Positions 1 through 64,000 of a stretch of DNA of 64,000 nt are shown piece by piece; positions within the stretch are counted from its first letter, which is position 1; each line of letters starts with the position of its first letter. This stretch comes from Kordiimonas marina (GTDB taxonomy: Bacteria; Pseudomonadota; Alphaproteobacteria; Sphingomonadales; Kordiimonadaceae). Below the pieces are notes generated by a model. That model did no database searches. It worked only from the letters and a program-made list of their open reading frames with translations, and was not told the origin of the DNA. Location of the stretch: contig NZ_JAINDF010000007.1 of the NCBI RefSeq assembly GCF_023006325.1, positions 1 through 64,000 on the forward strand, given 5' to 3'. The position numbers and the translations under genes were made by a program.

Positions 1-648
1 TATCCAACCAAAAGGCCAAACATCAAGCTCAAGAATTCACTGACATACGTATCATCTACGTATATCGAACATCGTTTCCGACGTTCGTCGAGATCCAGAC
101 AACGGTCACCAGACCACCGTCCACATCTCCCTTCCATTCTACTATGTCAAAGAGCAAAAGAATGCCTAACTGGAAGAACCAGTCTTTCAAGACCCCTATC
201 TTGTCAGGCTGTTTGCCGGACCGGACTTTCGTCAGCGTGCGGCAGGGCGATCTGTATATGGTGGGTTACCCCGCCATGTCAAGGGCCATTTTCAGGACCC
301 TCAGATCGTGACAACGTTGCGGCATTCCTGTCGGACTAGCGAGCCTCGGAGGCCCCGTCCGTCAGAGCAGCGCGCCCCGTCGGTGAAGCGGTTTCTAGTG
401 GGGAGGGCCTTCAAACGCAAGCGCTTTTTTCGTTGTTTTTCACTTTTTTGACAGCCCCCGGCGCAAAGCCGCAGAAACCCTCACTCTTGGCCTGCCCCGA
501 CAATTTGGCGGCACCAAAACGGCGTTAACGATACGGCAGACATATTGCCCTATATATATAAAGACTGTATTTCTATTGAAAAGCAGACCCCGGCCGGGAA
601 TCGGACCGGGAATCGGAATATGGACTCGAGCCTACAGGGAAGGACGAC
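1..648. other. Gene-free region with rRNA-leader-like sequence
   Basis: No convincing coding region is seen here on either strand. The part at about 380-455 (a G-rich segment, then runs of T, then TTGACA at 448-453) resembles, from memory, the leader found upstream of rRNA operons in alphaproteobacteria. No good -10 box sits 17 bases downstream (GCAGAA at 471-476) and no rRNA follows. Nearer the first gene, an AT-rich stretch (about 551-563) could hold its promoter. GGGAAGG just before position 649 is a usable ribosome binding site. Confidence 0.35.
594..617. repeat. 12-bp perfect tandem duplication
   Basis: The 12-mer CCGGGAATCGGA occurs twice head to tail (594-605 and 606-617) in the leader of the M23 peptidase gene, about 30 bases before its start codon. 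It could be a replication slippage product or a doubled binding site. Confidence 0.6.
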
Positions 649-2208
649 ATGGCGGACTGGCGTAAGATTCGTGAACGGTTTTTAGCGGGTAAGACATGGA
701 CCGTGACCGGCAAACGGCTTTTCGACGTCATTCGCTCAAGTGAGTCGCCTGTCGGCTTCATCGCCATGGCCGGGATCGGCCTGCTGGTTGTCCTTCTCCT
801 TAATATGGGCCCCGATGAAAATGCTGGCGACGCGGATGCGGATGATACCGTCTCCGTGGCACAGGCATCCGGCACACCGACGGCAGAGACCGCTGTAGAT
901 GAGTCCGCCGCAGCCGACGATGGCGATACGGCCGGCGAGCTGCCCGACGATGCCGCAATCGGCGACACGCCAGACACCCGTACCGAGACCTTCCGGCTTC
1001 AGCGGCGCGAAACCCTGAGCGGTCTCCTCAAGCGTGCCCATATCGATACAGGCAATGCCGCCGAGGCGATTGCCGAGCTCCGGACGGTGACCAACCTGCG
1101 CCGCCTGCGCCCGGGCCAGCAGTTGCACCTCACCCGTGCCGCCGGCGCCCCGAACAAGATCGAGCACCTGAGCCTGAGGGACAGCTTTGCCGCCACGGCA
1201 GAAGTAAAGGCCGACGGGGACGGTTATAAAGCCGACCGCGTCACAATCCCGACCATGACCCTGACCCGGCTGGTCGAGGGCACGATCGACGACAATCTTT
1301 ACGTCTCCGCGAAAAAAGCCGGGCTGCCCGACAAGGTGATTGTCGAGCTGATCCGGTTGATGAGCTTCGATGTCGACTTCGAGCGCGACATAAGGGACGG
1401 CGACCGGTTCCAGGTCTATTTCGAGCGGACCTATGCCCCCACCCTGCATGAGACAAAAGATGGCCGCATCCTGCAGATCAAACTGGCGCTAAAGCGCGGC
1501 GATTACGAAGCCACCTATTTCAAGACGGCGGACGGTCGGGGCGACTATTATGATGCCGACGGCAAAAGCGCCCGGCGCGCGCTGATGAAAACACCGCTCG
1601 ACGTCACCGTTGTCACCTCAAGCTACGGCCGCAGGCGCCACCCGGTGCTCGGCTACACCCGGATGCATAAAGGGGTAGACTTCCGCGCGTCCATCGGCAC
1701 GCCTGTGATGGCAGCGGGTGACGGCGTGGTTGAACGCGCGAGCCGCTGGGGCAGTTACGGCAACTATCTGCGCATCCGCCACAACGGCACCTATTCGACC
1801 GCCTATGGCCACCTGAGCCGCTATGCCAAGGGTATCCACCGCGGTGCCCACGTCCGCCAGGGCCAGATCATCGCCTATTCGGGCGCGACGGGGCGCGTCA
1901 ACGGCCCGCACCTGCATTATGAAGTGCTGATCCACGGCAAGCAGACCAACCCGATGACCCTGAAGCTGCCGAGCGGCAAAAGCCTGACCGGCAAGACCCT
2001 GACCGCCTACAAGGCGTCCCGGGACCATATGCTCGCCGATATCTCCCATATAGAATGGAGCAACAGGGCGTTGTTGGCCCAGGCTCAAGCAGAGACCAAG
2101 GCTACCCCCCTGTCACAGGACGGCAGCATCATGCCGACGGCAACAACATCGCGCGATACAGGTCTTGACGGCCGCGACACCAGCGCTAGGCTGAGCGTCG
2201 AACCGTAG
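649..2208 (+). CDS. M23 family zinc metallopeptidase (murein hydrolase-like)
   Basis: Predicted inner-membrane-anchored peptidoglycan endopeptidase or amidase activator facing the periplasm. A membrane segment at residues 34-53 is followed by an acidic Ala/Asp-rich linker. A LysM/OapA-like segment lies at about 113-165, and the C-terminal LytM/M23 domain at about 315-430. The zinc motifs are present: H340xxxD344, H388 in AYGHL, and H421-L-H423, so the peptidase is expected to be active. The start at 649 is preceded by a good ribosome binding site (GGGAAGG). The secreted coiled-coil gene starts 61 bases downstream and is probably co-transcribed. No partner envC or ftsEX genes are adjacent, so its precise role in cell-wall turnover is inferred. 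Confidence 0.9.
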   Translation: MADWRKIRERFLAGKTWTVTGKRLFDVIRSSESPVGFIAMAGIGLLVVLLLNMGPDENAGDADADDTVSVAQASGTPTAETAVDESAAADDGDTAGELPDDAAIGDTPDTRTETFRLQRRETLSGLLKRAHIDTGNAAEAIAELRTVTNLRRLRPGQQLHLTRAAGAPNKIEHLSLRDSFAATAEVKADGDGYKADRVTIPTMTLTRLVEGTIDDNLYVSAKKAGLPDKVIVELIRLMSFDVDFERDIRDGDRFQVYFERTYAPTLHETKDGRILQIKLALKRGDYEATYFKTADGRGDYYDADGKSARRALMKTPLDVTVVTSSYGRRRHPVLGYTRMHKGVDFRASIGTPVMAAGDGVVERASRWGSYGNYLRIRHNGTYSTAYGHLSRYAKGIHRGAHVRQGQIIAYSGATGRVNGPHLHYEVLIHGKQTNPMTLKLPSGKSLTGKTLTAYKASRDHMLADISHIEWSNRALLAQAQAETKATPLSQDGSIMPTATTSRDTGLDGRDTSARLSVEP

Positions 2209-2269
2209 GCTACTGATAGCAGGGCACCCTGATGTCCCCGGCTGTCACCGCCCGACACGAGGGGAACCC

Positions 2270-2992
2270 ATGTCCAGATTTTCTTCTGCAAAACAACCGC
2301 TTTGCCTCATGGCCCTGGCTGCAGGCTCAATGCTGACGCTGGGAGCTGCCAGCACAGCCGTCCGTGCCGATCAGCCGACCGACCTGCAGGCCTTCCGCTC
2401 CTGCGCCGCCATCAAGGCCGACAGCGACCGCCTGGCCTGTTACGACAAGGCGGCTGCCGCCTTTGACTTTGACGGCACCAAGAAGCGCCTGAACGAAGCC
2501 ACGAAGCTGAAAGCCGAAGCTGACCGCCTGCGCGCCGAAGCTGAGGCCCGCAAGGCCGAGACGACGCGCCTGAAGGCCGAAGCTCAGGCCAGAAAGGCCG
2601 AAGCTGACCGTCTGAAGGCTGAAGCTGATGCCCGCAAAGCGGAAGCCGACCGCGCGGAAGCTGCCGAAAAGGCCCGCATGGCCGCGCTCGAGCGCCAGAA
2701 GGCCGAACAGGCGAAGTCCCAAGTCGAAGATTTCGGCAAACCCGCGAAAGAGGACAAGGCCCTCGCGCATATTGAATCGACCATCAGCCACCTGACGAAA
2801 CCACGGCCAGGCAGCGCCCACGGCGTGACCATCCAGCTGGAAAACGGCCAGACTTGGTACCAGACGGACAATAAGCGCACAGGCACGATACGGGCGGGCA
2901 TGGCGGTAAGAATCGTCAAGGGGCCCTTCGGCGGCTTCATGCTGACGATCAAAAAGACCAACCGGTCCTTCTATGTGAAACGGATCGGATAG
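2270..2992 (+). CDS. Secreted coiled-coil protein of unknown function
   Basis: A signal peptide (about residues 1-33, cleavage after V-R-A) leads into a short segment with two cysteines (C45 and C57) in the pattern C-A-A-I-K ... L-A-C-Y-D, seen in several periplasmic proteins. Residues 75-150 are a long charged helix of repeated KAEA/RKAEADR units, strongly predicted coiled coil. The last 60 residues are a small beta-rich domain (G-V-T-I-Q-L ... F-Y-V-K-R-I-G). I do not recognise a named family. It follows the M23 peptidase gene by 61 bases, so a structural or regulatory role at the cell wall is possible but only inferred. A clear terminator lies just downstream. Confidence 0.75.
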   Translation: MSRFSSAKQPLCLMALAAGSMLTLGAASTAVRADQPTDLQAFRSCAAIKADSDRLACYDKAAAAFDFDGTKKRLNEATKLKAEADRLRAEAEARKAETTRLKAEAQARKAEADRLKAEADARKAEADRAEAAEKARMAALERQKAEQAKSQVEDFGKPAKEDKALAHIESTISHLTKPRPGSAHGVTIQLENGQTWYQTDNKRTGTIRAGMAVRIVKGPFGGFMLTIKKTNRSFYVKRIG

Positions 2993-3023
2993 CCCGCCGC
3001 ATACCCTGCTGAATACCGACCTG

Positions 3024-3053
3024 GAAAGGGAGCCTTCACGGCTCCCTTTTTTA
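3024..3053 (+). terminator. Rho-independent terminator after the coiled-coil gene
   Basis: A hairpin with stem AAGGGAGCC / GGCTCCCTT and loop TTCAC, followed by a T run, lies 32 bases after the stop codon. It ends the M23 / coiled-coil transcription unit. Confidence 0.85.
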
Positions 3054-3379
3054 TTGTGACGGGGCCCTCAGCAATCCTTCCGGGTGAGAGGAAAAAGGTG
3101 TGTCATTTCGTGCAGCTACCGACCTTTTGCATAAACTTTAAGGCCTCAACGAAAAGCGCTATATCCAAGCTAAAGTGACATCATAACAATACTTTATCAC
3201 CTGAAACTATATCTGTGGCGTAAAAGACACACCATTAGTTTAAACCGAAAGCTCATACGCCCCAAAGATTAAACTTTTCTGTCAAGGCCGGACAGAATCT
3301 GGCTAGACCTTATGAGCGGTTTAAAATTTCCGCAAATTCCGAGTGCTTGGAAAGCAATAAATAGAAGAGGAAACGCAGA
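3054..3379 (+). promoter_or_regulatory. Long AT-rich leader of the first TonB receptor
   Basis: About 325 gene-free bases between the terminator and the receptor gene, richer in A and T than the surrounding genes. I see no recognised riboswitch motif. It presumably contains a strong promoter and a long 5' untranslated region, since the gene it precedes has the codon use of a highly expressed protein. The purine-rich AGAAGAGGAAA before 3380 is the ribosome binding site. Confidence 0.45.
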
Positions 3380-6241
3380 GTGTCTAAGGAACTCATGAAA
3401 TTGCGTCGCACCGCCCTTCTGGGTAGTGCCGCAACCCTCCTCGCCAGCTTCGCGCTGGGTGCAGGGGCTTCTGGTGCATATGCACAGGACCAGGCTGCCG
3501 CTAAAAAAGCGGACAGCAAAACGATGGAAGTGGAAGAGGTTGTCGTAACCGGTTCGCGTATTGTCCGGAAAGACCTGGACAGCACGAGCCCGCTGGCCGT
3601 AACCACCTCCGCTGACGTGAAACTGTCCGGTTTCACCAAAGTAGAAGACATGATGAACAGCCTGCCGCAGATCGAAGCTGCGCAGACGTCCTTCATCTCC
3701 AACGGCGCAACCGGTACCGCTACCCTCGACCTTCGTGGTATGGGCCCGCAGCGTACCCTGGTTCTCGTCAACGGCCGCCGTCTGCAGCCGGGCGGTCTGA
3801 GCCAGGCGCCTGACATCAACCAGATTCCGGCCGCTCTTGTTGAGCGTGCAGAAGTTATCACCGGTGGTGCTTCGGCTACCTACGGTGCTGACGCTGTGGC
3901 CGGTGTTGTTAACTTCGTTATGAAGCAGGATTTCCAGGGTATTGAAATCACTGCCGGCATCGACGGTTACCAGCACAACAACCGTAACTCCTACATCCAG
4001 GGTCTGATGGATGCTCGTGGCTTCTCCTATCCGAAGGGCTCGAACGGCATCGGCGGCACCACCTACAGTGTCGACCTGACCATGGGCGGCGACTTCGCCG
4101 ACGGTAAAGGCCATGCAACCGCTTACGCTACCTGGCGTAAAGTTGATCCGTTCCTCGAAGGTGAGCGCGACTACAGCTCGTGTGCACTGAGCAGCTCGGG
4201 TACGTCGTGTGGTGGTTCGGCTAACGCCATCATCCCGAACATGTACATCGGTTCGCTCCTGTCGGACGGTTCCATCAACTGGGATACCGCTCAGTGGCTG
4301 TCGCTTGACTCGAACAGCAACTTCATCCCGTCGCCGTCCAGCAACCGTTACAACTACGCTCCGGTCAACCACTTCATGCGTCCGGATGAGCGTTGGACCC
4401 TCGGTACTTTCGTAAACTACGAAATCAACGATACGTTCAAGCCGTACATGGAAGCCATGTTCATGCGCGACCGTACGGAAGCCCAGATCGCTGAATCCGG
4501 TACCTTCTTCGCTGAGCAGTACAACATCTCGTACGATTCGCCGCTGATTAACGATGCCCAGCGCCAGTATCTGACCGACAACTTCGGTCTGCATTCCGGC
4601 GACCAGTTCGGCACTTACATCGGTAAGCGTAACGTCGAAGGTGGCCCGCGTTCGAACCTGATCAACCACGATGCAATGCGTATCGTTGTTGGTACCAAAG
4701 GTAACCTGAGCGACACCTGGACCTACGATGCATCGTTCATGTACGGCTCGACCACCTTTACGTCGGCTTACATCAACGACTTCTATGCTCCGAACATCAC
4801 TGCTGCTCTGGCCAACGGCACCTACCACGTCTTCACCTACAACGGTGTGACCTCGGCAGAAGCCGACGCCCTGACCGGTACCGCTGTTCTCGAAGGTATC
4901 ACCAAAGAATATGTCGCCAACGGTTACGTAACCGGCGATCTTGGTGTTTCCCTCCCGAGCGCAGAAGACCCGATCCAGGTCGTTCTGGGTGCTGAATACC
5001 GCAAAGAGGTATTCGAATCCCGCTCCGACACCGTGTATGAAAAAGGCCAGCTTCTTGGCCAGGGTGGCCCGACCGCGTCGGTTGCCGGTTCGTACAACGT
5101 GAAAGAAATCTTCGGTGAAGCCGTTGTTCCGCTGGTTCAGGATGCTGAATTCGCTCAGAACCTGACCCTCGAACTCGCTGGCCGTTATTCGGACTACAAC
5201 ACTTCTGGCAGCACGGAGACCTACAAGGTAGCCATGTCCTGGAAGCCGGTTGACCGTATCGAATTCAAAGCCAGCTACAACCGCGCTGTTCGTGCACCGA
5301 ACGTAAACGAACTGTATTCGCCGCAGTACCAGGGCCTTTGGGGTGGTGACGACCCGTGTGCGGGTAGCTCGCCGACCCTGACCCAAGCTCAGTGTGCGAA
5401 CACCGGCGTAACCGCTGCTCAGTACGGCAACATCTCTGCTTCGCCGGCTAGCCAGTACAACTCCATCTACGGTGGTAACCCGGACCTGAAGCCGGAAGTC
5501 GCAGACTCCTGGACCGTTGGTGCCGTGGTTAACCCGATTGATGCCCTGACCGTTCGTGTCGACCTGTGGGACATCAAGATGACGGATGCCATCTCCACGA
5601 TCTCGCAACAGGTTGCTATCCAGCAGTGTGGCGAAACTGGTCTCGCTCAGTTCTGTGACCTGATCCATCGTGGTAACGCTGGTACGCTGTGGCTCGGTTA
5701 CTCGGGTTATGTAACCGCAACCAACATCAACACCGGTGGTCAGCACCTTCGCGGTCTCGATGTCGCAGCCGATTACTCGACCGAGCTCGGCAGCGGTACC
5801 CTGAACGCCAAGCTTTCCGGCACCTACATGTTCAAGAAAGAGGTCGATCCGGTTGGCGGCCTTACGGGTGACCAGTATGATTGCGTAAGCGATTACACCA
5901 CCAACAGCTGCTTCCCGCAGCCGAAGTGGCGTCACACCATGACCGTTTCCTACCAGTCCGACTCCTTCTGGAGCGTTACCGGTAAATGGCGTTACTTCGG
6001 TCGCGTCGGCGGTAAAGGTGACGGCAGCATCGATGACCATATCGCTGCTCAGTCCTACTTCGACCTGAAAGCTGCTTTCGACGTAACCCCGAACGTTGGC
6101 CTGCTCGTTGGTGTGAACAACATCTTCGACAAAGAGCCGCCGCTCGTAGGTGGTTCGTTCTCCACGAACGCAAACACCTTCGCTGGTTACTACGACACGC
6201 TTGGCCGCTACCTGCACGCCAGCGTGACCGTAAGCTTCTAA
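3380..6241 (+). CDS. TonB-dependent outer-membrane receptor, probably highly expressed
   Basis: Energy-coupled outer-membrane transporter of 953 residues. It has a signal peptide ending about residue 35 (A-Y-A/Q-D), a TonB box E-E-V-V-V-T-G-S near residue 52, a plug domain (L-D-L-R-G-M-G; D-A-V-A-G-V-V-N-F) and a 22-strand barrel ending in phenylalanine (S-V-T-V-S-F), the normal outer-membrane signal. The start is GTG at 3380 with AGAGG upstream; ATG at 3395 is the alternative. Codon use is distinctive: GGT, CGT, GCT, GTT and GTA are common, whereas neighbours prefer GGC, CGC and GTC. That suggests very high expression. The substrate is unknown. It belongs to the large proteobacterial group usually linked to carbohydrates or peptides. 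Confidence 0.9.
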   Translation: MSKELMKLRRTALLGSAATLLASFALGAGASGAYAQDQAAAKKADSKTMEVEEVVVTGSRIVRKDLDSTSPLAVTTSADVKLSGFTKVEDMMNSLPQIEAAQTSFISNGATGTATLDLRGMGPQRTLVLVNGRRLQPGGLSQAPDINQIPAALVERAEVITGGASATYGADAVAGVVNFVMKQDFQGIEITAGIDGYQHNNRNSYIQGLMDARGFSYPKGSNGIGGTTYSVDLTMGGDFADGKGHATAYATWRKVDPFLEGERDYSSCALSSSGTSCGGSANAIIPNMYIGSLLSDGSINWDTAQWLSLDSNSNFIPSPSSNRYNYAPVNHFMRPDERWTLGTFVNYEINDTFKPYMEAMFMRDRTEAQIAESGTFFAEQYNISYDSPLINDAQRQYLTDNFGLHSGDQFGTYIGKRNVEGGPRSNLINHDAMRIVVGTKGNLSDTWTYDASFMYGSTTFTSAYINDFYAPNITAALANGTYHVFTYNGVTSAEADALTGTAVLEGITKEYVANGYVTGDLGVSLPSAEDPIQVVLGAEYRKEVFESRSDTVYEKGQLLGQGGPTASVAGSYNVKEIFGEAVVPLVQDAEFAQNLTLELAGRYSDYNTSGSTETYKVAMSWKPVDRIEFKASYNRAVRAPNVNELYSPQYQGLWGGDDPCAGSSPTLTQAQCANTGVTAAQYGNISASPASQYNSIYGGNPDLKPEVADSWTVGAVVNPIDALTVRVDLWDIKMTDAISTISQQVAIQQCGETGLAQFCDLIHRGNAGTLWLGYSGYVTATNINTGGQHLRGLDVAADYSTELGSGTLNAKLSGTYMFKKEVDPVGGLTGDQYDCVSDYTTNSCFPQPKWRHTMTVSYQSDSFWSVTGKWRYFGRVGGKGDGSIDDHIAAQSYFDLKAAFDVTPNVGLLVGVNNIFDKEPPLVGGSFSTNANTFAGYYDTLGRYLHASVTVSF

Positions 6242-6278
6242 TCCTTCGGGACCAGAAGCCTTACAAGGCAATGATTGG

Positions 6279-6311
6279 AAGCGGCGGGATTTTCCCGCCG
6301 CTTCTTCTTTT
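6279..6311 (+). terminator. Terminator after TonB receptor 1
   Basis: A stem of AAGCGGCGGGA / TCCCGCCGCTT closed by a short loop is followed by a T-rich tail (CTTCTTTT). It lies about 40 bases after the stop codon of the receptor. Confidence 0.85.
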
Positions 6312-6408
6312 GGGGTAATGCCCCTTCCTATACCCGCCCATCCGATAGCTCTCCGGGCTAGGCGCTCCGTTCAACATTTGCTATTGCTAGCGGGGTAGAC
6401 CGCTAACC

Positions 6409-8088
6409 ATGACAAAGGCCGCCGTGAGCTTATCCCCGCAGCATCAGACGCTCTTCCGCGACAGCCAGATGGCGCAGCGGCAAGCCCGGTTCAAAGAAGC
6501 GGAAGATGGCTATCGCCGGCTTCTGGCAGAAGGTGCCCCGCGCGAACCGGTGCTTCAGGCCCTCACCCAGCTATATTTTCAAACCAACAGACCGGATGAC
6601 GCGGCCCAGTGCCTGCGTGACCTGATAAAGGCCACGCCCGGCCAGCTGGCTTATTATGATCACCTGATCCAGCTTCATGAGCGTATGGGGCAGGTAAAAG
6701 AGGCCGCCGGGGTCTATAAAGCACTTCTGGCGCGCGCGCCAACGCTGGCCAACAGCTGGTTCAACCTGGCGCGCCTACAGAAGCAGATGCGCCAGTATGA
6801 CGAGGCCCTCGCCTCCTACGCCGAAGCGCTCCGCCGCGGGATCGACGGGCCGGAGGAAGTGCATCTCAATCGCGGTGTCATCTATGCCGATTGCCTGATG
6901 CAGCCGGATTGGGCGGAGAAGGAACTCGCTCAGGCGCTTGCCCTGAACCCGCGCTATGAGCCGGCGCTTCTCAACCTTGCCAACCTGCAGGAAGAAAGGG
7001 GGGCGAAGGAGGAAGCGCTCGCCACCTACGGGAAGCTTCTTGGGGCCGCGCCAGGCCATGCCGAGGCGCTGGCGCGCTATGCTAACCTGCGCGGCGTGCC
7101 GTCGCCCGAAGACCCGCTGGTGTACAGGCTCAAGAAAGCGGCAGACAATCCCTCGACCGACCTGCCCGGCAAGACAAGCCTCCGATTCGCGCTCGGCAAG
7201 GTGCTGGACGGCTGCGGCGCCTATGATGCCGCGTTCGATCAATATGGCCAGGCAAACCAGCTGAGCCGGCAGGCAGGTGCCTCCTATGACCGGCAGGCCC
7301 AGGAACGGCTGACGGACGCGCTTATCACTACATTCTCAGCCGATTGGTTTGAGGGGCTCACCCCTGTCTCGGACGCGTCACCTGTATTCATCTGCGGCAT
7401 GTTCCGCTCGGGCTCGACCCTCCTGGAGCAGGTGCTGGCCGCCCATGACGCCATCACCGCAGGCGGCGAACTCGATTTTTGGGCTGACACCGTCCGCACC
7501 GAGCTTTCGCCCTTCCCCGCAACCGTCCTTCATATGGCGGAGGCGGACCGGAAAATGCTGGCGGACCGCTATGAGGCCCTGATCGAACGCCTGTACCCTG
7601 GCGCACGGCTCGTGACCGACAAGCGCCCGGACAATTTCCTTTATGTCGGGCTGATCAAAAGCCTGTTCCCGCGCGCCCGCATCATCCACACAAGGCGCAA
7701 CGTGCTGGACAATTGCCTTTCGGTCTATTTCCTCCACCTCGGGGCAAGCATGGGCTACGCCACCGACCTTCTGGATACCGGCCATTACTGGCGGGAGCAG
7801 GAAAGGCTGATGGATCACTGGAAAAGCCTATTCGAGGACACCATCACCAGCTTCGACTATGACGCCTTCGTCAAAGCCCCCGAATCAGAACTGCGACCGC
7901 TTCTCGGCTTCCTCGGGCTTGATTGGGATGACAAGTGCCTGAGCTTTCACACGCTTCAGAATGTGGTCAAAACCGCCAGCTACTGGCAGGTACGCCAGCC
8001 GCTTTACAAGTCCTCCTCAGGCCGCTGGCACAATTACGAGCGCCATCTGGGACCTCTCCGCAAAATACTGGGTGTCGAGGGGGACTGA
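6409..8088 (+). CDS. TPR-repeat sulfotransferase
   Basis: Residues 1 to about 290 are tetratricopeptide repeats with the usual helix pairs. The C-terminal half is a PAPS-dependent sulfotransferase domain. The 5'-phosphosulfate loop is F332-R-S-G-S-T337, and the 3'-phosphate motif is at about 429-438 (R-R-N-V-L-D-N-C-L-S), followed by Y and F as in the family. These enzymes transfer sulfate from PAPS to a sugar, lipid or protein tyrosine; the acceptor cannot be told from sequence. There is no signal peptide, so it is cytoplasmic. It lies head-on to the TPR oxygenase gene with 8 bases between the two stop codons, and both sit between two TonB receptor genes. Confidence 0.88.
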   Translation: MTKAAVSLSPQHQTLFRDSQMAQRQARFKEAEDGYRRLLAEGAPREPVLQALTQLYFQTNRPDDAAQCLRDLIKATPGQLAYYDHLIQLHERMGQVKEAAGVYKALLARAPTLANSWFNLARLQKQMRQYDEALASYAEALRRGIDGPEEVHLNRGVIYADCLMQPDWAEKELAQALALNPRYEPALLNLANLQEERGAKEEALATYGKLLGAAPGHAEALARYANLRGVPSPEDPLVYRLKKAADNPSTDLPGKTSLRFALGKVLDGCGAYDAAFDQYGQANQLSRQAGASYDRQAQERLTDALITTFSADWFEGLTPVSDASPVFICGMFRSGSTLLEQVLAAHDAITAGGELDFWADTVRTELSPFPATVLHMAEADRKMLADRYEALIERLYPGARLVTDKRPDNFLYVGLIKSLFPRARIIHTRRNVLDNCLSVYFLHLGASMGYATDLLDTGHYWREQERLMDHWKSLFEDTITSFDYDAFVKAPESELRPLLGFLGLDWDDKCLSFHTLQNVVKTASYWQVRQPLYKSSSGRWHNYERHLGPLRKILGVEGD

Positions 8089-8096
8089 CACCACCC

Positions 8097-9920
8097 TCAC
8101 GACGGTACGAAGTCGAACGCGACCGTTATGCGGTGCTCATCCGACATGAACGGAATCGTCCCGTGCCACATGTAGGAGGGAAAGAGCGCCAGCTTGCCAA
8201 CTTCCGGCCGGACGATTCGCTGGGGCGGCAGGTCCAGCCCCATTTCCACTGGCGGTGCGCCAAACTGGATATGCCCTTCCGTTCCCTTCCCCGCCTGTAC
8301 TTCAGCCGGCAACGCCACATAGAGGGCGGAGCTGAACCAACCTTCGGGGTGGAAATGGTTGGTATGGAACCCTTGTGATGCCAGCCGGACCGACCAGGCG
8401 CCCTTGAAAGAAAAGCCGTCTGTGCGGCGCCCCCAGAAAGGATGGTCCGAATCGTCCGGGAAATCATCCAGCACCCGTTCGATCGCCTCCCCGATCTGAA
8501 CCTTCAGCGCCCGCAATATAGGGTTCTTGAGCCGGAACAGGAAACCGTTGGTCTGCGTGCCACCCCGCAAGGTCTGATCAAGCGGATGTGCCTGCATCTG
8601 GTGCAGCATTTCCAGCTCCGCCTTGACCCTGGCGAAAAAACTTTCGGCATCGGCATAGTCCGCAGGTGGCAGAACCTCCACCGGCCGCACCATGCGCTCA
8701 TAATCCAACAGCCAATCGGTGCGCGGATCCCCCATCAATTGCCAGGCGGTCCCCCGGAAGGCCCAGGCACGCTGGTCATAGGGGTCCCGTTCTATCGCGA
8801 AGGCACACAAGGCATCCGCCCGCTCCGGCGCGCCTGATTTGATGAGATGCTCAGCGAACATCAGCCGGGGCTGAACACCCTCGGCATCCGCCTTCAGGAT
8901 CGTCTCGAACCCTGCTGTTGCCTCATCTGTGTGGCCGAGCGCGGAATGCGCCACCGCCTCGGCAAGCAAAAGCCGCGGCGCGGGGCCGCACGGGCCACGA
9001 GCCTTATCAAGCTCCGTCAGCACTTCCTCGAACCGGGCCTGATGCCCCAGAAGGTCGACATAAGCACCCCACAGGTTCGGATCGTCCGGCTTTTCGCTGA
9101 TCGCCTGCCTGATCGCCGACAGGTGATCGCCCTCGGCACCTGTTTCCCAGCGGAACTTCGCCCGCGCATATTGAGTGTCCGGGTCATAACGGAACCGCGT
9201 GACCGCTTCTTCATGGACAGCCTGCGCTTTTTCGAGCGCGCGGGCCTCATAATAACATTCGCCCAGGTTCTGATAGAGACCCGGCACATGCATTCCGGCG
9301 GCTCGGGCCTTTTCAAACGCCGTCGCCGCGGCTTCAAATTCCCCCGCAGCGCGCAACAGGTCACCATAGGCATTCCAGAGCCGGGCATTCTTCGGGTCGA
9401 GCCTCAGCCCTTCCCGGTACGCATCCTGCGCTTTGGCTTCACTGCCCGCCTGACGTTCGGCAGTACCGAGAAGTTCCCACGCCACAGGCATGGTGGGGGC
9501 AAGGTCGGCCAGGCGCCGCGCCACCGTAAGCGCCTCCGCCCCTTGACCCGCAGCCGTCAGCGCCAATGACAGATTGTACCAGCCGTTGACGAACGACGAG
9601 TCAACCTTCACCGCCTTCCGGTACAGGCTGATCGCCTCATCCAGGCGGCCAAGCCCCATCAGCATGTTGGCATAGTTGCCCAGGACCGCCGGTTGAAGCG
9701 GTGCACTTTCCAGGCTTTGGCGGAAGTATTTTTCAGCTTCGGCGAACTGGTTCTGCCCCCGCGCCTTCATCGCCAGCATATGCAGTGCATCGGGCTGGCG
9801 CGGATGGGACATAAGGATTTGCCGGCACAGGGATTCGGCTTCCTGGGCACGACCAGCGCGCAAAAAGGACATCGCCTGTTGAAGCTTTGCCGCCAAAGAT
9901 GCCGTCATGGATTCAGTCAC
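8097..9920 (-). CDS. TPR-repeat 2-oxoglutarate/Fe(II) oxygenase
   Basis: A 607-residue cytoplasmic protein. Residues 1 to about 400 are tetratricopeptide repeats. The C-terminal part (about 475-607) matches the putative 2OG-Fe(II) oxygenase family that is often attached to TPRs. A histidine-rich H-T-N-H-F-H-P-E-G cluster is at 519-527, a distal histidine lies in Y-M-W-H-G-T near the end, and an arginine in E-H-R-I-T-V fits the 2-oxoglutarate clamp. It should hydroxylate a peptide or small molecule, using the TPRs for docking. It converges on the TPR sulfotransferase, and its start codon faces the second TonB receptor gene 319 bases away. Confidence 0.82.
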   Translation of the reverse strand: MTESMTASLAAKLQQAMSFLRAGRAQEAESLCRQILMSHPRQPDALHMLAMKARGQNQFAEAEKYFRQSLESAPLQPAVLGNYANMLMGLGRLDEAISLYRKAVKVDSSFVNGWYNLSLALTAAGQGAEALTVARRLADLAPTMPVAWELLGTAERQAGSEAKAQDAYREGLRLDPKNARLWNAYGDLLRAAGEFEAAATAFEKARAAGMHVPGLYQNLGECYYEARALEKAQAVHEEAVTRFRYDPDTQYARAKFRWETGAEGDHLSAIRQAISEKPDDPNLWGAYVDLLGHQARFEEVLTELDKARGPCGPAPRLLLAEAVAHSALGHTDEATAGFETILKADAEGVQPRLMFAEHLIKSGAPERADALCAFAIERDPYDQRAWAFRGTAWQLMGDPRTDWLLDYERMVRPVEVLPPADYADAESFFARVKAELEMLHQMQAHPLDQTLRGGTQTNGFLFRLKNPILRALKVQIGEAIERVLDDFPDDSDHPFWGRRTDGFSFKGAWSVRLASQGFHTNHFHPEGWFSSALYVALPAEVQAGKGTEGHIQFGAPPVEMGLDLPPQRIVRPEVGKLALFPSYMWHGTIPFMSDEHRITVAFDFVPS

Positions 9921-10239
9921 TCCTTAGCGCCCCGTCACAAAACCTAACTTGTGTTTAGCGGATGGAAAGAGACCGGTCCAGTATCAATGACAGGCACCGG
10001 AATCTTCATGTTGCCGCTACGTCATCTTGATTTTGCAATCGATTACGTTTTATTTGGACAATATTATCTTATACTTTGGTTTAGTTACATTTGTGCAACA
10101 GATACGAGTAATATTAATGTTTTGTTAATCTTAGTCTTTACTCCCAACTTCATGATCTTGCACGCTTGCCCGACTAGCTAGGGGACTACACCTGTCTGGG
10201 CTGACAGGTTCACCTAAAACTCTTGGGAGGAGTGTATAA
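9921..10239 (+). promoter_or_regulatory. AT-rich divergent intergenic region upstream of TonB receptor 2
   Basis: 319 bases with a markedly AT-rich core (about 10020-10150), containing the promoters of both divergent genes. A small hairpin CCTGTC/GACAGG (10191-10208) sits in the receptor leader, followed by a strong ribosome binding site GGGAGGAG (10225-10232) before ATG 10240. No riboswitch consensus was recognised. Confidence 0.5.
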
Positions 10240-13200
10240 ATGACTAGCACAGAGCTATTGAAGCGCCGGCTGGCAGCCGGGACCGCTTCAATGCTGGTTG
10301 CAACTATGAGCATCATAGCTGCACCTGCATGGGCACAAGATGCCCCCACTACCGACAACCAGGCCAAACCCGTCGAATGTGGCGACGGTGAAGTCCTTAA
10401 TACGAAGGGGAAGTGCGAATCTGACCGTTCGGTTGAGGAAGTTGTCGTCACCGGGTCTCACCTGCGGCGGAACGCCATGACCGCGCCGTCACCTCTGACG
10501 GTCGTCGGCCAGCAGGACATCAAGCTGTCGGGGAAAGTCAACCTCGGCGACTTCCTGGCGCAAACGCCTGCCCTGCAGGAAAGCTTCCAGTCGGGAGATT
10601 CCACCGGGTCCCAGATCGGCCTTGGCGGCCTGAACTTCCTGAACCTGCGCGGTTTGGGCAGTGACAGGACCCTGGTGCTGGTTGATGGCCGCCGCCATGT
10701 CGGCCTGTCGGCAGGCGACACCCGCGTGGACATCAACACCATCCCCTCGGCCCTGGTCGAACGGGTGGAAGTGGTTACGGGCGGTGCCTCGGCGCTTTAT
10801 GGCTCGGACGCTGTCTCCGGCGTGGTCAACTTCATTATGAAGCATGACTATGAAGGCTATCAGGTAGACGGCTATTTCGGGAAAGGCCAAAGCGGCATTG
10901 ATACCTCCCGCAAAATCACCGCCCTCGCGGGCTGGAATTTTGGCGGGGACCGCGGCAACGCGACGCTGGCGGTTGAATGGCGCAAAGAAGATGGCGTGGA
11001 CGAAAGCCAGTTCGACTGGCTCGGCAACTTCAGCAATGTCAGGGTCGACCGCGATGTTGACGCCAATGGCGACGGTATCGCCGACCCGGACGGCATCTAC
11101 AATATCGTTCCCTTCCGGGATGCCCGCTCCTTGCAGGTTTCCGACGGCGGCGTGCTGCAGGATCTCTTCTTCGGCTATATGCCCTACCGCCTGAACTTCG
11201 ACACGGTTGGTGGTGCCACCCGGCTGAGGTGCCCGAGCGGCCGTATCAGCACATCAGGCAACACCTGTGACGGTGGGAATGGCTTCCCGACCGAGCGGTT
11301 CGTCACATCGCTGACGCCGGACTATGAAGCCATCAACGTCAACGGCTCGTTCGATTACAAGCTGACCGACAATCACACGTTCTTCGTCGATGCCAAATAT
11401 GCGCACAGCAAGTCCTACTATCAGTTCCAGCCAAACTTCGACTTCCTGTATATCGGGGATCAGGCCCTGGAAGATAATGGCATCATCGGTGTGGATATCG
11501 GCCTCGATAACCCGTTCCTGCCACAAGCCGCGAAGGACTATATCAACACGATCGGCGATGCCACTGGCTATCCGATCGCAGCGATGGTCCGCTTCAACTT
11601 CGAGTTCGGCGCCCGCCCACAGACCGACTACCGGGACACGTACCGGATTGTTGGTGGCCTGCGCGGCAATGTTACCAACAACTGGACCTATGAAGTTTCC
11701 GTCAACTACGGCAAGTCCACCGATAACCGCATCGATGGCGGCGTCCGGAAAGAGGACGATTGGTTTGAACGGATCGATGTCACCACGGATGCAAACGGCA
11801 ACCCGGTTTGCCGGAGCGGGCGCCCCGACTGTGATCCGATCAACGTCTTTGGCCCGAATGCCATCACGCAGGCGCAAGTTGACAGCCTAGTTGTCGAGCT
11901 GAACAACAATGATGAGATCAGCCAACTGGTGATTGGCGGTTCGGTGAACGGTGACCTTTTCGACATGCCGGCAGGGGCTGTTCAGGCCGCGTTCGGGGTT
12001 GAGTATCGGGAAGACCGTTCTGTGTCCAACCCGGATCCGCTGCCGACGACGATGAACCTGTTCGCCAACGAACTGAAGGGCGTGAATGGGCAGATCAACG
12101 TCAAGGAAATCTACGGTGAAATGTCCTTCCCGCTTCTTGAGGACAAGGCCTTCGCCAAGGACCTGTCGGTCGACCTGGCCGGTCGTCTGTCTGACTATTC
12201 GACGGCAGGCAGCAACTTCACCTACAAGGCGGGCCTGAACTGGACCCTCAGTGAAGATATCCGTTTCCGTGCCACCTACGGCCGCGCGGTACGGGCCCCG
12301 AACATCGGTGAAGTCTTCCAGCCCGAATCACAAACTTTCGGTTCGATTTCGGACCCCTGTTCGTACGACAACCTGGATAACGACGCCACTGTCGCTGCCA
12401 ACCGTCGTGCCAACTGTGCTGCCCTCGGCCTTGATGTCGGTACCTTCTTCGACCCGACCCAGGCGGCTTCCAAGCCCGGCTACCTCCGCGGCAACCCGGA
12501 TGTCGGTCCGGAAACGGCAGACACCATTACCATCGGTACGGTTCTGACCCCGCGTTTCCTCAAAGGCTTCAGCCTCAGCGCCGACTATTGGAACATCAAG
12601 ATCAAGGATGCCATCCGCACCCTGTCGGCTTCGGAAACAGCACAGAAATGTGTCGACGGACCGGATCTCGACCCGCTGTTCTGTGACCGCATCACCCGTG
12701 ATCCTTCGTCGGGCCTGATTACCAGCTTCATTCTGCAGCCGGTGAACGTACAGGCGATTGAAACCGATGGTATCGACATTGAAGCACGCTACGGCTTTAA
12801 CGTGGACAGCATCATGAAGGACAAGCCGGGCCGTATCGACCTGCGCCTGGTCGGCACCTACACGTTCCACCAGCGGTTCTTCAACTTCCAGAACGACCCG
12901 ACCGATTTTGAAGAATGGGCCGGTGTTGTGGGGACACCGCACTGGGCTTCCCAGCTTTTCCTCAGCTACACCACCGAAAAGCTACATGTTCAGTGGAAAA
13001 CCCGCTGGCTGGACCCGATGCTGAACGCACGCCAGGACATTCTGGCTGCCGAGCCTGAAAGGTACAAGCCGGGCTATGAAAAGTCGGGGCACTATTTCAA
13101 GCATGACCTTTCGGTCGAATATAAGCTGACTGAAATGCTGACCCTGCGCCTTGGTGTGAACAACGTCTTCGACAAGAAGCCGCCGATCATGCACCGGACA

Positions 13201-13269
13201 AGCACGGCCCGGACCCGGTATGACCTCTATGGCCGCTACTATTGGGGTGGCCTGAACGTCAAGTTCTAG
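10240..13269 (+). CDS. TonB-dependent outer-membrane receptor 2
   Basis: A 1009-residue TonB-dependent transporter. The signal peptide ends about residue 32 (A-W-A/Q-D). A short cysteine-containing spacer follows, then the TonB box V-E-E-V-V-V-T-G-S near residue 64, a plug domain (L-N-L-R-G-L-G; D-A-V-S-G-V-V-N-F) and the barrel, ending in phenylalanine (G-G-L-N-V-K-F). Overall organisation is like receptor 1, but the sequences differ and codon use here is the ordinary C/G-ending type. Extracellular loops contain cysteine pairs. The substrate is unknown. A strong Shine-Dalgarno sequence precedes the ATG. Confidence 0.9.
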   Translation: MTSTELLKRRLAAGTASMLVATMSIIAAPAWAQDAPTTDNQAKPVECGDGEVLNTKGKCESDRSVEEVVVTGSHLRRNAMTAPSPLTVVGQQDIKLSGKVNLGDFLAQTPALQESFQSGDSTGSQIGLGGLNFLNLRGLGSDRTLVLVDGRRHVGLSAGDTRVDINTIPSALVERVEVVTGGASALYGSDAVSGVVNFIMKHDYEGYQVDGYFGKGQSGIDTSRKITALAGWNFGGDRGNATLAVEWRKEDGVDESQFDWLGNFSNVRVDRDVDANGDGIADPDGIYNIVPFRDARSLQVSDGGVLQDLFFGYMPYRLNFDTVGGATRLRCPSGRISTSGNTCDGGNGFPTERFVTSLTPDYEAINVNGSFDYKLTDNHTFFVDAKYAHSKSYYQFQPNFDFLYIGDQALEDNGIIGVDIGLDNPFLPQAAKDYINTIGDATGYPIAAMVRFNFEFGARPQTDYRDTYRIVGGLRGNVTNNWTYEVSVNYGKSTDNRIDGGVRKEDDWFERIDVTTDANGNPVCRSGRPDCDPINVFGPNAITQAQVDSLVVELNNNDEISQLVIGGSVNGDLFDMPAGAVQAAFGVEYREDRSVSNPDPLPTTMNLFANELKGVNGQINVKEIYGEMSFPLLEDKAFAKDLSVDLAGRLSDYSTAGSNFTYKAGLNWTLSEDIRFRATYGRAVRAPNIGEVFQPESQTFGSISDPCSYDNLDNDATVAANRRANCAALGLDVGTFFDPTQAASKPGYLRGNPDVGPETADTITIGTVLTPRFLKGFSLSADYWNIKIKDAIRTLSASETAQKCVDGPDLDPLFCDRITRDPSSGLITSFILQPVNVQAIETDGIDIEARYGFNVDSIMKDKPGRIDLRLVGTYTFHQRFFNFQNDPTDFEEWAGVVGTPHWASQLFLSYTTEKLHVQWKTRWLDPMLNARQDILAAEPERYKPGYEKSGHYFKHDLSVEYKLTEMLTLRLGVNNVFDKKPPIMHRTSTARTRYDLYGRYYWGGLNVKF

Positions 13270-13289
13270 GCAACCGATACCTGAAAAAA

Positions 13290-13324
13290 GAAAGCCGGGG
13301 CACTACTGCCCCGGCTTTTTCATT
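13290..13324 (+). terminator. Terminator between TonB receptor 2 and clpB
   Basis: Stem AAAGCCGGGGCA / TGCCCCGGCTTT with a short loop and a T tail on the plus strand. A-rich sequence on the 5' side gives T's on the minus strand too, so it may serve both convergent genes. Confidence 0.88.
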
Positions 13325-13343
13325 TCAATAAAGGTCCGTCACT

Positions 13344-15941
13344 TTAGGCTGCGGCCGCCTTATCGTGCGCGACCACAAGGCTGAGAGCACCATCACCGGC
13401 CGTGACCTCAACCGTATCGCCGGTCTTGACCTCGCCTCTGAGGATCAGCTCTGCCAGCGGGTCCTGCAGATATTTCTGCACTGTCCGCTTGAGGGGCCGT
13501 GCGCCATAAACCGGGTCGTAGCCGGCTTCAGCCAGCCAGTCCCGGGCGCTGGCATCCAGTGCAACGCTGACCTTGCGGTCGGCAAGCAGCTTCTGCAGCC
13601 GGGCGACCTGGATATCCACGATCCCGGCCATATGCTTGCGCGCCAGGCGGTGGAACAGGATCACCTCATCCAGACGGTTCAGGAACTCAGGCCGGAACGC
13701 GCCTTTGACCACATCCATAACCTGGTCATAGACATTCTCGACCGGCTCATCGTCCTTGAGGTCCGCGATCAGGTGCGAGCCCAGGTTCGACGTCAGGATG
13801 ATCAGCGTGTTGGTGAAGTCCACCGTGCGGCCCTGGCCATCAGTCAGGCGGCCGTCATCCAGCACCTGCAGAAGCACGTTGAAGACATCCGGATGCGCTT
13901 TCTCGACCTCATCGAACAGCACGACCTGATAAGGCCGACGCCGTACGGCTTCGGTGAGCACACCACCTTCTTCGTAGCCGACATAGCCCGGAGGCGCGCC
14001 GATCAGACGCGAGACCGCGTGCTTCTCCATGAACTCGGACATGTCGATTCGGACCATCGCCGTGTCGTCATTGAAGAGGAACGAGGCCAGCGCTTTCGTG
14101 AGCTCGGTCTTGCCGACCCCGGTCGGACCGAGGAACAGGAAGCTGCCCATCGGCCGGTTCGGGTCCTGCAGGCCCGCGCGGGCACGGCGAACGGAGGCCG
14201 AAACCGCTTCCAAAGCTTCGCGCTGGCCGATCACCCGTTTACCGAGCTCATCTTCCATGCGCAGGAGCTTGTCACGCTCGCCTTCCAGCATCTTGTCGAC
14301 CGGCACACCAGTCCAGCGCGAGACGACGCCCGCGATATCCTGGTCGGTGACTTCCTCACGCAGCAGCTGTTCCTTGCCTTCCTTGGCAGCTTCTTCCAGA
14401 CGCTGCTCAAGCTGCGGGATCGTACCGTGTTGAAGCTCGCCCGCGGCGGCATAGTCACCGCGGCGCTGCGCCTGCTCGAGCTGGATACGGGCCTGGTCAA
14501 GCTGCTCCTTGAGCTGCTGTTCCCCAGCCATCTTGTCCTTCTCGGCCTGCCAGCGGGCTGTCAGTTCAGCCGACCGCTGTTCGAGGTCCGCAAGTTCTTT
14601 TTCAAGCTCTTCCAGACGGGATTTGGAGCCTTCATCCTTCTCCTTGTTGAGCGCTTCACGCTCGATCTTGAGCTGGATGATGCGGCGGTCGAGCTCGTCG
14701 ATCTCCACCGGCTTCGATTCGGTTTCCATACGCAGGCGCGAGGCGGCCTCGTCCATCAGGTCGATCGCCTTGTCCGGCAGGAACCGGTCGGTGATATAGC
14801 GGTTCGAAAGTGTTGCAGCGGCAACAAGCGCACCGTCCGTGATGCGGACACCGTGGTGCAGCTCATACTTTTCCTTCAACCCGCGCAGGATCGAGATCGT
14901 ATCCTCGACCGTCGGCTCGCCCACGAACACAGGCTGGAAGCGGCGCTCGAGGGCAGCGTCCTTTTCCACATACTTGCGGTATTCGCTGAGCGTGGTGGCA
15001 CCGATACAGTGCAGCTCACCGCGGGCAAGCGCAGGCTTCAGAAGGTTCGAAGCATCCATGGCGCCATCGGTTTTCCCGGCGCCCACCAGCGTGTGCATCT
15101 CATCGATGAACAGGACGATATCGCCCTCACCGGCCGCAACTTCCTGCAGCACGCCTTTGAGGCGTTCCTCAAACTCACCGCGGTATTTGGCGCCAGCGAT
15201 CAGCGAGCCCATATCGAGTGCCATGATCTTCTTGTTCTTCAGGCTGTCCGGCACGTCGCCATTGGCAATGCGGAGCGCGAGGCCCTCGGCGATTGCGGTC
15301 TTACCGACACCAGGCTCCCCGATCAGGACCGGGTTGTTCTTGGTCCGGCGCGACAGTACCTGCACGGTGCGGCGGATTTCCTCATCCCGGCCAATCACCG
15401 GGTCGAGCTTGCCGTCACGCGCGCGCTGGGTCAGGTCCTGCGCGAACCGCTTCAGGGCGTCATAGGCGTCTTCGGCCGACTGGGTGTCCGCCGTGCGGCC
15501 CTTGCGAATGTCATTAATCGCCTTGTTGAGGGCGTCTGCCGTCAGCCCGGCCTTCGCCAGGATCTTGGCGCTTTCGGCCTTGGCGGTCAGAAGAAGCGCA
15601 AGCAGCAGCCGTTCGGCGGTGACATATTTGTCCCCTGCCTTTTCGGCGACTTCCTCAGCCTTTGCAAACAGCTGCGCGGTAACCGGGTCCATATGAAGCT
15701 GGCCCGCGCCCGAGCCTTCAACCTTCGGCAGTTTACCGAGGGCTTCCTCAACCAGCTTGAGGGCGTCTTCAGGACGGCCGCCAGCGGCGCGAATAAGGTT
15801 CGCGGCCAGGCCTTCACGGTCGTCCAGCAATACTTTCAGGATATGTTCAGGCGTAAAACGCTGATGCCCTTCCCGAAGGGCAAGACCTTGCGCAGATTGG
15901 ATAAAACCGCGCGTACGGTCGGTATATTGTTCAATATTCAT
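13344..15941 (-). CDS. clpB: ATP-dependent chaperone ClpB
   Basis: Hsp100 disaggregase that, with DnaK, pulls polypeptides out of aggregates through a hexameric pore. At 865 residues it is full length. An N-terminal Clp repeat domain is followed by AAA+ module 1 (Walker A GEPGVGKT at about 207-214), a long coiled-coil middle domain (about 410-525) that distinguishes ClpB from ClpA/ClpC, AAA+ module 2 (GPTGVGKT at about 604-611) and the C-terminal ClpB D2 domain. Single gene, read toward TonB receptor 2. A possible heat-shock promoter lies about 95-130 bases upstream. Confidence 0.97.
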
Positions 15942-16035
15942 GTGTCTTTAACCCCATGACAGTTTCCGCCCTTCTTCGAAGCGACGGAGATTTACACAAG
16001 TACAAGCGGACACCCCGCACTCGGGCATATCCGCC

Positions 16036-16069
16036 CTATAGATGTAGGAAGCCTATCAAAATGCTCAAG
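16036..16069 (-). promoter_or_regulatory. Candidate RpoH (heat-shock) promoter of clpB
   Basis: On the minus strand CTTGAG (16069-16064) is followed after 15 bases by CCTACATCTATAG, close to the alphaproteobacterial sigma-32 pattern CTTGAA ... CYTATNT. Two mismatches remain in the -10 part. The position upstream of a chaperone gene makes it plausible. Confidence 0.4.
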
Positions 16070-16111
16070 GGGTCGGCCTGATGAAAGTCAAGCCAGTGAC
16101 ACTTTTTCCGC

Positions 16112-16144
16112 GAAAAAGAAAAGCCGCCCCAAAGGACGGCTTTT
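16112..16144 (-). terminator. Terminator of the DUF4167 gene
   Basis: On the minus strand the hairpin AAAAGCCGTCC / GGGCGGCTTTT, closed by a small loop, is followed by a T-rich tail. It starts 30 bases after the DUF4167 stop codon and separates this gene from clpB. Confidence 0.8.
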
Positions 16145-16173
16145 GCTGATGTCTTCTCGAACCGAGCCAGCGT

Positions 16174-16806
16174 TTATGCGGCCTCATCCCCTTGGGGAGC
16201 TGCCACGACGGCCTGAGCGGTCTCCGCAGCGACTTTTTCATCCTTGCGCGGCCTGCCACGGCGCGGGGCAACGGCCCGGCGGCGGGGCTTTTCTTCGCCC
16301 TCGGGCGCTACCGTGCCTTGCAGGTCCAGTTCAGGATGAACTTCCGTCGGCTGTTCCTGTTCGGCTATGTTGACCTTGGGCTGGTCCTCAGCGCCATTCC
16401 GGCCGCCATTCCGGCGACCACCGCGGCTGCGGCGACCCCGCTGGTTGTTGCCTTCAGCCTGCTGCTCATCGGCCCCCTCGTCGCCATCATACGCGTCCGA
16501 GTCATAGGCACCGTTCGACTTGTTTTGGCTTTCGTCCTGGTCGGACACGTAATCGCCCGGCCCCCGCATATCATTGACGACACGCTGATAATGATCGGCG
16601 AACTGATAATAATATTCGGCAAGAACGCGATCCCCGGCCTGTTTGGCTTCGCGGGCCTGGTTCTTGTATTTTTCCAGAAGCTGCTTCGGATTGCCGCGCA
16701 CCCGGTTTTCAGACCGGGCATTCCCTGGATTGCCGCCCTTATTGCTACCGCCCTTGCGGGACGATGGACGGGCACGCTGTTTGCGCGCGTTTTGTGCTTG
16801 TTTCAT
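16174..16806 (-). CDS. DUF4167 domain protein
   Basis: A 210-residue basic, low-complexity protein. The conserved N-terminal part (about 30-85), with R-V-R-G-N-P-K-Q-L-L-E-K-Y followed by A-R-E-A-K-Q-A-G-D and Y-Y-Y-Q-F-A-D-H-Y, is the DUF4167 signature found throughout alphaproteobacteria. The rest is rich in Arg, Gly, Asp and Asn (RGRR/GGRR-like repeats), suggesting RNA binding, but its function is not established. It sits downstream of prmC on the same strand, a common arrangement in the class, with its own terminator. Confidence 0.88.
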   Translation of the reverse strand: MKQAQNARKQRARPSSRKGGSNKGGNPGNARSENRVRGNPKQLLEKYKNQAREAKQAGDRVLAEYYYQFADHYQRVVNDMRGPGDYVSDQDESQNKSNGAYDSDAYDGDEGADEQQAEGNNQRGRRSRGGRRNGGRNGAEDQPKVNIAEQEQPTEVHPELDLQGTVAPEGEEKPRRRAVAPRRGRPRKDEKVAAETAQAVVAAPQGDEAA

Positions 16807-16844
16807 GCGGAATCAATACCAACAATGTTGAGAAGTCATAAAAT

Positions 16845-16861
16845 GGCAGTCCACGACTGCC
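16845..16861 (-). terminator. Possible terminator or attenuator between prmC and DUF4167
   Basis: GGCAGT / ACTGCC hairpin, followed on the minus strand by ATTTTATG. The T run is short, so it may be leaky. It lies about 140 bases after prmC and 40 before the DUF4167 start. Confidence 0.4.
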
Positions 16862-17003
16862 AGTCTTCCGAGATCGGTTACCGATTTTTTTCGGAAATTA
16901 CGTTTCCGGGCCGCTGCTGCGAGTATAACGCGCCTGTGGCGACGCCCGTGAACACAGTCACCCTAGCGTCTTCAAATCCGCATTCCAAGAACGAATTTGG
17001 CTT

Positions 17004-17861
17004 TTATGGTGTTTTTTTGCCGCTAACCACGCGGTTAATACCCCCAAGATCCGGGGTTATGACGATATCCACATAGCCAGAGGCTGCCAATATCGCCGCG
17101 ACATCGTCCGCTTGCCCGATCCCGACTTCGACCGCCAGCAAGCCGCCACCGGCAAGATAGGCTGGGGCTTCTGCCGCGATCAGCTTATAAGGCGCAAGGC
17201 CGTCCGGACCGCCGTCGAGGGCACTCATCGGTTCATAGTCCCGCACATCAGCCATAAGCCCCCCGATGTCGGCGGAGGGGATATAGGGCGGGTTCGAGAC
17301 GATAACGTCAAATCCGCCTTCCGGGGCCTGAACATCTGAAAACCAGTCACTGGTTTTAAAGACGGCCCGCCCGGCAAGACCCAGCTGGTCGGCATTTTCA
17401 GCGGCGAGCATGACAGCCCCGGGCATCAGGTCCACCCCCAGCCCATGCGCCTGCGGATATTCACTGAGGATACTGAGGAGGATGCAGCCGGTACCGGTAC
17501 CGAGATCGAGGATATGGCGGGGTGCCTGCGCATATTTGGTGACAACCTCGACCAATGTTTCGGTGTCAGGGCGCGGGATCAGCGTCTCGGGCGAGACCTT
17601 GAACTCAAGGCTCCAGAACTCCTGGCTGCCGGTAAGGTACGCAACCGGCTCGCCCTTTTCCCGCCGGACAAGCAGGGCCTCAAACGCCTCGGCTTCATCC
17701 GCCTCAAGCGCACGCCCCTGTTCTGTATAAAGCCTGAGGCGCGGCAGCTTCAGCACGTGGGAAAGCAGGATTTCCGCGTCGAGCCGCGCCGTGACAATCC
17801 CCGCGGCGGCAAGCCGGTCGGTTGCCGCCTTAAGGACAGATGCGATTGCCTGCTCGGTCAA
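17004..17861 (-). CDS. prmC: Release factor glutamine methyltransferase PrmC
   Basis: Transfers a methyl group from S-adenosylmethionine to the glutamine of the GGQ motif of RF1/RF2, raising termination efficiency. 285 residues: a helical N-terminal release-factor-binding domain, then a Rossmann methyltransferase with the SAM motif D-L-G-T-G-T-G (about 120-126) and the diagnostic N-P-P-Y motif (about 188-191) that binds the glutamine amide. Its start overlaps the prfA stop by four bases (ATGA), so the enzyme is translationally coupled to its substrate, a common arrangement. Confidence 0.96.
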
Positions 17862-18943
17862 AAGCCCGCTTCCATGGCGGACAGCTTCATGGCCTGATCT
17901 TCGGCGATAAGAGCGTCGACAACTTCTGAAAGGCCTTCGCCCGCCAGGATCTGGTCCAGCTTATGAAGCGTGAGGCCGATGCGGTGATCGGTCACCCGCC
18001 CTTGCGGGAAGTTATAGGTACGGATGCGCTCCGACCGGTCGCCCGAGCCGACCTGCGATTTGCGGTCCTCGGCGCGCGCATTTGCCGCTTTTTCCCGCTC
18101 CAGGTCATAGAGCCGCGCGCGCAGGATTTTCATCGCCTTGTCGCGGTTCTTGTGCTGGGACTTTTCGCTCTGCGTCACCACGATGCCGGTGGGCAGGTGG
18201 GTGATGCGCACAGCCGAATCGGTGGTGTTGACGTGCTGGCCACCCGCGCCGGATGACCGCATGGTATCAATACGGATATCGGCGTCCTTGATCTCGATAT
18301 CCACGTCTTCGGCTTCCGGCAGCACCGCCACCGTGGCGGCACTGGTATGAATGCGGCCGCCGGATTCGGTCACCGGCACACGCTGGACGCGGTGGACACC
18401 GCTTTCGAATTTCAGCTTGGCGAACACGCCCTTGCCGTGGACGTTGGCCATGACTTCCTTGAAGCCGCCAACTTCCGCGGGCGAAGCGGAGATCATCTCC
18501 ATCTTCCAGCCCTGCGTTTCGGCATAGCGCTCGTACATGCGGTACAGATCACCGGCGAAAAGTGCGGCTTCATCACCGCCCGTGCCGGCACGAATTTCCA
18601 GGATGGCGGAGCGTTCGTCGGCGGCATCCTTGGGCAGAAGCTGGATCGAAAGCGCATGTTCGGCCGCAGGCAGTTTTTCCTTCAGCTCCTTCAGCTCCTC
18701 GACTGCCAGTTCCCGCATGTCGGCGTCACCGCCAGGGCCTGCCATTTCTTCGAGGTCTTCCTTCTCGGAGCGCATGGCCAGGACACTGTTCACGGCCTCA
18801 ACCACCGGGCCCAAGTCGGCATATTCCCGGCTCAGCTTCACGAATTCCTCGTTCGAAAACTGATCCGGCGTGCCGAGCGCATGGCCCAAGTAATCGTAGC
18901 GCTCCAGAAGCTGGTTGAGCCGTTCGTCTGAAATGACTGCCAT
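17858..18943 (-). CDS. prfA: Peptide chain release factor 1
   Basis: Recognises UAA and UAG in the ribosomal A site and triggers peptidyl-tRNA hydrolysis. 361 residues, normal RF1 length. The catalytic S-G-A-G-G-Q-H-V-N motif is at about 231-239, and a P-x-T-type anticodon-like element lies in the preceding domain. It is the third gene of an ispG-hisS-prfA-prmC run: 12 bases after hisS, and overlapping prmC, which methylates its GGQ glutamine. Confidence 0.97.
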
Positions 18944-18955
18944 CGTCCCTGCCCC

Positions 18956-20194
18956 TTACGCTTTGACCGCCGCAACAAGCGCGTCAAACGCGACCGACGA
19001 TTGCTCGCCGCTATCGAGGTCCTTCAGCATGGCGGTGCCCGCCGCGACATCATCATCCCCGATGATGATGGCATAGCGGGCGTTCGCCTTGGCCGCGCGG
19101 GTCAGGCGCTTGCCCAGGTTGCCGCTGCGGTCAGCGGTCACCACATGGCCCGCGGTGCGCAGGTCATCCGCGACCGTGAAGGCCTTCAGCGTGCCCGCTT
19201 CACCCATCGGCACCAGAACAATAGATCGTTCCGCATCCGTTACGATATTCGACAGCATGGCCAGGCGCTCGATACCGCCAGCCCAGCCAATCCCGGCCAC
19301 CTTGGGGCCACCCAGCTTTTCGATGAGCCCGTCATAGCGGCCACCAGCAAGCACGGTGCCCTGGGCGCCAAGCTCGGTGGTGATGAATTCGAAAGCGGTG
19401 TGGGTGTAATAGTCGAGCCCACGCACCAGCCGCTCATTATGCTCATAGGGCACACCGACAGCATCAAGGCCTTTGCATACAGTCTCAAAAAACTGGCGCG
19501 AATGGTCGTTCAGATGCTCGGACAGCAAGGGGGCATTCGCGACCAGCAGCTTGTCGCCCTCATCCTTGCTATCGAGGATCCGGAGCGGGTTGGTGGTCAG
19601 GCGGCGCACACTGTCTTCCGACAGTTTGTCCTTAAAGCCTTCGAAATAGCTCACGAGCGCATCGCGGTACGCCATGCGGCTTTCGATATCGCCCAGCGTA
19701 TTGAGGTTGAGGACAACCTTGTCCCCCAGCCCAAGCGCCTTGAGGAGCGACCAGGCCAGCGCGATCATGTCGACATCGAACTCCGGCGTTTCCGGCCCCA
19801 GTAGCTCAGCGTTGATCTGGTGGAACTGGCGGTAGCGGCCTTTTTGCGGGCGCTCATAGCGGAACACCGGGCCCCAGCTCATCAGGCGGCACGGCAGATG
19901 CTGCTGCAGGCCGTTGGAGATGAAGGCGCGGCAGACGCCGGCGGTGAACTCCGGGCGGAGGGTAATCTCCTCGCCGCCGCGGTCCTCGAACGTGTACATT
20001 TCCTTCGAGACCACATCGGACGCTTCGCCGAGCGGACGTTTGAACACCTCGGTAAACTCGAAAATCGGCGTTGCCATTTCCTCGAAGCCATAGGTGGTTG
20101 CGACCTTACGGAAGGTCTCGACCACGGCGGTCATCGAACGGGCTTCATCGCCAAAAATATCGCGCGTGCCCCGCGCTGGTTGCAGTTTGGACAC
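18956..20194 (-). CDS. hisS: Histidyl-tRNA synthetase
   Basis: Class II aminoacyl-tRNA synthetase that charges tRNA-His. 412 residues. The N-terminal catalytic core has motif 2 (arginine in F-R-Y-E-R-P-Q-K-G-R) and the histidine-binding L-V-R-G-L-D-Y-Y motif, with the A-G-G-R-Y-D-G-L segment near 285. The C-terminal anticodon-binding domain follows. It lies 21 bases after ispG and 12 before prfA, so it is co-transcribed with both. Confidence 0.97.
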   Translation of the reverse strand: MSKLQPARGTRDIFGDEARSMTAVVETFRKVATTYGFEEMATPIFEFTEVFKRPLGEASDVVSKEMYTFEDRGGEEITLRPEFTAGVCRAFISNGLQQHLPCRLMSWGPVFRYERPQKGRYRQFHQINAELLGPETPEFDVDMIALAWSLLKALGLGDKVVLNLNTLGDIESRMAYRDALVSYFEGFKDKLSEDSVRRLTTNPLRILDSKDEGDKLLVANAPLLSEHLNDHSRQFFETVCKGLDAVGVPYEHNERLVRGLDYYTHTAFEFITTELGAQGTVLAGGRYDGLIEKLGGPKVAGIGWAGGIERLAMLSNIVTDAERSIVLVPMGEAGTLKAFTVADDLRTAGHVVTADRSGNLGKRLTRAAKANARYAIIIGDDDVAAGTAMLKDLDSGEQSSVAFDALVAAVKA

Positions 20195-20215
20195 GGGAAA
20201 TTCCTTTAATTGTAT

Positions 20216-21370
20216 CTAATGTGCGTGAGCGTGGGCCGGAGCCGCATCGGCAGCCTCAGCAGCTTCAGCTGCTTTCTGGGCTTCCAGTTCGGCGGCCTTT
20301 TTCTCGACCAGCTCAACGATATGGTCGACGAGCTTGTCGTCGGTGATTTTGTGGTCGGTCATCCCGGAGAGATAGACCATATGGTTGCCGTTGCCGCCAC
20401 CGGTGAGGCCGATGTCGGTTTCACGCGCTTCGCCGGGGCCGTTCACGACACAGCCGATGATCGACAGGCTCATGGGCGTGTGGATGTGGCTCAGGCGTTC
20501 TTCAAGCGTCTCCACGGTCTTGATGACCGGGAAGGCCTGGCGCGCGCAGGACGGGCAGGAAACGATGCGGACGCCGCGGTGGCGGAGGCCCAGCGATTTC
20601 AGGATCTCAAAACCAACCTTGACTTCCTCGACCGGCTCAGCCGACAGCGACACGCGGATGGTGTCGCCAATCCCGGCCCACAGGAGCGAGCCGATACCGA
20701 TCGACGATTTCACGGTGCCGCCACGCAGGCCGCCCGCTTCGGTGATGCCGAGATGGAGCGGATAGTCGCAGGCTTCCGCAAGGCCGTGGTAGGCCGCGAC
20801 CGCCAGGAACACGTCTGACGCCTTCACGCTGATCTTGAAATCGAAAAAGTCATTGTCTTCGAGGATACGGGCGTGTTCGAGCGCGCTTTCAACCAGCGCT
20901 TCCGGGCACGGCTCACCGTATTTTTCCAGCAGGTGCTTTTCCAAAGATCCGGCATTGACGCCGATCCGCATCGAGCAGCCGTTGGCCTTGGCCGCGCGCA
21001 CCACTTCCTTCACCCGCTCGGACGAGCCGATGTTACCGGGGTTGATGCGCAGGCACGCAGCCCCGGCATCCGCGGCTTCAAGCGCGCGCTTATAATGGAA
21101 GTGAATGTCAGCGACGATCGGCACACCGGCTTCGCGGCAAATCTCCGGCATCGCGGCGGTGGAGGCTTCGTCCGGGCAGGAAACCCGCACGATATCTGCC
21201 CCGGCTTCGACGGCGGCATGGATTTGCTGGAGCGTCGCCTTCGCATCGGACGTCAGCGTGTTGGTCATGGTCTGCACGGCAATCGGCGCATCCCCGCCCA
21301 CGGGAACGTTGCCCACCATCACTTGGCGGGATTTGCGTCGGATCACGTCTCTCCAGGGGCGAATGCTCAT
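20216..21370 (-). CDS. ispG: 4-hydroxy-3-methylbut-2-en-1-yl diphosphate synthase IspG
   Basis: Iron-sulfur enzyme of the MEP isoprenoid pathway, converting methylerythritol cyclodiphosphate to HMBPP. 384 residues: an N-terminal TIM barrel and a C-terminal [4Fe-4S] domain with C-P-S-C near 270-273 and a third cysteine in [11 protein letters not shown] near 305. The C-terminus is an unusual Ala/Glu-rich tail ending in A-H-A-H-A-H, which could bind metal or be neutral. First gene of the ispG-hisS-prfA-prmC unit, separated from rodZ by a terminator. Confidence 0.96.
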
Positions 21371-21465
21371 GCCTGCACCATACCTTCAACAGTTACGGTT
21401 GGCGTTATACATGAGGAACCCCCTCGCCGAAAGCAAGGATTTTGGGATTTTGCCTCACTTGCCCA

Positions 21466-21495
21466 AACAAAAAGCCCCGCCAGAGGCAGGGCTTT
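21466..21495 (-). terminator. Terminator of rodZ-like gene
   Basis: On the minus strand AAAGCCCTGCC / GGCGGGGCTTT with a short loop, then a TTTTTG tail. It lies between the rodZ-like stop and the ispG start, making ispG the head of its own operon. Confidence 0.82.
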
Positions 21496-21520
21496 GTGCA
21501 AGGTCTGGAAAACCGGAAGG

Positions 21521-22591
21521 TCAGCGTGAGCCGGTAACGTCCGCATCCGCCGGGCGGACCGACGAAAGCTGCTTGCTGGCGCTAAGCTTCAGGTCGGAGA
21601 TAATTTGCCCCCGGTCGCCCAGGACATGCGCGGGCATCCCGCCAACCGCGACCATCAGGCCGCCAGCGTTGCTGGTGGACAGATAAAGCTGGCCATCATG
21701 CTGCGGGCTGTAGCTTTGGCCTTCACGCAGAACACCGGACCACAGTTCGCTGCCGTCTGCATTCACCAGCCGCACCCAGGAATCTTCACGCGCTTCCAGT
21801 TTTACATCGCCTTCGGTGCTGGTGGCACTCCGGCTCGGGGCAGACGCATGCGCCGCAGGCAGGAAAAGCGAGCGGGCTTCTTCATAAACTCGCTTCTGGT
21901 TTTGGCTCTCGCTGTCAGCACTGGCCTGAGTCGCATCGGCGACCTGGACGGCCGCAGGGGCCTCCGCTTGATCTTTCTGAACGCCGGCCTGATCTTTGGC
22001 CTGAACTTCGGCGGGCTTCCGGGCATCCACCGTCAGGGTCGCGGCAACTGCTGTCGCCGGTGCAGATGACGCCGGAACCTCGGCGGTGTCCGCCTTCATG
22101 TCCGGCAACTGCGCCTTGACGGCGGCAAGCTGGGCTTTTTCTTCCGCGACTGTATCGATCGGCGCGGTCACCGTGGCCGACGTGGCAAAGCCAAGCGACG
22201 CCAGATTGCCGCCCACCAGGAACCAGCACAGCGACACACCCACAAGCCCCGCCACCGGCGAAAGCCAGCCCGGCAGACCCTTGCGCGGCGGTTCGACCGC
22301 GGCGTTGATCAAATCCATTTTGGGTTCAGAATCGGTGACCAGCCCGCTCTCTTCCTTGAAAGCCGCGACAATTTCTTCGCAGTCAAGGCCGAGCATCTTG
22401 GCATAGGCACGCACAAAACCGATAGAGAAGGCAGGCGCGGGCAAGCGGTCAAAGCGCCCTGCGTCAATATCCTTCAGGAAAGTACTCCGGACACAGATTT
22501 CCTTGGCAACCGATTGAATGCTGAGCCCCTTCGCTTCCCGCGCGGTTCTCAGCAACTCTGCAACTGACACTGTATCATTATCCATAGTCAT
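21521..22591 (-). CDS. rodZ: RodZ-like cell-shape protein with helix-turn-helix domain
   Basis: 356 residues. An N-terminal Xre/HTH_25-type domain (about 8-78), homologous to the MreB-binding part of RodZ, is followed by one membrane segment at about 109-130, a long Ala/Glu-rich periplasmic linker and a C-terminal DUF4115 beta domain (W-V-R-L-V-N-A-D-G near 275). RodZ links the MreB cytoskeleton to the cell-wall elongation machinery. The position upstream of ispG is conserved in proteobacteria. Start at ATG 22591; a second ATG (M3) is nearby. Confidence 0.88.
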   Translation of the reverse strand: MTMDNDTVSVAELLRTAREAKGLSIQSVAKEICVRSTFLKDIDAGRFDRLPAPAFSIGFVRAYAKMLGLDCEEIVAAFKEESGLVTDSEPKMDLINAAVEPPRKGLPGWLSPVAGLVGVSLCWFLVGGNLASLGFATSATVTAPIDTVAEEKAQLAAVKAQLPDMKADTAEVPASSAPATAVAATLTVDARKPAEVQAKDQAGVQKDQAEAPAAVQVADATQASADSESQNQKRVYEEARSLFLPAAHASAPSRSATSTEGDVKLEAREDSWVRLVNADGSELWSGVLREGQSYSPQHDGQLYLSTSNAGGLMVAVGGMPAHVLGDRGQIISDLKLSASKQLSSVRPADADVTGSR

Positions 22592-22888
22592 ACCGTCCCC
22601 TGCCTGATCTTCGCCTGAACAAGCAGTAACCGACGCCCCTAGGCATCAGGTCCCCATCATGGGCCGTTTTATGGGAATTTCCCCGGCCTCTCGAGCACCA
22701 CAAGTTATCGAAGGAGCTACCCCGCGTTACCCAATCGCACTTGCGGAAGTGGCTCATATTTTTTGTTACAGTGTCGATTGAGCCACACATAAGTCAAAAA
22801 ACATTTAATAAGCCGAGTCAAATAGAAATAATTTTTAAGGTTAAATAACCGCACTTTCCGACAAGCTATTATAGCTTAACGGCAAACA
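22592..22888 (-). promoter_or_regulatory. Intergenic region between ptsP and the rodZ-like gene
   Basis: About 300 bases with an AT-rich block (22780-22880) and a small palindrome AAGCTATTATAGCTT (22863-22877) just after the ptsP stop. It must hold the rodZ promoter. No strong terminator was found for ptsP. Confidence 0.4.
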
Positions 22889-25150
22889 TCAAACCTTGAT
22901 GTTGTGATCGCGGGCGAAACTGATGAATGAGTCGCGAATCGAATGGTCCGAAGAATCCAGGTGAGCTTCGAGGAAATTGCTCAATTTATGAAGCTCGACC
23001 GTGCGCACCATCCGCTTTACCGGGCCAATGGAGGTCGGCGAAATACTGAAGCGCCGGAGGCCCAGCGCCATCAGCGCCATCGCCTCAACCGGACGGCCAC
23101 CCATTTCACCGCACAGGGTGACGGGAACATCCGCCTGATGGCAGGCCTGGACGATCGAGCGCAGGAAGCGCAGGACCGGCGGCGCCAAAAGGTCATACCG
23201 GTCCGCCAGGCGCGGGTTTGACCGGTCGCACGCAAAGAAGAACTGCATCAGATCATTGGTGCCGATCGACAGGAAGTCCACTTCCTTGAGCAGCAGGTCC
23301 ATCTGCCAGCTCAAGGAAGGCACCTCGAGCATACAGCCGACCTTGATCGCCTTGGGCGGTGTCCGGCCATGCAGGGTCAGGCGGTCGACTTCCTTCTGGA
23401 GGATCTTCTTGCAGCGCTTCAGTTCCGCGACCTCGGCGATCATCGGGAACATGACATGCAGGCTGCGGCCCGCGGCGGCATACAGAAGCGCGCGCAGCTG
23501 ATAGCGGAGCAGCGCCGGACGGTCGAGCGCGATCCTGATCGCGCGCCAGCCCATCGCCGGGTTTTCCTCATCCTCACGCGGCAGGAACGGTACCTGTTTG
23601 TCGCCGCCGATGTCGAGCGTCCGGAACACCACCGGCCGGTCCCCTGCGGCATCAAGCGCGGCGGCATAGATTTTGGTCTGCTCCTCCACCTTCGGCAGCG
23701 CTGGCGACACCATGAACTGGAACTCGGTCCGGAACAGGCCGATCCCGTCGGCGTTGGTGCTGTCGAGGCTTGGCAGGTCAACAAGCAGACCGGCGTTCAT
23801 GAACAGGGAAATTTCCTCACCGTCCAGGGTTACCGCAGGCAGGTCCCGCTCGGCGGCATACAGCGCCAGGCGCTTTTCCTGCAGCTCGACCGTGGCCCGG
23901 TAGGTTTCGATGACGTCTTCGGCCGGGCGCACATAGGCGTGACCGGTCGTGCTGTCGACAATGACCTGTTCACCCGGCTTGACGTGGGTCAGCAGCCCGG
24001 ACACACGCCCCAGCACGGGGATACCCATGGCGCGGGCGATAATGGTGACGTGCGCGGTGGTGGAGCCGTCCTCAAGCACGATACCCTTCAGGTAGCCCTG
24101 GTCATAATCCATCAACTCGGCCGGACCGATCGCGCGCGCAATCAGGATCGAATCTTCCGTCAGCTTGATTTTATGGTTTTCCCGGTCACCCTGGATGATG
24201 CGGATAAGCCGGGTCGCCAGGTCTTCGAAGTCCGCGATGCGTTCCCTGAGATAGGGATCGCGGATCTTGAACATGCGGGCGCGGTTTTCCTGCTGCACCC
24301 GGTCGACCGCGGCTTCGGCGGTCAGGCCCGAGCGCACGGCATCGCGCATCTTTTCCTGCCAGCCCCGGTCATAGGCGAACATGCGGTAGGTCTCCAGAAC
24401 CTCGCGGTGTTCCCCGCCATGGGCGAGATCAGGATGCTCAAGCATCTGCTCCAGCTGGCTGCGCATTTCAGTAAGCGCGTCTTCAAGGAGCGATTGTTCC
24501 GCCTCAATGTCATCCGCGACGGTGCGGGAAATCTTGACCTGCGGCTGGCGGAACACGGCAACACCGGCGCCGACACCACCCGCGAGCGGCATGCCGTCCA
24601 GCGTGATCGGCTCACCCGTTGCCGTCGATTCTTCCGTCAGTTCATCCGGGGCGACCAGTTCACCCGAGCCGACCAGTTCCGCAATCACCATCGAAATGGT
24701 CTGCAGGACCTCGACTTCTTCAGGCGAATAGCGCCGGGGTGCCACGTTCTGAACGACAAGAACGCCCGCCACCTGTCCCATCCGGAGGATCGGGACCGCG
24801 AGGAAGCTATGGTAAACTTCCTCCCCCGTTTCCGGACGATAGACGAATCGCGGATGCTGCGGGGCTTCGGAAAGATTGAGCGGGAGGCCGCGTTCGGCAA
24901 CAAGGCCGACAAGGCCCTGGCCGGGCAGGAAGCGGGTCGTGTGGACAGCTTCTTCCTTCAGGCCTTCGGTGGCGAAAAGTTCCAGAATACCGCCTGCACG
25001 GGTCAGGTAGATGGAGCAAACTTCGGCGACCATGTTCTGGGCAATCACCCGCACCACGCGGTTGAGACGGTCCTGCGCGCGACCGCCGGAGGCCATCACG
25101 CTATGTAGACGTCTCAACAACAGCCGTGGCTGGCTGACATGGTCAGGCAC
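22889..25150 (-). CDS. ptsP: PEP-protein phosphotransferase PtsP (enzyme I-Ntr)
   Basis: First enzyme of the nitrogen-related phosphotransferase system; it takes phosphate from PEP and passes it to NPr. An N-terminal GAF sensor domain (to about 150) precedes the enzyme I part, with the phospho-histidine H367 in T-T-A-H-V-T-I and the PEP-binding C-terminal domain with C680 in L-C-G-E-M-G-G. I chose GTG at 25150 because AGAGGGG lies six bases upstream; a TTG at 25189 would add 13 residues. It follows the nitronate monooxygenase and lysC genes closely, and lysC-ptsP linkage is common in alphaproteobacteria. Confidence 0.95.
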   Translation of the reverse strand: MPDHVSQPRLLLRRLHSVMASGGRAQDRLNRVVRVIAQNMVAEVCSIYLTRAGGILELFATEGLKEEAVHTTRFLPGQGLVGLVAERGLPLNLSEAPQHPRFVYRPETGEEVYHSFLAVPILRMGQVAGVLVVQNVAPRRYSPEEVEVLQTISMVIAELVGSGELVAPDELTEESTATGEPITLDGMPLAGGVGAGVAVFRQPQVKISRTVADDIEAEQSLLEDALTEMRSQLEQMLEHPDLAHGGEHREVLETYRMFAYDRGWQEKMRDAVRSGLTAEAAVDRVQQENRARMFKIRDPYLRERIADFEDLATRLIRIIQGDRENHKIKLTEDSILIARAIGPAELMDYDQGYLKGIVLEDGSTTAHVTIIARAMGIPVLGRVSGLLTHVKPGEQVIVDSTTGHAYVRPAEDVIETYRATVELQEKRLALYAAERDLPAVTLDGEEISLFMNAGLLVDLPSLDSTNADGIGLFRTEFQFMVSPALPKVEEQTKIYAAALDAAGDRPVVFRTLDIGGDKQVPFLPREDEENPAMGWRAIRIALDRPALLRYQLRALLYAAAGRSLHVMFPMIAEVAELKRCKKILQKEVDRLTLHGRTPPKAIKVGCMLEVPSLSWQMDLLLKEVDFLSIGTNDLMQFFFACDRSNPRLADRYDLLAPPVLRFLRSIVQACHQADVPVTLCGEMGGRPVEAMALMALGLRRFSISPTSIGPVKRMVRTVELHKLSNFLEAHLDSSDHSIRDSFISFARDHNIKV

Positions 25151-25197
25151 AAAAATCCCCTCTTCTCGCCCACCGGGAATGGCGGGCAACTGTCACC

Positions 25198-26229
25198 TCA
25201 GTTTGCGTCGAATCCACAGGCTTCGGCCACATGATGGGCCGCCTGTTCGACGAGCTCCTGGATAATATAGGCCGTCGGTTCAACTTTTTTAACCATGCCG
25301 ACACTTTGTCCCGCCATGACGGAGCCGGATTCGACATCCCCGTCGACAACGGCCCGGCGGAGAGCCCCGCCCCAGAAATGTTCGATCTGCATCTGACCGT
25401 CTTCCTGGTTCAGCTCACCGGCATGGAAACGCGCGACAACATCGCGCTGGGTTTCCATGAACTGTTCAGTGCCTTCATTCTTGAGCGCGCGCACCGGGAT
25501 GACCGGGAAACGCGGGTCGATCTGAACGCTGGCGACCGCGTCACGGGCGCTGGCGCGGATGAAGGCCTTCTTGAATTTCTCGTGCGCGACGCATTCCTCG
25601 GCCACCACGAAACGGGTACCAAGCTGGGCGCCCGACGCCCCCATTTCAAGGTAGGCGGCGATGGCATCACCGCGGCCGATACCACCGGCCACGAACACCG
25701 GTACATCCCGGATAACCGGCAGGATTTCCTGCGCGAGCACACTGGTCGATACCGGGCCGATATGGCCGCCGGCTTCCATACCTTCGATCACGATAGCGTC
25801 TGCGCCCGTACGCACCAGCTTCTTGGCAAGCGCCGCGGTGGGGGCAAAACACATGAGCTTGGCGCCGAACGCCTTGACGGCGGCAATCGCGTCACCGGAG
25901 GGCAGGCCACCCGCCAGCACCACATGGCTCACCTGCTTCTCGCGGCAGACCTCAATCAGGTCCATGAGCCCGGGGTGCAGGGTGATCAGGTTGACGCCGA
26001 AAGGCTTGTCGGTGAGCGCGCGGGTCGCGTCGATTTCCGCCGCCAGGAGATCCGGGGTCATGCCGCCACAGGCGACAACGCCAAACCCACCGGCATTCGA
26101 AATGGCCGAAACCAGGTTCCGTTCCGACACCCACGTCATGGCACCGCCGAGGATAGCATAGTCACTGCCTAAAAACTCGGTACCGCGCCGCCACAATTCG
26201 TGGAGCCGTTCCAAACCCTGCTCGTTCAT
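25198..26229 (-). CDS. Nitronate monooxygenase / 2-nitropropane dioxygenase-like flavoprotein
   Basis: A 343-residue FMN-dependent TIM-barrel enzyme. G-G-A-M-T-W near residue 28, G-G-F-G-V-V-A-C-G-G near 48, and the histidine in E-G-M-E-A-G-G-H-I-G-P near 155 match the nitronate monooxygenase family, which oxidises toxic nitronates such as propionate 3-nitronate. The family also contains FabK-like reductases, so the physiological substrate is uncertain. It lies between lysC (40 bases upstream) and ptsP (about 47 bases downstream) on the same strand, so all three are probably one operon. Confidence 0.85.
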   Translation of the reverse strand: MNEQGLERLHELWRRGTEFLGSDYAILGGAMTWVSERNLVSAISNAGGFGVVACGGMTPDLLAAEIDATRALTDKPFGVNLITLHPGLMDLIEVCREKQVSHVVLAGGLPSGDAIAAVKAFGAKLMCFAPTAALAKKLVRTGADAIVIEGMEAGGHIGPVSTSVLAQEILPVIRDVPVFVAGGIGRGDAIAAYLEMGASGAQLGTRFVVAEECVAHEKFKKAFIRASARDAVASVQIDPRFPVIPVRALKNEGTEQFMETQRDVVARFHAGELNQEDGQMQIEHFWGGALRRAVVDGDVESGSVMAGQSVGMVKKVEPTAYIIQELVEQAAHHVAEACGFDAN

Positions 26230-26269
26230 CTATAAAGCCCCCACTGTCACCAAATATCAGGTGCCGTTC

Positions 26270-27499
26270 TTATGCACCAACTGGCGCGTCAAGGCCATAG
26301 GCCGTGTGCAGTGCCCGCACTGCCAGTTCGGTATATTCCGCATCGATGATCACGCTGACCTTGATCTCCGAGGTGGAAATAACCTGGATGTTGATGCCCT
26401 TGTCCGCAAGCGTGTCAAACATGGTACGGGCAACACCGGCATGGCTGCGCATCCCGACACCGACGACCGAAACCTTGACCACATCGCCGTTGTAGACGAT
26501 GTCGCGGAAACGCAGCTCTTCCTTGTTCGCTTCCAGAATCTTGACCGCACGCAGCAGGTCATCCTCCGGCACCGTGAAGGTGACATCGGTCGAATGGCCG
26601 TCCTCGGACGCCGACTGAACGATCATGTCGACGTTGATATTTTCGTCCGCAAGCGGCGCAAACAGGTGCGACACCTGGCCCGGGCGGTCTTCAAGGCCGA
26701 CGACGGTAATTTTTGCTTCACCGCGGGAATATGCGATCCCGCTGACGACTTCCTGTTCCACGATCTCATCCTCACCAACAACCAGCGTGCCCGGCTTGTC
26801 CTCGAAGGAGGAAAGCACCTGCGTGCGAACGCCATATTTCATCGCGAGCGCCACGGAGCGCGTCTGCAATACCTTAGCACCGAGGGACGCCATCTCCAGC
26901 ATCTCCTCATAGGTGATCTTGTCCAGTTTCCGCGCCCGGGGCACGATCCGCGGGTCGGTCGTATAAACCCCGTCCACGTCGGTATAAATATCACAGCGCT
27001 CAGCCTTCAGGGCAGCCGCCAGCGCCACCGCGGTCGTGTCCGACCCGCCACGGCCCAGCGTGGTGATGCGGTTGTCGTCCGCGATACCCTGGAAGCCCGC
27101 GACCACAGCCACACGGCCACCGGCCAGGCAAGCATCCAGCGCGTCTGTGCCGATTTCCTCAATCCGGGCGGCGCCGTGCACATCATTGGTGCGCATCGGC
27201 AGCTGCCAGCCAAGGAAGGAGCGCGCAGGCACGCCAATTTCCTGCAGGCAGATCGCGAGAAGCCCCGCCGTCACCTGCTCACCCGAGGCAACGACAGCAT
27301 CATATTCGCGCGCGTCATGCAGCGGGGCGGCGTCACGGCAATAGCCGACAAGCTGGTTGGTGACACCCGCCATCGCGGAAACCACGACAACGATTTCGTC
27401 ACCCTCGTTCGCCGCCTGAGCCACCCGGCGTGCGACATTCCGTATACGGTCCATGTCACCCACGGAGGTGCCGCCAAATTTCTTAACTATGCGTGCCAT
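26270..27499 (-). CDS. lysC: Aspartate kinase
   Basis: Phosphorylates aspartate at the entry to lysine, threonine and methionine synthesis. 409 residues. The N-terminal kinase domain begins K-K-F-G-G-T-S-V and has G-R-G-G-S-D-T-T at about 150-157; two C-terminal ACT domains (about 265-409) provide feedback control by lysine and/or threonine. This is the monofunctional type. It heads a presumed lysC / nitronate monooxygenase / ptsP operon and is divergent from ubiG. Confidence 0.96.
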   Translation of the reverse strand: MARIVKKFGGTSVGDMDRIRNVARRVAQAANEGDEIVVVVSAMAGVTNQLVGYCRDAAPLHDAREYDAVVASGEQVTAGLLAICLQEIGVPARSFLGWQLPMRTNDVHGAARIEEIGTDALDACLAGGRVAVVAGFQGIADDNRITTLGRGGSDTTAVALAAALKAERCDIYTDVDGVYTTDPRIVPRARKLDKITYEEMLEMASLGAKVLQTRSVALAMKYGVRTQVLSSFEDKPGTLVVGEDEIVEQEVVSGIAYSRGEAKITVVGLEDRPGQVSHLFAPLADENINVDMIVQSASEDGHSTDVTFTVPEDDLLRAVKILEANKEELRFRDIVYNGDVVKVSVVGVGMRSHAGVARTMFDTLADKGINIQVISTSEIKVSVIIDAEYTELAVRALHTAYGLDAPVGA

Positions 27500-27686
27500 T
27501 TACACATCCTGGCCATCTGTACATCCTGGCCGTCAAAAATGACGCAAGCTTCTGCCCTAGTCCTTGCCCTGGAGCCCAAGCCTGCGTATTGAAGAACAGC
27601 GCGATATTGTTTACTGGCTGCCGAAGGCCCACGCAAGCGCCTAGAAGGCCAAAACACGCGCAAAAAGCTTGATCGGGACAAAAGAA

Positions 27687-28448
27687 ATGCTGAACGAGAC
27701 CGAAAAAACCGCCTCCGGCGCCACCGTCGACGAAGATGAAGTCGCCTTCTTCGCCCGCATCGCCGACAGTTGGTGGGACCCGTATGGCCCGTTCAAGCCG
27801 CTGCATCAGCTCAATCCCACGCGCCTTATGTATATCCGCCAGGAAGTCGTCCGCCATTTTGGGCTCGATGACCATGGCCTCAAGCCCTTCACCGGTCTCC
27901 GGCTTCTGGATATCGGCTGCGGGGGTGGCCTGATCTCGGAACCGATGGCCCGCCTGGGCGCCACCACGGTCAGCGTCGACGCGTCCGAAAAGAACGTCAA
28001 GGTCGCCAGCCTGCACGCCGAACAGTCCGGCCTTGAGATGGATTACCGCAACACCACCGCCGAAGCGCTGGCCGAGGCGGGCGAGAAATTCGACGTGATC
28101 ATCAATATGGAAGTGGTGGAACATGTCGCGGATGTGGACGTGTATCTGGACGCCTGCCGGCGCCTCCTGAAGGACGACGGCATCATGCTGATCAGCACCA
28201 TCAGCCGCACCTCGAAGGCCTATCTGTTCGCGATCGTCGGCGCCGAGCATGTGCTGCGCTGGCTGCCGGTCGGCGCGCACGACTGGAACAAGTTCCTGAA
28301 ACCGGATGAGCTTTCTGCTGCTCTCGTCCGTGCGGGCTTCAAGGCAGGCGATGCCACCGGCTTCGTCTTCAATCCGTTCAGCCGGAAATGGCGACTTTCC
28401 GCCACCGACACGGCAGTCAATTACGCCATGACCGCGACGGGTAAATAA
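27687..28448 (+). CDS. ubiG: Ubiquinone biosynthesis O-methyltransferase UbiG
   Basis: SAM-dependent enzyme that methylates two hydroxyls in ubiquinone synthesis. 253 residues from ATG 27687; a TTG at 27669 would add six but has no better ribosome binding site. The N-terminal W-W-D-P-x-G-x-F-K-P-L-H motif (29-40) is diagnostic of UbiG, and the SAM motif D-I-G-C-G-G-G is at 75-81. Divergent from lysC, an arrangement widespread in alphaproteobacteria. Confidence 0.96.
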   Translation: MLNETEKTASGATVDEDEVAFFARIADSWWDPYGPFKPLHQLNPTRLMYIRQEVVRHFGLDDHGLKPFTGLRLLDIGCGGGLISEPMARLGATTVSVDASEKNVKVASLHAEQSGLEMDYRNTTAEALAEAGEKFDVIINMEVVEHVADVDVYLDACRRLLKDDGIMLISTISRTSKAYLFAIVGAEHVLRWLPVGAHDWNKFLKPDELSAALVRAGFKAGDATGFVFNPFSRKWRLSATDTAVNYAMTATGK

Positions 28449-28489
28449 ACCCGCGACAGCCCCTCCTTCAAAGACTAGATGAAAATCGC

Positions 28490-28957
28490 TTACGCGTCGG
28501 TTGAACGGTTGCCCGGCAACGGCAGGATATCGATACCCTCTTCGATAAGCGCCTGGGTTTCCTCGGTCGTGCTTTCACCGTAGATGCCGCGCTCATCGGC
28601 TTCGCCATAGTGGATCTTGCGGGCTTCCTCGGCGAAATTGGCACCGACATAGTCGCAGTTCTTTTCCACATGCTCGCGCATCTGGTTGACGATTTCACGG
28701 GCCTGCGCCGCCAGTTCGGCCAACCGGCCATCGCCTTCAGCATGAACCATATTCTGCATCTGGGCCGGCCTTGCCTCAGGCTGGGTGTTGCCCTTGGCGG
28801 CAACATTCGGGGCCATCGGCGCCTTGACGATCTCGGCCGAGCCGCAATAGGGGCATTCGACCACACCCGCCGCACACTGTTCCTCAAACGCGGACGAGGA
28901 CCGGAACCAGGCTTCGAAGCGGTGGTTATCAGGGCACTTTAGGTCAAAGACAATCAT
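28490..28957 (-). CDS. DUF1178 zinc-ribbon protein
   Basis: A 155-residue member of a family confined mainly to alpha- and betaproteobacteria. Four cysteines (C8, C28, C35, C38) in the first 40 residues form a likely zinc ribbon. The C-terminal half contains the conserved A-R-K-I-H-Y-G-E-A-D-E-R-G-I-Y-G segment. No function is established. It starts 5 bases after the stop of the nitrilase-family gene on the same strand. Confidence 0.9.
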   Translation of the reverse strand: MIVFDLKCPDNHRFEAWFRSSSAFEEQCAAGVVECPYCGSAEIVKAPMAPNVAAKGNTQPEARPAQMQNMVHAEGDGRLAELAAQAREIVNQMREHVEKNCDYVGANFAEEARKIHYGEADERGIYGESTTEETQALIEEGIDILPLPGNRSTDA

Positions 28958-28962
28958 GACGA

Positions 28963-29796
28963 CTACAGACTTTCGAGCGTAAACGCACGGGTGTGGGTTA
29001 AGGAGGGTATGGTTTGCCGCGCTTTCGCCACGAGGTCAAGGTCGATGTTGGCAAAGGTAACGCCGGGCCCAGTAACATTCCCGGTGCCGCCATCGGCCAG
29101 AATCTCACCCCACGGGCTGACCACAAGGCTGTGGCCATAGGTTTCGCGCCCCGTGGCATGAAGCCCGCCCTGCGCCGCCGCCAGCACGAAAGACCCGGTC
29201 TCGATCGCCCGCGCGCGCAATAGCGTATGCCAGTGCGCCTCCCCCGTCTGTTTGGTGAAAGCCGCCGGGACCAGCAGGATATTGGCCCCCGCCGTCGCCA
29301 GCGCCCGGTAAAGATACGGGAAACGCAGGTCATAACAAACGCTGAGGCCCAGCGTGCCGAACGGAGTACTGAGCGTCACCGCGGTATCGCCCGCGTCATA
29401 GAGCGCGGACTCGCGGTAAGCTTCACCGTTCGCCAGCGTCACATCGAACAGATGGATTTTGTCATAGCGCGCGGCGATGTCACCGTCCGGCGCGATCACG
29501 AAGGCCCGGTTGGCGAGCCGGTCTTCCGCCACCTTGATGATCAGCGAGCCGATATGGAGCCACACCTTCAGCTCTTTGGCGAGCGCCCGGAATGCCTTGA
29601 GGCCGGGGTCGTCGCCCTCGGCGAAGGTTTTCTCCAGCACCGCTTTCCGGTTCATTTCCATCAAGTGCGTGGTTTCTGGCGTGCTGATAAAGGTCGCGCC
29701 GCCCGCCGCCGCCTCACGGATATAGCCGCTCACCACGGCGATATTATCCGCCATGATGTTGGAGGAGGTCAGCGAAATGAGCGCGGCCTTGAACAT
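28963..29796 (-). CDS. Carbon-nitrogen hydrolase (Nit1/Nit2-type amidase)
   Basis: 277 residues of the nitrilase superfamily with the full catalytic triad: E41 (S-T-P-E-T), K113 (Y-D-K-I-H-L-F-D) and C154 (S-V-C-Y-D-L-R-F-P). The last two motifs are typical of the Nit1/Nit2 branch, whose characterised members are omega-amidases or deaminated-glutathione amidases that repair aminotransferase side products. It follows glutaredoxin (3 bases) and precedes DUF1178, a conserved alphaproteobacterial trio. Confidence 0.92.
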   Translation of the reverse strand: MFKAALISLTSSNIMADNIAVVSGYIREAAAGGATFISTPETTHLMEMNRKAVLEKTFAEGDDPGLKAFRALAKELKVWLHIGSLIIKVAEDRLANRAFVIAPDGDIAARYDKIHLFDVTLANGEAYRESALYDAGDTAVTLSTPFGTLGLSVCYDLRFPYLYRALATAGANILLVPAAFTKQTGEAHWHTLLRARAIETGSFVLAAAQGGLHATGRETYGHSLVVSPWGEILADGGTGNVTGPGVTFANIDLDLVAKARQTIPSLTHTRAFTLESL

Positions 29797-29799
29797 GGC

Positions 29800-30054
29800 T
29801 CAGCCTGCCAGAAGCGGCTTCAGACCACCCTTGCGGTCAAGCGCGTAGAGGTCATCGCAGCCGCCAATATGTTTGCCGCCAATCCAGATCTGCGGCACGG
29901 TATTGCGGCCCGCGCGTTCGCGCATCTCTGCCCGCGCCTTCGGGTTCATATCGACGACGATTTCACGGAAAGCCGCCCCACGCTCCTGTAAGAGCGCCTT
30001 GGCGCGGAAGCAGTAGGGGCAGTAATTCGAACTGTAAATCACAACATCAGCCAC
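29800..30054 (-). CDS. grxC: Glutaredoxin 3
   Basis: An 84-residue dithiol glutaredoxin with active site C12-P-Y-C15 and the cis-proline T-V-P-Q-I-W-I loop; it reduces disulfides using glutathione. I chose GTG at 30054 because AAGGAG lies seven bases upstream and the protein then begins M-A-D-V-V-I-Y-S-S, as in relatives; ATG at 30069 is an alternative. It follows comF on the same strand and is immediately followed by the nitrilase-family gene. Confidence 0.94.
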   Translation of the reverse strand: MADVVIYSSNYCPYCFRAKALLQERGAAFREIVVDMNPKARAEMRERAGRNTVPQIWIGGKHIGGCDDLYALDRKGGLKPLLAG

Positions 30055-30117
30055 GGTCGGCTCCTTCATTTCTTTGCCTATTATGTAGGCGAGGACGGGC
30101 AAAAAGAAAAGAGCCCC

Positions 30118-30870
30118 TCAGCCCACAGGCTGTGCGACACGGGCAAAAACCAGCACACCGACGGACAGCGCCCCCGCCCGTTTGAGCACCCGCGCACAGG
30201 CCGATGTCGTCGCCCCGGTCGTCATCACGTCATCGATGAGCAGGACATGGCGGCCCTTCAGGCTTTCCTTGCCCTTCTCGGTGACGGCAAAAGCCCCGGC
30301 CATGTTGGCGGACCGTGCCTTGCGGCCCAGCGGCCCCTGGCTGGGTGTGGCCTTGCGCCGGACCAGGCTGAAACGGTCTACCTGCAGCCCCGCCTGCCGT
30401 CCAACGGCCTCCGCCAGCAACAGCGACTGGTTGAAGCGCCGCTTCAATAACCGGCGCGGATGGAGCGGCACCGGCAGGATGAGATCGACTGCGTCCCTGC
30501 CTGCGACCGCAGACGCCATCATGCGTGCGAGCACCGGCACCGCCGCCCCCTCGCCGCCGTGCTTGAGCGTGAGCACGAGCTTCTTGCCGAGATCGTCATA
30601 AAGCACGGCCGCGCGCGCCCAATCGAACCCGGGCGGGTTGGCATAGCAGGCGCCGCACAGCATACCGTCCTCCGCCTCGCCCGCGTGCTCGAACGGCAGG
30701 CCGCAGCCTTCACAAAAAGGCTGGGCAATCGGGCTGAGTGCTGGCCAGCATGTCGCGCACAGGTGACCATGGTCGTGGATTCGCTCCCCGCACGCAGCAC
30801 AGCGCGGCGGCAGCAGAAAGTCCACCACAGCGCCTGCAAACCTGCTTACCGATGTTCGCCCGTCATGCAT
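30118..30870 (-). CDS. ComF family phosphoribosyltransferase-like protein
   Basis: 250 residues. The N-terminal double zinc finger (C24-A-A-C27 ... C-A-T-C; then C-E-G-C ... C-G-A-C) precedes a type I phosphoribosyltransferase fold with the PRPP loop I-D-D-V-M-T-T-G-A-T near 212. ComF proteins act in DNA uptake in competent species, but the family is present in many bacteria not known to be competent, so this is a family call only. First gene of a comF-grxC-nitrilase-DUF1178 set, divergent from the methyltransferase. Confidence 0.92.
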   Translation of the reverse strand: MHDGRTSVSRFAGAVVDFLLPPRCAACGERIHDHGHLCATCWPALSPIAQPFCEGCGLPFEHAGEAEDGMLCGACYANPPGFDWARAAVLYDDLGKKLVLTLKHGGEGAAVPVLARMMASAVAGRDAVDLILPVPLHPRRLLKRRFNQSLLLAEAVGRQAGLQVDRFSLVRRKATPSQGPLGRKARSANMAGAFAVTEKGKESLKGRHVLLIDDVMTTGATTSACARVLKRAGALSVGVLVFARVAQPVG

Positions 30871-30952
30871 GGCCTGAGCCTACCAGCGGCCACCCTGCAC
30901 GGCCAGCCGAAAGCTATTGCCGAGGGGGGAACGCTCCTGTATGGAAGCGGCC

Positions 30953-31783
30953 ATGACCGATACGACCGATGCCATGATCCTGTTCGACGCAGCCGCCCAC
31001 GCGAAGGCGGTGGCCCGCGGCCATGCGCTCGGCACGGAGGGTGAATTCCTGCGCGCCGAAGTCGCCGCCCGGCTTGAGGACAGGCTGCTGGACATCAACC
31101 GCAGCTTCGAAGCCGCGGCTGACCTCGGCGGCAATTTCGCGCCCCACAGCAGCGTGAAGGCCGCCGCCGTCGCGGTGACCGAACCGGTGCTGGACATGGA
31201 AGCCGGGTCCCATGACCTGATCGTCTCCAACCTGTGCCTTCACTGGGTCAACGACCTACCGGGTCTTCTGGTGCAGGCCAACCGCGCCCTCCGGCCGGAC
31301 GGACTGTTCCTGGCCGCGCTGTTCGGCGGCGAGACGCTTCACGAACTACGCCACGCGCTGATTGCTGCCGAAGCCGAAATTACCGGCGGCGCCAACGCCC
31401 GTATCAGCCCGTTTGCCGATGTGCGGGACCTCGGCGCCCTGCTCCAGCGCGCGGGCTTCGCCCTGCCAGTCGCCGACATGGACACCATCACGGTGACCTA
31501 CGCGCATCCACTCAAGCTGATGCAGGACCTGCGCGCGATGGGGGAGACCAACGCGCTGATGGACCGCAGCCGCAAATCCTTGCGCCGCGATGTGCTGATG
31601 CGGGCGTGCGAGATTTACATGGCTGAGTTCGCGGGCGATGACGGCCGTATCCCCGCCACCTTCCAGGTGCTCTATATGACCGGCTGGCACCCGCACGAAA
31701 GCCAGCAGAAACCCGCCAAACGCGGCAGCGCGACCATGAGCCTCGCTGACGCCCTCAAGCCTGGCACGCCCAAGAAGCCCTAG
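30953..31783 (+). CDS. Methyltransferase-like protein of the BioC/NDUFAF5 type, with shortened SAM-binding region
   Basis: 276 residues. The later half is typical of the alphaproteobacterial relatives of NDUFAF5: L-H-W-V-N-D-L-P-G, A-L-R-P-D-G-L-F-L-A-A-L-F-G-G-E-T-L near 110-125. The SAM-binding first half is unusual. Motif I is reduced to A-D-L-G-G-N-F and only about 30 residues separate it from the D-L-I-V-S-N strand, against roughly twice that, as I recall, in relatives. It may bind SAM poorly or do another reaction; human NDUFAF5 is known as a hydroxylase in complex I assembly. ATG 30941 and TTG 30917 are alternative starts. Confidence 0.8.
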   Translation: MTDTTDAMILFDAAAHAKAVARGHALGTEGEFLRAEVAARLEDRLLDINRSFEAAADLGGNFAPHSSVKAAAVAVTEPVLDMEAGSHDLIVSNLCLHWVNDLPGLLVQANRALRPDGLFLAALFGGETLHELRHALIAAEAEITGGANARISPFADVRDLGALLQRAGFALPVADMDTITVTYAHPLKLMQDLRAMGETNALMDRSRKSLRRDVLMRACEIYMAEFAGDDGRIPATFQVLYMTGWHPHESQQKPAKRGSATMSLADALKPGTPKKP

Positions 31784-32334
31784 GGCCGTATGACCCTGAG
31801 GCGCGGCCATCGGTCACGCCATCCCTTGTCCACGAATCGGGATTCGAAAACACCCGGGTCGCACGCGAGAATCGCCTGACTGGGCCGGAGGACATGTTCC
31901 ATCAGGTCGTCGAGACCGAAGGGGGCGACCACATCGAGACCACCCTGCCCGTTCAGGCGAACCGCAACCGCTGTCGCGGTTTCCGGCCAGCGGCTGAGGG
32001 CGTCAGAAAGGCCGCTATAGGGCGGGTCGCCCGCACGGTCATGCATCCGCGCCTGGTTCCTGACCTGCCAGGGTGCCAGCAGAATATTGGCGAGCGCGGC
32101 TTCATAGGCCTGCTCATCTGCTATCGGATCAGCCGCACCGGCATCAAAATAGACCACATCGACATCGCTTTCGGCTGCAACGGGCTGCGGGTCGTAAAGG
32201 CTGTCCCACACCCGATTGCGGATGAAGCCCGCGGCAATATAGGCGTGCGCGGGGCCATGGTCACGCACGGCTTCAAGCGCGCGCACGGCATCGGGGTCAG
32301 TGAGGATGAAAGATATCAGCGCAGCCGCGCTCAA
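31780..32334 (-). CDS. Nucleotidyltransferase family protein (NTP_transf_6 / DUF925)
   Basis: 184 residues with the family signature A-G-F-I-R-N-R-V-W-D near 36-45 and S-D-V-D-V-V-Y-F-D near 58-66, whose aspartates would bind the catalytic metal. The family is predicted to transfer nucleotides, but substrates are not defined. Its stop overlaps the convergent methyltransferase stop by four bases, and its start overlaps the mutT stop by four bases, so it is translationally coupled to mutT. Confidence 0.85.
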   Translation of the reverse strand: MSAAALISFILTDPDAVRALEAVRDHGPAHAYIAAGFIRNRVWDSLYDPQPVAAESDVDVVYFDAGAADPIADEQAYEAALANILLAPWQVRNQARMHDRAGDPPYSGLSDALSRWPETATAVAVRLNGQGGLDVVAPFGLDDLMEHVLRPSQAILACDPGVFESRFVDKGWRDRWPRLRVIRP

Positions 32335-32771
32335 AAGAAATCCCGGAGCATGGCGACGAGCGGCTCATCGGCGGGCGGCATGGGATAATCACCCAGGTCT
32401 GTAATCCGGACCCACTTGGTACGCTGGCCTTCAAGGCCCTGCACCAACCCTTCCCACTTGCGGCACAGGTAGAGCGGCATCAGGAGATGGAATGTCTCGT
32501 ACGAATGGGACGCAAAGGCAAACGGCGCCAGGCACGCGGCAGTGATGTCGATCCCCAGCTCTTCCTTGCATTCACGGATGAGCGCGGCCTCGGGGATTTC
32601 GCCTGCCTCGACCTTGCCGCCCGGGAACTCCCACAGGCCAGCCATGGACTTGCCTTCCGGCCGTTCGGCGATCAGCACGCGGCCTTCGATATCGATGAGC
32701 GCAATCGCGGCGACAAGAACGGTCTTGAGGCAGGCATCCACTTTCACATTGGGTTCTGGGCAATCCATCAT
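32331..32771 (-). CDS. mutT: 8-oxo-dGTP diphosphatase MutT
   Basis: 146-residue Nudix hydrolase that removes oxidised dGTP from the nucleotide pool. The Nudix box G-G-K-V-E-x-G-E ... R-E-C-K-E-E-L-G-I (about 50-72) is complete, and W-E-F-P-G-G just before it is typical of MutT. It lies downstream of argJ in many alphaproteobacteria; here an Flp pilin gene and a small unknown gene intervene. Read with the nucleotidyltransferase gene. Confidence 0.9.
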   Translation of the reverse strand: MMDCPEPNVKVDACLKTVLVAAIALIDIEGRVLIAERPEGKSMAGLWEFPGGKVEAGEIPEAALIRECKEELGIDITAACLAPFAFASHSYETFHLLMPLYLCRKWEGLVQGLEGQRTKWVRITDLGDYPMPPADEPLVAMLRDFF

Positions 32772-32941
32772 GGCGCCAAGGGGTAGCGGCAGTTTTAAGC
32801 AAATTCAAGCTTTAACAACTTGTTTAGCTTTGCCGCCGAGGCTGAGACTGAACAGGGCTATAAGTGTCCGCGACAGGACGCTTAAGCATAGAGAGCATGG
32901 AACCGAGCGCAGGGCAGCGTGGATAAAAGAGGCGTGAAGAA

Positions 32942-33169
32942 ATGATCTTGGAATTGAGTAGCAGAACCATAAGCCGATTGGCCTTGGAATGGCGGTCTCT
33001 CTTCAACGACCGTTCCGGCGCGACAGCCATAGAATACGGCTTGATCATCGCGTTGATCGCCATCGGACTCATCTCCACCGTCGGCGGTCTCGGCGACCTG
33101 GTGAACCAGATGTATGGCATGATCTCAGGACGCACGAATGAAGTCGTGGCGGCCATGCCGAACAACTGA
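32942..33169 (+). CDS. Flp-type class IVb pilin, orphan
   Basis: 75-residue prepilin. The short leader ends at G26, followed by A-T-A-I-E31-Y32-G-L-I and a hydrophobic helix (about 32-53). This is the Flp/Fap signature of Tad pili, in which a CpaA-type peptidase cuts after the glycine and E5-Y6 of the mature protein are conserved. No tad/cpa assembly genes are in this window, so it would depend on genes elsewhere or is one of several scattered pilin copies. The ribosome binding site is weak (GTGAAGAA). Confidence 0.88.
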   Translation: MILELSSRTISRLALEWRSLFNDRSGATAIEYGLIIALIAIGLISTVGGLGDLVNQMYGMISGRTNEVVAAMPNN

Positions 33170-33226
33170 TTCTCTTCGGCGGTCAGAACGTAAGAAGCCT
33201 GGGGCCGCGTACGGCCCCATCAAGGC

Positions 33227-33466
33227 TTATACGGCGGCTTCGCGAAGCCCTGCATCGTGCTGGACGGCCCGGCGGCGTTCCCGCTTTTCGGTCGTCGTTG
33301 CCCGGTCCGCGATGATCCGGCGCGCCCGCAACACTTCCCGCTGCATATATTTCAACTCAGCCAGCTTTTCATCGCTGTCGTCGCTATAGCGGTTAAGCGC
33401 GTCCTTCAATGCGTCTTCAAGTTCATTGAGGAACTTGAGCTGCAGATCGAGGTTGATATTCGGCAT
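33227..33466 (-). CDS. Small charged protein of unknown function
   Basis: 79 residues, mostly predicted helix and probably coiled coil: N-L-D-L-Q-L-K-F-L-N-E-L-E-D-A-L then a Lys/Arg/Glu-rich half. Not recognised. A purine-rich AGAGAGA lies before the ATG. It is on the same strand as argJ upstream and mutT downstream, converging with the pilin gene. Cytoplasmic, without a signal peptide or membrane segment. Confidence 0.6.
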   Translation of the reverse strand: MPNINLDLQLKFLNELEDALKDALNRYSDDSDEKLAELKYMQREVLRARRIIADRATTTEKRERRRAVQHDAGLREAAV

Positions 33467-33628
33467 GGTCTCTCTCCGGCACTTTTTAACAGTGGGTTAC
33501 CCCCACCGGAGATTATTCAAGTCCTGTGCCAGATATTTTTTCCTTAAATATCAATAAATTACGCAATGAATAACAAAAAAGGGGAAGGCAGAAGCTTCCC
33601 CTTTCTCCCTTATCTGGGAAATTTCCGC

Positions 33629-34873
33629 CTAGCTGCGATAGTCGGCATTGATGCGGATATAGTCGTAGGTCAGGTCACAGGTCCAGACGGTGGCCCGGCC
33701 CTCGCCAACGCCCACATCCACGCGCAGATCGATCATCTGGCCCTTCATATGCTCGGTGGCCTTTTCCTCGCTGTAGGAAGGCAGCACAGCCCCTTTGGCA
33801 GCCACCGGCTGGCCACCGATCCAGATTTGCAGCTTGTCGCGCTCAGCCTTCTCGCCAGCCTTGCCAACCGCCATCACCAGACGGCCCCAGTTGGCGTCCT
33901 CGCCCGCAATCGCGGTTTTAACCAGCGGGCTGTTGGCAACCGACATAGCAATACGGTGTGCGGCCTTGTCACTTTCCGCCCCCTCGATGGTAACGGTGAC
34001 GAACTTAGTCGCGCCCTCACCGTCCCGGACGATCAGGTGGGCGAGCTCGGTCAGCACCTCCCGGAACTTGACCTTGAAATCATCGAGCCGCGGATCATTG
34101 GGGTCTCCGATCGGATCATGCCCCATGCCCGTGCCGGTCGCGACCGCGAACACGCTATCGTTCGTCGAGGTATCGCCGTCGACCGTGATGCTGTTGAAGC
34201 TGACATCGACACTGTCGCGCAGCAGTTTCTGCAGGCAGCCATAGGTGAGCGCCGCATTGGTAAAGACAAAGCCGAGCATGGTGGCCATATCGGGGGCGAT
34301 CATGCCCGAGCCTTTGGCGATGCCGGAGATAACCACCGTCTTGCCGTCGATATGGGTGACCCGGCAGGCGCCTTTGGGGTAGGTATCGGTGGTCATGATC
34401 GCGTTGGCGGCATCCCGCCACAGGGCGCCGGACAGCCCGGCATGGATACGCGCCAGCGGTTTTTCGAACAGGTCGCCATTGAGCGGCACACCGATCACGC
34501 CGGTGGACGCCAGGAGAACCTCGATCGGCTCGCAGCCGACAACCTTGGCAGCCGCATCCGCCGCCTTGACCGCCGCTTTCATGCCGCGCTCACCGGTAAA
34601 GGCATTGGCGTTACCGGCATTGACGACAATCGCCCGCGCCTTGCCGCCGGTTTCCTCGAGGGCGCTTTTCGACCAGTCCACCGGGGCGGCCGGTGCCTTG
34701 GTGCGGGTGAAGGTTCCGGCGGAGACCGAGCCTTCAGCCATCACCGCCATCAGGAGATCCGGGCGTTCGCGTTTTCGGAACCCCGCATAAACCGCACCCA
34801 TTTCGACACCCGGGACGGGCAGGAGATTGGGGAAACCTGCAGGAGCAAGCGGAGACACTTTAATTTCAACCAT
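33629..34873 (-). CDS. argJ: Bifunctional ornithine acetyltransferase / N-acetylglutamate synthase
   Basis: Recycles the acetyl group between acetylornithine and glutamate in arginine synthesis. 414 residues; as in the family, the proenzyme should cut itself before the nucleophile T198 in M-A-T198-M-L-G-F, giving alpha and beta chains. G-S-G-M-I-A-P-D just before is also conserved. It is divergent from secA, a conserved alphaproteobacterial arrangement, although the peptidyl-prolyl isomerase gene often seen between them is absent. Confidence 0.96.
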   Translation of the reverse strand: MVEIKVSPLAPAGFPNLLPVPGVEMGAVYAGFRKRERPDLLMAVMAEGSVSAGTFTRTKAPAAPVDWSKSALEETGGKARAIVVNAGNANAFTGERGMKAAVKAADAAAKVVGCEPIEVLLASTGVIGVPLNGDLFEKPLARIHAGLSGALWRDAANAIMTTDTYPKGACRVTHIDGKTVVISGIAKGSGMIAPDMATMLGFVFTNAALTYGCLQKLLRDSVDVSFNSITVDGDTSTNDSVFAVATGTGMGHDPIGDPNDPRLDDFKVKFREVLTELAHLIVRDGEGATKFVTVTIEGAESDKAAHRIAMSVANSPLVKTAIAGEDANWGRLVMAVGKAGEKAERDKLQIWIGGQPVAAKGAVLPSYSEEKATEHMKGQMIDLRVDVGVGEGRATVWTCDLTYDYIRINADYRS

Positions 34874-35176
34874 CGGACATCTACCTGATTTATATATTTG
34901 TGGCGGCCATATTGCCGTGAAGTGGGGCCCGCATCAAGAAATGCCCGCATATTTCGCCCTCATTCCGGACCGAATTATTCATGAAGTCTCTGTTAATTTA
35001 CGGGTAGCTTCCCGTCACGGCTGTTGACAGACGGGTGACCTGTACTTATCTGTGCCTGAACCTTGCGCGCTCCAGCCGTGGTGCGCCGCATAATAATGTA
35101 TATGTACATCTTGCCCGTTGGGATCATGGAACGCCTGGTCCGTCGGACTGATGGAAAAGGGCAGGGCCAGATAAAT
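34874..35176. promoter_or_regulatory. argJ-secA divergent intergenic region
   Basis: About 300 bases. It holds the secA promoter (35024-35052), overlapping a CCCGTC/GACGGG inverted repeat (about 35011-35035). Open reading upstream of secA from 35063 is in frame but does not resemble SecA and is probably untranslated leader. Confidence 0.5.
35024..35052 (+). promoter_or_regulatory. Sigma-70 type promoter of secA
   Basis: A perfect TTGACA (35024-35029), 17-base spacer and TATCTG (35047-35052), 125 bases before the secA start. Confidence 0.55.
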
Positions 35177-37975
35177 ATGCTGGGATTTAATACACTCGCC
35201 AAGAAGATCTTCGGATCCGCCAACGAACGCTATCTGACGAAGCTGAAGCCAAAAGTGGCGGCTATCAATGCGCTCGAACCCGAATTCGAAAAGCTGAGCG
35301 ACGACGCCCTCAAGGCCAAGACCCAGGAATTCCGGGACAGGCTTGCCGAAGGCGCCAAGCTTGACGACCTGCTTGTTGAAGCCTTCGCGACCGTCCGCGA
35401 AGCGTCCAAGCGGACGCTGGGGATGCGTCACTATGACGTCCAGCTTATCGGCGGCATGGTCCTCAATGACAGCTCGATCGCCGAGATGAAGACAGGTGAA
35501 GGTAAAACGCTTGTCGCAACCCTCGCCGTTTATCTGAACGCGCTGCCGGGCAAAGGCGTCCATGTCGTCACCGTGAACGACTATCTCGCCAGCCGCGACG
35601 CCGAATGGATGAGCCAGGTTTACAGCTTCCTCGGCCTGACCACCGGCATCATCGTCCCCGGCAAGACGGACGAGGAACGCCGCGAGGCCTATGCCTGCGA
35701 TATTACCTACGCCACTAACAACGAACTCGGCTTCGATTACCTGCGCGACAACAGCAGCAAATACAGCTCGGACGAAATGGTCCAGCGGCCGTTCAACTAT
35801 GCCATCATCGATGAGGTCGATTCGATTCTCGTGGATGAAGCCCGGACCCCGCTCATCATTTCCGGCCCGACCGAAGACAAATCCGAACTTTATATCTCCC
35901 TCGACGCCATCATCGCCCAGCTCGCGGAAGAAGATTACGAAAAGGACGAGAAGCAGAAGACCGTCTCGCTGACCGAGGACGGCACCGAGCATGTCGAACA
36001 GCTTCTCCAGGAAGCCGGCCTTATGAAATCCGGCAACCTGTACGACTATGAGAATACCGCGATCGTGCACCATGTGGACCAGGCCCTGAAGGCCCACACC
36101 ATGTTCACGCGCGATATCGACTATATCGTCAAGGACAACCGGGTCATCATCATCGATGAATTTACCGGCCGGATGATGGAAGGCCGCCGCTATTCCGGCG
36201 GGCTGCACCAGGCGCTTGAAGCCAAGGAAGGCGTGGAAATCCAGCCGGAAAACCAGACGCTGGCGTCCATCACCTTCCAGAATTATTTCCGCATGTATCC
36301 GAAACTTGCGGGCATGACCGGTACGGCGCTCACCGAAGCCGAGGAATTCGGCGATATCTACAGCCTCGGCGTGGTCGAAATCCCGACCAACCTGCCGATC
36401 GCCCGTATCGACGAACATGACGAATTCTATCGGACGGCCAAGGAAAAATTCGACGCCATCCTCGTCGAGATCGAAGAAGCCGCCAAGAAGGGCCAGCCGG
36501 TCCTCGTCGGTACCGTCTCGATCGAAAAATCCGAAGTGCTGTCCGAGTTTCTCAAGAAGAAGAAGATCAAGCACCAGGTGCTGAACGCCCGCCACCACGA
36601 GCAGGAAGCCTATATCGTGGCGCAGGCCGGCCGTCTTGGCGCTGTCACCATCGCCACCAACATGGCGGGCCGTGGGACCGACATCCAGCTCGGCGGTAAC
36701 GTCGAGATGCGGATCGAGGCAGAATGCGCGGGCATCGAGGACGAAGCCAAGCGCGCTGAAATGATCGAGCGCATCAAGGCCGAGGTCAAGGTCGAAAAGC
36801 AGAAGGTTATCGACGCGGGCGGCCTGTATATCATGGCGACCGAACGCCACGAAAGCCGCCGTATTGACAACCAGCTCCGGGGCCGTTCCGGCCGTCAGGG
36901 TGACCCGGGCCGGTCGAAATTCTTCCTGTCGCTTCAGGATGACCTGATGCGCATCTTCGGGCCTGAGCGCATGGACAGCATGCTTGTCCGCCTCGGCATC
37001 GAAGAAGGCGAAGCCATCATCCACCCCTGGATCAACAAGGCCATCGAAAAGGCCCAGCAGAAGGTGGAAGCGCGCAACTATGATATCCGGAAAAACCTGG
37101 TCAAGTTCGACGATGTCATGAACGACCAGCGCCGGGTTATCTACGAACAGCGCCGCGAAATCATGGATTCGGACAATGTCCATGAAACCATCGCCGACAT
37201 GCGTGCCGACGTGGCTGCCCATATCATCGAGACCCGCATTCCGCCGAAATCCTACCCTGAACAGTGGGATATCGAAGGCCTCGGCGAGGATATCCGTCGC
37301 GTCTTCGGCATCGACCTGCCGGTCCAGGAATGGGCTGACGAAGAAGGCGTGGACGATACCGGCTTTCTTGAGCGGCTGGAAGAAAGCGTCAATGCCCTCG
37401 CGGAGGAAAAACGCCTGCGCTATGGCCCCGACTTCTGGGATCACATCGAGAAGAACTTCCTTCTGCAGGTGGTGGACCAGGAATGGAAGGATCACCTCCA
37501 GTATCTGGACCATCTGCGCCAGAGCGTGGGTCTCAGGGCTTACGGCCAGCGCGACCCGCTCAATGAATATAAAACCGAGGCTTTTTCGCTCTTCGAAGCG
37601 ATGCTGTACCACACGCGCGAAAGCATTGTGCAGCTCCTGAGCCGCGTTGAGCTCCAGACCGAGATCGATCCGGATGACCTGGCACCGAAAGCGCCGGATG
37701 CGATCATTGAGCAGCATATCGACCCGACGACCGGCGAGAACGAAGCCGGGATCGACCCGAACGACACCTCAAGCTGGGGCAATGTTCCGAGGAATGCGCC
37801 CTGCCCGTGTGGGTCTGGCAAGAAATACAAGCATTGCCACGGCGACATGGCCTCATCCCAGCATGGCGCCCTGTTGGCGGCACAGGCCACCAACCCCTTC
37901 TCGGGCGTCGGCCGCAATGACCCGTGCCCGTGCGGCTCCGGCAAGAAATTCAAACATTGCCACGGGGCCCTTTGA
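35177..37975 (+). CDS. secA: Preprotein translocase ATPase SecA with duplicated zinc-binding tail
   Basis: Motor that pushes unfolded preproteins through SecYEG. 932 residues from ATG 35177 ([13 protein letters not shown]); a GTG/ATG start further up would add 38 unrelated residues. The DEAD-motor Walker A is in M-K-T-G-E-G-K-T, followed by the preprotein-binding domain, second motor domain (T-N-M-A-G-R-G-T-D) and helical scaffold. The C-terminal SecB/lipid-binding zinc motif C-x-C-x8-C-H is present twice: C876, C878, C887, H888 and again C917, C919, C928, H929. SecA usually has one copy. Confidence 0.97.
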
Positions 37976-37990
37976 GGCCCTCCCCCGCAG

Positions 37991-38458
37991 ATGACCGGGC
38001 CGGAACGGGTACAGAAAGCACTTGATGACGCCGGGCTAAAGGCCCGGGTCGAAAAGATGCCGGATAGTACCCGCACGGCGGCTGAAGCCGCTTCAGCCGT
38101 CGGCTGCACCCTCGGCCAGATCGCCAAATCCCTGATCTTCCGCGCGAAGGCCACAGACGCGCCCATCCTCGCCATCGTCTCGGGCGATAACCGGCTCGAT
38201 ACCAAAAAACTGGAAGCCCTGATCGGGGAGCCCGTGGGCAAGGCCGATGCCGATTTCGTCCGCGCCCGCACGGGCTACGCCATCGGCGGTATACCGCCCC
38301 TCGGCCACAGTGAAAAGCTCCGCGTTTTCTTCGATGAGGACCTGTTCCGGTTCGCGGAAATCTGGGCCGCCGCCGGGCATCCGCACTGTGTCTTCAAAAC
38401 CGACCCCACGGCCTTGATGGCCGCAGCAGGCGCCGTCCGCGCCAACCTGAAAAGCTGA
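37991..38458 (+). CDS. YbaK/EbsC-type aminoacyl-tRNA deacylase-like protein
   Basis: 155 residues of the YbaK/ProX domain family. The conserved K in A-K-S-L-I-F-R and the G-Y-A-I-G-G-I-P-P-L-G-H segment near 95-106 define the active cleft. Members hydrolyse mischarged tRNAs (for example Cys-tRNA-Pro); this branch is not individually characterised. It starts 15 bases after secA on the same strand. Confidence 0.9.
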   Translation: MTGPERVQKALDDAGLKARVEKMPDSTRTAAEAASAVGCTLGQIAKSLIFRAKATDAPILAIVSGDNRLDTKKLEALIGEPVGKADADFVRARTGYAIGGIPPLGHSEKLRVFFDEDLFRFAEIWAAAGHPHCVFKTDPTALMAAAGAVRANLKS

Positions 38459-38600
38459 CCGGCGGCCCCACCAAAATAAAGCATGGCGAAAATGCGTCCG
38501 CCCGCTGAATAGGATATTAACGGGCCTATCAGGCTTGTGTAACGTGCCCCTCCATAAGGTGTAATCACCAACGACAGCAAAGCGACGGAGGAGGACAGTT

Positions 38601-39491
38601 ATGAGCACCAACACAGCGATAAGAAGCACCATCACCGGGCTTGCCCTCGCCCTTGGCGGCCTTGGCAGCCAGGCAGCAACCGCAGACGTGGTCGTCGCGG
38701 CCCGGCCTATCCCCTATGACGGCCCTGCTTTCCGCGCCCAGCATCCGATCCGGGTCTATGTCGCGGTCGACACCGATACGCGCCGCGGTGAAGATATCCA
38801 CTTCGACCGGATCGCGCTCGATACCCTGACCCGCCAGTTGCCGCCCTATGTGCGGCTGGTTGACAGGCCCTATAAATCCGACCTGATGATTGTCGCCGAC
38901 CAGACAGACTATGACCTGGACTTCCGTGTCACGGACCGGGACCGGTTGGTTGAGCCTTACAACAGGCGCGCCCACTATGTCCGCGGCCGCTGCCACCGCT
39001 TCGACCAGGCTTATTACACCCGGACCCATGAAGAAGGCCGTGCCATGGCCCATTACAATCTGGAAATCCGGATGCGCCATTTCGGCCGCGATATCGACCA
39101 GGTCCGGCTTGGCACCAACCATGGCTACAGCTATGCCACGCACCTCAAGGCCACAACCAATTGCGGCTTTATCGAAACCAGCCACGCCCCAAACGAAAGG
39201 GTGCGGGACCTCCTGTCGAAAGGCGGCCAACGGTACCGTGTCGCTGTTGCCCATCAAATCCGGGAGGCTGCCGCCCGTGATCTCGGTAATATGCTGGCCG
39301 GGAAGGTCCGCCAGCTGAGCGACCAATATTATGACGGGCTCGCCGGTGCTGTCCGCTACCAGGTCGAGCTGCGTCCGGGCCGGTACTGGCGCTACCAGAA
39401 CCGTCCAGGCTGGGTTGTCCGCTGGCAACATGCCGACCGCGATGACTGGTACGACCGCTGGGAAGACCGGCATCATCGCCGTCACCGCTAA
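38601..39491 (+). CDS. Secreted protein of unknown function
   Basis: 296 residues. A signal peptide (about 1-28, cleavage near A-T-A/D-V) is followed by a domain rich in tyrosine, arginine and histidine, with a segment L-D-T-L-T-R-Q-L-P-P-Y-V-R that recalls proteins of periplasmic or lipoprotein type. Two cysteines (in R-C-H-R and N-C-G-F) could form a disulfide. The C-terminus is extremely basic and aromatic (W-Y-D-R-W-E-D-R-H-H-R-R-H-R). Family not recognised. A ribosome binding site GGAGGA precedes the ATG, and a terminator follows. Confidence 0.7.
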   Translation: MSTNTAIRSTITGLALALGGLGSQAATADVVVAARPIPYDGPAFRAQHPIRVYVAVDTDTRRGEDIHFDRIALDTLTRQLPPYVRLVDRPYKSDLMIVADQTDYDLDFRVTDRDRLVEPYNRRAHYVRGRCHRFDQAYYTRTHEEGRAMAHYNLEIRMRHFGRDIDQVRLGTNHGYSYATHLKATTNCGFIETSHAPNERVRDLLSKGGQRYRVAVAHQIREAAARDLGNMLAGKVRQLSDQYYDGLAGAVRYQVELRPGRYWRYQNRPGWVVRWQHADRDDWYDRWEDRHHRRHR

Positions 39492-39570
39492 TTCGCTAAC
39501 CGGTGCCTGCCCATCCTCGCGGGCGGGACACCGGCCCCACCAGCCTCCCCAAGGATAAGCTGGCCCTCAA

Positions 39571-39606
39571 GCGCCCGGCGCGGCATGGCCCACCGGGCGT
39601 CTTTTT
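39571..39606 (+). terminator. Terminator after the secreted protein gene
   Basis: Stem GCGCCCGGCG / CACCGGGCGT around a 10-base loop, followed by CTTTTTG on the plus strand. It sits between two convergent genes; the minus strand lacks a T run. Confidence 0.78.
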
Positions 39607-39619
39607 GTCGGAGATACGC

Positions 39620-40525
39620 CTAGAGCGCGTGCACCGCCAGCTTCCAGGCACCGAGGATGCCTGCCCGCTGGCCAAGGGCGGGCGGCACGACATAGGTCTC
39701 GAAATCTGCGGCCGTTTGCAGGTGCGGCAGATAGCCCGCAAGCTTTTCCTTAAGCGCCGTGCGGACCCGCGGAAACAGATGGTCCTGCTGCATCACCCCA
39801 CCGCCGAGGATGATCCGCTCGGGCGACAGGATAAGTGACAGGGTCGCGCACAGGGTGGCGAGATAGTCGGCTTCTATTCCCCACGCGGGATGCTCAGGCG
39901 GCAGCAATTGGCCAGGCGTCCCCCACCGGGCCGCAAGGGCGGGACCCGCTGCAAGGCCTTCCAGGCAGGCCCCACCGTGGAAGCGGCAGCTCCCGTCGAA
40001 AGCCATATCCTCCGTGTGCCGGGGGACGAGCATATGGCCAAGTTCCGGGTGCATGGCCCCGTGGACAATGTGCCCCCCTGCCATCACGCTGCCGCCGATG
40101 CCGGTGCCGATGGTGACATAGGCGATATCCCTAAGGCCCTTGCCGGCGCCAAGCGCCGCCTCGCCCAATAGCGCGCAATTCACGTCCGTGTCGAACAGGA
40201 CAGGACAGTCGAGCGCATCGATGAGGGGGCGTGCCACAGACGTGCCGCTCCAGCCCGGTTTTGGCGTCGCGGTGATATGCCCCCAGGTCGGAGACTCTTT
40301 ATTGAGGTCCACAGGGCCGAAACACCCAACCCCAAGCGCCGTGAGCGGCCGTGTGGCCGCGTGGTCCCGGAAGAACCCGGCAACCGCCCCCAGCGTCCTG
40401 TCTGGCGCTTCGGTCGGGAACGTCGCTTCCTCAAGGACAGAACCATCCTCGGTGCATAAGGCGCAAACAAACTTGGTGCCGCCGCCTTCGACCGCACCGA
40501 ACAGCTTAGGCTCACTCACGGCCAT
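39620..40525 (-). CDS. ROK family hexokinase (fructokinase/mannokinase type)
   Basis: 301-residue sugar kinase from ATG 40525; upstream in-frame codons belong to the overlapping cupin gene. It has the N-terminal phosphate motif G-A-V-E-G-G-G-T-K, the catalytic D in D-T-D-V-N-C-A, and the ROK zinc site in H-P-E-L-G-H ... C-R-F-H-G-G-A-C-L-E-G-L. The pattern is that of ROK fructokinases, some of which act on mannose. Last gene of the minus-strand hexosyl-glycerate operon, overlapping the cupin gene by 14 bases. The likely role is phosphorylating the hexose freed by the GH63-like hydrolase. Confidence 0.87.
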   Translation of the reverse strand: MAVSEPKLFGAVEGGGTKFVCALCTEDGSVLEEATFPTEAPDRTLGAVAGFFRDHAATRPLTALGVGCFGPVDLNKESPTWGHITATPKPGWSGTSVARPLIDALDCPVLFDTDVNCALLGEAALGAGKGLRDIAYVTIGTGIGGSVMAGGHIVHGAMHPELGHMLVPRHTEDMAFDGSCRFHGGACLEGLAAGPALAARWGTPGQLLPPEHPAWGIEADYLATLCATLSLILSPERIILGGGVMQQDHLFPRVRTALKEKLAGYLPHLQTAADFETYVVPPALGQRAGILGAWKLAVHAL

Positions 40526-40880
40526 ACTGGTCTTCAAGGCGTTCGATGTCCGATTCGCGGAGCTCATCCCCCACCTGCACCTCGATGAAGACGAGCATGT
40601 CGTCACCGACATTGGCGATCCGGTGCACGGCTTCCTGCGGGATATAGACGGCATCCTTGGCACCTAGGCGGGAGACTTGGCCGTCCACGGTTACCTCCGC
40701 GGTGCCCTGCACGATCACCCAATGCTCGGCCCGGTGTTCATGCTTCTGGAGGGACAGGGTATGCCCGGGCGCGACTTCGATCTGCTTGACCGCATAGCCG
40801 TCCCCCGCCGCCGTAACCGCCCAGCTGCCCCAGGGGCGCTTGTCGCTGTCACCTGCATGATACTCATTTACCTGTGTCAT
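40512..40880 (-). CDS. Cupin protein of the type II phosphomannose isomerase family
   Basis: 122 residues forming a single cupin barrel. The segment P-G-H-T-L-S-L-Q-K-H-E-H-R-A-E-H-W followed by V-x-G-T-A-E-V is the signature of the C-terminal isomerase domain of ManC-type enzymes, including the metal ligands Q, H, E and H. A stand-alone copy could interconvert mannose-6-phosphate and fructose-6-phosphate. Overlap with the ROK kinase gene and 26-base spacing from the glycerate kinase gene place it in one operon. Activity is inferred from family and context. Confidence 0.82.
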   Translation of the reverse strand: MTQVNEYHAGDSDKRPWGSWAVTAAGDGYAVKQIEVAPGHTLSLQKHEHRAEHWVIVQGTAEVTVDGQVSRLGAKDAVYIPQEAVHRIANVGDDMLVFIEVQVGDELRESDIERLEDQYGRE

Positions 40881-40906
40881 GGCGTCTGTTCCCGTGTTCC
40901 TAATGC

Positions 40907-42181
40907 TTACTGTACCGGCCGGACGAGGATGGCCCTGAAATCATTGACGTTGGTGCGCGTGGGGCCGGTGACGACCAGGTCACCCAGCGCCTTAAAGAAG
41001 GCGTAGCTGCGATTTTCCTTCAGATGATCCTCGGCGCTCAGCCCCATCTCATCGGCTCGGGCGAGTGTGCTGGGGCTGACGTAAGCGCCCGCCGCATCCT
41101 CACTGCCGTCGATACCATCGGTGTCGCACGCGAGCGCGTGGATACCCTCAGCGCCCTTCAAGGCACAGGCGAGACCGAGGGCATATTCCATGTTGCGGCC
41201 GCCGCAGCCGTCCGGGTTGCGGACTTCCACGGTGGTTTCCCCGCCCGACAGGATCAGCGTCGGCAGGCCACTGGCCTGCGCCTCCAGCGCCATGCGGGCG
41301 TGGGCACGGCCGAGGTCTGCCGCCATGCCTTCAAGGTCCGGCCCCAGGTCGATGACCCGGAGGCCTTGACGCTCGGCCCGGTTGCGGGCGGCGGCGAGCG
41401 CATCACCCGCGGACGCGACCAGGTCGGTGTGCCAACCCGCCCGCGCATGCTTGACCGTTTCATTGGCAGGATCAGCAAGGATTTCGAGAACCGGCGAGCC
41501 TTCGGGCGCGCCGTATTTGGCGATGATAGCGCTGGCATCCTTAAGCGTTGTGCCGTCGGCAATCGTCGGGCCGGAGCCAACATCGGCGAGACTATCACCG
41601 GGCACGTCGGAGATGACATAGGTCACCACTTCGGCGTCGCCCGCGGCCTGAGCCAAGCGCCCGCCCTTGATGGCCGAGACATGCTTGCGTACGCAGTTGA
41701 TCTCACTGATCGTGGCACCCGAATGCAGCAGATGCTTCATCAGCGCCTGCTTTTCCGCAAAGCTGAAACCCGGCGCAGGCAGCGACAGCACGGAGGAACC
41801 ACCGCCTGAGGCCAGGAAAATCAGCCTGTCTTCGGCCTTTAGCGTGCCCGCGAGCGCGAGCATCCGGCGCGCGGCCTGCTGGCTCATGTCATCGGGGACC
41901 GGGTGCGCGGCCTCCAGCACCTCAATGCCGTGGATCAGGCCGGGTACACCGTGACCGTAGCGCGTGACCACAAGGCCAGAAATGTCGCCGGTCACCGTAT
42001 CGGCAACCGTGGCAGCCATCGCGGCTGCGGCTTTGCCTGCCCCAAGGACAAGCGTTTTGCCTGCAGGCGCCAGCGTCCGCAGGTGCGACGGCAGGCAGGT
42101 CGCCGCCTGAACCCGGCACACGGCGGTGTCGAACAGTTCCATGAGCAGGATGCGGGCGTTATGGTCGTCTAAGGGCGCCAT
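40907..42181 (-). CDS. D-glycerate 2-kinase (GckA/MOFRL type)
   Basis: 424 residues of the glycerate kinase family with N-terminal DUF4147 and C-terminal MOFRL domains. Seen motifs are L-V-L-G-A-G-K-A-A near 44, S-G-G-G-S-S-V-L near 124, I-L-S-G-G-E-T-T-V near 309 and D-T-D-G-I-D-G near 356. Enzymes of this group make 2-phosphoglycerate from D-glycerate. Six bases separate it from the symporter gene upstream. In this operon it would use the glycerate half of a hexosyl-glycerate; other sources of glycerate (photorespiration products, tartrate, glyoxylate) have no genes here. Confidence 0.92.
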   Translation of the reverse strand: MAPLDDHNARILLMELFDTAVCRVQAATCLPSHLRTLAPAGKTLVLGAGKAAAAMAATVADTVTGDISGLVVTRYGHGVPGLIHGIEVLEAAHPVPDDMSQQAARRMLALAGTLKAEDRLIFLASGGGSSVLSLPAPGFSFAEKQALMKHLLHSGATISEINCVRKHVSAIKGGRLAQAAGDAEVVTYVISDVPGDSLADVGSGPTIADGTTLKDASAIIAKYGAPEGSPVLEILADPANETVKHARAGWHTDLVASAGDALAAARNRAERQGLRVIDLGPDLEGMAADLGRAHARMALEAQASGLPTLILSGGETTVEVRNPDGCGGRNMEYALGLACALKGAEGIHALACDTDGIDGSEDAAGAYVSPSTLARADEMGLSAEDHLKENRSYAFFKALGDLVVTGPTRTNVNDFRAILVRPVQ

Positions 42182-42187
42182 GACGGA

Positions 42188-43777
42188 TTACCCTACGGTT
42201 TTCGCAAGAGCGGTGAACCAGTCACCGATCCAGACGATGGTGGCGAGGATCGCGAGGAAGGCGCCCGCAAGCACGGCTGTGCTGCGCCACTGCACCGCCC
42301 CCGGATGGATATCCCCGAACGGCACCGTAACCTTGCGGCGGTCAAGCGCGACACTCACGAGGATGGCGACCACGAGCGTGACCGCAAGCCCGATGGCGTT
42401 CCACCAGAACCAGAAGACCTCCGGCGCCTCAAGCCACAGATAGAAGTTGAAGCCGACCCCGGCGAGAAGCCCAACATTGGCGCCGCGCGCGCTGACATTC
42501 TTGAACAGGATGCCGAGGAGGAATACCCCGAGGATCGGGCCATAGAACATGGAGCCGACCTTGTTGATCGCCTCAATCACCGTGTCAGCGATGCTGCCGC
42601 CGAAGAAGGAGAAGACGAGGATGAGCGCGGACCAGGCCAGCGCCGAGAAGCGCGACCAGAACACATATTGTTTTTCGCTGAGCTCACCGCCCGCCAGCTT
42701 GGCGATATCCTCGATCGTCACGGCGGACAGCGAGTTGATGACCGAACTGAGCGACGACATGGCGGACGCCAGGATCGCCACCACCAGAAGGCCGATCACC
42801 CCGTGCGGCAGGTAGGTGACGATGAAGGTGGGGATCATGCGGTCCGGCTGCTTGATGAAGTCGGCGAGTGGCAGGTCCGGTGCCTGGGTCGCCAGCGTGC
42901 CGATGATCAACCCCATCACGCAGTAAAGCAGCACCATCGGGAAACGCAGCAGGCCGTTGGCCAGCAGGATCTGGCTGACGGTCGTCTTGTTCTTGGCCGA
43001 CAGGATACGCTGGGCCTGGGTCTGGTCGCAGCCATAGTAGGAGGCATAAAGCACGAACCCGCCGAACAGCATGGGCAGGAAACCGAACTCATCGCCCTTG
43101 AAGCCGAAAGAATCGAAGCGCACGGCGGTAAGGCGTGAGGTATCCAGGTGGGTGAGGAAATTATCGACGCCGCCGAGGGCATGGAGGCCGTATGCCGCAC
43201 ACAGGAAAATGCCGAGGAAGATGATGATCATCTGGGCTGCATCGGCATAAACCACCGCCTTCATGCCACCCTGCAGCGAATAGACCGCCGTGACCACACC
43301 GACGATGCTGACCGCGACCCAGAAGGGCATGCCCATCATGCTTTCGAGGATGAGGGCGACGGCATAGATGGTGATGCCGGTCCCGAACGCCCGGCTGACC
43401 TGGAACACCACGCTGATCAGGAAGCGGGTATATTTGTCGAATCGTTCCTCAAGAAATTCATAGATGCTGACGAACCCGGCGCTATAAAGCCGCGGCATCA
43501 CGATGGTCATGAGCGCGATCATCGCCAGCGGCACCGCTAGCTCGTAAGACAGCCAGATCATGCCGCCGCCTTCGCGCACACCGACGAACGCCGGGGCGGA
43601 GATGAAGCTGATGGCCGAAAGCTGGGTCGCCATGGTCGACAGCGCCAGCGGGAACCAGCCCATGCTGCGACCGCCGAGGAAATAGTCGGCGCGGCTCGCC
43701 TGCTCGCGGTACAGGTAGCCAAGACCGAGAAGGGCGATCAGATAGCCCGCGACCAGCATATAGTCGAACATATTCAT
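42188..43777 (-). CDS. Sodium/solute symporter (SSS family)
   Basis: 529 residues with about 13-14 hydrophobic segments. The N-terminal D-Y-F-L-G-G-R-S-M-G-W region and the G-x-F-x-S-x-x-A-F-G-T-G motif mark the SGLT-like sodium/solute symporter family, branch associated with sugars and sugar acids. It would carry the substrate over the inner membrane with Na+, after uptake by the TonB receptor encoded upstream. Located between the hydrolase (60-base gap) and glycerate kinase (6-base gap) genes. Confidence 0.9.
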   Translation of the reverse strand: MNMFDYMLVAGYLIALLGLGYLYREQASRADYFLGGRSMGWFPLALSTMATQLSAISFISAPAFVGVREGGGMIWLSYELAVPLAMIALMTIVMPRLYSAGFVSIYEFLEERFDKYTRFLISVVFQVSRAFGTGITIYAVALILESMMGMPFWVAVSIVGVVTAVYSLQGGMKAVVYADAAQMIIIFLGIFLCAAYGLHALGGVDNFLTHLDTSRLTAVRFDSFGFKGDEFGFLPMLFGGFVLYASYYGCDQTQAQRILSAKNKTTVSQILLANGLLRFPMVLLYCVMGLIIGTLATQAPDLPLADFIKQPDRMIPTFIVTYLPHGVIGLLVVAILASAMSSLSSVINSLSAVTIEDIAKLAGGELSEKQYVFWSRFSALAWSALILVFSFFGGSIADTVIEAINKVGSMFYGPILGVFLLGILFKNVSARGANVGLLAGVGFNFYLWLEAPEVFWFWWNAIGLAVTLVVAILVSVALDRRKVTVPFGDIHPGAVQWRSTAVLAGAFLAILATIVWIGDWFTALAKTVG

Positions 43778-43837
43778 GGGTCAGCTTCCCCCTACCCTGT
43801 TTTCCGCTCCCCGGATGAGGGGCAGAGTACTCTTGCC

Positions 43838-45127
43838 TTATTGGGCCTGATCAGCACCCGTGCGGCCAGCCCAGTGGAGCCACATGGCCGCGGTCCAGGT
43901 GAAGTCCCCGCCGCCGGTGCCGCGCCCGGTCACCGGACAGAAGGCCTCATAGAAGCCAGTCTTTTCGATCAGGGCGCCCGTGTCCAGCCGGACGCGCTCG
44001 GCCCAGTCATTCAGGCCTTCGTTCGCGAGCCCGGTGGCGACCAGGAAATTCACCACGGCCCAGCACGGCCCGCGCCAGTACCGGATGGGGTCGAACTCCT
44101 TATGGTCAGGGTCGAGGCTCGGCACCATATAGCTGATCTTGCGCCCGATACGCTCCAGATGACCGATCAGCAAGGATCGTTGCGAAGTCGAAACGACACC
44201 AGCATAGAAGCCTAGGAAGGACGCACTGGTGATCATACCGCTCGATTTGCCGGTGATCATATCGCGCGAGCAATAGGCCCCGACCTCATCATTCCACAGC
44301 CAGGCAACGCCTTTTTCGGCGTTGGCGATCCGGGCGCGGAGCTTTTCGGCGTCGGCATCATGGCCGAGCGCTTCGGCGAGCGCGAGCAGGTCACGGTTCG
44401 CGCGGATGAGGATCATGGTCATGCTGACATCGACCACGCGGAACGGGCCTTCGGTGGCGATCTTCTTATGGTCCCAGCCGCAATCCCGACCATATTGGAC
44501 CATGGCGAGATAACGGTCATAATCCAGCTTGGTCGGCCGCATGCTGGCGTCCAGGTGGCTGGTGTCCCGCCGTACGTAAGGCTCAACGCCGGAGATATCG
44601 ACGGCCGCGGCAGGCTCGTCCCATTCGGGGGAATTATCGCGCCCGCTTTCCCACGGGTGGACGGAGACCACGAGGCCTTTATTGTCCGGGTCGCGGACGT
44701 CTTCAAACCAGTCGTGCCAGGCGGCCAGCTTCGGGTAAAGCGCTGCGGCACGGGCTTTCTCATCTTCCGTGACGGCGCTTTCATAAAGCCAGCGGACCAC
44801 GCTTGCGGCCACAGGCGGCTGGGTGATGCCCGAGGTAGCGATCTTCTTGTTCGTGCCCCACACCCCAGGGCCGGGGAAATAGCCTTCATCATCGCGCCAG
44901 AAGACGATATGGGCCATGAAGCCGTCATCCCACTGGGCGGAGAAAAGCGTTTCGATTTCTGTCCAGGCGCGGTCGCGGTCAAAGGTCGCGAAACCGAGCG
45001 CCGTGAAGGCCGAGTCCCAGTTCCACTGGAACGGATAGACCTGGCCGTTCGGTACGGTATAGCCGCCCCGGTCGTTGGCCTGGAGAATGTCTTGGGCTGC
45101 GCGGTCAAGGATGGATCGGTCGGTCAT
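43838..45127 (-). CDS. GH63-like glycoside hydrolase, candidate mannosylglycerate/glucosylglycerate hydrolase
   Basis: 429 residues forming one (alpha/alpha)6 barrel, with no signal peptide, so cytoplasmic. Motifs F-Q-W-N-W-D-S-A-F (33-41), W-D-D-G-F-M-A-H (66-73), H-P-W-E-S-G-R-D164-N-S-P and the C-terminal Y-E394-A-F ... G-x-G-G-G-D-F-T-W-T-A-A match GH63-type inverting glycosidases. D164 and E394 fit the expected general acid and base. The short single-domain form is the one I associate with mannosylglycerate/glucosylglycerate hydrolases rather than the larger trehalase or glucosidase I enzymes. Context supports this: the adjoining glycerate kinase, hexokinase and isomerase would use the products. 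Substrate is inferred. Confidence 0.75.
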   Translation of the reverse strand: MTDRSILDRAAQDILQANDRGGYTVPNGQVYPFQWNWDSAFTALGFATFDRDRAWTEIETLFSAQWDDGFMAHIVFWRDDEGYFPGPGVWGTNKKIATSGITQPPVAASVVRWLYESAVTEDEKARAAALYPKLAAWHDWFEDVRDPDNKGLVVSVHPWESGRDNSPEWDEPAAAVDISGVEPYVRRDTSHLDASMRPTKLDYDRYLAMVQYGRDCGWDHKKIATEGPFRVVDVSMTMILIRANRDLLALAEALGHDADAEKLRARIANAEKGVAWLWNDEVGAYCSRDMITGKSSGMITSASFLGFYAGVVSTSQRSLLIGHLERIGRKISYMVPSLDPDHKEFDPIRYWRGPCWAVVNFLVATGLANEGLNDWAERVRLDTGALIEKTGFYEAFCPVTGRGTGGGDFTWTAAMWLHWAGRTGADQAQ

Positions 45128-45234
45128 AGGGCACCAAAACTGAAAATTACAACATTACGCGATGCCCGCAGGCATCGATGATACGGGGGGACGGGGACGC
45201 AGCCACCGGCTTTGTCCCCGCCCCAGGGGAGGGA

Positions 45235-47712
45235 TTAGAATTTATAGGTCATGCGGACAAAGACCCGGCGCGGCAGGATCGGACGGCCGACGAAATAATC
45301 GCCTGCGTTCGCCTGGCCGGAGCCCTGACGGGGTGACCCTTCGGTAATGCCTTCGCTGTTGAACAGATTGAAGATGCTGAGGCCGATACGGGCGGTCTGC
45401 GTGCCTGTCACATGGAAGGTGTAGCCAGCATCAAGCCGCGCGATGGTGTAGGCGTTCAGCTTCACCGTGTTCGAATCGTTGGCATAGTTGTCACCGACAT
45501 AGGTGGCATAGAAGGAGCCGTCGAGCGTGCCGTCGTCATAATAGAGACCTGCGTTCGCCATGACCTTCGGCTGACGGCGCATTTCGTTGCCGATGTAAGC
45601 GTCGTTGCCTTCGAACTTGGTGAACTTGTGGTTCTGCAGCGTAACGTTACCGCTGACCTGCAACGCACTGGTGATATTGTAGGACGCCGTACCCTCAAGC
45701 CCGAAGGTGCGGGTCGACTGGACGAAGACCTGCTCGGTCACACCGCCCTGGCCGTCGTTCACGAAGTCCACGTTCCGGCGGTTGCTGAGCTTAGCCCAGA
45801 AGCCGTCAACCGTGGCGGCGAACCGGTCATCCCGATATTTCAGGCCGACTTCAGCCTGGGAGATGATCTCGCCCTTATAGGATGCCGGTTGGCCGAACTC
45901 GTTGAAGCTGACACTGCGGATCTGCGGGAAGAAGTATCCCCGCGCGCCGTTGGCATAAAGGCTCAGGTTATCGCTCATGCGGTACAGGGCACCGACGGAG
46001 ACAGCCCACTCGGTGGTTTCCACCCGGCCACGGGTATAGGCACCGTTGCCGTAGGCCACATACTGAAGGTCATGGGCGAGGCTCGGGTCGCTGTTCGCGA
46101 GGTAGGTCGAGGACCCTTCCTTGGCGATGTCACCGATCATCTTTTCAACACGTACACCAACGTCGAAGACCCAGCGGTCATTCTCGAACTGGTCGGCCAG
46201 GTATCCCGCGTAACGGGTCGCCTTGTTGGAGCTGTTGCCGTAGCCCGCGCCAGCGTTCAGCAGACCGTTCTGGGACACGGTCAGGTCATTGCCCTGATTG
46301 TCGGTCACGACCACATTCACCATGTCAGGTCGGCTTTGGAACTGGCCCAGATAGGTGGTCAGCACATCCTGGTCGTCGGCCTTGGCCCGGGCGAAGAAGC
46401 CGCCCAGCGTGAAGCTATGGTTGAAATTGTCGGTGGAGACATCCTTGGTGAGGTTCACTTCCGCCGTGAAGTCAGTCGCCGGGCGGTTCCGGTCCAGAAG
46501 GCGGTTGGCGAACAGGAGGTCATTGCTTCCAAGTGCCTGACCTGATGTCGCATCGGTGAAGGATGCGCTGGCATAGCCGTCATAGCCACGAGCGGCCAGG
46601 AAGCCAGCCTGGGTTTCCGGCAGGTTCACGACACCGTCGCCATCGAGGAACAGGTTGAACTCGTGGCTGTAGCGCGCATATTTCATCTTCGCGTTCAAGC
46701 CCCAGCCATTGTCCATATGCTTATCCAGCACAGCCGAGAAGGAGCCGCCGCGCGTCAGCACGCCGTTCGAGATCGGGGTGCGGTAGACACCGTTCGGGGT
46801 CTGGTACGACAGGCCGGAAGCCGCGTCCGTCTGCAGCGTCATGATGGTGTTGCCGTCATTGCCGGTCGGCCGCGCACGGGTGGTGCCGTCAAGCGGGAAC
46901 GGCAGGAAGAACTGCACGCTATCGTCAACCCACTGGCCATAAAGCGTGACCGAGCCGGAGCCGTCCGCGAAGTCATGCTTGATGTTGCCGCGGAGCTGGA
47001 AACCTTCGGTCGGCAGCCCGGTCTTCAAGGGGCCTTCATCGTAGCGGTAATAGCCGGAAATGGCGTAATAGGTGTTGGAGTTCTGGCCGCCGAGCGGGCC
47101 GGACGCCGCAAAGTCACCACGGAAGCGGCCGCCTTCGGCCCATTCCAGCTGCATCGTGCCTTCGGGGGTGTCGGTCCCGGTCTTGGAGATATAGTTGATG
47201 ATCCCGGCGACCGAGCCTGCACCGAACAGGTTGGACACACCGCCGCGCACGAATTCGAGGCGCTCGATCCCCAGGTCGTTCTTGTAATAAACGTCGAAGG
47301 CCGAGCTGTTGAGGCCGAAGGTGCTGAAGACCGGAATGCCGTCATACTCAAGCGGGGTGAAGCTATACTGGCCACCCGACGGCAGGCCCTTGATGAAGAC
47401 GTTCGCGGCCACTTCACCGCCGCCGCCTTCGGCCTTGATGGCCGGAATGGTGCGGAGAATATCCGCCTGGCTGCTGGCCGACAGCCGCGCGATTTTGGCT
47501 TCACCCATCTGCGAAACCGACATCGGTGTCGCAAGGTTGGCGCGCGCCCGGCTGGTACCGGTGACGACGATCTCGTCGATCGTCTTGTCGGCGACAGCCT
47601 GTTTTTTCTGAGTGGGGGCAGCATCTTCGGCCCAGGCGCCCGCGCTCATGGCCACGCTGGAAAGCGCAAGCACCGCACAGGACTGCAATAAGACCTTTTT
47701 ATAGTTCGTCAT
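45235..47712 (-). CDS. TonB-dependent outer-membrane receptor 3, first gene of the hexosyl-glycerate operon
   Basis: 825 residues from ATG 47712, chosen because AAGGAA lies just upstream and a signal peptide follows directly (cleavage about A-W-A/E-D). The TonB box I-D-E-I-V-V-T-G-T is near residue 46, then a plug with V-F-I-K-G-L-P and a barrel ending in phenylalanine (V-R-M-T-Y-K-F). It precedes the hydrolase gene by 107 bases. The context suggests a small glycoside as substrate. However, the leader contains a cobalamin-riboswitch-like element, so cobalamin or a corrinoid must be considered. Confidence 0.88.
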   Translation of the reverse strand: MTNYKKVLLQSCAVLALSSVAMSAGAWAEDAAPTQKKQAVADKTIDEIVVTGTSRARANLATPMSVSQMGEAKIARLSASSQADILRTIPAIKAEGGGGEVAANVFIKGLPSGGQYSFTPLEYDGIPVFSTFGLNSSAFDVYYKNDLGIERLEFVRGGVSNLFGAGSVAGIINYISKTGTDTPEGTMQLEWAEGGRFRGDFAASGPLGGQNSNTYYAISGYYRYDEGPLKTGLPTEGFQLRGNIKHDFADGSGSVTLYGQWVDDSVQFFLPFPLDGTTRARPTGNDGNTIMTLQTDAASGLSYQTPNGVYRTPISNGVLTRGGSFSAVLDKHMDNGWGLNAKMKYARYSHEFNLFLDGDGVVNLPETQAGFLAARGYDGYASASFTDATSGQALGSNDLLFANRLLDRNRPATDFTAEVNLTKDVSTDNFNHSFTLGGFFARAKADDQDVLTTYLGQFQSRPDMVNVVVTDNQGNDLTVSQNGLLNAGAGYGNSSNKATRYAGYLADQFENDRWVFDVGVRVEKMIGDIAKEGSSTYLANSDPSLAHDLQYVAYGNGAYTRGRVETTEWAVSVGALYRMSDNLSLYANGARGYFFPQIRSVSFNEFGQPASYKGEIISQAEVGLKYRDDRFAATVDGFWAKLSNRRNVDFVNDGQGGVTEQVFVQSTRTFGLEGTASYNITSALQVSGNVTLQNHKFTKFEGNDAYIGNEMRRQPKVMANAGLYYDDGTLDGSFYATYVGDNYANDSNTVKLNAYTIARLDAGYTFHVTGTQTARIGLSIFNLFNSEGITEGSPRQGSGQANAGDYFVGRPILPRRVFVRMTYKF

Positions 47713-47884
47713 GTCATGTTCCTTCCCTAAGTAAGAGGCCACAAGCAGGCGTCATGGACCTCTCGGAGCAGCCTCCGGCGCGGGGGACGAAAATGAATGA
47801 CAGGCGGACCGAACGGTCGCGCCTAATTCCCCTCCCAGGCCTTAGGCCAACGCGGTACCGCTTGAATGTGGTGCCGCTTAAGTG

Positions 47885-47983
47885 CAGCAGGTCTCCGGCT
47901 TGGCTCCGGCAGCCCCAATAGGTGGCTGTCGCGGATGGTCCCCGATAGGACGTCCCCTGATGAGCAGGCTTGAAGACGCGCTG
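47885..47983 (-). ncRNA. Candidate compact cobalamin riboswitch in the leader of TonB receptor 3
   Basis: Read on the minus strand, three cobalamin-riboswitch marks occur in order: CAGGGGA, then CATCCGCGACAGCC with a downstream CC-TATTG (compare ATCCG..GCAGCCCCCGC-ACUGU), then the B12 box AAGCCGGAGACCTGC. The box end AGACCTGCTG (47894-47885) can pair with CAGCGCGTCT (47983-47974) to close helix P1 with one mismatch and one G-U. The box lacks one base between AAGCC and GGAGACC compared with the usual consensus, and the peripheral P7-P9 part is short. The ATG of the receptor is about 170 bases downstream, which leaves space for an expression platform. Confidence 0.5.
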
Positions 47984-48064
47984 TAATCCCTTCCCTTTAT
48001 TCCGCCCGCGACCGATGGCCTGCGGGGGAATGACGATGGTATAATCCATTAAAACTTAATTTAC

Positions 48065-48090
48065 AACCCATTATGGGTTATAAAATGGGT
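48065..48090. promoter_or_regulatory. Candidate operator for the divergent ROK regulator
   Basis: AACCCAT-T-ATGGGTT (48065-48079) is a perfect 7-bp inverted repeat with one central base. A third half-site ATGGGTA lies at 48084-48090, 12 bases further. It is in the shared upstream region of the receptor operon and the ROK regulator gene, where a repressor of both would bind. Confidence 0.5.
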
Positions 48091-48262
48091 AATGATATTT
48101 GATTCAAGGAATGATACAGTGCCGCAAACCTTGTCCCATGCGGCAAATTGCCTTTTAGTGCACTGATATGTATGGGATTTTTGTCATGGTTTGCGATTGT
48201 TCCATCGTTCCGGGGCTGATGTTTCGCCCACCCTTACCCCAAAGAAGCCCGTGAAAGAGCCC

Positions 48263-49426
48263 ATGCCGACGACCCGAAATTTGCGAACACCACCGCCTTT
48301 CTTCGCCGACAATGACGTCCAGATCCCGTCGGAACGGGAGATGTCCATCCTGGGCCTCACCCTGCTCCATGGCGGCCTGACCCAGCCGGAGATCATCCGG
48401 GCATCCGGCCTGCCGCAGCAGACAGTTTCACGACTCGTCAAAGGGCTGATCGAGCGCGGGATGCTGCGGGAGGAACAGCGCGTCTCCAAAGGTCGCCGCG
48501 GCCAGCCCAGCATGTTCGTCGCCGCCGAGCCCGGCTTCGCTTATTCGTTCGGCGTCGCCATGATGACGGACGCGCTTTCCGTGGTGCTGATGGATTTCGC
48601 CGGCAATGTCCTGTTTGAAGAACTGACAGCGATGCCGAGCATGGCGCAGCGCGTCGTGTTGGAAGAACTGGATGTGCTGTTCGAGAAAGCCCTCGCCGCC
48701 TGCCGGGTCGACCGCAAGAAGGTGCTGGGCGTCGGGGTCGGCATCTCAGGCTATAATTTCGGCAAGGGCGCGCGCTTCAACACGCCGCGCCAGCTGGACG
48801 AATGGGCGCTTATCGAAATCGACGACGTGCTCAACAGCCATCTGGGCCTGCCGGTCTGGGTGGAGAACGACGGCAACGCCGCCGCGATCGGCGAAAGCCT
48901 GCTCGGCGTCGGCCGCACCTACCAGAATTTCGCCTATCTCTTCATCGCGACCGGCATCGGTGGCGGCATCATTACCAACCACCAGCTCCTGCGGGGCTGC
49001 AACGGCAACGCGGGTGAGATCGGCCTCATCCTGCCCAGCCAGATCTACCCGCACCCGAACCTTGAAATCCTGCGCCAGATCGTCACCCGCCACGGCATCG
49101 AGGTCGACAGCGTGACCGACATGCTGGAACGCTTCGATGTCACCTGGCCCGGTGTTGACGACTGGATTTCCCGCACCCGGGACAGCATGTCGCTGATCGT
49201 CTCGGCGCTGGCGGCGATCCTGGACCCGGAGGCCATCGTCCTCGGCGGCCGCATCCCGAAGGAGCTGGCGCGCAAGGTCATCCCGCACGTCGAGGTGTAC
49301 GACCATTACCGCCGCGCGGAACCCCGGCCGCTCCCGCGGATCGTGCTGGGGGAAAGCCCGGGTGATGCCTGCGCGATCGGCGCGTCCATGCTGCCGTTCA
49401 AGCGCTTCTTCTTCTCGGGCATCTAA
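48263..49426 (+). CDS. ROK family transcriptional regulator
   Basis: 387 residues from ATG 48263; GTG 48251 and TTG 48191 are upstream alternatives. The N-terminal winged helix (about 20-65: L-T-Q-P-E-I-I-R-A-S-G-L ... T-V-S-R-L-V-K) is followed by a ROK domain with G-I-G-G-G-I-I and G-N-A-G-E-I-G-L. The cysteine zinc motif found after this point in many ROK repressors and kinases is missing, being replaced by I-L-P-S-Q-I-Y-P-H-P. It probably senses a sugar or sugar phosphate and represses the divergent receptor/hydrolase operon. A dyad in the intergenic region is a candidate operator. Confidence 0.87.
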   Translation: MPTTRNLRTPPPFFADNDVQIPSEREMSILGLTLLHGGLTQPEIIRASGLPQQTVSRLVKGLIERGMLREEQRVSKGRRGQPSMFVAAEPGFAYSFGVAMMTDALSVVLMDFAGNVLFEELTAMPSMAQRVVLEELDVLFEKALAACRVDRKKVLGVGVGISGYNFGKGARFNTPRQLDEWALIEIDDVLNSHLGLPVWVENDGNAAAIGESLLGVGRTYQNFAYLFIATGIGGGIITNHQLLRGCNGNAGEIGLILPSQIYPHPNLEILRQIVTRHGIEVDSVTDMLERFDVTWPGVDDWISRTRDSMSLIVSALAAILDPEAIVLGGRIPKELARKVIPHVEVYDHYRRAEPRPLPRIVLGESPGDACAIGASMLPFKRFFFSGI

Positions 49427-49436
49427 ACACCCCGTC

Positions 49437-49468
49437 CAAAAAGAAACCGCCGGGAAAATACCCGGCGG
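49437..49468. terminator. Terminator between the ROK regulator and nrdB genes
   Basis: CCGCCGGG (49447-49454) pairs with CCCGGCGG (49461-49468). On the minus strand it is followed by TTTCTTTTT, so it ends nrdB; it may also stop the convergent regulator transcript. Confidence 0.8.
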
Positions 49469-49493
49469 TCCTGATCAGATATTTTGGGTGGCC

Positions 49494-50480
49494 TTAGTTG
49501 AAGGCGTCATCCCACGAGCCGCGCGTCGCCGCCTTCGAATATTCGGTGGCGCGGTTTTCGAAGAAGTTGGTGTGTTCGACCGCGTTGAGCATGCTGTCGA
49601 GCCACGGCAGCGGGTTCTTGTCCGCGTCATAGGCTTCTTCAAGGCCGAGCTGAAGCAGGCGCCGGTTGGCGATATAACGGATATATTGCTTCACTTCCGC
49701 AGCGGTCAGCCCCTCGATCGGCCCCATGCCGAAGGCGAGGTCGATGAAGGCGTCTTCATGCTCGACAATCGTCAAGCAGGCGTTGGTGATCTGGGATTTA
49801 AGCTCGTCATCCCACAGTTCCGGGTTCTCGCTCATCAGCGTCTTGAAGAGCTTGATGATCGATTCGCAGTGGAGCGACTCGTCCCGGACCGACCAGCTGA
49901 TGATCTGCCCCATGCCCTTCATCTTGTTGAAGCGCGGGAAGTTGAGCAGCATGGCGAAGCTGGCGAACAGCTGCAGCCCCTCGGTGAAGGCACCAAACAC
50001 CGCCAGCGTCAGCGCGACCGACTTCAGGTCGTCCGAGCCGAACTGCTGCATATAGTCGTATTTGTCCTTCATCTCCTTATAGCGGAGGAAGGCGGAATAT
50101 TCGGCCTCAGGCATCCCAAGCGTGTCGAGAAGGTGGCTATAGGCGGCGATATGGATGGTCTCCATGTTGGAGAAAGCCGCCAGCATCATCTGTACCTCGG
50201 TGGGTTTGAACACCTTGGTATAATGCTTCATATAGCAGTTGTTCACCTCGATATCGCTCTGGGTGAAGAAGCGGAAAATCTGGGTCAGCAGGTTCTTTTC
50301 CGATTCGGTCAGCTTCTTGGCCCAGTCGCGCACGTCCTCGGCCAGCGGCACTTCTTCCGGCAGCCAGTGAACCTGCTGTTGGATAAGCCAAGCCTCGTAT
50401 GCCCACGGATAGCGGAACGGCTTGTAAACATGGCGTTCTTCCAGAAGTCCGGACGGACCGTTTTCTTCCACGTCAGTCAT
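49494..50480 (-). CDS. nrdB: Ribonucleotide reductase class Ia small subunit
   Basis: Generates and holds the tyrosyl radical used by NrdA to make deoxyribonucleotides. 328 residues from ATG 50480; longer starts read into the leader. The di-iron ligands are visible in E107-T-I-H110 and in D-E-S-L-H-C-E, and Y114 in H-I-A-A-Y-S-H aligns with the radical tyrosine. It is not next to nrdA, whose stop codon is 5.7 kb upstream on the same strand. An NrdR-box-like site lies in its leader. Confidence 0.94.
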   Translation of the reverse strand: MTDVEENGPSGLLEERHVYKPFRYPWAYEAWLIQQQVHWLPEEVPLAEDVRDWAKKLTESEKNLLTQIFRFFTQSDIEVNNCYMKHYTKVFKPTEVQMMLAAFSNMETIHIAAYSHLLDTLGMPEAEYSAFLRYKEMKDKYDYMQQFGSDDLKSVALTLAVFGAFTEGLQLFASFAMLLNFPRFNKMKGMGQIISWSVRDESLHCESIIKLFKTLMSENPELWDDELKSQITNACLTIVEHEDAFIDLAFGMGPIEGLTAAEVKQYIRYIANRRLLQLGLEEAYDADKNPLPWLDSMLNAVEHTNFFENRATEYSKAATRGSWDDAFN

Positions 50481-50591
50481 TCTGACCCTGTCTCCCACTC
50501 TTGACGATGTGATCTGTTGCCCTCCCTCCCGGTGTGCGTCCGGAAGGGCGCTCACTATACCCCCTCAATTTGTGGAGAGCTACGCCCTTAT

Positions 50592-50607
50592 ACACAATAT
50601 GTAGAGG
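50592..50607 (-). promoter_or_regulatory. NrdR-box-like site upstream of nrdB
   Basis: ACACAATATGTAGAGG matches the palindromic NrdR consensus (ACACWATATATWGTGT) at 13 of 16 positions, 112 bases upstream of the nrdB start. A weaker possible partner, 32 bases closer to the gene (50560-50575, with TTTGTGG), matches only about half. Confidence 0.55.
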
Positions 50608-50674
50608 TTTTTGCCTTGACAGGGAGCAAGCGCCCGGATTCTCTGGCCTAGGCCTGAACGGGGCAAAACCGCCC

Positions 50675-51574
50675 TCAGACAGCACTGCCATACCCGGCCG
50701 CTTCCTCCAAAAACGCCAGGAAGGCCTGCACCTCTGGCGCCTCGGCCCGGTCCGCCCGCAGGATCGCCCAGATGGCCTGATCGGGGGCTGCACTATAACC
50801 GTCCAAAACGGTCACAAGCGCGCCCTCCCGCACAAGATCGGCCACATCGAACCAGGACTTGAGCGCGAGACCAGCCCCATGAACGGCAGCATCGCGGATG
50901 AAAGCACCGTCATTGACCTCAATGGGGCCTGACACGGTTATAGTTTCGCGCGCGCCGCCAGCCTCGAAACACCAGTCGGCCCGACCCGCGGGCACCAGGC
51001 AATCATGATCACGCAGCTCGGCAGGAACAGACGGGATACTGCGCGCGTCCAGATAATCGGGTGATGCCACCACGACCTTGTGGTTGCCGGCCAGCTTGCG
51101 CACCACACCCTCCTTGCCCGATGGCTGGGCGATCCGAACCACGAGATCAAGCCCTTCGGCATACAGGTCCAGCGGCTGGTCGGAGAATTGGAACACAAGG
51201 CGGATGAGCGGGTAGCGGCTAGTAAAAGCGCTGAGCGCGGGCGCGAGCACCGACCGCCCGAACATATGCGGCGCGCTTACCCGCACCGTGCCAGTTAACG
51301 CACCTTCGTCCCGGTGGAACTGACCGAGGGTGGCGTCCCAATCCTTCAGCATCTGCCGGGCGGTGTTCGCGAGCGCTTCGCCTTCCGGGGTCACGCGCGT
51401 GCTGCGGCTCGTGCGCTCGGCAAGCTTAAGTGAAAGCGCATGTTCGAGCGCCGCCAACCGCCGGCTCGCCACCGCAGGCGGCAGGTCGAGCGCACGGGCA
51501 GCAGCCGTCAGGTTGCCGGTTTCCGCCAGCCGCACCAGCAGCGCTATATCCCTGAAATCAATACCTTTTCTCAT
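50675..51574 (-). CDS. LysR family transcriptional regulator
   Basis: 299 residues from ATG 51574; upstream ATGs at 51592, 51601 and 51622 are possible. The N-terminal helix-turn-helix (F-R-D-I-A-L-L-V-R-L-A-E-T-G-N-L-T-A-A-A-R-A-L-D) and the C-terminal periplasmic-binding-like effector domain are complete. It is of the CrgA/DsdC-like branch and divergent from the DinB gene set, with about 110 bases between start codons, so that set is its likely target. The inducer is unknown. Confidence 0.9.
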   Translation of the reverse strand: MRKGIDFRDIALLVRLAETGNLTAAARALDLPPAVASRRLAALEHALSLKLAERTSRSTRVTPEGEALANTARQMLKDWDATLGQFHRDEGALTGTVRVSAPHMFGRSVLAPALSAFTSRYPLIRLVFQFSDQPLDLYAEGLDLVVRIAQPSGKEGVVRKLAGNHKVVVASPDYLDARSIPSVPAELRDHDCLVPAGRADWCFEAGGARETITVSGPIEVNDGAFIRDAAVHGAGLALKSWFDVADLVREGALVTVLDGYSAAPDQAIWAILRADRAEAPEVQAFLAFLEEAAGYGSAV

Positions 51575-51687
51575 CCGTTCCACTTTCCGCATCACGGGCA
51601 TTGCCAAAAAAGGCACAGACATTCGCCGTGCCCTCTCCTTACTAACATAGGGCAAAGACCCCCACTTTCACCAGAAAGGACAGCAGG

Positions 51688-52242
51688 ATGACAACCCTCA
51701 AAAGCGACCTCGGCGTCACAGCTGAATTCGACCGTTTCACCACCCTCTTTGACCGGCTCGTCACCGAAGCCCGGTTGTGGATCGAGGCCGCCCCGCCCGC
51801 ACGGCTGGAATGGACCCCGCCCACCGACGGCGGCATCCATTTCGGCTCGCGCCTCAGGCACGCCAGCATCAAGACGCTCTATGTCCATATGGCCATCGCA
51901 GACCGGTTCTGGATTGGCACCCTCAAGGACTGTACGGACGGCGCCACCCTGCAGCTGCCGACCGACATGAATGCCTTTCAGGCGGCGCTCAGCGGTGATT
52001 TCATCGCCAACTGCGCCGCGCTCCATGATGAATGCATGGCGCTCCTCGCGGCCTTCAGCCCGGCGCAGCTTCAGAGGCGCATCACCTTCGCGGGCGACAA
52101 CACCGAATGGAGCGTGATGGGCTTCCTGTGGGCCACCTGGGGACACAGGAGCTATCACCTCGGCAACCTGGATATGCTCGTGCGCATGCTGGCGGGCAAA
52201 GCGCCCGACTATTTCGCCTTTACCCCGAAACAGATGGCCTGA
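51688..52242 (+). CDS. DinB family protein
   Basis: 184 residues with a four-helix DinB/YfiT-like bundle. Metal-type histidines occur in Y-V-H-M-A-I-A-D-R-F-W near 72 and H-R-S-Y-H-L-G-N near 151. Characterised relatives are thiol-dependent transferases or hydrolases (for example bacillithiol or mycothiol enzymes), and many have no known role. It heads a three-gene run with a strong ribosome binding site (AAAGGA) and lies opposite a LysR regulator. Confidence 0.82.
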   Translation: MTTLKSDLGVTAEFDRFTTLFDRLVTEARLWIEAAPPARLEWTPPTDGGIHFGSRLRHASIKTLYVHMAIADRFWIGTLKDCTDGATLQLPTDMNAFQAALSGDFIANCAALHDECMALLAAFSPAQLQRRITFAGDNTEWSVMGFLWATWGHRSYHLGNLDMLVRMLAGKAPDYFAFTPKQMA

Positions 52243-52253
52243 GGAAACGCTTC

Positions 52254-52580
52254 ATGATTATCGCAACCGTTCAGTTCGAGCTTGCCGAACCGCTGAGCCC
52301 GGAAGCCGCGGAGACGCTGTTTCACGCCAACTCCCGCCTCTATGAAGGGCGGCAGGACCTCCTGCGCAAATCCTATATCCGGTCGCTCGACGGCCGCACG
52401 GTCGGCGCCGTCTATTTCTGGCGCTCGCTCGAAGATGCGACCAACTTCTACAGCGATACCTGGCATGCCCATGTGCGCCGGAAATACGGTGTCGCCCCGA
52501 CGATCCGCTTTTTCCAGTCCCTCCTTGTCGTGAATAATGAAGCGCTGGCCCCGGCCGAACCCGAAAGGATGAACCCATGA
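52254..52580 (+). CDS. Small YdhR/monooxygenase-like alpha-beta barrel protein
   Basis: 108 residues from ATG 52254 after GAGGAAAC; a longer frame upstream only overlaps the DinB gene. The pattern (beta strand, E-L-A-E-P-L-S-P-E helix, L-L-R-K-S-Y-I-R-S-L-D-G, V-Y-F-W-R-S-L-E-D-A, W-H-A-H) looks like the dimeric alpha/beta barrel fold of YdhR and antibiotic-biosynthesis monooxygenases. No cofactor is expected. The substrate is unknown. It overlaps the next gene by four bases (ATGA). Confidence 0.7.
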   Translation: MIIATVQFELAEPLSPEAAETLFHANSRLYEGRQDLLRKSYIRSLDGRTVGAVYFWRSLEDATNFYSDTWHAHVRRKYGVAPTIRFFQSLLVVNNEALAPAEPERMNP

Positions 52581-52963
52581 CCTTCCTCACCCTCCTTCTC
52601 AGCATCAAGATCACCGTCACCGCGCTCATGGTCGCCGTGCCCTTCCTGTTCCTGCCCGCGGAAAAGCTGGCGGCGACCATGGGTATCAGCGGTCAGGTCA
52701 CTGCAATTTTCAGACTGTACGGTATCGCCATCACCGCGCTTCTCGTCGGCTACGGCGCAGGCATTCCAGTGGCGGAAAGCGGGGTCTTCCCCTGGGGCGT
52801 GGCACTGATGGGCCTTGTCTCGAACGCAGGAGCCGCAGCGGTCCTGTTTGTAACAGGCCGTACGGGGCGGCCGCGCATACTGGCGTCGTTTTTCGCCGCC
52901 GTCGCCCTCGCGCTTGTCACAGCCATGACCAAGCCGGACATGGCGCTAGCACCGGTCCTGTAA
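52577..52963 (+). CDS. Small integral membrane protein of unknown function
   Basis: 128 residues with four hydrophobic segments (about 1-27, 45-65, 72-92 and 98-118), so it is an inner-membrane protein. No recognised family. Translationally coupled to the preceding barrel-protein gene by ATGA, and so last in the DinB set. It converges with the PhnE-like permease gene, 22 bases away. Confidence 0.72.
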   Translation: MTFLTLLLSIKITVTALMVAVPFLFLPAEKLAATMGISGQVTAIFRLYGIAITALLVGYGAGIPVAESGVFPWGVALMGLVSNAGAAAVLFVTGRTGRPRILASFFAAVALALVTAMTKPDMALAPVL

Positions 52964-52985
52964 CGCGTCCGGGTATCGCCAAGTA

Positions 52986-54410
52986 TTATAAAGCGGCGGC
53001 AGGGCTCGGCAGGCAACCGGTGCTGACGGCGGCACCGCCGGTGCGGTTGAGGCGGGCGCGAAGGGACCGGCTCAGGCGGTCGAACGCCAGGATGAGCACG
53101 GCGGTCACCAGAATATAGGCCATCACCTGGCGGTAGAAGAACAGCTGCTGGGCCTCATAAAGCGCCTGGCCGATCCCGCCCGCACCGATAAGGCCGAGAA
53201 CCGTGGCCATGCGCAGGTTCCATTCCAGCCGGAACAGGAAGTGGGTCGCCACCGGCTTCAGGGACTGCGGCAGGACAGCATAAAGGCCGACCATCAGCCG
53301 CGACGCCCCGGTGGAGGCAATCGCACGGCCCGGCGCTTCCGGCACATGATCGAGCGTATCGGCGAACAGGCGGCCGAAGGTCCCGAACGTATGGAGGCCA
53401 AGCGCCCAAGCCCCGGCCACAGGCCCGATACCGGCGACCGCCACGATCACCAGGCCCCACACCACCTCGGGGATGGTGCGCAACAGCTCCAAAATCCGGC
53501 GCGTAAGAAAAACCAGCCACGCGGGCGACACCCGGCGCGACGCGCCAAGCCCGGCGATCAGGCCGATGATGGCAGCACCGAGGGTGCCTGCAACCGCCAT
53601 CCAGAGCGTCTCAAGCACCAGGCGCGGCAGGTCCTGGAGCGCATCCGTGGGCAGGCTTGGCGGCAGCATGTCCCCCAGCACATGGAAGGCATGGCCGAGC
53701 GCGAAAAATTCGGGGCGGCACCACCAGGCGGCCATCAGCCCGAAGGGGATAAGGCCGACCAGTGCCCGTGGGTGGTTGCGGGCCCAATCGGCGAGGCGGT
53801 CGAGCGCCGCGATCAGCAGCACCAGCATCAGGATTTGCGTGGTCGCGCGCTGGAAATCGAACCCGGCCAATGAGCCGACAAGTTCGGTGCCGATACCGCC
53901 GCCGCCGACCGCGCCGACGATGACGGAGGAGCGGAGCGCGCATTCGAAGGCGAAGGCGCCATAATTGAACAGGTCGGCGCGCGTAAGCGGCAGAAGGCCA
54001 TAAAGCGCGACCTGAAGCCGGGATGCGCCGGTCGCCGCCAGTGCCTCAACCGGGCCACGCGGCGCGGTCTCCAACAGGTCGGCGAAGACCTTCGACATCG
54101 CCGCAGTGTAATAGAGAACGAGCGCCACCAGCCCGGCACCGGGGCCGAGCCCGAAAGCGATCACGCACAGGATGGCGAGCGTGAGATCCGGCACCGCGCG
54201 GAAGACCGACAGGCCGTGGATCAGAAGCCCGGCGCCGCGTATGCGCATACTGACGGCAAGCGCCAGCGGCAGGCTGAACAGCGTCGCCAGCGTCATGGCG
54301 CCAAAAACAAGGCCGAGCGTCTCCAGAAACGCGGGCACAAGAGCGGCCAGGTAGGACGGCTTGAGGTCCGGCGGGAAAAAGGAGGCCAGCAGGGTCAGCG
54401 TTTCCGACAT
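52986..54410 (-). CDS. phnE: Fused double PhnE-type ABC permease
   Basis: 474 residues carrying two complete PhnE-like membrane domains in one chain. Each has its own ATPase-contact loop (E-A-L-A-A-T-G-A-S-R-L near 131 and R-A-I-A-S-T-G-A-S-R-L near 369) followed by G-x-G-G-I-G. Normally two PhnE copies pair as separate chains. Third gene of a phnD-phnC-phnE run, 11 bases after phnC. It should import phosphonate, phosphite or a related oxyanion; no degradation genes are in the window. Confidence 0.88.
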   Translation of the reverse strand: MSETLTLLASFFPPDLKPSYLAALVPAFLETLGLVFGAMTLATLFSLPLALAVSMRIRGAGLLIHGLSVFRAVPDLTLAILCVIAFGLGPGAGLVALVLYYTAAMSKVFADLLETAPRGPVEALAATGASRLQVALYGLLPLTRADLFNYGAFAFECALRSSVIVGAVGGGGIGTELVGSLAGFDFQRATTQILMLVLLIAALDRLADWARNHPRALVGLIPFGLMAAWWCRPEFFALGHAFHVLGDMLPPSLPTDALQDLPRLVLETLWMAVAGTLGAAIIGLIAGLGASRRVSPAWLVFLTRRILELLRTIPEVVWGLVIVAVAGIGPVAGAWALGLHTFGTFGRLFADTLDHVPEAPGRAIASTGASRLMVGLYAVLPQSLKPVATHFLFRLEWNLRMATVLGLIGAGGIGQALYEAQQLFFYRQVMAYILVTAVLILAFDRLSRSLRARLNRTGGAAVSTGCLPSPAAAL

Positions 54411-54421
54411 CGGGGCCGCCT

Positions 54422-55201
54422 TTACGCGCTTTGACCCGCGGTCACGAGCCGGGGCCTTTCGGTCACCGTGCCGCCCGCGACCTCGACGATGCGGTCGCAG
54501 AAGCGTTCCGCCAGCTCCGGCTGGTGCAGCGAGGTGATCAGCGCCATCCCCCGCGCCCGGGCGAGGCTGGTCAGAAGCGCCAGCACATCTTCCGCCGTTT
54601 CGGGGTCGAGCGAGGCGACCGGCTCATCAGCCAGCAGAAGCGCGGGCGCCTGGATAAGCGCGCGGGCGATCGAGACCCGTTGCCGCTCCCCGCCCGAAAG
54701 CGCGCTGGTACGGTTCATCAGCTTGTCGGCGATGCCGACGGCCTCAAGCGCGGCCCTGGCTTCGGCCAGTTCCTCGTCTTTCGACCACAGGAGAAACCGC
54801 AGCGCATGAACATTCGTCCAGCGGCCGAGCGCCCCGGCCATGACATTCTTGTCAACACGCAGGCTGTCCACCAGATCGTGGCTTTGGGTGATGAGCCCGA
54901 TGCGCGTCCGCAATGCCCGAAGGTCGGCTTCCGAAAGCGCCGAAGGTTCCTGCCCCGCAACCGTCAGGCGGCCCGCCCGCACCGGCAGCAAGGTGCCGAT
55001 GGTGCGGAGGAGCGTGGTTTTCCCCGCCCCCGACGCCCCGACAAGCGCGATGCATTCGCCCGCACGGACCTCAAGCGAGACCCTACTCAGGACAGGGTCG
55101 GCCGCGTCCGAAGGCGCGACCGAAACGTCTTCAAGACAGAGGAGCGGCGCGTCCGCACCGGCGGCACCGTCCCGCTCGCTCATGTCAGGCGTGTGTGTCA
55201 T
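54422..55201 (-). CDS. phnC: PhnC-type ABC transporter ATPase
   Basis: 259 residues. Walker A is G-A-S-G-A-G-K-T near 54-61, the signature L-S-G-G-E-R-Q-R-V near 169, and Walker B L-L-L-A-D-E-P-V near 190. It powers the adjacent PhnE permease. The ATG overlaps the phnD stop by four bases. The assignment to the phosphonate group rests on similarity of all three genes. Confidence 0.9.
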   Translation of the reverse strand: MTHTPDMSERDGAAGADAPLLCLEDVSVAPSDAADPVLSRVSLEVRAGECIALVGASGAGKTTLLRTIGTLLPVRAGRLTVAGQEPSALSEADLRALRTRIGLITQSHDLVDSLRVDKNVMAGALGRWTNVHALRFLLWSKDEELAEARAALEAVGIADKLMNRTSALSGGERQRVSIARALIQAPALLLADEPVASLDPETAEDVLALLTSLARARGMALITSLHQPELAERFCDRIVEVAGGTVTERPRLVTAGQSA

Positions 55202-56061
55202 TCGAGCCCCAGCGCCTTGGCTGTTTTGGCGACACCCTGGTAGGAGGCATCGCTCGCGCGCTCGAACTTGGTGCCGCGCAGGATCTTGAGGACGGCATCG
55301 TCCAGGCCCGGTTTCAGGCTGAGGAACGCCGCCGCGAAAGCTTCCCGGACGTCCGGCTTCAGGTCTTTACGCGCGGCCCAGACATAGTCAGCGAACGGCT
55401 GGCTTTTGAGGAAGACCTTCACGCGGTCTTTCCCGATCTTGCCGCCGTTCACGAGCGCATGGAACACAGACTCATCGATCGCGCCCGCGGCACAGATGCC
55501 CGCCGCCACGGCCTGCGCAGTCGCCGGGTGGCTGCCGGTGTAGCGGAAGCCCTTGAAGTCGGTTTTGGGATTGAGGCCCGCGTCATGCAGGATCAGTTCC
55601 GGTATCAGGTGGCCACTGGTCGAGTTGATATCCCCGAAGCAGAAGGTCTTGCCCTTGAGGTCAGCGAGCTTGGTGATGCCGCTCCCCACACCGGTGATGA
55701 ACAGCGAATGGAACTGGCGGTCAATATCCCGCTGCACCAGGGGCACGGCACCATAGCGCGCGTGCGCCTTCACGTAGGTGAGGCCGCCGAGGTAGGCGAT
55801 ATCGAGCGAGCCGTTCCCGAGCGCCTCAACGGTGGCGTTATAGTTGGTCGGAATGATGAGCTTGACCGGGCGGCCCAGCTTTTCGCTGAGATATTTCTGC
55901 AGCGGCGCCTTCTCCTCGATCGAGACCTGCGTCGCGCCCGCGTCGGGGATCATCCCAACACGGAGAGGCTCTTCGGCACGGGCGGCCTGCGCGGCCATGG
56001 GGGTTACATATGCCATCATGAGGGCGCCAAGCGCGCCGGCAAGCCGGATAATCTGGGACAA
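55198..56061 (-). CDS. phnD: PhnD-type phosphonate/phosphite-binding protein
   Basis: 287 residues with a signal peptide (about 1-28, A-R-A/E-E) and the type 2 periplasmic binding fold. Family features are L-R-V-G-M-I-P-D-A near the start, A-Y-L-G-G-L-T-Y near 94, F-G-D-I-N-S-T-S-G-H-L-I-P near 141 (S-T-S-G-H anion-binding loop) and the tyrosine in R-Y-T-G-S-H near 173. It captures phosphonate, phosphite or possibly another anion. First gene of the transporter operon, just after the nrdA terminator. Confidence 0.9.
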   Translation of the reverse strand: MSQIIRLAGALGALMMAYVTPMAAQAARAEEPLRVGMIPDAGATQVSIEEKAPLQKYLSEKLGRPVKLIIPTNYNATVEALGNGSLDIAYLGGLTYVKAHARYGAVPLVQRDIDRQFHSLFITGVGSGITKLADLKGKTFCFGDINSTSGHLIPELILHDAGLNPKTDFKGFRYTGSHPATAQAVAAGICAAGAIDESVFHALVNGGKIGKDRVKVFLKSQPFADYVWAARKDLKPDVREAFAAAFLSLKPGLDDAVLKILRGTKFERASDASYQGVAKTAKALGLE

Positions 56062-56139
56062 AGTCAGCTCCTTTTAGGTTGTGCGCGTTCTCCATACCCG
56101 ATGTTCCGGCCACTTGGAAGGGCCAGCTTCAAAGCGCTG

Positions 56140-56181
56140 AAAATGAAACGCCCGGCGGTCCTATCATCGGGCCGCCGGGCG
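56140..56181 (-). terminator. Terminator of nrdA
   Basis: CGCCCGGCGG / CCGCCGGGCG is a perfect 10-bp stem around a 13-base loop (56149-56181), with TTTCATTTTC after it on the minus strand. It lies 26 bases after the nrdA stop and closely resembles the nrdB terminator. Confidence 0.85.
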
Positions 56182-56206
56182 AAATACTTGGGTGGGCATC
56201 CCCGCC

Positions 56207-58048
56207 TTACTGGCAGGCGAGGCATTCCTCATAATCGGTACTTGCTGGCGCCGCCGCGAGTTCAAGCTGCACCTCGACAGGCGCAGTCCGCTGGGTCGAC
56301 CCGGTCGCCACCACCTCGGCCCGCTTGATCGATTTCGAGCGGCAGTAATAGAGGCTCTTGAGGCCCTTCTTCCAGGCCTGATAGTGGATCTGGTGCAGGT
56401 CACGCTTGTGCACGTTCGCCGGCAGGAAGATGTTCACCGACTGCGCCTGGCTGATATAGCACGCGCGGTCGGCGGCCAGTTCGACCACCCAGCGCTGGTC
56501 CAGCTCGAACGCGGTCTTGAACACGGCTTTTTCGTCTTCGGTCAGGAAGTCCAGATGCTGGACCGAGCCCTCGTTCACCGTGATCGAGGTCCAGACCTCA
56601 TCGGTGTTCTGGCCTTTTTCCTCCAGAAGCCGGGTCAGCGCGCGGCTGTGGACGATGAAGTTGCCCGACAGCGTCTTCTGGTTATAGCTGTTGGCGGCAA
56701 TCGGCTCGATCCCCGGGCTCGCACCGCCACAGATGGTGGAGATGGACGCGGTCGGCGCAATCGCCGATTTGTTGGAGAAACGCTCCATGATGCCATAGTC
56801 GGCGGCGTCCGGACACGGCCCGCGCTCATACGCCAGCGCTTCGGAGGCACGGTCCGCTTCCGCCTTGATGTGGCTGAAAATCTTCTTGTTCCAGGCTTTG
56901 GCCATGGCGCTTTCGAACGGGATCATATTGTCCTGCAGGAAGCTGTGGAAGCCCATGACGCCGAGACCGACCGAACGCTCGCGCATGGCCGAATAACGGG
57001 CCTTCTTCATCTCGTCCGGTGCGCGGTCGATAAAGTCCTGCAGCACGTTGTCGAGGAAGCGCATCACGTCGGGGATGAATTCCTTATTGTCCTTCCACTC
57101 CATGTATTTCTCAAGGTTGAGACTGGAGAGGCAGCACACGGCGGTACGCTCGTTGCCCAGGTGGTCAAGGCCGGTCGGCAGCGTGATTTCCGCGCACAGG
57201 TTCGAGGTCTTGACCGTCAGGCCCGCAAGCTTGTGATGCTCCGGCATCTGGCGGTTCACGGTGTCGGAATAAATGATATAGGGCTCACCGGTTTCAACCC
57301 GGGCGGTGAGGAGACGGATCCAAAGCCCGCGCGCCGAAACCGTACGCACCACATGCTGGTCCTTCGGGCTCAGAAGCGCCCATTCCTCATCATTTTCAAC
57401 CGCACGCATGAAGGCGTCGGAGACGAGAATACCATGGTGCAGGTTCGGCGTCTTGCGGTTCGGGTCACCGCCGGTCGGGCGGCGGAGCTCGATGAATTCT
57501 TCGATTTCCGGGTGGTTGATCGGCAGGTAGATGGCGGCCGAACCACGGCGGAGCGAGCCTTGGGAAATGGCGAGCGTCAGGCTGTCCATCACCCGGACGA
57601 ACGGAATGATGCCGCTGGTCTTGCCAACACCGCCGACGGTTTCGCCGATCGAACGCAGGTTGCCCCAGTAGGAACCGATACCGCCGCCCTTGGAGGCGAG
57701 CCAGACGTTTTCGGTCCACAGGCCGACAATGCTTTCAAGCTTGTCCTGGGCTTCGTTGAGGAAGCAGCTGATGGGCAGGCCGCGGTTGGTGCCACCGTTC
57801 GACAGGACGGGGGTCGCGGGCATGAACCACAGGTTTGAGATATAGTTATACAGGCGCTGCGAATGAGCTTTGTCGTCACCATAATAGGACGCTACCCGTG
57901 CGAACAGGTCCTGATAGGACTCGCCCGGCATCAAATAGCGGTCTTCGAGTGTCGCCTTGCCGAATTCCGTCAAGAGCGCGTCCCGGCTGCGGTCAATTTC
58001 AACCGCGCCGCCGTGTTCGAAATGAGTGACTTCAAACATGGTGCCCAT
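56207..58048 (-). CDS. nrdA: Ribonucleotide reductase class I large subunit
   Basis: Reduces ribonucleoside diphosphates to deoxy forms with the radical from NrdB. 613 residues. The active-site N-L-C-A-E-I-T-L-P, the disulfide cysteines in P-I-S-C-F and A-V-C-C-L-S-S-L-N-L, and the C-terminal shuttle pair C609-L-A-C612 are all present. It begins at the catalytic barrel (V-E-I-D-R-S-R-D-A-L-L) and lacks the N-terminal ATP-cone that lets dATP switch off many NrdA enzymes. The start has GGGAG five bases upstream. It has its own promoter and terminator. Confidence 0.94.
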   Translation of the reverse strand: MGTMFEVTHFEHGGAVEIDRSRDALLTEFGKATLEDRYLMPGESYQDLFARVASYYGDDKAHSQRLYNYISNLWFMPATPVLSNGGTNRGLPISCFLNEAQDKLESIVGLWTENVWLASKGGGIGSYWGNLRSIGETVGGVGKTSGIIPFVRVMDSLTLAISQGSLRRGSAAIYLPINHPEIEEFIELRRPTGGDPNRKTPNLHHGILVSDAFMRAVENDEEWALLSPKDQHVVRTVSARGLWIRLLTARVETGEPYIIYSDTVNRQMPEHHKLAGLTVKTSNLCAEITLPTGLDHLGNERTAVCCLSSLNLEKYMEWKDNKEFIPDVMRFLDNVLQDFIDRAPDEMKKARYSAMRERSVGLGVMGFHSFLQDNMIPFESAMAKAWNKKIFSHIKAEADRASEALAYERGPCPDAADYGIMERFSNKSAIAPTASISTICGGASPGIEPIAANSYNQKTLSGNFIVHSRALTRLLEEKGQNTDEVWTSITVNEGSVQHLDFLTEDEKAVFKTAFELDQRWVVELAADRACYISQAQSVNIFLPANVHKRDLHQIHYQAWKKGLKSLYYCRSKSIKRAEVVATGSTQRTAPVEVQLELAAAPASTDYEECLACQ

Positions 58049-58244
58049 ATCTCCCTAACCAGCCTTATCCTTGTGGCGCTGACTCCTTCTTCGTTTCGGG
58101 AAACACCAACCGAGGAATATCGGAGTGTGCCCGAGAAAAGAACAAAAGTCGAACGCTTCAACTTTTTCGTTTGTTTTCAGGTACTTGCCAGAACGACCGC
58201 CCGACATCCCCCGTACGAGTCGTCCTTCAATCGGCAAGGTCTAA

Positions 58245-58274
58245 AAGATAGGCCCGAGCGGCCGGGGTCGTCAA
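58245..58274 (-). promoter_or_regulatory. nrdA promoter
   Basis: On the minus strand TTGACG (58274-58269), 18-base spacer, TATCTT (58250-58245). This would give a leader of about 190 bases. The weaker NrdR box overlaps the -35 hexamer. Confidence 0.5.
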
Positions 58275-58316
58275 GATAAAGTGTAAACTTGTTGGTTCGC
58301 CTACAATATCTAGTGA
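58269..58316 (-). promoter_or_regulatory. Pair of NrdR boxes at the nrdA promoter
   Basis: CTACAATATCTAGTGA (58301-58316) matches the NrdR consensus core at 12 of 16 positions. CGTCAAGATAAAGTGT (58269-58284) matches at 11 of 16. Their starts are 32 bases apart, three helical turns, as in known NrdR targets. NrdR represses ribonucleotide reductase genes when dATP is plentiful. Confidence 0.65.
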
Positions 58317-58399
58317 CGCGACGCCGCGTGCACCCGCCCGAATTCTGCCCGTTGAGGGAGATAGCGGGGGCTAAAGGCCCATAATTCAATGATTCGCAC

Positions 58400-58439
58400 G
58401 ACCGCATCGCCACAAGGCCTTGTGGCGTCCTGAGCGGTC
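58400..58439. repeat. Orphan long hairpin with 20-bp perfect palindrome
   Basis: CGCCACAAGG directly abuts its inverse CCTTGTGGCG (58408-58427). Outside it GACCGC (58400-58405) pairs with GCGGTC (58434-58439). No neighbouring gene ends here on the plus strand, although a T6 run follows 24 bases later. It could be a protein-binding dyad or part of a small RNA. Confidence 0.6.
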
Positions 58440-58513
58440 CGTGCTGGGACATATTTAACCGCTTTTTTATGACCGCTCGGTGACAGGGCTTTGATGTGAT
58501 ATCTACCTTCTTT

Positions 58514-58546
58514 CGTCATCCGCCGGCTTGACCGGCGGATCCAGGA
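58514..58546 (+). repeat. GIY-YIG-associated palindromic repeat, copy A
   Basis: CGTC, then ATCCGCCGG-CTTGA-CCGGCGGAT (perfect 9-bp arms, 58518-58540), then CCAGGA. It lies 17 bases before the small nuclease gene. Copies B and C have the same layout. Confidence 0.8.
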
Positions 58547-58562
58547 ACATCACCCTATCCAC

Positions 58563-58850
58563 ATGCAATATTACACCTACATCATGGCAAGTGCCCGCAA
58601 GGGTACCCTCTATATCGGCATGACAAATGATTTGGTTCGCCGGGTGTGGGAACATAAGAGCCATGTCTTTAAAGGCTTTACGGAGCGATATGACGTGACC
58701 CGCCTCGTATGGTTTGAGGTACACGCAACAGCAGAAATGGCCATAAGCCGTGAAAAGCGTCTGAAAAAATGGAACCGAGATTGGAAAATCGCGTTAATCG
58801 AGGAGGAAAACCCGGACTGGGCCGACCTCTATGATCGGATATGCGGCTGA
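58563..58850 (+). CDS. Small GIY-YIG family nuclease
   Basis: 95 residues, a single GIY-YIG domain. Y-Y-T-Y-I (3-7) and L-Y-I-G (16-19) form the name motif. R26, H31 and E64 (in S-R-E-K-R-L-K-K-W) fit the catalytic arginine, histidine and metal-binding glutamate. The family (often listed as UvrC-domain-like) occurs in multiple copies in many alphaproteobacteria, and its role is unknown. It stands alone between nrdA and accA, without a clear ribosome binding site, and is enclosed by copies A and B of a palindromic repeat, with copy C inverted further on. Confidence 0.88.
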   Translation: MQYYTYIMASARKGTLYIGMTNDLVRRVWEHKSHVFKGFTERYDVTRLVWFEVHATAEMAISREKRLKKWNRDWKIALIEEENPDWADLYDRICG

Positions 58851-58869
58851 AGGCCAGTCGTTCTCATAT

Positions 58870-58902
58870 CGTCACCCGCCGACTTGACCGGCAGGTCTAG
58901 GA
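58870..58902 (+). repeat. GIY-YIG-associated palindromic repeat, copy B
   Basis: CGTC, ACCCGCCGA-CTTGA-CCGGCAGGT, CTAGGA. Same orientation and layout as copy A with several substitutions; the arms now pair at seven of nine positions. It lies 20 bases after the nuclease stop codon. Confidence 0.78.
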
Positions 58903-58940
58903 TCGTTCTTCTGAACCGGAAATACCCCGCTCTAATCTAG

Positions 58941-58967
58941 ATTCGCCGGTCAAGCCGGCGAATGACG
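58941..58967 (-). repeat. GIY-YIG-associated palindromic repeat, copy C (inverted)
   Basis: ATTCGCCGG-TCAAG-CCGGCGAAT-GACG on the plus strand is the inverse of copies A and B, with perfect 9-bp arms. It forms an inverted pair with copy B and ends 19 bases before the accA stop codon. Confidence 0.8.
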
Positions 58968-58985
58968 ATTAGAGAAAAAGCAGGA

Positions 58986-59945
58986 TCAGAGCGTCTTGTC
59001 GCCCATGGCGAGGAATTTGTCGCGGCGGAGCATCTTCAGCCGCGCGCCGTCCATGCCGGCCATGTCCCTGAGTGCGCCTTCGAGGCCATCACCCAGCATG
59101 TTCATCGCGCGCTCCGGGTCCCGGTGGGCACCGCCGAGCGGCTCGGACACGATGCTGTCGATCACGCCAAGTTTCAAAAGGTCCTGCGCCGTGATCTTGA
59201 GCGCGGTGGCTGCTTCGGTCGCCTTGTCGCCGGTGCGCCACAGGATCGAGGCACAGCCTTCCGGCGAGATCACCGAATAAATGGCATGTTCCATCATCAG
59301 CACCCGGTTGGCGGCCGCGATGGCGACAGCGCCGCCCGACCCGCCTTCACCAACGATACAGGTGACAACCGGCACTTCCGCCGCAAGGCAGGCATCGGTC
59401 GACCGCGCGATGGCTTCGGCCTGGCCGCGTTCCTCAGCGCCAATACCGGGGTAAGCACCAGACGTGTCCACAAGCGTCAGCACCGGCAGGCCGAAACGGT
59501 CCGCCATCTCGACGAGGCGGATGGCTTTGCGGTAGCCTTCGGGCCGCGCCATGCCGAAATTGTGGCGGATACGGCTTTCGGTGTCCGAGCCCTTTTCGTG
59601 GCCCATGACCACGCAGGCTTCACCGCGGAAACGGGCAAGGCCGCCCATCAGCGCTTCATCTTCGCCGAAGCAGCGGTCACCCGCCAGCGGCGTGAAATCT
59701 TCAAACAAGTGGCCGACGATATCCTTGAAGTGCGGGCGTTCCGGATGGCGGGCGACCTGCATCTTCTGCGCGGGCGTCAGCCCCGCGTAGGTTTCCTTGA
59801 GGAGTTTGCCGAGCTTGCCTTCGAGCTGGCCGACTTCTGCCGATATATCGACATCGCCAGACCCGCCGCGGTGGAAACTTCTGAGCTCCCGGATCTTGCC
59901 TTCAAGTTCGGCGATCGGTTTCTCAAACTCAAGAAATGTCATCAT
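58986..59945 (-). CDS. accA: Acetyl-CoA carboxylase carboxyltransferase subunit alpha
   Basis: With AccD it transfers CO2 from carboxybiotin to acetyl-CoA, the first step of fatty acid synthesis. 319 residues from ATG 59945 ([15 protein letters not shown]), which matches the family start; ATG 59981 would add 12 unrelated residues. The oxyanion and CoA-binding G-E-G-G-S-G-G-A and [13 protein letters not shown] motifs are intact. It lies downstream of xerD on the same strand. Confidence 0.96.
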
Positions 59946-60079
59946 ATTCGGCGCTTCCGTCTTGTTCGGCTTGTCTTGCATAACGGTGAGTTAAACACGT
60001 TTCTGCAACGGGCGCAAAATCCTTGAAGTCGCCCCCGCTGTCAAGGCTTTGTGTTATCGCCCCTGCCGCTACGGTTTCC

Positions 60080-60979
60080 TTAGGTTTCGCTGAGGGGGTG
60101 CTTGGTCAGCACCAGGCTCTTCAACCGTTCCTCCAGCACATGGGTGTAAATCTGCGTCGTCGAAATGTCAGCATGGCCCAGCATCTGCTGGACCGCGCGC
60201 AAGTCCGCCCCGTGGGCCAGAAGGTGGGTCGCAAACGCGTGGCGGAGCTTGTGCGGGCTGAGCGCTGACGGCATGACACCTGCCGCCACCGCCAGGTCTT
60301 TCATCAACTGCCCGACGCGCCTGCGGGTCAGGAAGCCTTCCTTGCCGCTTGACGGGAACAGATATTTGCTCGGGCTCCCATCGGATGCATCTAACGACTG
60401 GATATAAGCCATCAGCGCTTGCCGCGCCTTGGTGCCGAGGGGCACCATCCGTTCACGCCCGCCCTTGCCGGTGACCATGATCAGCGCGGTATCGGGCCCG
60501 ACCGCGCGGCGCGGCAGCGTGACAAGCTCGCTCACGCGCAGGCCCGTGGCATAGAGCGTTTCCATCAAGGCATGGAGGCGCAGGTCGGCGACCTTGCCGC
60601 TTTCGGCCTGCTCGGCTGCGGTATCGAGAAGCCGGTCGACATCCGCCTCACTGAGCACCTTGGGCAGCGGCTGGCCGATGCGCGGGCTTTCGATATTCTT
60701 GGCCGGGTTGTCGGTGCGGATGCCCTCCGAATAGAGGAACAGGTAAAACTGCCGGAGCGCGGACAGGCGGCGCGCCACTGTGCCCGGCTTCATGCCACGG
60801 GCGTGCAGGTCCGCAAGATAGGCGCGGATATCCTCAGCCGTGGCGCTTTCAAGCTTGGCATTACTGGTTTCACGAAAATCATCCAGATCACGCCTGTAGG
60901 CCATGAGGCTGTTTTTGGCGCGGCCCTTCTCAGCCGCCAGCATCTCCAGGAACCCATCGATGAGCGCGGCATCCGCCAT
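60080..60979 (-). CDS. xerD: Tyrosine recombinase XerD
   Basis: Resolves chromosome dimers at dif with XerC. 299 residues: an N-terminal SAM-like DNA-binding domain and a catalytic domain with all active residues, R148, K172, H243, R246, H269 and Y278 (nucleophile in T-Q-I-Y-T-H). Length and position next to accA and near aroK are those of alphaproteobacterial XerD rather than an integrase of a mobile element. No att sites are seen. Confidence 0.94.
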   Translation of the reverse strand: MADAALIDGFLEMLAAEKGRAKNSLMAYRRDLDDFRETSNAKLESATAEDIRAYLADLHARGMKPGTVARRLSALRQFYLFLYSEGIRTDNPAKNIESPRIGQPLPKVLSEADVDRLLDTAAEQAESGKVADLRLHALMETLYATGLRVSELVTLPRRAVGPDTALIMVTGKGGRERMVPLGTKARQALMAYIQSLDASDGSPSKYLFPSSGKEGFLTRRRVGQLMKDLAVAAGVMPSALSPHKLRHAFATHLLAHGADLRAVQQMLGHADISTTQIYTHVLEERLKSLVLTKHPLSET

Positions 60980-61006
60980 GGCGCTTAAAGCCCCTCTAAA
61001 GCCGCC

Positions 61007-63142
61007 CTAAAGGCCCCAGGCCACCAGCATTTCAGTGGCCAGCGCCCGGGCTTCCTTCTCGAACCCGGCCGACCGCAGCGTCGCGATCAGCGAGCCTGCA
61101 AGCGCGGGCGACACCGCCGACGGACCCCCGTCGGAGATGAGCTTGAGCGCGGTCTCCAGCACCTGCGGCTTGTTGCCTTCGGCCCCGGCGACCAGAAGCC
61201 GGCGCCAGATGGCGGCGGACGGTGCCGTATGTTCGGTATGGACGTCCCCGGCCTCAAGCCAGCTCCAGGCGGTATCCGGCACCGTGTAGCCGAGCGCATC
61301 GAGGATGGTGAACATCAGGCTCGCGCGGCCAAAGCGGGTCGGCTCATTCCCTTGTGCCAGCCACCAGCTGTGCAGGCGGTCGAGCGTGATGGGCGGCAGG
61401 GAGCTATCCCCCGTCGCCACCAGCATCAGCGGCCAGGTATTGATAAGCGCATCACCCAGTTGGCCTTCGGCATCCTGGGGCGTGGCGCGCATCAGGCGGA
61501 ACCAGCCGCCCTTTTCCGGGTTGGCACGATCGAGCATCGCCGCACGCGCAAGCGCGGGCGCCGCCGCGCCGTCATCGGGGGACGCGATCATATCGGCCGT
61601 CAGCCGGTAGAGGCCCGGCGCTTCGGCGAGCACCCGTTCAACCCGGACGGCCCGGTCCCATGCTTTCTTGAGCGCCGCAACACGGTCCGGGGCATTCGCC
61701 GCGGTCGCCGCCGTGTGGGCCAACACAACATCGGTGATGAACTGGTCGCCTTCGGTCTCACCCGTAAGCTCGGCCCGGTCGGCATCGGTGGGTTGGAAGG
61801 CGCGCGCGAAATCGGCAAAGGCCTGGCCACCGACCCAGCCCTTCTGAAGCGCCAGCGACATCAGGTCGGCCTTGGCGCCCTGGTCGACGCCCGGCAGCGC
61901 CAGCGTGCCATGCACCGCCAGCGGGTTGACATCCTCAAGCGACAGCGCCGCGACCTTGACCTTGGCAAGCCGGGCCATCGCCATTTCCAGAAGGTCGACG
62001 CGCAGGGGCTCACCCAGCGCGGACGCGGGCGGCAGCACCGTGCCCTTCGGCTGTTCGGCCTCAACCAGGATACGGTCCATAAGCTGGTAAAAGGATTTCG
62101 GGACCTTGGTGACTTCCTCCAGGATACCGAGCTGGAAATCGACGCCGGTGCGGTCGCCGTTCGCGGCATGACAGAAGGCGGCCATGCGCACCCAGTAAGG
62201 GTTGCTGTCGGTCGCGCGGACGGCTTCAGCGCGGGAGCAGGCATCCGGCAACCGGCCTTCGAGGAGGTCGGCATTGGTGATGTGCCGGGCAAGCGCAGTC
62301 CAGTCCCGGCCCTTCGGCAATGCATCGATCAGCGCGACATAGCCATCGACATCGCCAAGCTGTTCGAGAAGGTCGAGCCGGGTGGCGATGAAGCTGGTGA
62401 TGTCCGCATCATTTTGCGGCGCGGGCAACGCCATCGGCGAGCGCACGAGCCGGTCTGCGATCTGACGCGATTCAGGTGACGCGGCGGCCTTCACGACCGC
62501 CTTGAGCGCGGTTTCAACCTGGGAACGGCTATAGCCCTGCCAGAAAGTCGCCGGATACCCGACAACTGTTGCAGCTGCAACAGGCTGGGTACCGTCTGCG
62601 ACAGTCCCGGACAGCACCGAAACGCCGGACGGGTCGAGCGTGGAGAGCGAGCCTTCAACGAGCGGTTCGTCGCTGATCGGGGTACCGGTTTCCGTCTCCG
62701 CCTGGGCGGGGGCTACGGCCTGATCCTGCACAGGGGGCTGGCCGGTTTGCTGACCTGCCTGCTGATCCGCGGTTTGGGCTTGTCCCGCAGCCGCCATATC
62801 CGGCGTGGCCGCGGAAGCCGGCGCGGGCGGAACCTTGACGCTGCCGGGGGCCACAAAAGGTTTCGGCAGGATGCTCTTGGGCGCCCCGATCGCCGGGCCT
62901 TCCTGGCGTTTGGGTTTCGGGGTGCCGCCGAGGAAATAGGTTTCTTTCGGCTTGTCCGGATCCTGCACCGCGGGCGTTTGCACGACCGGCTTTTGCGGCT
63001 CCGCGGGTTTGGGTGTCTGGTCCTGCGCGGACACAGCCATCGGCACCATCAGCGACAGCGCGGCAACCGACGCAAACAGCCGGGCGCGCGTCCTCAGACG
63101 CCGGGACAGAAGATGCCCGCTATCAGGACGGGAAACGGTCAT
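61007..63142 (-). CDS. Large secreted helical-repeat protein of unknown function
   Basis: 711 residues. A long, arginine-rich signal peptide (cleavage about A-V-S-A/Q-D, 39) precedes a Pro/Gln/Ala-rich low-complexity region (about 40-165) and then about 530 residues of predicted alpha-helical repeats. In the middle a D-A-C-S-R-A ... F-C-H-A-A-N-G-D segment has two cysteines and TPR/Sel1-like spacing. I do not recognise a named family. The gene overlaps the end of the small membrane-protein gene by 20 bases, and xerD follows on the same strand 27 bases after its stop. Confidence 0.75.
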   Translation of the reverse strand: MTVSRPDSGHLLSRRLRTRARLFASVAALSLMVPMAVSAQDQTPKPAEPQKPVVQTPAVQDPDKPKETYFLGGTPKPKRQEGPAIGAPKSILPKPFVAPGSVKVPPAPASAATPDMAAAGQAQTADQQAGQQTGQPPVQDQAVAPAQAETETGTPISDEPLVEGSLSTLDPSGVSVLSGTVADGTQPVAAATVVGYPATFWQGYSRSQVETALKAVVKAAASPESRQIADRLVRSPMALPAPQNDADITSFIATRLDLLEQLGDVDGYVALIDALPKGRDWTALARHITNADLLEGRLPDACSRAEAVRATDSNPYWVRMAAFCHAANGDRTGVDFQLGILEEVTKVPKSFYQLMDRILVEAEQPKGTVLPPASALGEPLRVDLLEMAMARLAKVKVAALSLEDVNPLAVHGTLALPGVDQGAKADLMSLALQKGWVGGQAFADFARAFQPTDADRAELTGETEGDQFITDVVLAHTAATAANAPDRVAALKKAWDRAVRVERVLAEAPGLYRLTADMIASPDDGAAAPALARAAMLDRANPEKGGWFRLMRATPQDAEGQLGDALINTWPLMLVATGDSSLPPITLDRLHSWWLAQGNEPTRFGRASLMFTILDALGYTVPDTAWSWLEAGDVHTEHTAPSAAIWRRLLVAGAEGNKPQVLETALKLISDGGPSAVSPALAGSLIATLRSAGFEKEARALATEMLVAWGL

Positions 63143-63263
63143 TGCTCAGGGTCTTGGTGACTTCCGCGGACGGCGCCGGAATGTCCCAGGTCATCAGGAA
63201 GATACCGCCACCCACGATCACAAGCGCGCCGAGTGCCAGCAGAAATTTTGTCAGTTTCGACAT
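63123..63263 (-). CDS. 46-residue conserved membrane protein
   Basis: Short gene from ATG 63263 with GGATTG just upstream. The product begins M-S-K-L-T-K, has one membrane helix (about 7-24), then M-T-W-D-I-P-A-P-S-A-E-V and ends D-R-F-P-S. The W-D-I-P-A-P motif after a single helix recalls small proteins found upstream of the large secreted protein in other alphaproteobacteria, so I consider it real. Its stop overlaps the next gene by 20 bases, which supports coupling. The function is unknown. It is divergent from aroK. Confidence 0.72.
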   Translation of the reverse strand: MSKLTKFLLALGALVIVGGGIFLMTWDIPAPSAEVTKTLSNDRFPS

Positions 63264-63520
63264 GAACAATCCTTATTTTCCAAGACGCCCGCGATACCCT
63301 CTGCGGGCCCCTGCCTGCCCGTGTTATAGGATGCACACATTCCCAAGTCCAGCCCAAGAACCCGTCGCGAACCATCACAGAAGGGTTCACCGGCCCCACA
63401 CCCCGCAGGCACGATAAGGTCCGCAGCGTTACCCGCTTTTGGGGCGGAATTATGGAACGGAAGCAACTGTTTCAGATAAAAGCGTTGGCAGCGCCAAAGC
63501 GCCCGTATAAACAGGCATCT

Positions 63521-64000
63521 ATGTCGCGAAACGCAAAACAGCCCGATGAAGACGATAGCATGGCCCCGGCACTTGCCTGGACTGGCCGTACCATCGTGCT
63601 TGTCGGCCTGATGGGCGCGGGTAAAACCACGGTCGGACGGCGGCTTGCCCGCAGGCTCGGCCTCCCCTTCGTCGACAGCGACCATGAGATCGAAAAGGCC
63701 GCCGGCATGTCTGTGGCCGAGATTTTCGAGAATTTCGGCGAAGCGGAATTCCGCTCGGGCGAGCGCCGGGTGATCGCCCGGCTTCTGGACGGCAAGCCCA
63801 AGGTGGTGGCTACCGGCGGCGGCGCTTTCGTCAATGATGAAACCCGCACGCTGATCAAGGATGAGGGCCTGTCCATCTGGCTGGAGGCCAATATCGACGT
63901 GCTGGTCGAACGCACCAGCAGGCGTGATACCCGCCCGCTTCTGAAGCAGGGCGACCCGCGTGCGATCCTGACCCGGCTGAAGGCCGAGCGCGAACCCTTC
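63521..64000 (+). CDS. aroK: Shikimate kinase, 3' end outside window
   Basis: The first 160 residues are present; the gene runs off the right edge. The P-loop G-L-M-G-A-G-K-T-T is at 29-37, the shikimate-binding D-S-D near 53 and G-G-G-A near 99-102 follow, and R-x-T-R-P-L-L in the lid is intact. It phosphorylates shikimate in aromatic amino acid synthesis. aroB would be expected next. ATG 63521 is used; the first 20 residues are a poorly conserved extension, and ATG 63560 is possible. Confidence 0.93.

Follow-up and report, generated by a model that had tools for sequence, protein, structure and literature searches.

A probable operon for import and cleavage of mannosylglycerate in Kordiimonas marina, with exchangeable mannose modules in related loci

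Mannosylglycerate (digeneaside) is a salt-protecting compatible solute of red algae, thermophiles and some microbes. Hydrolysis by GH63 enzymes proceeds by inversion. The digeneaside genes of Zobellia are said to have been originally described by Barbeyron in 2016. Genes for digeneaside degradation have been reported in Zobellia galactanivorans and Maribacter dokdonensis (PMC8072126), and digeneaside is named among possible PUL substrates in PMC6298971. Those algae-associated bacteria, like the organism of this study, are predicted to degrade mannosylglycerate; both are Flavobacteria, unlike that organism, and the likeness is one of predicted function. E. coli mngR-mngA-mngB, going by the record annotation, likewise combines uptake and cleavage of mannosylglycerate with a dedicated regulator, and does so by means of a PTS enzyme II and a protein annotated as alpha-mannosidase.

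The closest described enzymes are two GH63-type hydrolases. Thermus thermophilus MgH (PDB 4wva/4wvb/4wvc, 2z07) cleaves mannosyl- and glucosylglycerate about equally, and MhGgH, the glucosylglycerate hydrolase of Mycolicibacterium hassiacum, prefers glucosylglycerate and has been proposed to draw on a pool inside the cell (both from PMC6608630).

The window analysed here, a stretch of 64,000 nucleotides from Kordiimonas marina, contains a gene cluster with the following features.

39492..49493, between the gene at 38601-39491 and nrdB: whole cluster, an apparent insertion; the flanks lie close together in 15 of 18 congeners
45235..47712, minus strand: TonB-dependent outer-membrane receptor, 825 aa with signal peptide; Pfam Plug and TonB_dep_Rec_b-barrel above cut-off
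43838..45127, minus strand: GH63 enzyme of the mannosylglycerate hydrolase type, 429 aa; PF22422, 390 bits
42188..43777, minus strand: sodium/solute symporter (SSF), 529 aa; PF00474, 149 bits
40907..42181, minus strand: predicted D-glycerate 2-kinase, DUF4147/MOFRL type; Pfam DUF4147 243 bits, MOFRL 129 bits
40512..40880, minus strand: stand-alone cupin of the type II mannose-6-phosphate isomerase kind, 122 aa; PF01050, 124 bits
39620..40525, minus strand: ROK sugar kinase, fructokinases closest, 301 aa; PF00480, 194 bits
48263..49426, plus strand: divergent ROK-family transcriptional regulator; Pfam MarR_2 (helix-turn-helix) and ROK
48065..48079, divergent promoter region: candidate operator, a perfect palindrome of 15 bp, AACCCATNATGGGTT

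All seven open reading frames are present at these positions and each scores above the Pfam cut-off for its family, which bears out the original prediction of a same-strand run of six genes with a divergent ROK regulator. Three starts were revised from the sequence: the receptor more likely begins at the ATG at 47712, giving the signal peptide (MTNYKKVLLQSCAVLALSSVAMSAGAWA), the ROK kinase at the ATG at 40525, with a 14-base overlap with the cupin gene, and the regulator at the ATG at 48263. With these starts, successive same-strand genes are separated by 107, 60, 6, 26 and -14 bases. The gene set goes beyond chance, because its domains are rare in the 3.68-Mb genome (one MGH1-like, one MOFRL and two MannoseP_isomer copies) and homologous hydrolases elsewhere stand next to the same partners. 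In 15 of the 18 other genomes of the genus only about 1 kb or less separates the two genes that flank the cluster here, so the cluster appears to be an insertion into a neighbourhood otherwise kept in congeners. An Rfam scan gave no match at the gathering threshold, and scans for sigma-70 promoters and terminators found no more sites than in shuffles.

We think it quite probable that the cluster serves, as one operon, the inducible catabolism of mannosylglycerate, with glucosylglycerate probably a further substrate. In the pathway that we infer, from the substrate and its transport to the specificities of the kinases and isomerase and the regulation, the glycoside would cross the outer membrane through the TonB-dependent receptor and the inner membrane through the sodium symporter, and the GH63 hydrolase would release mannose and D-glycerate from it in the cytoplasm, with inversion. 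D-glycerate would go to 2-phosphoglycerate through the MOFRL kinase, mannose to mannose-6-phosphate through the ROK kinase, and mannose-6-phosphate to fructose-6-phosphate through the cupin. Hydrolysis would thus precede phosphorylation, in contrast to the E. coli Mng system, neither of whose two domains (PTS enzyme II, alpha-mannosidase) is found among the seven genes. Unlike Thermus MgH, the Kordiimonas hydrolase shares its probable operon with genes for an outer-membrane receptor, for a sodium symporter and for a kinase acting on each product. We found no description of a TonB/symporter operon for mannosylglycerate in the literature, mainly openly accessible papers and abstracts. The earlier remark that no such system was described for the compound was too strong, since PMC8072126 already reports the Zobellia and Maribacter genes; the locus is better seen as a well-supported variant, genes for digeneaside degradation having been reported in other bacteria.

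The solved structure nearest to the hydrolase by sequence is Thermus MgH (PDB 2z07/4wva, 396 bits), while MhGgH structures score 212 bits or less. Its model (pLDDT 89.6) is nearest to 4wva/4wvc, with a Z score of 56.4 and 1.5 A over 409 residues for 4wva. With MgH it shares the single-domain GH63 family, the catalytic pair, the glycerate pocket and 46-47% identity over the aligned model; with MhGgH it shares fold and pocket at 32% identity. The acid D164 and base E394, named in the original prediction along with the length of 429 residues, align with catalytic Asp182 and Glu419 of MhGgH, and 18 of the 19 MhGgH residues checked (catalytic, sugar-side and glycerate-side) are identical. The glycerate-contact set consists of Y31, W35, Y83, R197 and Y350, with Q103, W159 and Y203; these roles are taken from PMC6608630. 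No signal peptide is seen. In a quick tree, which joins two long branches (L044 and MhGgH) and leaves their position unsure, the TonB-linked hydrolases form one branch (SH-aLRT 96). Sequence and fold support a grouping with MgH and a predicted mannosylglycerate hydrolase activity.

Public annotation would make the enzyme a trehalase or another alpha-glucosidase. Seventeen of the 30 listed plasmid relatives carry a trehalase annotation, and Pfam Trehalase matches at 37 bits, above its low cut-off of 21. These points are small against the 390 bits for PF22422 (MGH1-like GH, cut-off 27), and glycerate-contacting Y36, Y88, R216 and Y375 are conserved in 99 of 99 aligned loci among the matches listed. 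A trehalase or glucosidase identity is contradicted by sequence (26 bits to E. coli trehalase) and by fold (trehalases reach Z 31.1 at most), and we hold it extremely improbable. The original prediction, which made the enzyme a hexosyl-glycerate hydrolase, was to be doubted if the protein clustered with trehalases or processing glucosidases or had lost its glycerate-contacting residues; because it groups with MgH and keeps those residues, the computations give no such ground for doubt.

The hydrolase family does not fix the sugar, because Thermus MgH cleaves both glycosides about equally. Glucosylglycerate might be the main substrate, with the ROK kinase phosphorylating glucose and the cupin an accessory for mixed substrates or GDP-mannose supply. 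MgH enzymes accept both compounds (PMC6608630), and the sole close NCBIfam equivalog is glucosylglycerate hydrolase NF047898, at 352 bits below its cut-off of 550. Against this, the one differing pocket residue is F409, as in Thermus MgH, and not the Q434 of glucosylglycerate-preferring MhGgH.

The neighbourhood of related hydrolases bears on the same question. Our table holds 99 loci, two more (L053 and L064) being excluded because their contigs are those of L027 and L033. The relatives from genome contigs are the best 80 of 583 matches, with Bacteroidota outside the scope, so that the counts describe close relatives rather than the whole family. Near-copies such as L029 and L030 were counted separately. 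To call a module we looked within 8 kb for likeness to a single query protein or a small number of them, and more remote modules may escape. Among the matches listed, 57 of the 99 loci, mostly from Alphaproteobacteria, are LacI-ABC transporter clusters whose hydrolases are about 45-58% identical to ours; an ABC transporter replaces the TonB receptor and the symporter or MFS protein of the TonB type, a glycerate kinase lies within 8 kb in only two of the 57, and there is no ROK regulator.

Three unrelated mannose routes, entered here as mannose-6-phosphate isomerase, D-mannose isomerase or mannonate dehydratase, substitute for one another beside the TonB-type core among the matches listed. Such a module accompanies 10 of 27 TonB-type loci as against 4 of 57 ABC-type loci in that set, and the TonB-type carriers sit in separate parts of the tree. 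One locus, in a Cellvibrionales genome (L066), has all six operon genes together, and two (L029 and L030) have an apparently complete oxidative route of dehydrogenase, lactonase, mannonate dehydratase and KDG kinase. L027 is a further locus of this oxidative variant, in which an SDR is the candidate mannose dehydrogenase. Mannose enzymes would be needless on a glucose route, yet they recur in this way; the glucose alternative can point to the 17 of 27 listed TonB-type loci for which the 8 kb around showed none. The same two counts bear in opposite directions on the earlier argument that the cupin favours mannosylglycerate, which the exchangeable modules strengthen and the loci lacking them temper.

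The DUF4147/MOFRL protein is predicted to be a D-glycerate 2-kinase with the phosphorylated position putative; it scores 242 bits against PDB 2b8n, a putative glycerate kinase, and falls below the cut-offs of NCBIfam NF041176 glycerate 2-kinase (221 against 550 bits) and NF040791 (154 against 670). The cupin far exceeds the MannoseP_isomer cut-off of 23.6, matches positions 352-467 of GMP_PMI TIGR01479 and scores below the cut-offs of its nearest NCBIfam models; isomerase activity of the stand-alone domain is predicted. ROK kinases can have broad specificity, which also leaves room for glucose. The window's kinase is closest to fructokinase ScrK (NF045550, 256 bits, below the cut-off of 400) and scores 263 bits against the putative fructokinase PDB 3ohr/1xc3. 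ScrK is the best NCBIfam model for six of seven kinases of the TonB clade (the window, L066, L028, L032, L047 and L052), and the seventh, adjoining the L045 receptor, comes nearest to the glucokinase subfamily of ROK proteins (141 bits, below its cut-off of 260), as a glucose route would have it. Weighing these, we regard glucosylglycerate as main substrate as unlikely. The exchangeable modules support mannose over glucose as the sugar released, and they offer, from gene neighbourhood alone, a way to argue for one sugar where the hydrolase itself is ambiguous.

The receptor, with no Pfam domain besides Plug (51 bits) and barrel (99 bits), is the predicted outer-membrane importer, and among the matches listed 26 related loci have a homologue of it, at 44-64% identity, close to their hydrolase. 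The symporter (TIGR00813, 240.7 bits, cut-off 184), whose best solved relatives are sodium-coupled monocarboxylate and iodide transporters, is predicted to carry the uncleaved glycoside across the inner membrane. A TonB receptor seems to exceed the strict needs of so small a solute, and the imported compound might be a larger hexosyl-glycerate-containing molecule, such as mannosylglucosylglycerate or an acylated derivative, that is cut down either before uptake or after it. In L027-L030 the symporter has beside it another GH63-like protein, longer than the first, and a tannase-family esterase lies near L046 and L047. In the window, however, the cluster encodes neither another glycosidase nor an esterase, and the pocket residues are those of small-substrate enzymes, which makes a larger molecule improbable.

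No mannosyl-3-phosphoglycerate synthase domain, the only one searched for, was found in the genome, and the Thermus positive control matched. It is therefore unlikely that the cluster recycles a pool which the organism makes by that route, and we reject this reading. Red-algal digeneaside as the source, suggested by the original prediction, is only an ecological guess, because locus relatives also occur in Sphingomonas and Novosphingobium.

We lean towards a broader reading, held less firmly than that of the operon itself: TonB- and sodium-coupled mannosylglycerate scavenging may exist across Alpha- and Gammaproteobacteria, carried between lineages on islands, with a fixed import-and-split core and any of the three mannose routes, including the apparently complete oxidative one. 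If this is true, mannosylglycerate is a widespread bacterial nutrient masked by trehalase annotations. It would provide a concrete set of genes with which to test what becomes of mannosylglycerate/digeneaside in proteobacteria, and grounds to re-annotate proteins labelled trehalase family or hypothetical.

Finally, the divergent regulator (Pfam ROK 82 bits, MarR_2 41 bits) would probably act as a repressor at the 48065-48079 palindrome until a sugar ligand binds. A divergent homologue of 48-64% identity adjoins the receptor in 11 related loci among the matches listed. The palindrome is a candidate operator on sequence grounds and has its only exact copy in the genome here. An approximate search, using the window's own palindrome as pattern and single-base shuffles as controls, found a similar site that outscored the shuffles in the divergent regions of 7 of 11 relatives. 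Of exact dyads, at most 2 of 12 loci share one across these regions, and shuffles reach the same. With up to two mismatches the palindrome occurs at 12 places in the genome against one for the reversed control. The sole one-mismatch place falls in a 421-codon frame with no pathway gene recognised around it, and the one inspected of ten two-mismatch places lies within another frame, so we rejected the palindrome as a marker of a wider regulon. In the pattern scan the palindrome is reported as a terminator-like hairpin as well.

The seven genes form a compact block on contig C23 of the 3.68 Mb Kordiimonas marina genome, flanked by a short gene that ends at 39491 and by nrdB (49494-50555). The run of genes originally predicted to import and degrade a hexosyl-glycerate, with mannosylglycerate favored, together with its divergent ROK regulator, matches the expected families in both Pfam and NCBIfam; the receptor signal peptide was read directly.

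Genes of the cluster
45235-47712, minus strand, TonB-dependent receptor
43838-45127, minus strand, GH63-type hydrolase
42188-43777, minus strand, sodium/solute symporter
40907-42181, minus strand, glycerate 2-kinase
40512-40880, minus strand, cupin of 122 residues
39620-40525, minus strand, ROK kinase
48263-49426, plus strand (opposite to the other six genes), ROK-type regulator

The six minus-strand genes, in reading order, are separated by 107, 60, 6, 26 and -14 bases, a spacing that looks as in an operon. No signal peptide was seen on the hydrolase, whose N-terminus reads MTDRSILDRAAQ. Elsewhere in the window, the C-terminal end of SecA (35063-37975) carries two copies of a 14-residue motif, and matches in stretches from two congeners (L130 and L135) likewise suggest a repeat.

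The hydrolase groups with mannosylglycerate hydrolases (MgH) rather than trehalases, as predicted. By sequence, the closest solved protein is the Thermus thermophilus MgH (396 bits), followed by the Mycolicibacterium glucosylglycerate hydrolase (at most 212 bits), compared with 26 bits for E. coli trehalase and 22 bits for YgjK. A structure model built from a 13-sequence alignment (pLDDT 89.6) is closest in fold to 4wva (Z 56.4, 1.5 Å over 409 residues), ahead of the Mycolicibacterium enzyme (Z at most 48.8), YgjK (at most 33.5) and trehalases (at most 31.1). Substrate contacts of the M. hassiacum enzyme (MhGgH), taken from PMC6608630, were mapped onto the window hydrolase, and 18 of the 19 residues examined are identical. 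These include the proposed acid D164 and base E394, which align with the MhGgH catalytic pair, together with five residues that contact the glycerate directly (Y31, W35, Y83, R197 and Y350). The sole mismatch is MhGgH Q434, which is F409 here, as in Thermus MgH; of the 99 loci compared, 98, among them the window, have phenylalanine at this position, and the remaining one has a gap. F409 agrees with an MgH but does not fix which sugar is released, because, according to the same paper (PMC6608630), MgH from Thermus and from Selaginella are about equally efficient on mannosylglycerate and glucosylglycerate. The functional prediction for the cluster, drawn from its genes, is strong.

The identity of the sugar was approached through gene neighborhoods. 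The 99 homologous loci (the window, 20 genomic stretches and 78 contigs, these being the best 80 of 583 minus two duplicates) divide into 27 TonB-type loci, defined by a receptor at ≥40% identity no more than 8 kb from the hydrolase, 57 ABC-type loci, which have an ABC transporter instead, and a remainder of 15. Among the matches listed, and with the window counted, TonB-type loci contain a glycerate kinase in 22/27 cases, an MFS transporter in 13/27, a symporter in 8/27 and a ROK regulator in 12/27. Again among the matches listed, some mannose module occurs in 10/27 TonB-type loci versus 4/57 ABC-type loci, all four of the epimerase family, and 0/15 others. The isomerase cupin is found in four TonB-type loci (the window, L025, L031 and L066, the last from Cellvibrionales). 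A GlcNAc-2-epimerase-family protein is found in three (L028, L055 and L061); in the two tested, L028 and L055, the nearest family is D-mannose isomerase and the adjoining kinase is closest to fructokinases. Mannonate dehydratase is found in another three (L027, L029 and L030), each also with an SDR dehydrogenase and an SMP-30-type lactonase. L029 and L030 add a PfkB kinase, the L029 copy closest to KDG kinase, and in both the four genes follow the hydrolase (L029:4637-8442; L030:10877-14682) and would together seem to take mannose all the way to KDPG by oxidation. UxuA of L027 exceeds its equivalog cut-off (492 versus 200 bits), whereas the assignments of module epimerases and kinases are best family matches, all below cut-off.

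Across the starred branches of the hydrolase tree, the cupin label changes at least three times and the two other TonB-type labels at least twice each, so unrelated mannose routes have joined one core more than once, as expected if mannose is the released hexose. The preference for mannosylglycerate, originally based on the cupin, thus gains from the unrelated modules in 10/27 TonB-type loci, but 17/27 have none within 8 kb, some on short contigs (L033 and L057). These loci could act on glucosylglycerate, or their mannose enzymes could be encoded elsewhere. In L032, L047 and L052, which lack a module, the ROK kinase is nearest to fructokinases, but the one adjoining the L045 receptor is nearest to glucokinases.

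In a quick tree, the 27 TonB-type loci form one branch of 29 rows (SH-aLRT 96) with L045, whose receptor lies beyond the 8-kb limit, and L026, whose receptor is distant (26% identity). Among the matches listed, the hydrolase nearest to the window's is that of L025 (69% identity), from another family of the same order; two species of the window's own genus carry the mannonate-dehydratase version (59% identity). At E 1e-30 the hydrolase occurs in 3 of 19 genomes of the genus, window's included, a few of the other 16 being incomplete. The cluster (39492-49493) splits the neighborhood of the 38601-39491 gene and nrdB. In 15 of the 18 other genomes of the genus, about 1 kb or less separates these flanking genes, which makes it most likely that the lineage of the window acquired the cluster here; of the remaining three, one has a contig end here, and in two (G012 and G016) the 38601 gene was not found beside nrdB. 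The GC content of the cluster does not stand out.

The divergent region contains a perfect palindrome, AACCCATNATGGGTT (48065-48079), the sole exact copy in the genome and a putative operator for the ROK regulator. Used as a search pattern in 11 other divergent regions, with single-base shuffles as control, it gave a best site that beats the shuffles (P ≤0.03) in 7/11 (L025, L029, L030, L032, L052, L059 and L061), of which L029 and L030 are so closely related that they amount to little more than one case. No site of that strength occurred in the divergent regions of L027, L028, L055 and L062. With up to two mismatches, the word occurs at 12 places in the window's genome (ten with two mismatches) versus 1 for the reversed control, and therefore may be in use elsewhere in the genome too.

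In E. coli, by record annotation, mannosylglycerate is taken up by a PTS enzyme with an annotated alpha-mannosidase adjoining; as far as the genes compare, the window cluster works differently. The claim that no such system has been described stands in part: a largely abstract-level literature search found no TonB/symporter operon described for mannosylglycerate, but PMC8072126 reports digeneaside degradation genes in Maribacter, homologues of characterized Zobellia traits. Digeneaside is also named among possible PUL substrates (PMC6298971). Among the 30 plasmid relatives listed, 17 bear the name trehalase, apparently a misannotation, 7 are called hypothetical, and 6 carry no annotation. Plasmid records with a homologue at <60% identity (e.g., NZ_CP021332.1, NC_019790.1) number 100, 71 of them Rhizobium; on the Deinococcus plasmid NC_019790.1, DUF4147 (glycerate-kinase-type) and ABC ATPase genes are annotated under the match.

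Some relatives carry further enzymes close to the hydrolase. Tannase-family esterases (L046:12878-14185; L047:12048-13205) and PhyH-type dioxygenases (L047:11173-12051; L050:11766-13343; L052:13408-14298) occur in Sphingomonadales/Steroidobacter loci, where the substrate is possibly modified. In four relatives the symporter gene is next to one for another, longer GH63-like protein of 579-612 aa (L027:403-2148; L028:16552-18291; L029:16214-18052; L030:1268-3106). It matches YgjK and MhGgH weakly; in L027 its MGH1-like domain spans residues 254-558, preceded by a part with no Pfam match.
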